Shown here one piece after another: positions 1-30,520 of a stretch of 30,520 bases of DNA. A program made the translations under genes and the position numbers. Source of the DNA: a virus. The DNA lies in IMG/VR virus record IMGVR_UViG_3300029319_000308, positions 1 through 30,520 of that record; one strand, 5' to 3'. Positions within the stretch are counted from its first letter, which is position 1; each line of letters begins with the position of its first letter. The notes below the pieces were generated by a model. That model was given only the letters and a program-made list of their open reading frames with translations. It ran no database searches and was not told where the DNA came from.

Positions 1-27
1 TTTTCGCTGACTCGCTGGCTGTACCAT
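1..27 (-). CDS. Possible partial gene start running off the left edge
   Basis: An ATG on the minus strand at 27 opens a frame that stays open to the window edge (first residues MVQPASQRK). An AAGG sequence lies five bases upstream. Only nine codons are visible, so this may be chance. It would be the first gene after the leftward promoter at 173-200, with a leader of about 140 nt. No function can be given. Confidence 0.2.
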
Positions 28-166
28 GTCAACCTTATCCTTTAGGATAAGATAAGACAAGACAATGTTTTAAGGCTGCCAGATTATTCCGGCTCGCGTC
101 CGATACTGCTAGTCTTACGGCTCATCACCTGCACCGCCTCGGATCAGGGCGATCTGTCTTGCTTAC
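28..166 (-). other. Structured leader or small RNA candidate downstream of a leftward promoter
   Basis: Transcription from the promoter at 173-200 should begin near 166 and cross about 140 bases with no convincing gene. The predicted RNA contains several short hairpins: CGCC/GGCG, then GCCGGA/UCUGGC with an AUAA loop, then a perfect 7-bp stem CTTATCC/GGATAAG with a 4-nt loop at 34-51. There is no U-tract after the last hairpin, so it is not a standard terminator. It could be a regulatory 5' leader or a small RNA. It has no tRNA cloverleaf. Confidence 0.3.
34..51. repeat. Perfect 7-bp inverted repeat
   Basis: CTTATCC and GGATAAG are separated by four bases. On the minus strand the hairpin lies just before the possible start codon at 27. 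It could sequester a ribosome site or bind a protein. Confidence 0.45.
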
Positions 167-172
167 TCTTTC

Positions 173-204
173 ATTATACTATATTTATCGTCAAAATCAA
201 GGGG
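173..204 (-). promoter_or_regulatory. Class I leftward sigma70 promoter
   Basis: On the minus strand, CCCC is followed by TTGATT (195-200), a 16-bp spacer and TATAAT (173-178). The predicted transcription start is near 166. It has the same layout as four other leftward promoters in the window, with two mismatches in the -35 box. Confidence 0.75.
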
Positions 205-220
205 TATCTTCAGTCTTTTT

Positions 221-324
221 CAAACTTTTTTAGAATCGTCATAAGTCGTTGGTATCAAAGGAGTTAGGGGCGGCGGGGGCGGCCCCGCTCGCCCTAAGTC
301 GTTGCGGGGTAAGGGTTTACGTCG
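221..324. repeat. Tripartite hairpin repeat, copy A
   Basis: The flank at 221-241 resembles copies B and C. A first unit TAAGTCGTT-N7-AAGGAGTTA lies at 242-266. A GC hairpin follows with stem GCGGGG/CCCCGC (273-288), extended outward by five more GC pairs past a one-base bulge. A second unit TAAGTCGTT-N7-AAGGGTTTA lies at 295-319. The element starts four bases after the stop of the gene at 328-621 and ends about 20 bp before the next leftward promoter. It may be a terminator, an RNA-processing site or a protein-binding element. No U-tract follows the GC stem directly. Confidence 0.8.
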
Positions 325-327
325 ATT

Positions 328-621
328 TCAGTAGGGAAGAGATCCTTCCACTATTCCACCATGAGCCTCAAACTCTCGCTCGAATACTTCGCGAGGAACG
401 TAAGGGTACACGGTGTCGCATGGGTCTTTGAATTCCCCACCTTCCATGTACTCCAGCAATTCCTTGCCGGGGATCATAGTAGGGAATCCACCCTCCATGT
501 GGCTATGCGGTCCCGCATCTGTTCGCGGTGTACAATAACTTCCCCAATCTCCAGCAGCCTGAACAGACATTGAGAAGCCATCGGCACAAACAATTCTTGG
601 ATTGTGAACTCTTTCACGCAT
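328..621 (-). CDS. Hypothetical protein, 97 aa
   Basis: I do not recognise a named family, although the stretch around residues 13-33 (SMSVQAAG, then YCTPRTDAGP) looks like small conserved proteins seen in other tailed phages. There is no signal peptide or membrane segment. The start at 621 is preceded by AGGG nine bases upstream. It is the last of three genes in the unit driven by the promoter at 1040-1067, ten bases after the acidic protein gene at 632-805. Repeat A follows the stop by four bases. It is probably an early accessory protein; its role is unknown. Confidence 0.8.
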   Translation of the reverse strand: MRERVHNPRIVCADGFSMSVQAAGDWGSYCTPRTDAGPHSHMEGGFPTMIPGKELLEYMEGGEFKDPCDTVYPYVPREVFEREFEAHGGIVEGSLPY

Positions 622-631
622 AATAAAAACC

Positions 632-805
632 CTAAAAAGGAAACTCTAAATCATCAAGCAAATCATCGTAATCGCCATCATCCTCGTGGGCTGTTGGCTC
701 TTCGTCGTCGAGATATTGCCGTTCTTCTTCTTCGGCAATCATTCTCAGATCTTCGTGGTAATTATCCTCTGCGGGATACCAGCAATCGTCAAACTCGTCG
801 TACAT
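632..805 (-). CDS. Small, extremely acidic protein, 57 aa
   Basis: About 25 of 57 residues are Asp or Glu. There are two Arg and no Lys, so the net charge is near -23. No domain is recognised. The start at 805 is chosen over an in-frame ATG six bases earlier, because AGGAG sits seven bases before this ATG and only one base before the other. That AGGAG overlaps the stop codon of the upstream acidic protein gene (816-1001), so the two are probably translationally coupled. The composition recalls phage DNA-mimic anti-restriction proteins such as Ocr, but there is no sequence similarity to support this. It may simply bind a basic host protein. Confidence 0.75.
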   Translation of the reverse strand: MYDEFDDCWYPAEDNYHEDLRMIAEEEERQYLDDEEPTAHEDDGDYDDLLDDLEFPF

Positions 806-815
806 GGTCATTCTC

Positions 816-1001
816 CTACCAAGGGGTGTTAGTGTCAATTTCTTCAAAACCACGGTCGGAATCGGGATCTTCGTCCCAATCATCATCGCCGTGATCGTAC
901 CCGATGGAATCGAGGTAATCGGCGTACTCGGCCAAATCCTCTGCGGTGGGGCGATAGTCAACGAATTCGTCGGACTGGATTTGAGAGAGAAAATCGTTCA
1001 T
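816..1001 (-). CDS. Small acidic protein, 61 aa
   Basis: About a third of the residues are Asp or Glu, concentrated between residues 36 and 56. The first 30 residues could form helices (TAEDLAEYADYLDSIGYD). No catalytic motif or membrane segment is seen. It is the first gene after the promoter at 1040-1067. Its ~32-nt leader, containing GAAAGG, is nearly identical to the leader of the gene at 1805-2239. Its TAG stop forms part of the ribosome site of the next acidic gene. The function is unknown; it is plausibly a DNA mimic or inhibitor of a host protein. Confidence 0.8.
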   Translation of the reverse strand: MNDFLSQIQSDEFVDYRPTAEDLAEYADYLDSIGYDHGDDDWDEDPDSDRGFEEIDTNTPW

Positions 1002-1038
1002 GGTAAACCTTTCAAAAGTGTTGTGACTTGTATGCCTT
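1002..1038 (-). promoter_or_regulatory. Conserved 5' leader, copy 1
   Basis: Read leftward, the leader carries GGCATACAA, then CACAACACTTTTGAAAGGTT just before the start codon. Almost the same ~37 bases precede the gene at 1805-2239 (2240-2276). The GAAAGG serves as ribosome site. Conservation of the whole leader between unrelated genes suggests a function beyond the ribosome site. Confidence 0.7.
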
Positions 1039-1039
1039 G

Positions 1040-1071
1040 ATTATATAGTATATATCGGCATTGTCAAGGGG
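1040..1071 (-). promoter_or_regulatory. Class I leftward sigma70 promoter
   Basis: CCCC precedes a perfect TTGACA (1062-1067), then a 16-bp spacer and a perfect TATAAT (1040-1045). The predicted start is near 1033, giving a 32-nt leader to the gene at 816-1001. Confidence 0.88.
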
Positions 1072-1080
1072 TGTCATGAG

Positions 1081-1130
1081 AAAAAAAGAAAGTTTTTGGT
1101 AATTGAGTGATTTCGCCAGAGCTTACCAAA
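1081..1130 (-). terminator. Possible leftward terminator
   Basis: TTTGGTAA (1095-1102) and TTACCAAA (1123-1130) form a perfect 8-bp stem with a 20-nt loop. In the leftward transcript a U-rich run (1081-1090) follows the stem by a few bases. It lies between the gene at 1165-1380 and the next promoter. The stem is AT-rich and the loop is large, so activity is uncertain. Confidence 0.4.
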
Positions 1131-1164
1131 CTCCACACCCCGAAGGGCGACGGTCAAGCGATTC

Positions 1165-1380
1165 CTACTCCTCTTCGTCAGAGGGGAACATCTTTTCCCA
1201 GCACGTTGGGCACGTACCAGAAATAAGAAGTTCTCGCATATCCGCTGATAGCTCAGGAAGAGCATCTTGGATATACTCGCCAGCTTGCCAGTTGACAAAA
1301 CCTTCAACGTTAACCGTCAGGTCAGTCACCTCTTGGCAAAGCCGACAAGGAACCGCAACGACTGCTGTCATTGCTAACAT
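1165..1380 (-). CDS. Small Cys4 (putative zinc-binding) protein, 71 aa
   Basis: Two CxxC pairs, C12-x2-C15 and C57-x2-C60, lie near the two ends and could bind one zinc ion as in zinc-ribbon proteins. Between them are an aromatic, hydrophobic stretch (VNVEGFVNWQAGEY) and a predicted helix. The tail is acidic. The promoter at 1387-1414 predicts transcription starting at the A of the ATG at 1380, which would make the mRNA leaderless. An ATG at 1371 sits at a normal distance from AAGGA, but that sequence lies upstream of the predicted transcript start. It is a single-gene unit. The family is unknown; DNA or protein binding is a guess from the Cys4 pattern. Confidence 0.78.
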   Translation of the reverse strand: MLAMTAVVAVPCRLCQEVTDLTVNVEGFVNWQAGEYIQDALPELSADMRELLISGTCPTCWEKMFPSDEEE

Positions 1381-1386
1381 GTCCTT

Positions 1387-1418
1387 ATTATATATTATAT
1401 CGGCAACTTGTCAAGGGG
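1387..1418 (-). promoter_or_regulatory. Class I leftward sigma70 promoter
   Basis: CCCC precedes a perfect TTGACA (1409-1414), then a 16-bp spacer and a perfect TATAAT (1387-1392). Seven bases beyond the -10 is position 1380, the first base of the next gene's ATG. Confidence 0.88.
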
Positions 1419-1445
1419 TTCTGCATCTTTTTATAGAATTATTTT

Positions 1446-1546
1446 AAAAGTTTTCCAGAATCGTCGTAAGTTGTTACTACCAAAGGACTTACGTCGAGCG
1501 GGGGCCGCCCCGCCGACCCTAAGTCGTTACGGGGCAAGGACTTACG
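1446..1546. repeat. Tripartite hairpin repeat, copy B
   Basis: It has the same plan as copies A and C: unit TAAGTTGTT-N7-AAGGACTTA (1467-1491), GC hairpin GCGGGG/CCCCGC (1498-1513), then unit TAAGTCGTT-N7-AAGGACTTA (1520-1544). The GC stem extends through GTCG/CGAC past a one-base bulge on the strand opposite to that in copy A. It lies 12 bases after the stop of the gene at 1558-1803 and about 30 bases before the promoter at 1387-1414. Confidence 0.8.
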
Positions 1547-1557
1547 TTTGTCAACCC

Positions 1558-1803
1558 CTAAACTTTAGGTGAAATCAAATTATCAGGAAAAAATCCTGCG
1601 TTTCCAAACTCTTTTACACAGTGTTGATGAACACCCATAAAAACGGAATCCCGATACGCTTCATCGACCATTTCAATATTGTCTAGCATATCAGACCAGT
1701 CTCGCGGCAACGCATACTCAAAAGCACTCTCCACGATTACATCGGGTGAGACTTTATCAGTAAGTTTGCGAACCATTCTAACCTTCCATAGATCCACATT
1801 CAT
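1558..1803 (-). CDS. Hypothetical protein, 81 aa
   Basis: No family is recognised. The protein is mixed charge and soluble, with helical segments (residues 5-18 and 40-60) and no membrane segment. GGAGG lies nine bases before the ATG, inside the last codons of the upstream gene, whose stop is one base away. The two genes are therefore an operon and probably coupled. Repeat B follows the stop codon. Confidence 0.8.
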   Translation of the reverse strand: MNVDLWKVRMVRKLTDKVSPDVIVESAFEYALPRDWSDMLDNIEMVDEAYRDSVFMGVHQHCVKEFGNAGFFPDNLISPKV

Positions 1804-1804
1804 T

Positions 1805-2239
1805 TTAATCCTCCAAAAGATCGTCAGCTTCGATCAATCCACTGTTTACCATACCGCCAACCAGAGCAATCTGATTTTTGTGCAACTGCAATTCGTCGCA
1901 CTCGTTTTCACTGTAGTCAAACTCTGAATCGAGATCGACAAAATCCGTTCCACCCTTGTGGGTATGGTATTGGGCTTTCGCCTCAAACTGCTTTCGCAGT
2001 CGCTCAATATTGCGAGCCTTAATAGCTTGCTTCTTGACGTGTTCGGTGATACCGTCACGCTTGTCGCACAGTTCTTCCAAACGTGCAAGAGTACGACCAC
2101 CGCGAACCTCATCGTGAAATTCTTCCGGCAAGAGGTGATTCGGAACGGTAATGCACTCAGCGAACGCTTGTCGCAGATCTGCGGTGAGTTCTTCAATGTT
2201 GTTGAAACCGCAGTAGGGTTGGGAAGGATCGTAGTTCAT
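1805..2239 (-). CDS. Hypothetical protein, 144 aa
   Basis: The family is not recognised. The middle (residues 45-85) is rich in charged helices with many Arg and Lys and may form a coiled coil. The C-terminal third is acidic and hydrophobic. The start at 2239 is preferred to an upstream in-frame ATG at 2305, because 2305 lies within the promoter -35 box, whereas GAAAGG sits seven bases before 2239. It is the first gene of a two-gene unit with the 81-aa protein downstream. Early accessory function is inferred from position only. Confidence 0.82.
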   Translation of the reverse strand: MNYDPSQPYCGFNNIEELTADLRQAFAECITVPNHLLPEEFHDEVRGGRTLARLEELCDKRDGITEHVKKQAIKARNIERLRKQFEAKAQYHTHKGGTDFVDLDSEFDYSENECDELQLHKNQIALVGGMVNSGLIEADDLLED

Positions 2240-2276
2240 GTTTAACCTTTCAAAAGTGTTGTGTGTTGTATGCCTA
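2240..2276 (-). promoter_or_regulatory. Conserved 5' leader, copy 2
   Basis: It matches the leader at 1002-1038 over nearly its full length, including CACAACACTTTTGAAAGGTT and GGCATACAA. The two downstream genes are unrelated, so the similarity is in the untranslated region only. Confidence 0.7.
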
Positions 2277-2277
2277 T

Positions 2278-2310
2278 ATTTTAGCATAAGATCTTCATTT
2301 GTCAAGGGGG
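2278..2310 (-). promoter_or_regulatory. Class I leftward sigma70 promoter
   Basis: CCCCC precedes TTGACA (2300-2305), then a 16-bp spacer and TAAAAT (2278-2283). The -35 lies within the last codons of the small gene at 2295-2405. The predicted start near 2271 leaves a 32-nt leader. Confidence 0.82.
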
Positions 2311-2405
2311 TTAAATCCTAAAATCCACATTATGAGCAAAATAATTCCAAGCAATGCCGGAACCATAACAAAGCTCATGAATTCCTGATTATCCAATAAA
2401 TCCAT
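2295..2405 (-). CDS. Tiny membrane protein, 36 aa
   Basis: One strongly hydrophobic segment (residues 12-31, FVMVPALLGIILLIMWILGF) should span the inner membrane. The ATG is preceded by GGAG eight bases upstream, inside the end of the previous small gene. The last four residues, PLDK, are encoded by the next promoter's -35 region, so the C-terminus is constrained by the promoter. The length resembles small phage membrane proteins that act on the host envelope, but no function can be assigned. Confidence 0.6.
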   Translation of the reverse strand: MDLLDNQEFMSFVMVPALLGIILLIMWILGFNPLDK

Positions 2406-2407
2406 AT

Positions 2408-2488
2408 TTATACTCCTGCAACAATGCAACCAAGGACGAAGGCAATCACACAGAGGATGGCCGCTTTTCTTTGTTCTTTCTTGTTCAT
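2408..2488 (-). CDS. Tiny membrane protein, 26 aa
   Basis: A basic N-terminus (MNKKEQRKA) precedes a single hydrophobic segment (residues 9-26), the usual layout of a small inner-membrane protein with its N-terminus in the cytoplasm. AGGAG sits seven bases before the ATG. It is the first gene after the class II promoter at 2512-2544 and ends two bases before the next tiny membrane gene. Its small size limits certainty, but the ribosome site and layout support translation. Confidence 0.6.
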   Translation of the reverse strand: MNKKEQRKAAILCVIAFVLGCIVAGV

Positions 2489-2511
2489 ATCTTTTCTCCT
2501 TTGTTACTTAT

Positions 2512-2544
2512 ATTATCGCCCATACCCGTGACACGTTAGGTCAC
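2512..2544 (-). promoter_or_regulatory. Class II leftward promoter with palindromic operator
   Basis: The palindrome GTGACCTAACGTGTCAC (2528-2544) is followed, 10 bp later on the minus strand, by the -10 box GATAAT (2512-2517). The position where a -35 would fall reads CTAACG, which is not a sigma70 -35. The same arrangement and spacing recur at 3191-3223. A dedicated activator or repressor is implied. Confidence 0.75.
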
Positions 2545-2560
2545 AACCACACAATAAAAT

Positions 2561-2664
2561 AAAAGTTTTTCCAAATCGTTGTAAGTCGTTTGCTGGTAAG
2601 GGTTTACGTCGAGCGAGGCCCGCCTCCCGGCACCTAAGTCCTTACACACCAAGGGTTTACGGCG
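2561..2664. repeat. Tripartite hairpin repeat, copy C
   Basis: Unit TAAGTCGTT-N7-AAGGGTTTA lies at 2582-2606, a weaker GC hairpin GAGG/CCTC at 2615-2626, and unit TAAGTCCTT-N7-AAGGGTTTA at 2635-2659. As plus-strand RNA the last unit pairs over nine positions with two G-U wobbles. The flank AAAAGTTTTT is shared with B. It lies 25 bases after the stop of the gene at 2689-2829 and 17 bases before the class II operator. Confidence 0.78.
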
Positions 2665-2688
2665 ATCCCTATATGTGTCCGTAGGCGG

Positions 2689-2829
2689 CTAGATAGGCTG
2701 ATACCCTAGAATCCACAGAATACCAGCAAGCCCGAACATTGCCGAGATTGCCAATAGTGGGCAGATTATCAGAAGCATGATAAACCAATTAATTACCACA
2801 TCTTTCCAAGATTCTCTATATCTTAACAT
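2689..2829 (-). CDS. Tiny membrane protein, 46 aa
   Basis: The N-terminus is short and charged (MLRYRESWKD). It is followed by a long hydrophobic stretch (residues 12-43) that could cross the membrane once or form a hairpin with a turn at the CP at 23-24. The ATG at 2829 is preceded by AAAGAGA. An ATG four bases upstream in another frame meets a stop at once. It follows the 74-aa gene and has no clear promoter of its own. Function unknown. Confidence 0.55.
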   Translation of the reverse strand: MLRYRESWKDVVINWFIMLLIICPLLAISAMFGLAGILWILGYQPI

Positions 2830-2841
2830 TCATTCTCTTTC

Positions 2842-2863
2842 GTGTGTGTGTGTATGTGTGTGG
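2842..2863. repeat. Short (TG)n tract
   Basis: Alternating TG with a single TA interruption lies just upstream of the start codon of the 46-aa membrane gene. Such tracts can vary in length by slippage and so may affect translation of this gene. Confidence 0.6.
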
Positions 2864-2875
2864 TGCGTATCTTGA

Positions 2876-2891
2876 ATAGCTCGCCAGCTAT
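2876..2891. repeat. Perfect 6-bp inverted repeat
   Basis: ATAGCT and AGCTAT flank a 4-base CGCC loop between two leftward genes. There is no U-tract. It is possibly an RNA-processing or attenuation hairpin between the 74-aa and 46-aa genes. Confidence 0.4.
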
Positions 2892-2926
2892 GCTTGCGAC
2901 TAGGGCAAGGCTTGCGGGTTAAACCC

Positions 2927-3151
2927 TTATTCGCACGCAGTACCGAAACGGTTGAAGTATGCTTCCATTGCGTCTAGTTCGCTTTGTGGTACTTCGACAA
3001 CGCTGATAACTTCGCAGCTATCGTGATGGTCATTGTATCGAAACACTGTTTCGCCGTGTTCGTTTTGCCGTAGTTGGTCACGGCTTACATGCTTGAATGT
3101 GCATGGGCGGTTGGTGGTTGGGTCGATTGCTTTAACGTCAAAACATTTCAT
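2927..3151 (-). CDS. Hypothetical protein, 74 aa
   Basis: The family is not recognised. The protein begins MKCFDVKAIDP and contains a His-rich patch (NDHHDSC, residues 40-46) and several Cys, with no clear metal-site spacing. The frame is open upstream to 3202, but GAAAGGAA lies just before the ATG at 3151, and the predicted transcript starts near 3184, so 3151 is the best start. The leader shares ACAAACAACAAC and GAAAGG with the leader of the 45-aa gene at 3225-3362. It is expressed from the class II promoter. Confidence 0.75.
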   Translation of the reverse strand: MKCFDVKAIDPTTNRPCTFKHVSRDQLRQNEHGETVFRYNDHHDSCEVISVVEVPQSELDAMEAYFNRFGTACE

Positions 3152-3190
3152 AACATTTCCTTTCGTGTTGTTGTTGTTTGTCATATTACT

Positions 3191-3223
3191 ATTATCGCAC
3201 ATGTGTGTGACACGTTAGGTCAC
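3191..3223 (-). promoter_or_regulatory. Class II leftward promoter with palindromic operator
   Basis: The same 17-bp palindrome as at 2528-2544 occupies 3207-3223 and is followed after 10 bp by GATAAT (3191-3196). The palindrome ends one base from the stop codon of the 45-aa gene. The predicted start is near 3184. Confidence 0.75.
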
Positions 3224-3224
3224 T

Positions 3225-3362
3225 CTATCGGATAATTCCCTGAATTTTGTCCAATTCTTTTCGCTTCTCCTGTTCGGAGATTGTCAAGTCAGCGACCAAC
3301 TCAATCAACTGCTCTTTGGTGTAGTGGGCGACTGCTTGCTTGATTTCTTCTTTAGTCATCAT
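3225..3362 (-). CDS. Small helical protein, 45 aa
   Basis: The sequence begins MMTKEEIKQAVAHYTKEQL and is highly charged. It is predicted to be two amphipathic helices separated near residue 27. No family is recognised. The start is supported by GAAAGG about ten bases upstream and by the promoter at 3397-3424, which gives a 28-nt leader. The second ATG, three bases in, is also possible. It is a one-gene unit closest to the switch region, so it may be the first early protein made. It could be a small regulator, but nothing in the sequence proves this. Confidence 0.7.
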   Translation of the reverse strand: MMTKEEIKQAVAHYTKEQLIELVADLTISEQEKRKELDKIQGIIR

Positions 3363-3396
3363 TGTTTTACCTTTCGTTGTTGTTTGTTATGTCTCT

Positions 3397-3424
3397 ATTA
3401 TACATATATCGGCAGATTTGTCAA
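3397..3424 (-). promoter_or_regulatory. Class I leftward sigma70 promoter
   Basis: A perfect TTGACA (3419-3424), a 16-bp spacer and a perfect TATAAT (3397-3402). Unlike the other class I promoters it lacks the CCCC upstream. It is the outermost leftward promoter, back to back with the rightward promoter at 3492-3520. Confidence 0.88.
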
Positions 3425-3491
3425 TAGGCTTTAGCATAAAATCTAAAAGTTTTTGTAAAATAATTTTTTATCTTTTTTTTGGGATTTGCTA

Positions 3492-3520
3492 TTGACGGGG
3501 GTTTTATCTTCTGGTACAAT
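3492..3520 (+). promoter_or_regulatory. Rightward sigma70 promoter of the candidate RNA
   Basis: TTGACG (3492-3497), a 17-bp spacer and TACAAT (3515-3520) on the plus strand. The predicted start is near 3527. No protein-coding gene follows before the hairpin terminator at 3786-3827. Confidence 0.72.
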
Positions 3521-3526
3521 GTGCCG

Positions 3527-3827
3527 GTTCCTCCAAAAATAACGTCTGGTGGTTCAGATGCAATACGGCGATGCCGAAGGGGTGTCTTACCCAAAGTATG
3601 TAAATCGGCCCTCAGTATAAAAATAATTATATGTAGCTTCTAGTTGCCTCTATAGGTGCGTACCAAGACCATTTATACCTGTAAAGAGACAGATAGTCGG
3701 GTTGTGATAGAAAGCAGCAGGGTCTTTAATGCAACTGTTTTTACTTTTGCTTATTCAATATTTATGGCAAAGCCAACTTTACAGGTCTAGGTTGGTTGGT
3801 CACACAGAGCCTAGATTAATTTTTTTG
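3527..3827 (+). ncRNA. Candidate structured non-coding RNA, about 300 nt
   Basis: This stretch has its own promoter and terminator-like end and no convincing gene. Three hairpins follow each other: CGTCTG/CAGATG (3543-3560), CGGC/GCCG (3566-3576) and GGGT/ACCC (3580-3592). GCCGGT (3523-3528) and ATCGGC (3604-3609) could close them into a four-way junction, though the predicted start lies within the first strand. Further on, ACCTGTAAAG (3677-3686) pairs perfectly with CTTTACAGGT (3777-3786). AAGACC (3665-3670) can pair with GGTCTT (3721-3726) inside that loop, forming a pseudoknot. It does not match tRNA, tmRNA, RNase P or group I intron landmarks. It is not recognised as a named family. Confidence 0.55.
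3786..3827 (+). terminator. Probable terminator of the candidate RNA
   Basis: TCTAGG (3786-3791) and CCTAGA (3810-3815) form a perfect 6-bp stem with an 18-nt loop, followed by TTAAT and seven T. The loop is large, so strength is uncertain. One base is shared with the long stem ending at 3786, so the two helices could stack or compete. Confidence 0.55.
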
Positions 3828-4017
3828 CCCTACCTCGGAGTGCTTGTTCACTCGCCAGTAACTTTCTTTCCACTGATTGGTTAGAACGCAAAACTACACC
3901 AGTAACGTTTTTTTACAAATTTTCAGTGAATTGTGACGCTTTACAACCATCGCCACACCTAATTATAGTCTGATTTGACGAATTTTGCAAAAACCTTTTT
4001 GGAAAAAGTCTCGTTTC
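3828..4017. other. Intergenic region between candidate RNA and late promoter
   Basis: No gene is seen. There is a short hairpin GAGTG/CACTC at 3837-3852 and a direct repeat CAGTAAC about 50 bases apart (near 3857 and 3900). The rest is AT-rich sequence. Confidence 0.5.
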
Positions 4018-4027
4018 TGTGTATAAT
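3999..4027 (+). promoter_or_regulatory. Late-type extended -10 promoter 1
   Basis: TGTGTATAAT (4018-4027) is preceded at 17 bp by TTGGAA, a partial -35. The predicted start is near 4034. It drives the first rightward gene at 4073. The identical 10-mer occurs at 10864, 12950 and 16047. Confidence 0.75.
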
Positions 4028-4072
4028 AGAATGTAGGAACAAGTTCCTTATTCATAGAACTGGAGACAAAAG

Positions 4073-4237
4073 ATGACGAATAAAGATAATCCGCAACAGT
4101 GTGAAGCGAAAATGTGCTGCAAAGCTACCGCTCAACTGCAAGCAGAAGTAGTGGACGAGATTATGAAGGAAGACAAGAGCCTAAGTGAGCTTCTTGACAA
4201 CAAGGAAAAAGATGAGAATAAGAATACTGAAGAATGA
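4073..4237 (+). CDS. Hypothetical protein, 54 aa
   Basis: The protein starts MTNKDNPQQCEAKMCCKA. It has a short Cys cluster (C10, C15, C16) and a charged helical C-terminus ending NKNTEE. GGAG sits eight bases before the ATG, and a late-type promoter lies 45 bp upstream. Its end overlaps the next gene's start by 26 bases. It is the first gene of the late operon. No function can be assigned. Confidence 0.65.
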   Translation: MTNKDNPQQCEAKMCCKATAQLQAEVVDEIMKEDKSLSELLDNKEKDENKNTEE

Positions 4238-4877
4238 TGCCTTTTGTTTGGCACAATTTAAAAATGATAGATACGAAATAGGGCACTGCTCTCTAGACGA
4301 TTGTTGCTTTGACCGAGAAGTAACCGAATTTTTGCGTCAGAACATGAATTCAGAGCGGTGTATAACCAAAACCGTCCCTATCAACGAACAGTTTTTCTTC
4401 TCAATTTTGCTCTATCACAATAAAGTAGAGCAAGAAAAGTGTGACTGCATTGGCACTTTAGAAAAAGATGGCGATAAATACGTCCTAAATATCAAAAAAA
4501 TCGTCGGTGGAGACAAAATCTACCCAGAATCTCATCATAGATTTCTCATCACCTCTTATTTTCCATCTAAAAATTTCTTTAGTGGTGAGTTTTACCGGTC
4601 TGTTCTCACATCAGATGGTGTTATCACACTAGAAGATAACCAAATGATTGGTGTTAAAGATGGTTTGATAGAAGAATTGGACGTTAATGAGATTTTAGAC
4701 ATGCTCTCTAAGGCTAAAACCGAAAAGTCGCCCTCTTACAAGCAGGTAAAGCTGCAATCTTCAAGGAAAAGACCCCCTAGACCCACCAAAGGTACTATTA
4801 TTTACAACGAAGTCGCAGACGAGTTCGAGGTTTATGGTAAAAATGGCTGGAGAAAGCTAAGGACGGAGGAAATTTAA
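4212..4877 (+). CDS. Hypothetical late protein with tail-fibre-like C-terminal motif, 221 aa
   Basis: The body (residues 1-180) is not recognised. The last 30 residues, around GTIIYNEVADEFEVYGKNGW, resemble a short motif that ends or punctuates many phage fibre and neck proteins, so a structural role is plausible. The ATG at 4212 has AAGGA seven bases upstream and is preferred to a GTG at 4185. The stop overlaps the next ATG by one base (TAATG), which implies coupling to the sigma-like gene. This alternative regulatory link cannot be excluded. Confidence 0.75.
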   Translation: MRIRILKNDAFCLAQFKNDRYEIGHCSLDDCCFDREVTEFLRQNMNSERCITKTVPINEQFFFSILLYHNKVEQEKCDCIGTLEKDGDKYVLNIKKIVGGDKIYPESHHRFLITSYFPSKNFFSGEFYRSVLTSDGVITLEDNQMIGVKDGLIEELDVNEILDMLSKAKTEKSPSYKQVKLQSSRKRPPRPTKGTIIYNEVADEFEVYGKNGWRKLRTEEI

Positions 4878-5398
4878 TGAAAATTCCATCAGGAATGACC
4901 GAACAACAGGTTATAGATCAAATTACCGTAGTATGCAATAGAATATCACCCAGATATACATTTTACGGATATACAAATGAAGACATTTGGCAAGAGGCAT
5001 TTATTATTTGTATAGAAGCCCTTAACAGATATGATGAAGCTCGCCCTTTGGAAAACTTTCTGAGTGTAAATCTATCAAACAGACTAAAGACTTTCATGCG
5101 TGACAACTACTTTATCGGGAACTCGAACGAGGCCCGTAAGAAGTTGGCTCAACCGTCACAGTTAGATTACGAAGATAAAATCATTGATTCTGACACAGAA
5201 GAAGAAGGATACGAAGAGTTAGACTTTAAAAACATGGTTGAAGCAATTGACAAGTACATTCCGGCAAGTATCAGAATGGATTATCTTAAAATCATCAATG
5301 ATATTTACATTACAAAACAAAGAAAAGAAGAAGTTATTGGAATCATAAAGGGCATCCTAGAGGAACAAGGGTTCAATGAAGACCGGCAGAATCAGTAA
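4877..5398 (+). CDS. Sigma factor region 2-like protein (gp55-like late sigma candidate), 173 aa
   Basis: Residues 35-75 look like sigma70 region 2. They contain an acidic helix with W38-Q39-E40-A41, then EALNRYDE (47-54), then FLSVNLSNRLKTFMR (61-75), the order seen where sigma binds the core polymerase coiled coil and reads the -10 box. A clear region 4 is missing, as in T4 gp55, which reads -10 only and directs late transcription. GGAGG lies just before the start. It is co-transcribed with packaging genes. If active it would switch host polymerase to the TGTGTATAAT promoters; this is inference. A non-sigma helical protein remains possible. Confidence 0.6.
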   Translation: MKIPSGMTEQQVIDQITVVCNRISPRYTFYGYTNEDIWQEAFIICIEALNRYDEARPLENFLSVNLSNRLKTFMRDNYFIGNSNEARKKLAQPSQLDYEDKIIDSDTEEEGYEELDFKNMVEAIDKYIPASIRMDYLKIINDIYITKQRKEEVIGIIKGILEEQGFNEDRQNQ

Positions 5399-6185
5399 GG
5401 TCGAAGAACAGTACATTGCAGAAAATATTCATGTGCCTTACGCCAAAGTCGCATCAGAACTGGATAGAAATCCAGATAGTATTCTAGATTTTATCAAACG
5501 TAAGGTTGCAGAGGGCAAACTTGAGAAGCCTAAGTGGTTAGAAGGTCAAGATGAAGAGCAAGCTAAATACGATTTATCATTTAGACCATATTGGAAGGAG
5601 CTAGAACAGCAGTTTACCAACGAAGAGCTTGAACTTTTTAAGTACCACTGGTCAAGAATTATATCACAGTTTCAAGATGACGTTATACCAACTGAAGAAC
5701 TACAAGTTGTTGACCTCATCAAGCTAGATATATTAATGAACAGGGCACTCAAGGGCAACAAAGATAACTTGGAGCAGATTACCGCTTTAGAGGCTCTCAT
5801 TACCCTTGAGAGGCAGCGTGACCCTGATCAGATAGATACAGACATGCTTTTTAATATGGAGCGTCAGGTGGCGTCTCTGAAAGCCTCACAGGAGTCTCTG
5901 AACAAAGACTACCGCGAACTACAAACTAAAAAGAATACAATGCTCAAAGACATGAAAGCTACTCGTGAGCAGCGTGTCAAAAGATTTGAAGATAGCAAGT
6001 CTAGTTTTGCTGGATGGATGGCATATCTTGTATCCAACCCAGAAGTTGCACAGGGCTATGGTCTTGAAATGGAAAAAATGAGATTAGCCATGCAAAAAGA
6101 ATCAGACAGATTATCTCAGTTTCACAAATACACAGATGACACGGTAGATCAACCATTTTTAACACCAGATACAGTTAAGGACTAG
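5376..6185 (+). CDS. Probable terminase small subunit / DNA-binding protein, 269 aa
   Basis: The N-terminus (residues 5-45, with KVASELDRNPDSILDFIKR) reads as a helix-turn-helix of the kind that lets small terminases recognise the packaging site. Residues 60-140 are helical. Residues 165-215 form a long charged coiled coil suited to oligomer formation. It lies four kb before the large terminase in the same operon. It overlaps the sigma-like gene by 23 bases, with AGGAACAAGGG as ribosome site. It is long for a small terminase (usually 100-200 aa). The call rests on the helix-turn-helix and position, so another DNA-binding role is possible. Confidence 0.55.
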   Translation: MKTGRISKVEEQYIAENIHVPYAKVASELDRNPDSILDFIKRKVAEGKLEKPKWLEGQDEEQAKYDLSFRPYWKELEQQFTNEELELFKYHWSRIISQFQDDVIPTEELQVVDLIKLDILMNRALKGNKDNLEQITALEALITLERQRDPDQIDTDMLFNMERQVASLKASQESLNKDYRELQTKKNTMLKDMKATREQRVKRFEDSKSSFAGWMAYLVSNPEVAQGYGLEMEKMRLAMQKESDRLSQFHKYTDDTVDQPFLTPDTVKD

Positions 6186-6195
6186 GAAAGGACAT

Positions 6196-7212
6196 ATGAA
6201 GGCAATCATTTTTGGAATCACCGGTCAAGATGGGAGTCATCTGGCCGACCTACTACTCTCAAAGGACTACCACGTAGTGGGAGTCTCCCGTCGAGCCAGC
6301 ACAGACAACACACAAAGAATCAAAAACATCCTTGGTGACAAAAGGTTCGAGTTGGTTCAAGGCGACATTACTGATGCTCATTCTGTTATAAATATACTTA
6401 AAAAACATGAAGATGTAGATGAAATCTATAATTTAGCCGCACAGTCACATGTAGCAGTGTCGTTCAAGCAACCAGCACTCACATGGGATATAACAGGCAA
6501 GGGCTGTTTAAATATCTTACAGTCTATCGTGGATCTTGATATTAATACTAGGTTTTATCAGGCTAGTTCTAGCGAAATGTACGGTAAAAACTTCGACAGT
6601 GAAGTTGATATGGACAAAACGTCTTCTACTTATAAAAGAATTTCTAAGTTTCAGAACGAAGACACTAAATTTATGCCGCAGAGTCCATATGCAATTGCTA
6701 AGTGTGCCGCACACCATATGACTAGACTATTCCGTGAGGCTTACGGTTTACATGCTAGTGCTGGTATTCTATTCAATCATGAAGGTGAACGACGAGGTGA
6801 AACCTTTGTTACTAGAAAAATCACAAAGTGGATTGGGGACTGGATTAAAAGTGGTCGCGATCCTAACTTTCCTAAACTACGTCTAGGCAACTTGGAAGCA
6901 TTTAGAGACTGGGGGTATGCTGGAGATTACGTGGAAGCGATGTGGATGATGCTTCAACAGGAAAGTCCACAGGACTATGTTATCTGCACCGGCGAAACTC
7001 ATACTATTCGTGAGTTCCTAGACGTAGCCTTTTTACATATTGGGGTTGACGATTGGTCCGATTTAGTGGTTCAAGACCCTGAATTTTATAGACCAGCAGA
7101 GGTTGATTACTTAAGGGGCGATTGCAGCAAGGCAAATAATGTATTGGGATGGACTCCTAAGCACAGCTTTGAGGATTTGGTGAAGAAAATGGTAGAACAT
7201 GATGTATCATGA
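6196..7212 (+). CDS. gmd: GDP-mannose 4,6-dehydratase
   Basis: This short-chain dehydrogenase family enzyme converts GDP-mannose to GDP-4-dehydro-6-deoxymannose in the cytoplasm, the first step to GDP-fucose, GDP-rhamnose or GDP-perosamine. GITGQDG at residues 7-13 is the NADP-binding loop. NLAAQSHVAVSF, ASSSEMYG (123-130), SPYAIAK with Y165 and K169, and the family block around ILFNHEGERRGETFVTRKIT are all present. Full length is 338 aa. An extra ~20 residues separate the active-site Glu127 and Tyr165 compared with bacterial enzymes. AGGAAAGG precedes the start. It sits between packaging genes, with no downstream partner sugar enzyme in the window. Modification of the host surface glycan or of virion proteins is inferred. 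Confidence 0.95.
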   Translation: MKAIIFGITGQDGSHLADLLLSKDYHVVGVSRRASTDNTQRIKNILGDKRFELVQGDITDAHSVINILKKHEDVDEIYNLAAQSHVAVSFKQPALTWDITGKGCLNILQSIVDLDINTRFYQASSSEMYGKNFDSEVDMDKTSSTYKRISKFQNEDTKFMPQSPYAIAKCAAHHMTRLFREAYGLHASAGILFNHEGERRGETFVTRKITKWIGDWIKSGRDPNFPKLRLGNLEAFRDWGYAGDYVEAMWMMLQQESPQDYVICTGETHTIREFLDVAFLHIGVDDWSDLVVQDPEFYRPAEVDYLRGDCSKANNVLGWTPKHSFEDLVKKMVEHDVS

Positions 7213-7472
7213 AGATCTATGTTTTGAAGTTCGATCTAACTTTAGTCCATGCTAGACTTAAAAAGTTTAGACTAAGAGAATTTAATAGTGAGACCCCTGT
7301 ATTATTCATAGAAGCAAAAGATCCAGACGAGGCTTGCTACTTAGGTTATTGTAAGTTCGCAGACATTATACTCAGCCAAGACTCTTCCCCAGAGACAGTG
7401 AAATTGATGAAAGAAATAGAATATGACATAAGAGTAACGAAAGTTTACTGTAAAGATGAAACGAAATTATGA
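7209..7472 (+). CDS. Hypothetical protein, 87 aa
   Basis: The sequence is not recognised. It begins MKIYVLKFDLTLVHARLKKF and has a beta-alpha pattern, with a possible helix from residue 37 (DPDEACYLGYCKFADIIL). The start overlaps the gmd stop as ATGA, so the two are probably coupled. It ends inside the HNH gene with a 17-base overlap. No catalytic motif is seen. Confidence 0.75.
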   Translation: MKIYVLKFDLTLVHARLKKFRLREFNSETPVLFIEAKDPDEACYLGYCKFADIILSQDSSPETVKLMKEIEYDIRVTKVYCKDETKL

Positions 7473-7722
7473 CGATCCTCAATACAAGGCTTGGCGTCAA
7501 GCTGTAAGGAAGAGAGATAAAAACACTTGTCAGATGCCTAAGTGCAAATGCAAGAAAAGATTGCAAGCTCACCATATTAAAAAATGGTCGAGTGCATCCA
7601 TGTTGAGATACGATGTAAATAACGGTATTACGTTATGCCGCACTTGTCACGATTCAATCAACGGCAAGGAACACTTATACGAATCTTTATTCATGGAGAT
7701 AGTACGGAAAAATGGTAGATAA
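7456..7722 (+). CDS. HNH endonuclease, 88 aa
   Basis: A complete HNH fold is visible. The zinc pairs are C25/C30 and C61/C64, the catalytic segment is H39-H40, N56 lies in NNGITLC, and H65 is the last metal ligand (HDSINGKEH). The length is typical of stand-alone phage HNH proteins near terminase genes, where such nucleases assist DNA packaging or cleavage in cos phages (HK97 gp74 is the model). It could also be a homing nuclease, though it interrupts nothing here. The start is weakly supported by AAAG; the overlap of 17 bases with the previous gene suits coupled translation. Confidence 0.9.
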   Translation: MKRNYDDPQYKAWRQAVRKRDKNTCQMPKCKCKKRLQAHHIKKWSSASMLRYDVNNGITLCRTCHDSINGKEHLYESLFMEIVRKNGR

Positions 7723-8215
7723 AGCACCAGCGTACAAAGTAATCAAAGATACACGAGAGCAAGACGGGTACACTTTTGAGAGTTTCACCGGAAGGTACAC
7801 ATCTTGCACAGGTATGGTTGTAAAAAAGCTAGACACTGGTGATTACTCTTTAGAAGGTCTAGAAGATAGACTTTGCATAGAGAGAAAAGGAAGAGTCTCT
7901 GAACTTGCAATTAATCTTGGAAAAGATAAAGCAAGATTCATGAGAGAAATTGAAAGGATGCAGGAGTTTGAGTTTCCCTTTTTAATTTTAGAATTTTCCT
8001 TGGACGACCTTATCAAATTTCCAGAAGGAGCAGACATACCAGAAGGTAATATGTCCAAAGTAAAGATTACCGGAAAATATTTATTAAAGATGCTTGTTGA
8101 AATACAGATGAACTATAATATCCCTGTTTATTTTTGTGACAACAAGAGAAACGCTAAATTCCTAATTAATAGTATATTTAAGAGAGTCAATGAACGCTGC
8201 TCAATCGGAGAATAA
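7712..8215 (+). CDS. ERCC4/XPF-type nuclease, 167 aa
   Basis: The nuclease core of the XPF/Mus81 family is present: DTREQ at 13-17, GDYS at 43-46 and ERKG at 57-60. These form the metal site of a structure-specific endonuclease that cuts branched DNA. In the usual pattern ERK-x3-D, the last Asp is replaced by Ser63 followed by Glu64, so Glu64 may take its place. There is no helix-hairpin-helix domain, unlike cellular XPF. It overlaps the HNH gene by 11 bases. Two nucleases next to the terminase suggest roles in resolving branches before or during packaging, which is an inference. Confidence 0.85.
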   Translation: MVDKAPAYKVIKDTREQDGYTFESFTGRYTSCTGMVVKKLDTGDYSLEGLEDRLCIERKGRVSELAINLGKDKARFMREIERMQEFEFPFLILEFSLDDLIKFPEGADIPEGNMSKVKITGKYLLKMLVEIQMNYNIPVYFCDNKRNAKFLINSIFKRVNERCSIGE

Positions 8216-8219
8216 TAAA

Positions 8220-8873
8220 ATGACGTTAAGTGTTGATACCATTTCTGACGTACAAGCCTACGGGCTAGACGTTAAGAATAGAGAGCTATACTTACACGGA
8301 TATATTGGTAACACCGACGAAGATCCCGGTGTTGAATACAGAATGGCTGCACAGTTCTACAAAAACATAAGAATACTAGATTCTATTAACAACCAACCTA
8401 TTATTGTTCACATGTTTAGCGAGGGTGGAGAATGGGATGCTGGTATGGCAATTTATGATGCAATATCTTTATCTAAATCCTATGTTACGATTATTGCTTA
8501 CGGTCAAGCCTCATCTATGAGTAGTATCATACTTCAAGCTGCCGACAAGAGAATCATGACACCAAACGCTCACTTTATGCTTCACTATGGAAGCACAGAT
8601 TGTGGTGGAGATCATCTTAGTGCCCAGAACTACGCAAAAGTAGATAAAAAGAACACAGAAACAATGCTTGACATTTATACTGAGGGATGCTTCAAAGGAA
8701 AATACTTCAAAGAACACTATACCGACGTTACAGAAGAAAAAATCAAAAATTACCTAAAGAGAAAGCTAAAAGACGGTGACTGGTACTTAGATGCTAACGA
8801 AGCAGTTTACTATGGACTGTCAGACGCAGTTCTAGAGTCTAGAAAGTACCCTCACATAGATAGTTTAAAATGA
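8220..8873 (+). CDS. ClpP-like serine protease, 217 aa
   Basis: This is a ClpP/S14 family fold with the catalytic triad visible: Ser99 in GQASSMSS, His122 in AHFMLHYG, and Asp185 or Asp187 in the segment before the conserved EAVYYGLSD. The ATG at 8220 has GGAG nine bases upstream and follows the ERCC4 stop by four bases. An upstream in-frame ATG at 8190 would add ten residues but has a weaker site. Phage ClpP-like proteins often serve as prohead maturation proteases, usually between portal and capsid genes. Here it precedes the large terminase, and another protease-like domain lies at 12977. Confidence 0.9.
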   Translation: MTLSVDTISDVQAYGLDVKNRELYLHGYIGNTDEDPGVEYRMAAQFYKNIRILDSINNQPIIVHMFSEGGEWDAGMAIYDAISLSKSYVTIIAYGQASSMSSIILQAADKRIMTPNAHFMLHYGSTDCGGDHLSAQNYAKVDKKNTETMLDIYTEGCFKGKYFKEHYTDVTEEKIKNYLKRKLKDGDWYLDANEAVYYGLSDAVLESRKYPHIDSLK

Positions 8874-10858
8874 AACTAAAAAAGATAAATGAGGCTTGGT
8901 TAAATCTAGATCAGGTAGATGAGAAAGATTTATTTAACCCTATGTCACTAGTTAAAATGAGTGAGGACGATTTTCATTATCGCCTTCTTTGGCTAATGAC
9001 TAGACCGGAGTATTTCTCATTTCTATGCAAGCAAATACTAAACATAAATATCTTACCCTCACAGGCTTTGTTTCTTTGCGAGATGTGGAACCGAAAATTC
9101 CCAATGCTTATCGCTAGTCGTGGTTTTGGTAAGTCTTTCATGCTTTCACTCTATTCTATTTTGAGAGCGTTAATTTTACCAGAAAGAAAAGTTGTAGTTG
9201 TTGGTGCTGCTTTCCGACAATCTAAGGTTCTTTTTGAGTACATGGAAACAATTTGGAACAATGCACCAATCTTGAGGAGTATGTGCGATGCGAGTAGTGG
9301 ACCACGTAGGGATGTGGACCGTTGTGTTATGCGGATTAATAAATCTCGTGTTACTTGCTTACCTCTGGGTGACGGGCAAAAGATTAGAGGTCAGCGTGCT
9401 AATGATATTATATCTGATGAGTTTGCATCTATCCCGCGAGATATTTTCGAGACTGTGGTTGCAGGTTTCGCAGCAGTTAGTTCCGACCCCATTGAAAACG
9501 TTAAAAAGATCGCAGCAAAGAAAAAGGCTGAAGAGTTAGGTCTAGATCTATTCAAAGAAGATGAGAACATCATTAAGAAAAATGACAACCAGATTATCCT
9601 TTCTGGTACGGCGTATTATGATTTCAATCATTTTGCTGAATACTGGAAAAAATGGAAGTCCATTATTCAAAGTCAAGGTAAAAAAAGTAGATTAAGAGAT
9701 ATCTTCGGAGAAGACCCACCGAAAGATTTTAACTGGAAAGACTACTCTATTATTCGTATTCCTTATGAGCTTCTGCCAGAAGGCTTTATGGACGCCTCAC
9801 AGGTCGCCAGATCGAAGGCAACGGTTCACGCTGGTATTTATCAGATGGAGTTCGGAGCGTGCTTTACACGCGATTCTCAAGGCTTTTTCAAGCGTACCCT
9901 GATTGAGTCGTGTGTTACTGACGACAAATATAACGAAAAGCCAGCAATAAAAGATTCACAAGATAACCCTATCTGCTTTCAAGCACAATTACGTGGTGAT
10001 CTTAACAAGAAGTACGTATTTGGTGTTGACCCTGCATCTGAGGTGGATAATTTTAGTATTGTAGTTATAGAATTAAACGGCGACCACAGACGAATTGTTC
10101 ATGTATGGACAACAAACAGAGAGCAGCATAAGGAAAAGGTCAAGAGCGGATATTCTACTGAGTCAGACTTTTACGCCTACTGTGCTAGAAAAATTAGAGA
10201 TCTCATGAAAATCTTCCCATGTGTTCATATTGCTATGGACGCTGGCGGTGGTGGTATTGCCGTTATGGAAAGTTTACATGATAATGATAAGATACAAGAG
10301 GGCGAACATCCAATCTGGGAAATAATCGACGAGAACAACGAAAAGGACACAGATTATAACAGAGGGTTACATATCTTAGAAATGTGCCAATTTTCAAGGT
10401 ATGACTGGCTAGCAGAAGCTAATCATGGAATGAGAAAAGACTTTGAAGACAGAATTTTATTATTTCCAATGTTTGACACCCTTAGTCTTGATATTTCATC
10501 AATTGAGGATGATATGAAAGGTAGATCATATGATACCCTTGAACAATGTGTGATGGAAATTGAGGATCTCAAGGATGAGTTGGCAATGATTCAGATTACT
10601 CAAACAGCAACGGGTCGAGATAAGTGGGATACTCCAGAGACAGTAGTTGGAACAGGAAAAAAGGGTAAACTAAGAAAAGACCGTTACTCTTCTTTACTTA
10701 TGGCTAATATGGCAGCAAGAACAATAGACAGAACTCCAGATGCTGAGACTTACAATTTTTATGGAGGATTTGCAACTGTAGAGAAGTCAAAAGATTCTAC
10801 AGGCAAGCTATATCAAGGTCCACAGTGGTTTACAGATGGTATGAACGGTATTTACTAG
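8870..10858 (+). CDS. terL: Terminase large subunit, 662 aa
   Basis: This motor ATPase and nuclease packages the phage genome. The Walker A motif ASRGFGKS is at 82-89 and Walker B IISDE at 180-184, with Glu184 as catalytic base. The RNase H-like nuclease half has Asp387 in FGVDPASE, Asp457 in AMDAGGGG and a candidate third acid, Asp604, in KDRYSS. The length is at the upper end for terminases, with a charged insertion around 205-235. The start overlaps the ClpP-like stop as ATGA. A late-type promoter follows its stop. Confidence 0.96.
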   Translation: MKLKKINEAWLNLDQVDEKDLFNPMSLVKMSEDDFHYRLLWLMTRPEYFSFLCKQILNINILPSQALFLCEMWNRKFPMLIASRGFGKSFMLSLYSILRALILPERKVVVVGAAFRQSKVLFEYMETIWNNAPILRSMCDASSGPRRDVDRCVMRINKSRVTCLPLGDGQKIRGQRANDIISDEFASIPRDIFETVVAGFAAVSSDPIENVKKIAAKKKAEELGLDLFKEDENIIKKNDNQIILSGTAYYDFNHFAEYWKKWKSIIQSQGKKSRLRDIFGEDPPKDFNWKDYSIIRIPYELLPEGFMDASQVARSKATVHAGIYQMEFGACFTRDSQGFFKRTLIESCVTDDKYNEKPAIKDSQDNPICFQAQLRGDLNKKYVFGVDPASEVDNFSIVVIELNGDHRRIVHVWTTNREQHKEKVKSGYSTESDFYAYCARKIRDLMKIFPCVHIAMDAGGGGIAVMESLHDNDKIQEGEHPIWEIIDENNEKDTDYNRGLHILEMCQFSRYDWLAEANHGMRKDFEDRILLFPMFDTLSLDISSIEDDMKGRSYDTLEQCVMEIEDLKDELAMIQITQTATGRDKWDTPETVVGTGKKGKLRKDRYSSLLMANMAARTIDRTPDAETYNFYGGFATVEKSKDSTGKLYQGPQWFTDGMNGIY

Positions 10859-10863
10859 ATTTA

Positions 10864-10873
10864 TGTGTATAAT
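10864..10873 (+). promoter_or_regulatory. Late-type extended -10 promoter 2
   Basis: TGTGTATAAT between the terminase stop and the portal start, with predicted start near 10880. The sequence 17 bp upstream (ACGGTA) is not a sigma70 -35. Confidence 0.65.
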
Positions 10874-10920
10874 CATTCGCAATACATTCTGAATCATTTG
10901 TAATCAAAGGGAACAACTCA

Positions 10921-12924
10921 ATGTCCGAACATACCAACGGATCTCTTACCACTTGGAACAGCGACGATAGAAACGGTAGAGAAGAAGCGTTTAGAGAGTA
11001 CGCCCAAGCCTCAGAATCTTATGAAGGTGTCTCTAGGGCGTATCACAGAGATTTTCTAGACATAGAACCAAACCGTTCTGTAAAGCCTCATTTTGGTTCG
11101 AACGATTATTACGCCTTCAGACCTGAAGAGCAAGTTCCTCGTAAATCCAAGCGTATCATCAAGATGTGCATGGATGCATACGATAAGGTTGGAATCGTAA
11201 GAAATGTTATTGACCTCATGGGTGACTTTGGTTGCCAAGGTATTAACATTGTTCATGAGAACAAAAGTGTGGAGAAGTTTTTTCAGCAATGGTTTAAGAA
11301 GATTGACGGAAAAGAGAGATCAGAACGATTTCTCAACAATTTATACAGAACTGGAAATGTATTTGTCTACAAGAGTTATGCCAATATTACGCCCGAAATA
11401 AACAAGTATATCAAGTCTTTGGCAGAAGACATCACTCTTGGGGTTCCAGATATCAAAAAGTCCGTTGTTCCTTGGAGATACAACTTCTTTAACCCTCTAA
11501 CTATTGACATGAAAGACGGTCAGGTTAGTTTATTTATTGGAAGGAAAAATTACGCTCTTACAGCTAATACGTTTTTTGATAATTTTAAGGATGGCACGAT
11601 CCCAGTCAAAGTCTTGGAGACATTACCATCCAATGTCAAAAATGCAATCAAACGACAAGACAGAAAAATAGACCTTGAAGCAGATCGTCTTTGTGTTCAT
11701 TATTACAAGAAGGATGACTGGCAGCAGTGGGCACACCCCCTTGTGTACGCAATCCTCGACGATATCATTATGCTTGAGAAAATGAAGCTCGCTGACCTTG
11801 CTGCCTTGGATGGTGCAATTTCTAATATCCGTCTATGGACACTTGGTAACTTCGATCATAAAGTTCTACCAACAAAAGAAGGTATCAATAAACTCCGTAA
11901 TATTTTGGCTAGTAATACTGGCGGTGGAACTATGGAGCTTGTTTACGGTCCAGAACTTAAGTTTACAGAAAGTAACTCTCAAGTATACAAATTTTTAGGT
12001 TCAGAAAAATACCAATCCGTACTTAACAGTATCTATGCTGGTCTTGGTGTACCCCCAACCCTGACTGGTATGGCAAATAATGGAGGTGGGTTTACTAATA
12101 ACTTTATTTCATTAAAAACTCTTGTTGAGAGATTGCAATACGGTAGAGACCAACTTACAAAATTCTGGGAAAAAGAACTGGAATTCGTAAGAAAGGCTAT
12201 GGGCTTTAGAAAGCCAGCACATGTGGTTTATGACCAAATGAGCCTATCTGACGAGGCTTCTGAGAAAAATCTACTTATCCAACTTGCTGATCGTGATATT
12301 ATCTCTCACGAGACTGTACTTGAAAGATTCAAGGAAGTTCCAGCAGTTGAGAAGGTTAGGCTTCAAAGAGAAGATAAGGCTAGAGATGGCGAGAAGTTAC
12401 CACCTAAAGCTAGTCCTTTCCATAATGCAAACCAGAAGTTTGAGATGGAAAAAATGGATAAACAGAGTGAGCAGCAAGAGAAACTCGCAGAAAAGAAGGA
12501 AGCTCAAAAACCAAAGAATGATAATGGAAGACCACCTCAGAAGCAAGATGAGGGGCCAAGAAAGAGGCGGGTAGATACACCAAGAACCAGTCCGGGAGTT
12601 GCAGAATTATTCTTATGGGCCACAAAAGCGTTTGATGCAACTTCCTTGATACGAGATGGTTATATTGCTCAAAAAGGTAGAGCAAACGTTCGCCAATTAA
12701 CAAAATTAGAGGTGGATGAACTTGAAAACCTGAGACTTGGTACTCTCCTCAACCTAGAGCCCTTTTGCGAGATAAACGACGAGATTATCTGTGCAGCAAT
12801 ATCTAAACAGTTTAAGAAAATACCAAAAGAACTCAAGGATGCTAGGGCAAACTCAAAAGGTATAGATGACTATAGAAAGCTAGTCGTAGCAAACTACGTT
12901 GAGTTGCTTCTAATGAAAATTTGA
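10921..12924 (+). CDS. Portal protein, 667 aa
   Basis: This is the ring at the unique capsid vertex through which DNA enters and to which the terminase docks. It follows the large terminase. It has the usual portal signature of a mixed N-terminal body and the segment YAGLGVPPTLTG (near 370), followed by FISLKTLVERLQYGRDQL, which fits the long stem helix seen in portals. Residues 490-560 are a charged, low-complexity linker, followed by a separate ~110-residue C-terminal domain. AAAGGG lies 11 bases before the ATG. Length is longer than many siphovirus portals because of this tail. Confidence 0.88.
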   Translation: MSEHTNGSLTTWNSDDRNGREEAFREYAQASESYEGVSRAYHRDFLDIEPNRSVKPHFGSNDYYAFRPEEQVPRKSKRIIKMCMDAYDKVGIVRNVIDLMGDFGCQGINIVHENKSVEKFFQQWFKKIDGKERSERFLNNLYRTGNVFVYKSYANITPEINKYIKSLAEDITLGVPDIKKSVVPWRYNFFNPLTIDMKDGQVSLFIGRKNYALTANTFFDNFKDGTIPVKVLETLPSNVKNAIKRQDRKIDLEADRLCVHYYKKDDWQQWAHPLVYAILDDIIMLEKMKLADLAALDGAISNIRLWTLGNFDHKVLPTKEGINKLRNILASNTGGGTMELVYGPELKFTESNSQVYKFLGSEKYQSVLNSIYAGLGVPPTLTGMANNGGGFTNNFISLKTLVERLQYGRDQLTKFWEKELEFVRKAMGFRKPAHVVYDQMSLSDEASEKNLLIQLADRDIISHETVLERFKEVPAVEKVRLQREDKARDGEKLPPKASPFHNANQKFEMEKMDKQSEQQEKLAEKKEAQKPKNDNGRPPQKQDEGPRKRRVDTPRTSPGVAELFLWATKAFDATSLIRDGYIAQKGRANVRQLTKLEVDELENLRLGTLLNLEPFCEINDEIICAAISKQFKKIPKELKDARANSKGIDDYRKLVVANYVELLLMKI

Positions 12925-12949
12925 CGTTTTTGTGAAAATTTATTTTTTT

Positions 12950-12959
12950 TGTGTATAAT
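12950..12959 (+). promoter_or_regulatory. Late-type extended -10 promoter 3
   Basis: TGTGTATAAT follows a run of eight T and lies 18 bp before the protease/scaffold start. There is no good -35 at 17 bp (TGTGAA). The predicted start is near 12966, so the leader is very short but includes GAGG. Confidence 0.68.
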
Positions 12960-12976
12960 GCTTTGAGGTAATTAAT

Positions 12977-14443
12977 ATGACAATAAAAATATTCCAAAAA
13001 GAGATAGATGATGGCATTGGCGAGCTTGTAAAAAGCACTGCCAGTGTTGCGTATTGTTCTGCTGCAACTATTCAGGAAGATATTCCAGAAGAAGTAGTTG
13101 CAAAGGCAGTTGCAGAGAATAAAGACCAGATTGACCTTTATTACCTAGAGTCAGTCTTGGTATCAACTGGATGGAATAAGAACGACGACGTGTTTACATC
13201 GGATGCTACTTGGGCTGCTAGAAGTACCCCCGAAGATAAGCAGTTCAATTTTATGCACGATGAGAATGATATTATTGGTCATATCACTGGAAGCTATGTT
13301 TTAACCAAAGATGGTAAAGCTCTAGCTGATGACGCAGAAGCCCCGGAGGAGTTTGATATTATCTCTCAGGCGGTTCTCTACAACAGTTGGACCGGTGAGG
13401 AAAACAGAGATAGGATGGGCAAAATTATTGCTGAAATCCAAGAAGGAAAATGGTATGTTTCTATGGAATGTCTATTTTCTGGCTTTGATTACGCATTAAT
13501 TGATGAAAAAGGCGTTGCCAAGGTTCTCGCTAGAGACGAAGGTTCCTCTTTTTTAACCAAACATCTCAGAGCTTATGGTGGATCGGGTGAATATGAGGGA
13601 TATAAGCTGGGGCGTGCTCTTTCTAATATTTCATTTTCTGGGAAAGGCTTGGTTTCTAAACCAGCTAATCCAAGAAGTGTAATTTTACGTGATAGCAGTA
13701 CCGCCAATATTAACGTAGATCATAATTCTAAACTTTCAATAGGAGAATTACAAATGTCAGATGTTTTGACAGACCAGTTGGCCGAAGTTAAAGCACAGCT
13801 TGAAGCAGCTAAGGCCGAAAACGAAGCTATCAAAGCTAAAATTGAAGAAGCAAAAGATAAAGAATTTGCTTCCAAGGTAGAGGCTTTTGAAGCTGCTGCT
13901 GATGAAAGCAAAGCTACAATTGATGAGCTTAATGAAACGATTAAGTCAACTCAGGCTCGTGTTGCTGAGTTGGAAGATTCTCTTCAGTCATCTCAGACCG
14001 AATTGGCGGAAGCCATGAAGGAAATGGATGAAATGAAGAAGAAAGAAAAGATGGAGAAGCGTAAAGCAAGTCTTTCTGAAGCTGGCTTGGAAGAAGAAGA
14101 AGTTGATGAAACTCTTGCTTCCTTCGATGCTCTTGACGACAGTGCTTTCGAAGCTATTGTTGCTATGATGAAGAAGAAGGGCATGAAGAAGTACGCTGAC
14201 AAGCATGATAAAAAAGAAGAAAAGCCTGAAGCTATGGATCATGGCGATAAGGAAGAAGAGAAAAAGAAGAAGGAAAAAGAAGCTAAAGCTGAAGAAGAAG
14301 CTGAAGCAGAACTTTCTGAAGATGCATTTGATAATGTAGAAACCAGCGAAGCCACTCTCGTAGAGGCAGAGCAAACTGACGAACTTGAAACAGCGAGAGC
14401 TTCTGTCTCAGACTGGTTCACAAATCACGTACTTAACAAGTAA
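12977..14443 (+). CDS. Prohead protease/scaffold fusion, 488 aa
   Basis: The N-terminal ~250 residues resemble prohead proteases: His94 in MHDENDIIG, Ser162 in YVSMECLFSGF, and a closing block GKGLVSKPANPRSVI near 230 as in the S78-type family. Residues 260-440 form a highly charged, Ala/Glu/Lys-rich coiled coil typical of scaffold proteins. The two parts are the same arrangement as a protease with an attached scaffold, as in phage lambda C and Nu3. An internal ribosome site (13741-13745) permits separate scaffold synthesis. It lies between the portal and capsid genes, as expected. The protease assignment is from motifs, not full alignment. Confidence 0.8.
   Translation: MTIKIFQKEIDDGIGELVKSTASVAYCSAATIQEDIPEEVVAKAVAENKDQIDLYYLESVLVSTGWNKNDDVFTSDATWAARSTPEDKQFNFMHDENDIIGHITGSYVLTKDGKALADDAEAPEEFDIISQAVLYNSWTGEENRDRMGKIIAEIQEGKWYVSMECLFSGFDYALIDEKGVAKVLARDEGSSFLTKHLRAYGGSGEYEGYKLGRALSNISFSGKGLVSKPANPRSVILRDSSTANINVDHNSKLSIGELQMSDVLTDQLAEVKAQLEAAKAENEAIKAKIEEAKDKEFASKVEAFEAAADESKATIDELNETIKSTQARVAELEDSLQSSQTELAEAMKEMDEMKKKEKMEKRKASLSEAGLEEEEVDETLASFDALDDSAFEAIVAMMKKKGMKKYADKHDKKEEKPEAMDHGDKEEEKKKKEKEAKAEEEAEAELSEDAFDNVETSEATLVEAEQTDELETARASVSDWFTNHVLNK
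13741..14443 (+). CDS. Nested in-frame scaffold start (229 aa product from 13754)
   Basis: AGGAG at 13741-13745 lies eight bases before an ATG at 13754 that is in frame with the large protein (codon 260). Translation from it would give the coiled-coil scaffold alone, beginning MSDVLTDQLAEVKAQL. This is the lambda C/Nu3 arrangement. The range includes the ribosome site; the coding part is 13754-14443. The start falls just where the protease-like domain ends, which supports use. Confidence 0.6.
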
Positions 14444-14462
14444 TTTATAGGAGATTATAACT

Positions 14463-14948
14463 ATGGCTCTTAAAGCAGATAGATATGAAGAATCAACTGA
14501 TATCAGTTTTTTCATGACTGCCGCTACTGGTGATCGTGGAGGAGTTGTTTGTCTCGACCTGTTGAGTGCCTCTGGTGCTGCAATGGATCAGGGTGACAAT
14601 ACGGTTTCTTACCAAGCTGCTGCTACATCTGATGTACCAGTTGGTATTCTTTTGAACGATGTTGTTAACAAAGACCTTACCAGAACCCATCTTAATCAGT
14701 ATAAAGATGAAGTTCAATTGGGTGGTAAAGTCACCGTTCTGACTCGTGGCTGGGTTGTTACCAACAAGGTAACTGGAACCCCTGCCGCTGGCGATTTGGC
14801 TTATGCTTCTGAAACCATTGGTGAAATTTCAACGGTGGCAGCAGACGCAACAGCTTCTGGAAACTTGGCTATTGGTCGATTTATGTCCGCTAAGGACGCA
14901 GATGGATATGCTAAAGTTTATGTCAACCTTCCTAATCACGGTGCGTAA
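14463..14948 (+). CDS. Capsid decoration protein, 161 aa
   Basis: It is a small beta-rich protein directly upstream of the major capsid gene, the usual place of a head decoration or stabilising protein like lambda gpD. The sequence contains VPVGILLNDV, KVTVLTRGWVV and a final IGRFMSAKDADGYAKVYVNL, a pattern seen in phage head-stabilising proteins. There is no signal peptide or membrane segment. AGGAG lies nine bases upstream. It is made together with the scaffold and capsid from the same transcript. Confidence 0.72.
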   Translation: MALKADRYEESTDISFFMTAATGDRGGVVCLDLLSASGAAMDQGDNTVSYQAAATSDVPVGILLNDVVNKDLTRTHLNQYKDEVQLGGKVTVLTRGWVVTNKVTGTPAAGDLAYASETIGEISTVAADATASGNLAIGRFMSAKDADGYAKVYVNLPNHGA

Positions 14949-14974
14949 GCCATAATCTAAAGGAGATATTAAAC

Positions 14975-15982
14975 ATGTCATATACTGAAAGACCTAGCGA
15001 TGAATTCATCAGTCTTTATCAGAAGACTGGTGATAATGACCAGAATGTAGCTTACGCTGCACAGCGTGAGTTTGCTAAAGCATTGGAACTTCCTTTGCGA
15101 AAAGGCGTTCTAGTTGGTAATATTCTCGGAAATATTTTCGAGACTATCAATGTCGAGCCCGGAGCTACTACTGAGTATCCTCTCGACCTCATTTCACCGG
15201 GACTCGAAGGTGAGCACGTTGCTTACACCAATCCCGGTCATGGCCGTATTCCTGAGCGTGCGGTTGAAAGCGATTACGTCATGATTCCAACCTACAGCAT
15301 TACTTCGAGCATTGATTACTTGCTCCGTTATGCTCGTGAGGCCCGTTGGGATGTGGCTGGTCGTGCTGCACAGGTCATGGAAGCTGGCTTTGTCAAGAAG
15401 ATGAACGATGACGGGTGGCACACTTTGTTGGCCGCTGGTGTTGATCGTAACATCTTGGTTTACGACGGTGACGCTACCGCAGGCTTGTTCTCCAAGCGTC
15501 TGGTTTCTCTGATGCAGACCGTTATGCGTCGTAATGCTGGTGGAAACACTGGCTCTGCTAATCGTGGTCGCCTGACCGACCTGTATGTTTCTCCAGAGGC
15601 ACTGGAAGATGTGCGAAACTGGGGATTGGATCAGGTTGACGAAGTAACTCGTCGCGAGATCTACACTGCCGCTGAAGGTGGTGCTCCAATCACCCGTATT
15701 TACGGTGTGAACCTCCATGACCTCGACGAGCTTGGCGAAGGTCAGGAATACCAAGACTTCTTCACGAGTGGTCTTGGTGGTGCTGTAGAGGCTTCTGACC
15801 TCGAATTGGTTGTTGGTCTGGATCAAGGTGCTAACGACAGCTTCGTTATGCCTATGAAGCAGGCTCTTCAGGTTTATGAAGATCCATCACTGCACCGTCA
15901 ACAGAGAGTTGGCTACTACGGATGGGCTGAACTTGGATTTGGTGTTCTGGATAATCGTCGCGTTATCCTCGGCTCCTTCTAA
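14975..15982 (+). CDS. Major capsid protein, 335 aa
   Basis: It is an HK97-fold-like major head protein, called from position after protease/scaffold and decoration genes, length, and typical content. The N-terminal helical arm runs over residues 1-40, followed by an extended loop region (residues 60-100) and a C-terminal segment DPSLHRQQRVGYYGWAELGF near the end, as in capsid proteins with a conserved late beta motif. AAAGGAG precedes the start. Its G/C-rich third-codon bases differ from the AT-rich fibre genes downstream, which is common for the most highly expressed gene. A strong terminator follows. Confidence 0.85.
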   Translation: MSYTERPSDEFISLYQKTGDNDQNVAYAAQREFAKALELPLRKGVLVGNILGNIFETINVEPGATTEYPLDLISPGLEGEHVAYTNPGHGRIPERAVESDYVMIPTYSITSSIDYLLRYAREARWDVAGRAAQVMEAGFVKKMNDDGWHTLLAAGVDRNILVYDGDATAGLFSKRLVSLMQTVMRRNAGGNTGSANRGRLTDLYVSPEALEDVRNWGLDQVDEVTRREIYTAAEGGAPITRIYGVNLHDLDELGEGQEYQDFFTSGLGGAVEASDLELVVGLDQGANDSFVMPMKQALQVYEDPSLHRQQRVGYYGWAELGFGVLDNRRVILGSF

Positions 15983-16010
15983 GTTTATAGGCTTATCTAC
16001 CTATACGAGA

Positions 16011-16047
16011 GAGTCATTCCCATTAGATTGGGAATGGCTCTTTTTTT
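16011..16047 (+). terminator. Strong rho-independent terminator after the capsid gene
   Basis: GAGTCATTCCC (16011-16021) and GGGAATGGCTC (16030-16040) form an 11-bp stem with one G-U pair and an 8-base loop, followed immediately by seven T. It ends the head-gene unit. Its T-run overlaps the next promoter. Confidence 0.93.
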
Positions 16048-16056
16048 GTGTATAAT
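16047..16056 (+). promoter_or_regulatory. Late-type extended -10 promoter 4
   Basis: TGTGTATAAT begins at the last T of the terminator. TTGGGA lies 17 bp upstream, inside the terminator stem. The predicted start near 16063 gives a 48-nt leader to the fibre gene at 16111. Confidence 0.72.
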
Positions 16057-16110
16057 AGTTTGTAATTCGCGTTTTACACTAAAAGGATCTTTTAAAGGGG
16101 ATAATATATT

Positions 16111-16599
16111 ATGACCGCTTTTTCTGACTATTTGGAGTCTGGTCTTCTTCACCATGTGTTTAGGGGTCAAGATTTTCCAAAACCAGCCAATGTAGCTATA
16201 GCACTTTGCAGTGGAGTTCCAAGAGACTCTGACACTGGCGTTTCTCAATATGCAAATGGAGGTACGCTTCCAGAAATACCATCTGGAAATTCAACTGGTG
16301 CATCTACAGGCTACGGTAGAAAAGATCTTGGAGATCCATCCGTACTGGGCAATTCCGTATGGACATACGACTCAGATGACCACGACGCTGGAAGTGGCCT
16401 AATTAAAAATACTGATACAATATTATTTGGCACTGCCACCCAAGACTGGGGATGGGTATCTGGAATCGCCATTGTTGATTCTGGAGACTATGGAACTGGC
16501 AACATGCTTATGTATGCAGAATTGAGCAATCCAAGAATCATTTACCAAGGTGACACAGTGAAGTTTGATGTATCTACACTGCAAATTAAATTCAAATAG
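16111..16599 (+). CDS. Virion structural protein, fibre-associated, 162 aa
   Basis: The N-terminus FSDYLESGLLHHVFRGQDFPKP and the following ValAlaIleAlaLeu strand match a small structural protein family found near tail or head fibre genes in many aquatic phages. The family is known from virions, but its exact position is not known to me. The protein is beta-rich and Gly-rich, with no signal peptide. It is the first gene after the late promoter at 16047. AAAGGGG lies upstream. It may connect fibre proteins to the particle. Confidence 0.65.
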   Translation: MTAFSDYLESGLLHHVFRGQDFPKPANVAIALCSGVPRDSDTGVSQYANGGTLPEIPSGNSTGASTGYGRKDLGDPSVLGNSVWTYDSDDHDAGSGLIKNTDTILFGTATQDWGWVSGIAIVDSGDYGTGNMLMYAELSNPRIIYQGDTVKFDVSTLQIKFK

Positions 16600-16608
16600 A
16601 GATAAATT

Positions 16609-18294
16609 ATGATTTTGTCAAAAGCAGAGTACATTAGCTCTATAAATTCCTTGTTGCCTGATAATGGTACTCAAGAAATTTCGCCTCTCGACTTACGCAC
16701 CAGTCTAATCAACTTAATTGATTCTGTACCAAATTTTATAAATGGTACTAGGATAAGCACTTTAAATTTTAATACTCCAGACACAAGAACTACGCTTGCG
16801 GGCAACGAAGCGTTAAATAACATGTTCTTGGCTGGAAGAACCAGTGTTGATAATTCTGCTTTTGGTTATGCATCTTTAAGAAATAACTATACGGGCAGCG
16901 GCAATACTGCTGTTGGAAGTTATTCTTTATCATGTAATTTTTATGGCGACTCTAATACGGCAATTGGCCTTTCTTCTCTTGCTGGAAACACAAATGGTTC
17001 TGGAAATGTTGGACTAGGTAGTTACACACTGCATAACAACAAGAAGGGACATTTTAACGTAGCAATTGGTCACGGTGCAGGTTGGTATCTTGGGCAAGAG
17101 GTTGACTATACATTCGTAGTAGCTTCTACGCCAATCAGTGCAGAAGGAACTTGTGACGATGATGGTAATCCTGTCTATTCTGGAGAAGCACCATTACTTT
17201 ATGGTAATCTAGATGCTTCTAATCATCAACTTGCCGTAGGAACAAATTCTATACATAGTTTTGGTATGCTTCAGGTTTCTGGTGGCATAGCACCAACTAT
17301 TGGATCTGAATTCAATCTTGGTTTCGATAGTTATAGATGGTCATCTGTCAATGAAGAAGTATTCTTTTCTGGGGGTGCTGTAGGGGTTGGAGGTCAACCT
17401 TCCGGTGCGGCTCAAGGTGTAACCGATGGAAAAATGACGGTCTATGGAGACTTAGTACCAAATATCAATGATAGATATGCACTAGGTCATCCACAGTTAA
17501 GATGGGATGGTTATTTTAACGATGTGGTTATTAGCGGTCAGGCTTTTATTAACGACGCGACTTACAACAATATCTCAGAATGTCTTTATGAGTGTAAAAC
17601 GCTTCACCTCGCAACAAGTGGGTTTTGCGACCCAGAAGATGATGGTTTCCACAATTCTGCCGTTTGCGGATTTTTAGATGATCTATCTTTAGATGGTGCA
17701 GGATTTGAGGTCCACTCTAGCGGATCAGATTATAGACGAGATTACATTTTTGCTTATAGGCAACCAGACTCTACACTAAAATGCCTTCCAACAGATACCC
17801 CTTACTCAAGATCTAGATTTGAATCCAATGTCTCTCTAGAGGTTACATCTGGAAATGCACTTATAACTGATAGGGTTTTGAGTCGAGACAGGGCTTCATT
17901 TGTCACCTCAAGTGGCTGTATGGGCGTATTCATAGACGCCGTTGAACCTTCTGGTCAAACCATTAATTTTATGCAAGAGGGACATCTTGACCAAGATTAT
18001 TACGGTTTAACGGACGCTAACTTTATAGCTAGATCAGGTACGGATATAATTGAAGGTTCTCCTTCTGGTTACAACTATGGAGTTACATATGGTACTGTGG
18101 ATTCTGGCGTAAAAGTCATGCAAAGATTCCTATCTAGAATCGGATCTAACGGTGTTCGTGGATTTAGCTTTGTTTATCATGATGAGCGAGATAGTAATGG
18201 TGAGATAGATTGCGGTCTACTTGGATACAATGATTTTAATTGTATCAATGATACCGGTCTCATTCAGTGCGAAGTTACTCCTCCCATACCATAA
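16609..18294 (+). CDS. Fibre/surface protein with YadA-head-like repeats, 561 aa
   Basis: Residues about 81-155 carry short repeats of the type SGNTAVGSYSL and NTAIGLSSL, with a Gly every few residues. These resemble YadA-head left-handed beta-roll repeats found in trimeric adhesins and phage fibres. The N-terminus (MILSKAEYISSINSLLPDNG) looks like an attachment helix. The C-terminus is a unique domain with several Cys. It is probably a trimeric fibre on the head or tail. AGAG is the only ribosome site, so translation may rely on coupling with the gene ten bases upstream. Confidence 0.7.
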   Translation: MILSKAEYISSINSLLPDNGTQEISPLDLRTSLINLIDSVPNFINGTRISTLNFNTPDTRTTLAGNEALNNMFLAGRTSVDNSAFGYASLRNNYTGSGNTAVGSYSLSCNFYGDSNTAIGLSSLAGNTNGSGNVGLGSYTLHNNKKGHFNVAIGHGAGWYLGQEVDYTFVVASTPISAEGTCDDDGNPVYSGEAPLLYGNLDASNHQLAVGTNSIHSFGMLQVSGGIAPTIGSEFNLGFDSYRWSSVNEEVFFSGGAVGVGGQPSGAAQGVTDGKMTVYGDLVPNINDRYALGHPQLRWDGYFNDVVISGQAFINDATYNNISECLYECKTLHLATSGFCDPEDDGFHNSAVCGFLDDLSLDGAGFEVHSSGSDYRRDYIFAYRQPDSTLKCLPTDTPYSRSRFESNVSLEVTSGNALITDRVLSRDRASFVTSSGCMGVFIDAVEPSGQTINFMQEGHLDQDYYGLTDANFIARSGTDIIEGSPSGYNYGVTYGTVDSGVKVMQRFLSRIGSNGVRGFSFVYHDERDSNGEIDCGLLGYNDFNCINDTGLIQCEVTPPIP

Positions 18295-18308
18295 TATAGG
18301 AAATAATA

Positions 18309-21020
18309 ATGAGAGATAGACTATCTATACATTTAGAAAATGGTCAAGACGAGGTTCGGGAGGCAGTTACTGTTCTACGTAATGGTGGTACAGCTTCACA
18401 ATCTGGATTGGTTGGGATCACAAACTCAACCTACGACCCACTAAGTCAGTGCCAAGATGTATTTTTACCACAGACTGTTTTTCACGTTCATTCTACTGGC
18501 GATTCTAATATTAGGTTTTCCAGTGGGCCATCGACCTCATATAGAAGTTGTTTAGAGCTATTATCAGTTGGGACTGAGAGAGCTTCTGGTTTACATTTCA
18601 GTTACGACCCTCAATTTGATAACGCATATATTGATTCTGATACTGGATATGGTTACTACGAACCATGTGTGAACCCCGGAATTACAGATAAGACTGTTGC
18701 GGACTTTTCCTTGATTCGACCAAGCGGCCAAGAGGGTATGGAGTTTTCTCACATCTCCCTCTCAGAGCGTGGGTATGTTAGTATTGGATTGACAAGAGTT
18801 CATGAACAGCGACACTTTGAGGCTAATGCACCTCTCACAATTGCCTACGTGTGTGATAATCATCAAGACAGCGGCACTATTTCTATGCATGAGCAGTCCA
18901 CTGCTCCAGCAAACCATTCAGACTTTGGTAAGGTATATGTTAAGCCTTACACCGTTGGTGGAAGAACTCAGGCTTTGTACTTCAAAGATGATGGTGGTAA
19001 CGAGACAAACTTGGTTCTTTCTCAAGATTTAGATCCAACCAATTCTACAGATGGTCTCATTTATGGAGATGGGTTTGGAAACACTTATGGCGGCTGGTAT
19101 ACTCCAAAGGATAGAACCGGTAGTTTTGAATTAGCAACTAATACATTTTATGGTTATGGTGCTGGTGCAAGTATAGGTGTAGGATCTGTATCAACCTGTA
19201 ATGTACTGATCGGTTATCATACAGGCAGTGGTATAGATTTATCAGGTAGAAATACAGTAGTTGGATGCAATAGCCTTTACGGTTATGCAAACGCATATAA
19301 GAATGTTATCATCGGTTCAAATAACGTTTATCAAGATGGTACTATCCAACCTGAAACAATTCAAGATATTATTGTAATCGGTAGAGACCTATATAACGGC
19401 GAAATTCCAAACGAAGGCGTACTGGCTATAGGTATAGGAAGTAACCCACTTATTACTGGTAGAGTCGCTTCACCAGACAAGCACTTCACGGTAAACGATG
19501 GTTATTTTTCCGTCCTAGAAGAGAATCAAACAGAGTTTAAGGTAAGCACCACTTTTGATTCGTTAAAGCAAAGAAATACGATCAATATCGACTTGATTGA
19601 TTATAACAAAAGTGGAACTGAATACGCAGAAGATAATCTTAAGTTCAATTTCAAAAATGAAGACGGACTTACCAACACCTTATTCCAAATTGAGCCTCTC
19701 GGAGATCCTCTTAGTAATACTCCAAACTATGCGTCTCCAGCAGAAACAACCCCATTTGCTCAGTTAGATGCTGACTTTAAACTAAAGGGTGCGATTCGAT
19801 TCCAAGATGGAACCTCTTTGTCTGGCCTTTCAGAGTTTGAACTCCTTACGACTCTTGGTACGTCTGGCGTCAACAAGGTATTACAAACCTCCAACAGTAC
19901 AAACTATTTTGTATTAGATTATTCTGAACTAGATCTTGCAGGAAATGTATCTAGCAATATTAGAACAGACAATACATTTGTAGCCGTTCAAGTTGATGGA
20001 ACAAATTCATCAAGCGTAGGCAAGATGTCACTTCAAGGTCTCGCTGACTATGTTAGTAGCGGAACCTCAAGTATTGCTGAAAACTGCAACGTTATTATAT
20101 CTAACCCAGAAAATGAAATAAAGATCAATGCAGCCGCCAACACAAGAAGTGTTATGATTGGCTGTGATGTGGCATACGGTACTGAGGGACAGTATAATTC
20201 TATTATGATTGGTTCAGCCGCTGGTGCAAATGCAACAGTAAGTAATCCATCATTGTCTACCCCATTCAATAACATTTTTATCGGCCCAGCAGCAGGCCAA
20301 GACTCAAATGATACAGCTTATGCAATTTGCATTGGTGGTAGTGCTGGCAAGAACTCCGATTCTGCTCAGGACTGTATTTTCCTTGGAAATAGTGCCGGTT
20401 TAGACTCCACACAAAATAGATCTATAGGTATTGGAAAATTTGCCCTCAAAGGTGGAACTTCTGAGTCAGAGGGTGGAGTTGGTAATATAGAGATCAATGC
20501 TGGAATTTCTGATGGAGACAGGTTATTTAGCGACCCTGAAACTTTGGCTCTAGACTATAGATTGTCCATCAACAAGACTATTGCCGGTAGAACAGATAGA
20601 AGAAACATTTCTATCGGTGATGGTAGATTGTCTCCGACCGCACCTCTTGAAGTTAGGTATGATGACACGGTTGGTCACACTAATAATCCAGAAATAGATG
20701 GAAGTAAAGTTCTACAAAGCTGGTATTGCAATGATGTTCTTGTTGCTTACTTAAATTGTGACGGTCAGCTTATTCCACAAACCTCTTCTCCAACTTCGTT
20801 TATTAAAGAGGGTATTTTAGACGGTACTCTTGCTGCTGCTGGCGGGATTAATTCTCCAACTACTGCGACACTAAGTGTATACGTAAATGGTACAGATACA
20901 ACAGAGAATATTACTGTTACAAATAGAGACGCTAACCTTGGACCTATAGGTGCTACTACTTATGTTATTGCTATGAAGATGGGAAATGAGTGGCGACCTA
21001 TATGGGTTAGTTGTCCGTAA
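18309..21020 (+). CDS. Large fibre protein with YadA-head-like repeats, 903 aa
   Basis: Two blocks of Gly-rich repeats are visible, at residues about 277-345 and 613-715 (for example NSIMIGSAAG, NNIFIGPAAG, DCIFLGNSAG). Between them lie beta-rich linkers and short segments such as SGVNKVLQTS. The C-terminal ~70 residues around GPIGATTYVIAMKMG form a tip domain. Related repeats occur in the previous gene, so the two are likely paralogues or partners in one fibre. AGGA precedes the start. Receptor binding is inferred. Confidence 0.7.
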   Translation: MRDRLSIHLENGQDEVREAVTVLRNGGTASQSGLVGITNSTYDPLSQCQDVFLPQTVFHVHSTGDSNIRFSSGPSTSYRSCLELLSVGTERASGLHFSYDPQFDNAYIDSDTGYGYYEPCVNPGITDKTVADFSLIRPSGQEGMEFSHISLSERGYVSIGLTRVHEQRHFEANAPLTIAYVCDNHQDSGTISMHEQSTAPANHSDFGKVYVKPYTVGGRTQALYFKDDGGNETNLVLSQDLDPTNSTDGLIYGDGFGNTYGGWYTPKDRTGSFELATNTFYGYGAGASIGVGSVSTCNVLIGYHTGSGIDLSGRNTVVGCNSLYGYANAYKNVIIGSNNVYQDGTIQPETIQDIIVIGRDLYNGEIPNEGVLAIGIGSNPLITGRVASPDKHFTVNDGYFSVLEENQTEFKVSTTFDSLKQRNTINIDLIDYNKSGTEYAEDNLKFNFKNEDGLTNTLFQIEPLGDPLSNTPNYASPAETTPFAQLDADFKLKGAIRFQDGTSLSGLSEFELLTTLGTSGVNKVLQTSNSTNYFVLDYSELDLAGNVSSNIRTDNTFVAVQVDGTNSSSVGKMSLQGLADYVSSGTSSIAENCNVIISNPENEIKINAAANTRSVMIGCDVAYGTEGQYNSIMIGSAAGANATVSNPSLSTPFNNIFIGPAAGQDSNDTAYAICIGGSAGKNSDSAQDCIFLGNSAGLDSTQNRSIGIGKFALKGGTSESEGGVGNIEINAGISDGDRLFSDPETLALDYRLSINKTIAGRTDRRNISIGDGRLSPTAPLEVRYDDTVGHTNNPEIDGSKVLQSWYCNDVLVAYLNCDGQLIPQTSSPTSFIKEGILDGTLAAAGGINSPTTATLSVYVNGTDTTENITVTNRDANLGPIGATTYVIAMKMGNEWRPIWVSCP

Positions 21021-21041
21021 AACAAACTGAGGAAAAGGAAA

Positions 21042-24000
21042 ATGGGAAGACCCAACCAATGCGACCCCTGTTGCGGGGATATCGGAGATCCACCAGATCC
21101 ACCAATCTCACAGTGTGATGATGTCATATGCATTGCCCTTATAGACGAAAATGAAAAAAGCGTATCAAACGGCGGCACATTTGCTGGTCGTGATCAAATG
21201 GCCGTTGCCCATCCTCTGTTTAGAGCGGCCTACCCAAATAGATTGCTCTTTGTCTTGGACTGCTTTAGTTCTTCCAATACTATGTATTATTCTCAATCTT
21301 TTCTTGATGACCCTCTTGCTTTTTCTCTTAGGGTAGAATTTGATGACTCTTCTGGTCCCGCCGGTCTGATACGACTTCTCGCAAGAGACAATGGCGATAA
21401 CGCAATCGCTACTGCAAATAATCCTTGGGGTAGAATTTTAGCAATAAAAGAACATTACCCGTCAGTAAAAGCTATCTTTGATGCAGCTTCAGAAATTTCT
21501 ATTTTTGTCGATGACTCTGGTAGCTTACAGGGTGAGACTCAGATGGAAGCGACAATTATAAAACTAAAAGCAGACGCTATTTCTTCTGGCTACACAAATG
21601 CTAACCCTACCCCTAATAACAAAGAGGATATTATCTGTCCCTTTGCCCAATCTCAATGCTGCACAGATAACGCACAGCCCCTTATGGACGAATGTGGCGT
21701 GAATGTAAATTGTGGAGCACTCTCTCTATCATTTATCAAATCACCAGATGACGCCTTAATCAGAGAGTATTGTACAAACATCTTTTTACCTAACAGCCCC
21801 TTCTACATTGTTTGTGGGTGTATTTCGCAACAAGAAGAACAAGAGGCCAACACCATAGAATACACTGCTCTTGCTACAAATTCACAAGGGCAAAATGCTG
21901 AACATGTAGAAATAAGGTATTCTTTACAGGCTTCGGATAATGGCACAGATTGGGTTACAATTGAAAACTTGGACAATGGGTTTAGCGGCACACAACAAGC
22001 ACTTAATGCACTGATAGATAACTGGGGCGGATCTTCTTTAGACCCAGATGATTGTCACCAATGGCTTTCAGACAATGGCGAATGGAATCAACTTGGTAGC
22101 GATATTGAAGGCGAAGCTGCCAATGATGCATGTGGTTGGAGCGTTTCGCTTAATGCGGCAGGTGACCGTGTGGCGGTTGGTGGCTACAAAAATAATGAAG
22201 AGACTGGGCACGTTAGAATTTTCGAGTGGAATGGCAGTAGCTGGAATCAACTTGGTAGCGATATTGATGGTGAAAAACTTGGGGATGGAGAAGGCTACAG
22301 CGTTTCTCTCAACGCAACCGGTAACCGTGTAGCGATTGGTGCTCCTTTTGCTGATGTCCTTCCCGGAAATGCGAATTGCGGTAGAACTAGAATATTCGAG
22401 TGGAATGGTGTTAACTGGGTGCAGGTTGGTAGCAATATTTTTGGCGGTGGTAACGGCGATCAGAGCGGTAGGAGTGTTTCTCTCAATGCAGCCGGTGATA
22501 TTGTCGCGATTGGTGCTCCCCTCTTCGGTGTTTCCAACAACGGAGCTACCCAAGTATTCCAGTGGGATGGTATTAACTGGGTGCAGCTTGGGTCAAATAT
22601 TACCGGTGATACAACTAATGGCTTTAGCGGCTGGAGCGTTTCGCTTAATTCATTGGGTAACCGTGTAGCGATTGGTGCAAGGGGGCAACAGTTGAACCCC
22701 GGTCAAGCAAAAGTTTATGAGTGGAATGGTAGTTTTTGGGATCAGCTTGGCAGCACAATTGACGGTATAAATGTCAGCGACCAAAACGGTTACAGCGTTT
22801 CTCTCAACGCAGACGGTGACCGTGTAGCGATTGGTGCTCCGAAAAATGATGACGGTGGAACAAGTTCCGGCCAGACAAGAATTTTCGACTGGAATGGTGT
22901 TAGCTGGACGCAGACTGGCAGAAGCATTAACGGTGAATCGTTTGGTGATAATTCGGGCTATAGTGTTTCGCTCAATGCAGCGGGCGACCGTGTAGCGATT
23001 GGTGCTCCGTACAATGATGACGCCGGGGCTTTTGCCGGACACGTAAGAATATTCAAATGGGATGGCAATATCGTTTGGGAACAGGTTGGCAGCGATATTG
23101 ATGGTGAATCCTCAAACGATTTTAGCGGCTGGAGCGTTTCGCTTAATTCAGCGGGCGACCTTGTAGCGATTGGTGCTCCTTCTTTTAATAATGCACGAGG
23201 AATCATCGGACATGCAAGAGTATTTAACATTGACAGCACAACTACTGGAGCATGTCTTTTATATCAAGACATAGCTTCCGGCAATTGCGACAGACGTATC
23301 TGGACCAGACAGTTTAGAATAAAAGCGGAGACTATTGGTTATCCACTTACGGCATTTTCTGATACATTCAAAATATATGAGCTAAGATCCAGAAGTGGCA
23401 CATCTTATTTCACTGCCGATGGAGAATGGGTCGGTGGAGCAGGATATGGTGATGGTATTACGCTTAATCCCCAACTACCTCTTGGGGGTAGTGCAGATGA
23501 AATTGAAAGTAATTTTGGAGACTCTGTTTTTACCGTGATGGGTAGAGGTTATAATTCCAGTACCGACACATATTTCCCGAATGGGCATTACTGGGCAACT
23601 GATCCTCTTTATAGACGCATATGGAAAATGACACACGAAGGTGATGGAAGTCGATCACCATTTGACGCATCTGAAGCAACTCGTTTCTCGTATCCCGCGA
23701 GTATGGTTAATCCATATATTGGATGTGATGGACATCTATATAGTAACAGTTATGATTCTTCAACATATTACTATAATCCAAATAGTTTTCAATCCATATC
23801 TTCTACCACTTGGCAAGTATTACAATGGGCTTATGGTTATAGTTACTCCTTCTTGGGTTTCCGAAACTGCTCTAGTGTCTACAAAGGTGCCACTGTCTAT
23901 TTAAAATCTGGTCGAACCAATAGCAGCGGATGGGGGTTTTTTATTAATGGTCCGAGTGTCTATGATCTGGATTCTAATGTAATTATCACACCTAATTTTC

Positions 24001-24728
24001 AAGGTCTTAATATAGCTTTTTCCTATAAAGAGAAAGGAACTCGACGGTGGTATGACGTTTTTCTTGCGGGTTACAATAGTGAACTCGAAAGAGGTGAACT
24101 TAGATACTACAAACTATGGCTAGATTCTGCTTCTGTAGCTGAATTTGGTCAATTGAGCCTTATAAGTACGCTTCTTATAGAAGAGATTTTTCATGATATG
24201 GCAGTAGATTTTTATTCTTATAACACAATTGACGACACTGATGTGTTTGAACAACAAGGTGGATACATTAGAATATCTACAGTTCGAGACAACAATCTCC
24301 AAGTAATTTATTATTTTGGAGGTGACGATTGGAGAAAATATTCTGCGGACATTTCCTCTTCCGAGGTGCAATCTGAACTTTATCCAGAAAAAGCTGCTGA
24401 TGGAAATTACTTGTATGTTCCCAATCTTGGATATAAGCAACCAACTGGCAATGGAAGGTTTATTCTCAAAGGAGAAGTGTACAATCTATCTGAAAACAAG
24501 TATTACCCCGGAATTTTTGTTATGTACATTGAGATAGGTCCAGATGGCAATACTATAGTTGGAAGATATGGAAAACCAGTTGCTAGTTTTGTCGAAAACG
24601 ACGGATTTGGACGACATCCTCGTCGAGCGGATGCTACTTGGGTTGGACTTGTTGTTGGTGCTCCCACACAAGAGGCACTTAATGGAGGCGGGGCAGTTTA
24701 CTACTACATGTGGACACCTAATAGGTAG
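21042..24728 (+). CDS. Large surface protein: vWA-like region plus seven beta-propeller repeats, 1228 aa
   Basis: A Cys/Pro-rich start (residues 5-27) is followed by a ~230-residue region with IFVDDSGS at 154-161, matching the DxSxS part of a vWA metal-binding site. Residues about 346-735 hold seven repeats of about 55 residues, each with a W-x-Q-x-G-x-x-I opening, a GxSVSLN strand and VAIGA. These are FG-GAP-like blades, and seven would close one propeller. The last ~490 residues are unrecognised and rich in Tyr and Gly. Both folds commonly bind proteins or glycans, so host attachment is inferred. GAGGAAAAGGAAA lies before the start. Confidence 0.68.
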   Translation: MGRPNQCDPCCGDIGDPPDPPISQCDDVICIALIDENEKSVSNGGTFAGRDQMAVAHPLFRAAYPNRLLFVLDCFSSSNTMYYSQSFLDDPLAFSLRVEFDDSSGPAGLIRLLARDNGDNAIATANNPWGRILAIKEHYPSVKAIFDAASEISIFVDDSGSLQGETQMEATIIKLKADAISSGYTNANPTPNNKEDIICPFAQSQCCTDNAQPLMDECGVNVNCGALSLSFIKSPDDALIREYCTNIFLPNSPFYIVCGCISQQEEQEANTIEYTALATNSQGQNAEHVEIRYSLQASDNGTDWVTIENLDNGFSGTQQALNALIDNWGGSSLDPDDCHQWLSDNGEWNQLGSDIEGEAANDACGWSVSLNAAGDRVAVGGYKNNEETGHVRIFEWNGSSWNQLGSDIDGEKLGDGEGYSVSLNATGNRVAIGAPFADVLPGNANCGRTRIFEWNGVNWVQVGSNIFGGGNGDQSGRSVSLNAAGDIVAIGAPLFGVSNNGATQVFQWDGINWVQLGSNITGDTTNGFSGWSVSLNSLGNRVAIGARGQQLNPGQAKVYEWNGSFWDQLGSTIDGINVSDQNGYSVSLNADGDRVAIGAPKNDDGGTSSGQTRIFDWNGVSWTQTGRSINGESFGDNSGYSVSLNAAGDRVAIGAPYNDDAGAFAGHVRIFKWDGNIVWEQVGSDIDGESSNDFSGWSVSLNSAGDLVAIGAPSFNNARGIIGHARVFNIDSTTTGACLLYQDIASGNCDRRIWTRQFRIKAETIGYPLTAFSDTFKIYELRSRSGTSYFTADGEWVGGAGYGDGITLNPQLPLGGSADEIESNFGDSVFTVMGRGYNSSTDTYFPNGHYWATDPLYRRIWKMTHEGDGSRSPFDASEATRFSYPASMVNPYIGCDGHLYSNSYDSSTYYYNPNSFQSISSTTWQVLQWAYGYSYSFLGFRNCSSVYKGATVYLKSGRTNSSGWGFFINGPSVYDLDSNVIITPNFQGLNIAFSYKEKGTRRWYDVFLAGYNSELERGELRYYKLWLDSASVAEFGQLSLISTLLIEEIFHDMAVDFYSYNTIDDTDVFEQQGGYIRISTVRDNNLQVIYYFGGDDWRKYSADISSSEVQSELYPEKAADGNYLYVPNLGYKQPTGNGRFILKGEVYNLSENKYYPGIFVMYIEIGPDGNTIVGRYGKPVASFVENDGFGRHPRRADATWVGLVVGAPTQEALNGGGAVYYYMWTPNR
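22079..23235 (+). repeat. Seven tandem propeller repeats (coding)
   Basis: Seven units of about 165 bp encode the repeated blades described in the host gene. Core codons for SVSLN and VAIGAP are partly conserved in DNA as well as protein, which suggests recent duplication or gene conversion and possible length variation by recombination. Confidence 0.8.
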
Positions 24729-24826
24729 AGTAAGATAAGCACTCCTGTGAAGTAATCAATTTTCACAAAAATGCGTATTATTAATTGAATAAATACCTTA
24801 TCAGAGAGAGAAATTAAGGCTACCTA
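24729..24826 (+). promoter_or_regulatory. Intergenic region with possible promoter
   Basis: A perfect 6-bp hairpin TGTGAA/TTCACA lacks a T-run. TGCGTATTAT at 24772-24781 matches the late 10-mer TGTGTATAAT at eight of ten positions. With a start near 24788 it would give a 39-nt leader to the next gene. AAGG lies seven bases before that ATG. Confidence 0.35.
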
Positions 24827-27800
24827 ATGTTTATTATATCAGATAGAGTAAAAGAAACGTCAAGCACAACCGGCATCGGAGATTTAGTTCTCAACGGTGC
24901 CTACGGTTCGTTTCAGACATTCAATACTGGTATTGGTGACGGTAACACCACGTATTACACTATTGAGAACAACTCTAGATGGGAAGTTGGTCAGGGTGTT
25001 TATACGGCGTCTTCGAATTCTATTTCTAGAGATGTAGTATTTGATAGCTCTGCTGGCGGTTCTAAGATTAGCCTAGAGGGTGTTTCTACTGTCTTCTGCA
25101 CACTCCCTGCTTCTAGAGCATTTATTGAAGATCCAGATGGTGGAGTTCGAGTTGTTGATATTGTTTCCACAAGAGATGGAAATATCAAAGACTTGAAAGT
25201 TGATACAATATTTGTTTCTGGTGATTCTAACCTACAAGGCTCACTTAGTGTCAATGGTGATACGGTTATGGGTGGCAACACCCTTGTAAGTGGTGACCTG
25301 TCCCTTCTTGGTGATTTAGATTTAAATCTAGATGGTGATATAAATGCAGATGAAGTTACTGCTAAATTTTTAACACTTGTTCGCCCAAACTCTTCTGGTA
25401 ATTTTTTCCATGCATACAAAGATGATGGAACAAACCAAACGGTTTCTCTTTGGGTAGACGCTAGTGTTTCCCCATTATGGAGACTTGGTTTAAAAACCAA
25501 CCCATTAGACCAAACGGCAACCCCTACATTTGGGTATATTTTTGGTAGAGACGGGTCTGTTGGGTCTGTTAGTGACACAAATAATTATTTCTCTATTGCT
25601 AATACCCTTGGTTTTTCTGTTCAACACCAAGGTAATCTTGTTTTCAGGGCGAGTTCTGACACTGGTGTTTACATAGATAGTCAATCAGCACTCTACCCTG
25701 CACTTACCGTTCAGGGTGCTGTACTTAATACATCAGATCTACAAAGATGGGAAAATTCATTAGGCGTATCATTATCTGTTGTAGATAGTGGTGGTAAAAT
25801 TGGTGTCTTGACTGACACTCCTATCTACGAATTAGATGTAAATGGTAGTGGTAGAATGGAAACCATTACTCTAACAAGCGGTGTTTATTTTCAAGATGGT
25901 ACTTTTCAGAGTTCAGCATTTACCGGTGCAGATGCCTCTGCTGTTAGTGGTTGGGCTGCTGAAACTATTACAAATGGTGACAATGCTGTTAGTGGCTGGG
26001 CTGCTTCTACATTCCTGACTTCTGACGATGACAGTATAGCTAATTTTGCTTCTGGTTTAGCTGTACAGAATGAATTAGATATTGTTACTGTTTCTGGCTT
26101 ACTTGGCGACTCTGAGGTTGCTAATTTCGCTTCGGGTTTGGCGGTTCAAAACGAAACAGACATAGCAACCGTTTCAGGTTTACTGTATAATGACGCATCT
26201 TTGTCTGGATATTTTGAATCTAGGGTAGATACAAATGAAGCTCAGACTGCTGCGGTCAGCGGTTGGGCTGGCTCCACAATAACGAACGAGATAGCATCTC
26301 TAGTGGATAGTGCTCCAGCAACATTAAATACCCTCAACGAACTGGCAGCAGCTATCAATGACGACGCAGGATTTTCAACCTTCATTTCAAATTCTATATC
26401 AGCAAATAGTGTCAGTGGTGTAGCTATTTCTGGTATCGCTAATTTTGCATCGGGGTTGGCGGTTCAAAATGAAACAGATATAGCGACCGTATCTGGTTTA
26501 CTGTATGACGATGCTGCTATTTCTGGTTATTTCGAGACTAGGGTTGATACTGCTGACTCTCAAATATCTTCTGTTAGTGGTTGGGCCGCTTCTACATTCT
26601 TAACATCTGATGATGATAGTATTGCTAACTTTGCATCCGGCCTAGCAGTTCAAAATGAAATAGAAATTTCCTCTGTTTCTGGGTATTTTGAAACTAGGTC
26701 AGACACCAATGCTACTGATATTGTAACGGTTTCAGGATTACTAAGTTCTGCTGGATCGACTTCTGGAATAGTATTTGAAAAATCTGGAAGCAATGATGAA
26801 TATAGAATTGGCACAACGTTTATTGACGCTGATGGAACAGAACAAGTAGTTAGAGCTACTGACTTTGACGGAGGTTACCTCAGATTAGAGGTTGCTAGAT
26901 TTAGCCCATCCGTTTCTGCTGCGGGTCAATCAAGAAGTTGGGACCAAGCAGTTACTCAGTGGACGGTTACAGTTGACAACCCAACTGACTTTTTAACAAA
27001 TTATGTGAGCGGCGTTAAATCTCCTCTAACTGGGATTACTGGCGGTGTAACATCTGATGTCACTCTTTATTCAACATCTGGCCCTTCTGTAACTCCGGGC
27101 GGTGGCGTTGATTGGACTCAAACATTCAGCACAGACGGAGACTCACCGATTTATTCATCTACAAATAACTTGACTGGTGGATCTGCTAGTGCGACTGTTA
27201 GCTTCCTTGATAAGAATCAAGCAACAATATCAGAAACGGCGACGATTACTTTCAACTGGTCAAATGCTTCTAATGGTATATCATTTGGTAATTTGAGCGG
27301 CAAGAACTTCTTAGAAACATACACATCCACAACTTACAACCTAACAATTAACAATATATCTGACCTGTCAAATACTTCTACTACTATTACCAGTAGCCAA
27401 GGTTCACTTAGCAATAGTAGTGATGATGGCACAATAACATTTACGACTCCAATTCATAAAAATAATAACAGCGGCAGAACTATTACCGCGACTACAGATT
27501 TTACTAGACCCGCAACTGTTACTGGGACAGAATACACTTCTCAGGACGTTAGTAGTGACAGTAGTATCTCTGCTTCATTTACATATCCAAGTTTCTACAT
27601 ATTCACCGCGAGTACCTCTAGTGTTCCATCTAGAGCAGATATCATTGATACAAATGACTTTGACTCGTCAACAGTGACAGAGCTTGGAAATCAAGTAAAG
27701 ACTATTGACCAGTACATAAATAATCCTGATGGGGTTCCTAAATGCTGGTGGTTTGGCGTAAGATCCTCTGCTTCTCAGCCAACATCGTTTGAGACTGGTA

Positions 27801-27949
27801 GTGGCCCATCATTGCTGGTCGGTGCTACCCCAACAGAGGCAACAGTTGACTTAGAGCCAGATTCACCACCTGCGGGTTACAGTTCAGAAGAGTACAAGCT
27901 ATATGGCATTACTCTGAATCCCGGTAACACATACGTAAAGATATCTTAG
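24827..27949 (+). CDS. Tail-fibre-type protein, 1040 aa
   Basis: The first ~105 residues (DRVKETSSTTG, GNTTYYTIENNSRWEVGQGVY, SRDVVFDSS, FCTLPASRAF) are a conserved fibre-base domain seen in many aquatic phages. Residues about 292-345 (TVQGAVLNTSDLQRWEN) share a domain with the next gene. Residues about 380-640 hold four copies of NFASGLAVQNE linked by SGWAAST and SGYFE segments, and the common fibre motif SAPATLNTLNELAAAI. The C-terminal 390 residues are Ser/Thr-rich beta structure of unknown type, likely the receptor-facing tip. Confidence 0.78.
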   Translation: MFIISDRVKETSSTTGIGDLVLNGAYGSFQTFNTGIGDGNTTYYTIENNSRWEVGQGVYTASSNSISRDVVFDSSAGGSKISLEGVSTVFCTLPASRAFIEDPDGGVRVVDIVSTRDGNIKDLKVDTIFVSGDSNLQGSLSVNGDTVMGGNTLVSGDLSLLGDLDLNLDGDINADEVTAKFLTLVRPNSSGNFFHAYKDDGTNQTVSLWVDASVSPLWRLGLKTNPLDQTATPTFGYIFGRDGSVGSVSDTNNYFSIANTLGFSVQHQGNLVFRASSDTGVYIDSQSALYPALTVQGAVLNTSDLQRWENSLGVSLSVVDSGGKIGVLTDTPIYELDVNGSGRMETITLTSGVYFQDGTFQSSAFTGADASAVSGWAAETITNGDNAVSGWAASTFLTSDDDSIANFASGLAVQNELDIVTVSGLLGDSEVANFASGLAVQNETDIATVSGLLYNDASLSGYFESRVDTNEAQTAAVSGWAGSTITNEIASLVDSAPATLNTLNELAAAINDDAGFSTFISNSISANSVSGVAISGIANFASGLAVQNETDIATVSGLLYDDAAISGYFETRVDTADSQISSVSGWAASTFLTSDDDSIANFASGLAVQNEIEISSVSGYFETRSDTNATDIVTVSGLLSSAGSTSGIVFEKSGSNDEYRIGTTFIDADGTEQVVRATDFDGGYLRLEVARFSPSVSAAGQSRSWDQAVTQWTVTVDNPTDFLTNYVSGVKSPLTGITGGVTSDVTLYSTSGPSVTPGGGVDWTQTFSTDGDSPIYSSTNNLTGGSASATVSFLDKNQATISETATITFNWSNASNGISFGNLSGKNFLETYTSTTYNLTINNISDLSNTSTTITSSQGSLSNSSDDGTITFTTPIHKNNNSGRTITATTDFTRPATVTGTEYTSQDVSSDSSISASFTYPSFYIFTASTSSVPSRADIIDTNDFDSSTVTELGNQVKTIDQYINNPDGVPKCWWFGVRSSASQPTSFETGSGPSLLVGATPTEATVDLEPDSPPAGYSSEEYKLYGITLNPGNTYVKIS
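26040..26690 (+). repeat. Four FASGLAVQNE repeats (coding)
   Basis: Copies begin near 26044, 26122, 26441 and 26629, and a fifth is in the next gene near 28311. Codons differ widely between copies while the residues stay the same, so selection keeps the protein motif. Confidence 0.75.
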
Positions 27950-27961
27950 GAGATTTAAGGG

Positions 27962-29362
27962 ATGGCAAATTACGATGGATTAGCAAGAAACGCTTGGCCG
28001 GGGACTTGGAGTACCAACGGTACACACCCCATCGTATTAGACGTAGAGCAAAGAGGTGGTTTGCGACTCGTTTCCGGTAGCGGTACGGACACGCTGGTGG
28101 GTGTGCCTTCAGGTATGCTTCAAGATGGTATGCTTGCCTATGTTGCTAGTGGTTATCATGCAGATGTTTCTACTGGAAAATACTACAAATATTCTGTATT
28201 AGCGGGCGAGTCTAGAGATAGTAGTACGGGATTTTTACCAAATAATTCAGGAAACTGGAGTGAGTTTACAACTAGTAGCTCTGATATCGGTGGCGTATCT
28301 GGCGTTTCTGATTTTGCATCTGGACTGGCTGTGCAAAACGAAGCGGATATCCTTGTCGTTTCTGGGATTGCAAATGGGGGTTTGTCAAACGTAGTAGAAG
28401 ATACTACTCCCCAACTTGGTGGCAATCTAGACGCTCAAAATAATAATATCACTAATGTTTCCAAATTAGATATTCAACCTGCTAATGCCACTGATGTTGG
28501 AGTCACTGTTCAGGGTGCTGTATCTCAAACCGCGAATTTACAGGAGTGGAAGAACAGTTCAGACGACACTCTTTCTCACGTAGACACAAGTGGTGTTTAC
28601 ACTAATATAATTGGTACTAGTGGAACTGATATCCTTAGAGTACAGTATGGCACGCCACTCCACGATCACGATGGTTCTTCAGGAGCAGACGTTACTGGTG
28701 TGTGGTTAGACTATGAAGATGGGTCAGAATATGCAACACCTATTAATAGTAATGCTTTAGTTATTGGGACTTGGTACAACACCGCTAGAACCATAGAAAG
28801 TAGGATTAGAATAAGTGCCACTGCATTTAATCTTAGACTAGGCGGTAGTTCAAAAATTGATTGCCAAGGCTCAACAACTAAATTTAATACCGATGTAACT
28901 CCTTGGAGTTCATCAACCACTGTGGATCTAGGTAGCGAATCGGTTCCTTGGACAAATGTATACGCTAGTGGTGCAACTGTTAGTGGTGTAGAATTAACAA
29001 ACCACGTACCAGCAGATACTACCAATAAGCTATACAATGATGATGGAACGCTTAAATTTAATGGTTCAGCAGTTGGTGGTGGAAATAGAACTTACAACAA
29101 TATTACAGCAGATTTTAGCATGTCTGATACCTCAGACGTGGTATTCATGGATACAAGTTCAGGACCAATCAATGTATACTTACCAACCGCATCAGGTCAG
29201 GGCGGTAAAGAAATTATGATAAAATACAAGGCAGGAAGTAACTCAGGAGTCTTAATAGGAAGTGGATCTCAAACTATTGATGGAAATTCACAGCTTGGCG
29301 TGTATAATATATACGAAAGCATATCCCTTGTGTCTGACAATTCTAACTGGTTTATTTCTTAG
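27962..29362 (+). CDS. Tail-fibre-type protein, 466 aa
   Basis: The protein begins MANYDGLARNAWPGTWSTNG and has a small base domain ending near residue 90. It then has one FASGLAVQNE repeat (about 117-126), the block VTVQGAVSQTANLQEWKNS shared with the previous gene, and a C-terminal domain around ITADFSMSDTSDVVFMDTSSG that recalls the C-terminal strand domains of phage fibres. AGGAG lies 10-15 bases upstream, followed by AGGG just before the ATG. It is probably a second subunit or a variant of the same fibre. Confidence 0.75.
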   Translation: MANYDGLARNAWPGTWSTNGTHPIVLDVEQRGGLRLVSGSGTDTLVGVPSGMLQDGMLAYVASGYHADVSTGKYYKYSVLAGESRDSSTGFLPNNSGNWSEFTTSSSDIGGVSGVSDFASGLAVQNEADILVVSGIANGGLSNVVEDTTPQLGGNLDAQNNNITNVSKLDIQPANATDVGVTVQGAVSQTANLQEWKNSSDDTLSHVDTSGVYTNIIGTSGTDILRVQYGTPLHDHDGSSGADVTGVWLDYEDGSEYATPINSNALVIGTWYNTARTIESRIRISATAFNLRLGGSSKIDCQGSTTKFNTDVTPWSSSTTVDLGSESVPWTNVYASGATVSGVELTNHVPADTTNKLYNDDGTLKFNGSAVGGGNRTYNNITADFSMSDTSDVVFMDTSSGPINVYLPTASGQGGKEIMIKYKAGSNSGVLIGSGSQTIDGNSQLGVYNIYESISLVSDNSNWFIS

Positions 29363-29372
29363 GAGATAATTT

Positions 29373-30520
29373 ATGTCTTACCAACCATACGATAGAAATC
29401 CTAGCGGTATAGTCTTCTTCGGAACTAACCCTACGGATCAAGTTTTTGAATCTAATGCTAACTTTACAATTGATGGCACGTCACTTGTTGCTACCAATTT
29501 AAAGATTAGTAATGGTGGCAATATAGGTAGTGCCGGTGATGCTGACGCTATTTCTATTGCCTCTGATGGAAATGTTACCATGTCGCAAGATCTTACGATC
29601 ACTGGCGACTTGACGGTGAATGGTGCCACTACGACAGTGAGCACTACCAATACTCTTGTCTCTGACCTCTTGCTTGAGCTTGGAAACGGTACTACCGGTT
29701 CTGCTGCCAACGATGCTGGTATTGTTATCGAAAGAGGCGATGATGATAACGCATTTATTGGTTTTGATGAATCAGCAAATAAGTTTACTATGGGTACTGG
29801 TTCGTTTACTGGTGCCAGCACGGGCGACTTGACAATTTCCGCCGGTACTCTTGTTGCTAACCTTGAAGGTAACGTAACTGGCGATGTTACTGGTAATGCA
29901 GACACTGCCACCACGTTGGCTACCGGAAGAAATTTTAGCTTGACTGGTGAAGTTACCGCTGCTAATGTGAGCTTCAACGGAAGTAGTGCAGTTGCTCTTG
30001 CTGCCACTTTGGACAAAACAGCGATCACTAATCAAACCGCAATTACAACAATTGCTGATGGTGACCTTGTTCTTGTTGCAGATGCTTCTGATAGTAATAA
30101 CCTAAAGAAGATTACAAAAGCTAACTTCGTATCTGCTTTGGGTGGCGGTACGATGAGCAGCTTTAATATCACTGACGGATCTACAAGTCAGCAAATCGAT
30201 AACGGCGAAGATATTACTTTTGCAGACGGCACTGGTGCTGAATTTGTTGTTAGTGCTACTAACACTGTAACAGTAAACAGTGTTGACAGTGAAATTGTTC
30301 ACGATAACTTGAGTGGATTTGTTGCTAATGAGCATATTGATCACTCTAGCGTAAGCATTTCTGCTGGAACCGGTTTGAGTGGTGGTGGAACAATCGCGTC
30401 TACTAGAACACTTGCGGTGGATATTAATGGAACCTCTGATTTAGCAAGTCCTGCTGTTGCTGATGAATTATTGATTTCTGATGCAGACGATAGCAATACT
30501 GTTAAAAAAGCGGATGTTGC
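29373..30520 (+). CDS. Tail-fibre-type protein, 3' end beyond the window (382 codons seen)
   Basis: The frame is open from the ATG at 29373 to the window edge, with no stop. AGGAG lies eight bases before the ATG. The start MSYQPYDRNPSGIVFFG is followed by beta-rich fibre segments: GDLTVNGATTTVSTTNTLVSD (a collar-like block near residue 85), NLEGNVTGDVTGNADTAT (a common phage fibre motif near 170), ITTIADGDLVLVADASDSN and AGTGLSGGGTIASTRTLAV. These motifs are frequent in cyanophage and other marine phage fibres. It is probably the distal or long fibre; the C-terminus is not seen. Confidence 0.8.
   Translation, partial: MSYQPYDRNPSGIVFFGTNPTDQVFESNANFTIDGTSLVATNLKISNGGNIGSAGDADAISIASDGNVTMSQDLTITGDLTVNGATTTVSTTNTLVSDLLLELGNGTTGSAANDAGIVIERGDDDNAFIGFDESANKFTMGTGSFTGASTGDLTISAGTLVANLEGNVTGDVTGNADTATTLATGRNFSLTGEVTAANVSFNGSSAVALAATLDKTAITNQTAITTIADGDLVLVADASDSNNLKKITKANFVSALGGGTMSSFNITDGSTSQQIDNGEDITFADGTGAEFVVSATNTVTVNSVDSEIVHDNLSGFVANEHIDHSSVSISAGTGLSGGGTIASTRTLAVDINGTSDLASPAVADELLISDADDSNTVKKADV

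Follow-up and report, generated by a model that had tools for sequence, protein, structure and literature searches.

The window, which is the whole 30.5-kb stretch of DNA analysed, is one record of a phage that has not been cultured. Small genes on the minus strand occupy its first ~3.4 kb and are followed by a plus-strand structural and packaging block with terminase and portal genes. Three elements of ~90 bp each, composed of two dyads and a GC core, lie among the minus-strand genes at 236–325, 1461–1550 and 2576–2665. Every one of them is found 3′ of a minus-strand stop codon (328, 1558 and 2689) and 5′ of the next minus-strand promoter or operator, in agreement with the three copies, the placement and the spacing reported in an earlier note made from the sequence. 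The features are as follows, with dyad scores from a position weight matrix (PWM), promoters and operator read from the sequence, and the adjoining open reading frames (ORFs).

173–200, minus strand: promoter after copy 1 (−35 TTGATT at 195–200, −10 TATAAT at 173–178)
236–272, minus strand: copy 1, promoter-side dyad (PWM score 31.0; unit at 242–266)
273–288, minus strand: copy 1, GC core GCGGGGGCGGCCCCGC (16/16 G+C)
289–325, minus strand: copy 1, stop-codon-side dyad (PWM score 37.4), ending 2 bases from the stop at 328
328–621, minus strand: 97-aa ORF, stop 2 bases before copy 1
1387–1414, minus strand: promoter after copy 2 (−35 TTGACA at 1409–1414, −10 TATAAT at 1387–1392)
1461–1497, minus strand: copy 2, promoter-side dyad (PWM score 39.0)
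1498–1513, minus strand: copy 2, GC core GCGGGGGCCGCCCCGC (16/16 G+C)
1514–1550, minus strand: copy 2, stop-codon-side dyad (PWM score 30.2)
1558–1803, minus strand: 81-aa ORF ending just before copy 2
2512–2544, minus strand: after copy 3, operator GTGACCTAACGTGTCA (2529–2544) and −10-like GATAAT (2512–2517)
2576–2612, minus strand: copy 3, promoter-side dyad (PWM score 36.4)
2613–2628, minus strand: copy 3, GC core GCGAGGCCCGCCTCCC (14/16 G+C)
2629–2665, minus strand: copy 3, stop-codon-side dyad (PWM score 33.1)
2689–2829, minus strand: 46-aa hydrophobic ORF ending 23 bases before copy 3

Each dyad spans 37 bp and consists of a 15-bp half-site, an N7 spacer and the inverted half-site, the two dyad starts being 53 bp apart within each window element. 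The TAAGTCGTT-N7-AAGGRYTTA unit that the earlier note had described was recovered with 0–1 mismatch in all six places (242–266/295–319, 1467–1491/1520–1544 and 2582–2606/2635–2659), while the same pattern read backwards gave 0 matches in this sequence. The arms are indeed present but longer than had been described: the half-site consensus, derived from 83 copies, is the 15-bp TnGnCGTAAGTCSTT, which occurs four times per element. A PWM of this half-site returns exactly six dyads in the window (scores 30–39), with the seventh-best place scoring 1.5 and no dyads in 30 shuffled windows. Three further claims were borne out in the window copies, namely that the N7 spacers vary while the arms are constant, that G+C content lies far above the surroundings (14–16/16 in the 16-bp centre, 0.40–0.47 in the flanks), and that a bulge switches strand. 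The last of these reflects the core at the element centre, GGC(CC or GG)GCC, for which some copies have GGC-CC-GCC and others the reverse complement, GGC-GG-GCC.

The element is widespread and genuine. Nearly 600 copies, partly overlapping, are present in the phage loci collected, which belong to two terminase lineages; what rests on the exact-pattern scan of IMG/VR holds among the matches listed. The pattern occurs in 47 of 50 phage records tested (reversed-pattern control essentially 0), and a scan of phage genome pieces with the half-site weight matrix yields about 260 dyads, against 0 when the pieces are reversed. A homologue of the window's terminase is found in 39/45 element-bearing records, at 52–99% identity in one lineage and 22–32% in the other. 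There is one main array per genome examined, with 7–18 elements over 7–23 kb in 12 phage records besides the window (for example 18 elements at 161–181 kb of a 230-kb genome), at a density of approximately one element per 1–1.3 kb. Now and then a record also has a stray element away from the main array. The earlier suggestion that more copies lie left of the window appears probable, as 9 elements are spread over 11 kb in the relative G012, whose terminase is 99% identical. The outcome which the earlier note had named as speaking against its proposal, that related phages would hold no other copies at unit boundaries, is decisively contradicted, such copies being abundant.

Outside these phages we found little that resembles the element or its carriers. 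The terminase, compared against 50,697 phage records, has matches all below 60% identity (22–25% among the matches listed, the best being Microcystis and Bacillus phages), and the capsid protein has no match in isolated phages. No full element copy was found in isolated phages by blastn, which returned short chance matches only, and an Rfam 15 scan of the window gave no family at the gathering threshold. Among 50 stretches of bacterial genomes scanned, the double dyad occurs only on short phage-like MAG contigs. Single palindromic matches in bacterial chromosomes look like chance hairpins or terminators, and were set aside. As far as could be checked, the element has not been filed previously.

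None of 143 elements lies inside a called gene, and their junctions are tandem in 103 cases, convergent in 11 and divergent in 9; the 20 at convergent or divergent junctions count against a boundary reading. Of the 88 double-dyad elements that lie between tandem genes, 54 are followed by a sigma70-type promoter no more than 160 bp downstream (13% expected) and 6 have one upstream, with none opposite in direction. In 28/88, no more than 15 bp separate the preceding stop codon from the first half-site, or the stop lies inside it. Distances from element to −35 are mostly 20–60 bp (range 12 to 124 bp), and the 35 bp between copy 1 and its promoter is also the commonest distance in relatives. Promoter type after the element varies (sigma70, sigma54-like or operator type), and the operator GTGACCTAACGTGTCA recurs in relatives' arrays, the reversed control giving 0 in nearly all records. 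Read in the direction of transcription, the consensus lacks symmetry: the first half-site is of TAAACCCTT type, the centre GGCGGGCC and the last half-site AACGACTTACG. The three window copies conform to this pattern of position and direction, and the copies at boundaries in related phages support the earlier notion of an operon-end or insulator-type element.

High copy number, together with precise presence or absence between relatives, might suggest a passive repeat (MITE- or REP-like) or recombinogenic homology that spreads among phages with no bound factor. We find this most improbable, given a half-site kept across lineages whose terminases are only 22–32% identical, fixed half-sites next to variable spacers, an orientation consistent with transcription and the avoidance of genes.

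The location directly upstream of promoters, directional with transcription, and the single half-site sequence used throughout an array would also suit one regulator switching the whole array from many sites, be they operators, upstream activating or repressing sites, or stoperators. The stoperators of cluster A mycobacteriophages such as L5 are many protein-recognised sites in short intergenic spaces, whose orientation follows transcription and which are proposed to stop elongation; each is a lone asymmetric site of 13 bp, recognised by the phage immunity repressor as a monomer, and they are scattered genome-wide (PMC9283540). The present element shares the correlation of orientation with transcription, but has two dyads and a GC hairpin and is confined to one main array. 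Moreover, a −35 distance of 12 to 124 bp and the varied promoter types are unlike an activator site, and plain terminators occupy the slot in relatives (see below). A regulator site thus seems unlikely.

Is the element read as RNA or as DNA? The earlier note described a tripartite hairpin, and arms selected as RNA stems should covary. Flanking-arm covariation, whether modelled as a three-hairpin structure or as one long hairpin, was 0.151 against a shuffled mean of 0.150–0.151, and an independent association analysis of 83 copies gave no arm association or a slightly negative one. In all four spacing classes, real elements folded less stably than ones with half-sites dealt at random, and neither strand was clearly favoured in folding. 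In copies aligned by direction of transcription, positions that are G-U wobbles on the antisense strand are A-C/C-A mismatches on the sense strand. The centre behaves differently: the GC helix covaries, with double changes above all shuffles (0/500), and pairing at the symmetry axis exceeds permutation in three spacing classes (z 2.6/2.5/3.8). Only the central GC helix, therefore, behaves as a structural stem, and of the proposed tripartite hairpin this part stands while the flanking arms are instead four copies of one half-site.

An RNA element, in which three hairpins at the mRNA 3′ end serve as terminator, RNase processing site or 3′ stabiliser, would account for the location directly after stop codons, for the covarying core and for the intrinsic terminators that take its place in relatives. 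It is nevertheless improbable in view of arms that do not covary, of folds less stable than in half-site-permuted elements, of the sense-strand mismatches and of the missing U-tract, every consensus being free of a T-run after the core. It also leaves unaccounted the dyad spacing classes (41–42 and 50–53 bp), which are about one helical turn apart and suggest helical phasing. By sequence, the element presents two directional dyads on nearly the same helix face around a GC-rich core. Because the arms show no covariation, real elements fold less stably than permuted ones, the dyads fall into these spacing classes and one half-site is repeated four times, we favour protein-bound DNA over RNA stems for the arms, which is the option of the earlier note that fits them best. 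The simplest reading would be a protein on double-stranded half-sites that flank a small hairpin.

What the element does is suggested mainly by relatives that hold intrinsic terminators in the same slots. Dyads are absent from relatives whose array-adjacent gene is 65–68% identical. Two such relatives have terminators in the equivalent slots, each shortly before a promoter: six of the form A6-G3-(GGG|CCC)-C3-T6 in L327, and CCGGG..CCCGG-T7 hairpins in L330. At two homologous slots with 82% identical flanks, L103 and L331 have dyads where L082 and L166 have apparent A-tract/GC/T-tract terminators. This comparison covers few lineages, and the element-lacking genomes may be incomplete. Intrinsic (bidirectional) terminators resemble the element in their GC stem with a G/C loop and differ from it in that the element has flanking half-sites in place of A- or T-tracts. 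Dyad slots held no extra intrinsic terminators above background (5/73 vs 5%). Taken together, these replacements point to an element that does a terminator's job.

The element also appears to travel with its promoter. In L122, a 155-bp element-plus-promoter module fills precisely the gap from a stop codon to the Shine-Dalgarno sequence of the gene that follows, and the two genes flanking it abut in L284 and L041, so that presence or absence of the module would split or fuse an operon. Relatives differ in which genes lie between their elements, and this holds even for the window and the relative nearest to it. Of known systems, the PeSL (promoter-early stem-loop) modules of T4-type phages, reportedly described by Arbiol et al. 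in 2010 and Comeau et al. in 2014, are comparable; their terminator part is a simple stem-loop. PeSLs are promoter-terminator motifs that mediate modular shuffling (PMC4503421). Both are intergenic boundary elements forming a module with an early promoter between small early genes, in shuffling-dense regions and with precise presence or absence. The element described here differs in that its GC core is flanked by 15-bp half-sites, four in all and paired across N7 spacers, and in that it lacks a U-tract; neither terminase nor capsid places the present phages near T4.

The same arrangement, a half-site/N7/half-site unit twice around a hairpin, could be a site-specific recombination site, integron attC-like or Xer-like, with the dyad as a recombinase core with a 7-bp overlap and the array as gene cassettes. 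As in attC, two simple sites with spacers surround a variable terminal structure after each small array gene. Each genome has one array with about one element per gene or two, the stop codon lies close by (≤15 bp in 28/88), and inter-element genes differ among relatives. The attC half-site, however, is RYYYAAC/GTTRRRY, from which the present one differs, and each unit here contains a promoter. Pairing of the R″/R′ and L″/L′ type is not supported, as long-hairpin covariation equals that of shuffles. Homology break points are only modestly enriched at elements (18% vs 12%), and the clean presence/absence case in L122 moves element and promoter, not a gene. Finally, none of 37 element-bearing records matches the PF00589 tyrosine recombinase family, in a search whose control gave matches in 14/14 genomes; a serine or novel recombinase, or a host-supplied Xer, would be a conceivable alternative. 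On balance, a recombination site seems quite unlikely.

A phylogenetic profile across genomes with and without the element yielded no protein family that tracks its presence, and neither a conserved 140-aa nuclease-like protein nor the SSB, PhoH, primase, DnaB and sigma-factor families did so. A GT4-type glycosyltransferase tracked the elements by blastp, yet profiles found it in element-lacking genomes, and it is not plausible as the binder. Possibly the reader is a host protein, or a phage protein that is kept also in element-lacking relatives.

On the above evidence we put a probability of roughly 0.55 on the element being a transcription-unit boundary, an insulator or terminator, that a large clade of uncultured phages uses in its array of early-type genes. 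It counts against this reading that the half-sites and their N7 spacers may belong to a different system. In its most likely form it would be a protein-bound insulator/terminator with a GC-hairpin core, carried with a promoter as a module. We postulate that a DNA-binding protein, of phage or host, acts on the half-sites as a roadblock, and that the GC core, once transcribed, forms a hairpin that helps to stop or release RNA polymerase; read-through of one unit would in this way be kept from disturbing the next. Since the modules are alike, recombination between them could shuffle the small genes of the array. More tentatively, the element may be a factor-dependent terminator/insulator of new design, in which protein on four phased half-sites stalls RNA polymerase and the GC core is the release hairpin that replaces a U-tract, the whole being kept across two deeply separated lineages and moved as a plug-in with its promoter.

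If the boundary reading is true, abundant uncultured phages separate their early genes by a protein-read boundary element that Rfam (for the window) and the isolated-phage collection have missed. Termination reliant on a bound protein could then be put to the test here. At the same loci there would be a natural set of boundary parts, protein-bound or intrinsic, that can stand in for one another, and the element would explain in concrete terms how genes are shuffled in the hypervariable regions of phages.

A sigma54-like motif, TTGGCAYnnnnnTTGC, lies within 160 bp downstream of many of the double-dyad elements, including those in the arrays of the phage records G016 and G030 and others elsewhere (e.g. 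at 9046 of locus L272). When the 160 bp downstream of 88 elements with tandem neighbour genes were scanned, the motif was oriented toward the element in 17, often 9 bp away, and directed away from it in 7, the chance expectation being 1.4% per 160 bp. The motif is a candidate for either an antisense promoter reading into the boundary or a site for another protein.

Further features in or near the arrays, and one in a terminase gene, are as follows.

Minus strand of the window, at 2529-2544 and 3208-3223: motif GTGACCTAACGTGTCA, which resembles an operator
Window 3497-3510: array-edge motif GGGGGTTTTATCTT
Window 4877-5398: gene adjoining the array
Window 1549-1554, L330 boundaries and L211 460: bare TTGACA
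G035 L264:1123-1545: homologue of mycobacteriophage L5 gp82 (PF25735 family match)
G024:C1:24291-27464: 1065-aa open frame with terminase large subunit, matched in two pieces

At both window sites GTGACCTAACGTGTCA occupies the position of the -35 box. In a motif scan of the records it was also carried by the G035 and G041 arrays and was rare outside them, with reversed-sequence controls of 0 in nearly all records. The array-edge motif recurs in similar form in the relatives L174/L204 and G022.

The G035 relative of the gene adjoining the array has sigma-70 region 2 only, and sigma region 4 is present in further proteins encoded by other genomes of the clade. Homologues of L5 gp82 lie within or close to the arrays in several of these phages, and occur in phages with and without dyads alike. 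In G024, the two terminase pieces (82% and 70% identity) fall inside a single open frame, which suggests that this large subunit carries an intein.

Lastly, several boundary elements or terminators, among them boundaries in L330, a relative lacking dyads, are immediately adjoined by a -35 box (TTGACA) without any -10, as if promoters had been severed through module exchange.

Follow-up and report, generated by a model that had tools for sequence, protein, structure and literature searches.

The non-coding stretch at positions 3492-3827 raises the question of whether it encodes a single structured RNA read from the plus strand, as a preliminary description had proposed, or something else. We studied this in the window, a 30.5-kb fragment (30,520 nt) of the uncultivated phage genome IMGVR_UViG_3300029319_000308. 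Using the gene at window 4877-5398 as the query, 38 relatives were taken from IMG/VR, and more members were gained by pattern scans. Blastn revealed two conserved non-coding blocks in the relatives, A at about 3492-3601 and B at about 3655-4040, separated by a gap of up to about 1.4 kb that is filled with minus-strand genes. Judged by sequence comparison, the interval 3492-3827 is composed of two unrelated elements, namely A and roughly half of B, and B is a module placed between A and the rightward promoter in the window's clade only. The rightward promoter, whose sequence TGTATAAT is kept in relatives, serves an operon with ORF 4073 as its first gene. The features of the locus are collected in Table 1.

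Table 1. Features of the locus in window coordinates
Feature	Position	Strand	Basis or remarks
Element A	3492..3601	+	boxes GTTTTATCTT, AAAAA, GGTGGTTCA, TGTNTTACCC at near-constant spacing; outside the RNA
Element B, ~300-nt structured RNA	3655..3956	-	38-member alignment, 40 covarying pairs; strand by G-U/A-C counts
B promoter, leftward, sigma70-type	3962..3990	-	-35 TTGCAA 3990-3985, -10 TATAAT 3967-3962; promoter scan
Rightward promoter, TTGGAA-17 nt-TATAAT	3999..4027	+	promoter scan; outside the RNA
P6, 5′-terminal hairpin	3956-3951 with 3938-3933	-	loop AUGGUUGUAAAG; both-side changes in 6/6 pairs
P5 domain (3871..3928), outer stem	3928-3923 with 3876-3871	-	partner-swap test
P5a, inner stem	3911-3907 with 3894-3890	-	by eye
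P5b, crossing P5a (inner pseudoknot)	3901-3898 with 3881-3878	-	by eye
P3a	3867-3862 with 3714-3709	-	97.8% of cells paired
P3b	3833-3828 with 3722-3717	-	98.2% of cells paired
P4 hairpin	3853-3850 with 3841-3838	-	100% paired; both-side changes in 3/4 pairs
P2 hairpin	3814-3810 with 3791-3787	-	98.9% paired; both-side changes in 4/5 pairs
P1, core of 10-bp stem	3785-3777 with 3686-3678	-	99.7% paired; both-side changes in 5/9 pairs
P7, P2 loop ACCA with 3′ tail UGGU	3800-3797 with 3671-3668	-	94.1% paired; both-side changes in 4/4 pairs

Covarying helices in B were first found by a scan of all column pairs, and were then assessed in alignment A5 of 38 distinct members. Over 40 pairs in seven helices, 97.4% of cells were paired (81.9 after shuffling), 32 of the 40 pairs carried changes on both sides (18.0 after shuffling), and the covariation score was 0.477 (0.171 after shuffling, and at most 0.097 when slid by 1-3 columns), figures for which the helices were picked and counted on a largely identical sequence set whose kin sequences share changes. 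P3a and P3b together showed both-side changes in 10 of their 12 pairs, and this long-range P3 (3709-3722 with 3828-3867) crosses P1, forming a supported pseudoknot. Comparison of own with swapped partners for the outer stem of P5 gave 0/2000, a result in favour of the P5 domain. The variation in P7 is mostly between the two subfamilies, the counterpart in the paralogue B2 (see below) being GGCG/CGCU. The P4 loop and the tail CUUG, a candidate kissing pair, are complementary but too nearly invariant to speak for or against the contact. Most helices are kept, by eye, in the remote member L078. Taken together, these comparisons argue that B is a real structured RNA, the shape of which is kept by compensating mutations.

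The strand was read from the chemistry of the imperfect pairs. The non-Watson-Crick cells in the B helices amounted to 33 G-U and 8 A-C when read as minus strand, with the two counts exchanged for the plus strand, indicating that B is a minus-strand RNA; these counts are partly dependent through shared descent, yet the pattern was seen in several lineages. Similarly, the inner pairs of P6, when read on the plus strand, gave about ten A-C and zero G-U once the misplaced rows L060 and L020 were left out. In almost every B homologue, a leftward -10 element (TATAAT, TAGAAT or TACAAT) precedes P6 by a few nucleotides, so that transcription is expected to start about the foot of P6, and the 5′ end was placed at about 3956/3955. 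The 3′ limit at 3655 is the edge of conservation only. No recognisable terminator was found for B, and its 3′ end, and even its free-standing state, we therefore infer. No conserved reading frame was found across B, the longest stop-free stretch on the RNA strand being 26-66 aa, in agreement with the view that the region holds no convincing gene.

These results preserve the core of the preliminary description, a ~300-nt pseudoknotted RNA outside known families at a divergent control region, and change most of its details. The perfect 10-bp stem 3677-3686/3777-3786, the only one of its kind in the interval, is kept in homologues as P1, with compensatory changes, and covariation at this stem had been set beforehand as a test. 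On the single sequence alone, the flagged motifs do not exceed chance: a perfect 10-bp stem was present in 106 of 2000 dinucleotide shuffles (5%), and a crossing 6-bp helix in 95 of those 106. The letters of the AAGACC/GGTCTT pseudoknot (3665-3670/3721-3726) are present, but their pairing is unsupported (covariation 0.117, against at most 0.090 when slid, with 26 broken cells); it is another pseudoknot, through the same loop, that is strongly supported. The hairpin and T run taken for a terminator occur as described, but this 3′ hairpin, absent from the output of the terminator scan, is the internal P2, and the T run differs among homologues and belongs to the strand opposite the RNA. Of the promoter placed at 3492-3520, the 10 of 12 matches stand in the sequence, but the hexamers are not conserved while the overlapping GTTTTATCTT box is, and the promoter of the RNA is a leftward-reading one at 3990-3962. 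The RNA thus extends over about 3956-3655 of the minus strand instead of 3492-3827 of the plus strand, 3492-3601 being a separate DNA element. A plus-strand RNA over 3492-3827 with this pseudoknot and an intrinsic terminator, for which the named motifs speak, is scarcely credible given the pair chemistry and the oppositely oriented genes that hold A and B apart in relatives. Single-sequence folding was dropped as evidence, the z values (-0.87 on the plus strand; -0.35 and -0.55 for two stretches of the minus strand) being near those of shuffles and uninformative. Such folding can overlook a real RNA that homologues expose, here on the opposite strand.

Element A behaves as DNA. The GTTTTATCTT...GGTGGTTCA pattern was 56 in length in 39 of 40 matches, and the letters between the boxes vary while the spacing stays near-constant. 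In sister phages lacking B, A lies directly upstream of the TGTATAAT promoter and the ORF 4073 orthologue, at distances that cluster near 139, 150, 163 and 173 bp, classes spaced roughly one helical turn apart. Strong copies were found once per contig in nine contigs; in L031 the element lies at 4893-5021 and in L079 at 169-304. An RNA reading of A was rejected, since conservation does not extend to its hairpins and the spacing hardly changes, and a GGGT/ACCC pairing within it was rejected by eye. We read A as a putative DNA site that regulates the rightward operon from upstream, possibly in an enhancer-like manner.

In about half of the relatives, exactly the space between A and B is taken up by minus-strand cargo genes that differ between phages (L007 1233-1916; L016 497-1399; L024 4058-4489; L045, reverse complement, 1258-1980), with family names assigned by eye from the translations (HNH-like, UDP-glucose dehydrogenase-like and KdsB-like); with its varied cargo, the gap is a small insertion hotspot. 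At window 3424-3397, minus strand, a promoter with the perfect sigma70 consensus (TTGACA, 16 nt, TATAAT) is placed for a leftward gene. Nearly identical promoter blocks occur several times over in relatives, each leftward gene having one; L003, L004, L014, L017, L019 and L020 carry copies. The 173-aa anchor protein encoded at 4877-5398 resembles sigma region 2 by eye, and had no PHROG match at E 0.001. A nucleotide-sugar epimerase/dehydratase gene (phrog_540, E 1.9e-76) occupies window 6196-7212.

We identified a paralogue, B2, by running covariance model R1 of the P4-P2 region on long contigs; pattern matches and the contig of L008, the window's closest relative, supplied additional copies. 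B2 lies behind a tRNA gene in six related phages, the closest relative included: behind tRNA-Leu(UAA) in L103, L104, L109 and L119, where in L119 it begins within a few nucleotides of the tRNA end, and behind tRNA-Arg in L108 and L110, about 200 nt apart in the latter. The B2 profile aligned with most B elements along almost their whole length, the strand being minus in window orientation. By eye, the next gene after B2 has its own TTGACA-type promoter in the four loci inspected, and the RNA is therefore not simply one gene's leader. A weak model match in L105, in coding-type sequence without a tRNA, was taken as chance. A genome scan with the B2 pattern gave eight matches, about the number that we estimated to arise by chance for this pattern, of which only L117 was real. 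This contig, 152 kb long and assigned to a SAR202 (Chloroflexota) MAG, bears the L104 phage's B2 locus; the binning may reflect a host link or misbinning.

Two of the B2 islands (L104/L107 and L110) also hold a tmRNA. That of L104 (3585-3901, minus) has the predicted tag GVENYAMAA and matches the permuted tmRNA family RF04321, and that of L110 (9712-10033, minus) has the predicted tag VEENFALAA. A two-piece tmRNA has been reported from the marine phage Melnitz (PMC9004378). In L103, a TnpB/IS605 OrfB-like frame, recognised by eye, lies at 588-1856 with a tRNA gene on either side, and the tRNA-Leu and B2 follow shortly after it.

To our knowledge, few phage-specific structured RNA families have been described, and the function of the best known, GOLLD and ROOL, is open. 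GOLLD and ROOL form RNA-only oligomeric cages. When the window and 12 relatives were compared with Rfam 15, these two families included, no match reached the gathering score. With permissive E-values, the window gave one insignificant 14.7-bit match outside B, L016 gave nothing for B, and L103 and L104 gave only tRNA/tmRNA or sub-threshold matches outside B2. BLAST of B and B2 against 50,697 phage records returned only a 29-base chance match, and one exact B pattern had no match in 84,980 genomes, a scan by exact patterns which divergent members in cells may escape. No description of the B RNA was found in the open-access literature, which is weak evidence of novelty. GOLLD and ROOL are found in phages and prophages, carry several pseudoknots, often lie near tRNA genes, are of unknown function and measure about 600-800+ nt (PMC12286853). 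B is likewise phage-encoded and pseudoknotted and B2 is near tRNA genes in six contigs, but at ~300 nt B is shorter, has its own fold and lacks an Rfam match, and we therefore set it outside these families. Abundant long ncRNAs near tRNAs have also been reported in staphylococcal phages (PMC10383478). Like tmRNA, the permuted phage form included, B is of similar size with several pseudoknots, and B2 shares its islands; however, the islands of L104/L107 and L110 hold a separate, real tmRNA, and ARAGORN and Rfam, which call that tmRNA nearby, found no tRNA or tmRNA match on B or B2, and so nothing of the tRNA-like domain and tag reading frame that mark a tmRNA.

We consider it likely that B represents a new family, a free-standing and probably trans-acting pseudoknotted phage ncRNA, as the best explanation of the whole. 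Leftward transcription from the host-type (sigma70) promoter would begin at about 3956/3955 and yield a ~300-nt RNA that opens with hairpin P6; the P5 domain would fold next, and then a core formed by the interlocking of P1 with the long-range P3, with the P2 loop clasping the 3′ tail through P7. The same RNA would be present as the paralogue B2, directly 3′ of tRNA genes. Beyond the structure, strand, promoter, paralogy and context described above, we infer that B would act in trans and early in infection, as a folded RNA or an RNA-protein particle, given a sigma70-type promoter of its own or an origin linked to a tRNA, and the lack of a constant cis gene; the gene behind B in some phages would be a passenger on B's promoter. 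The likeliest target would be the host translation machinery in view of the tRNA and tmRNA neighbourhood of B2, a suggestion that we make tentatively, and the closeness of B2 to tRNAs may instead mark sites where phages gather genes. A specific part in packaging or in the early/late switch, as earlier suggested, is unsupported: the tRNA islands that house the paralogue are distant from the switch, and the RNA is missing from sister phages that share the rightward control element.

A cis-acting 5′ leader, that is a riboswitch or attenuator of leftward genes, is an unlikely reading of B, although a minus-strand gene follows B immediately in L007, L016, L017, L019, L044 and others. In L007 and L016 at most about 40 nt separate B from the start of this gene, too little for a second promoter, and B is therefore at least physically a leader there. 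B is also compact and pseudoknotted, like riboswitches, and starts at its own promoter; moreover, two CAACCNAGTACCTG repeats, visible in the alignment, could alternately pair with the tail CAGGT, so that P1 and a local hairpin would replace each other. However, leaders keep a fixed position before a gene or gene set, whereas the genes behind B are mutually unrelated and of different kinds, and roughly half of the loci, the window's among them, have no such gene. B also lacks an Rfam match, and its paralogue is no leader, following tRNAs ahead of genes with their own promoters.

The position of B just after an early sigma70-type phage promoter, and upstream of a leftward gene array, also recalls the put RNAs, which suppress termination in cis. 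By this analogy, B could bind its own RNA polymerase for terminator read-through in the leftward early region, a processive antitermination role that we regard as distinctly improbable. The put RNAs of HK022, of which putL directly follows an early promoter, are ~70 nt long with two stem-loops (PMC9378689), whereas B is four times longer, with seven supported helices, interlocking ones among them, and pseudoknots; a strong promoter of their own serves several of the leftward genes, and the B2 copy sits behind tRNAs at the end of their arrays. Still more remote is the reading of B as a replication-origin transcript, an R-loop primer, with A as the binding region of the origin. It would fit the place of B at a divergent transcription junction beside the conserved A, single-copy in nine contigs, but sister phages have A without B, and B2 sits elsewhere.

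It is conceivable, though doubtful, that B and B2 are the two paralogues, one with an early promoter of its own and the other apparently set free from tRNA transcripts, of a new class of trans-acting phage RNA in an uncultivated lineage, which would seize a central host machine, the ribosome or RNA polymerase, early in infection. With its small size (~300 nt), strong covariation and two genomic settings, the family offers a tractable molecule on which structure and function can be tested directly.
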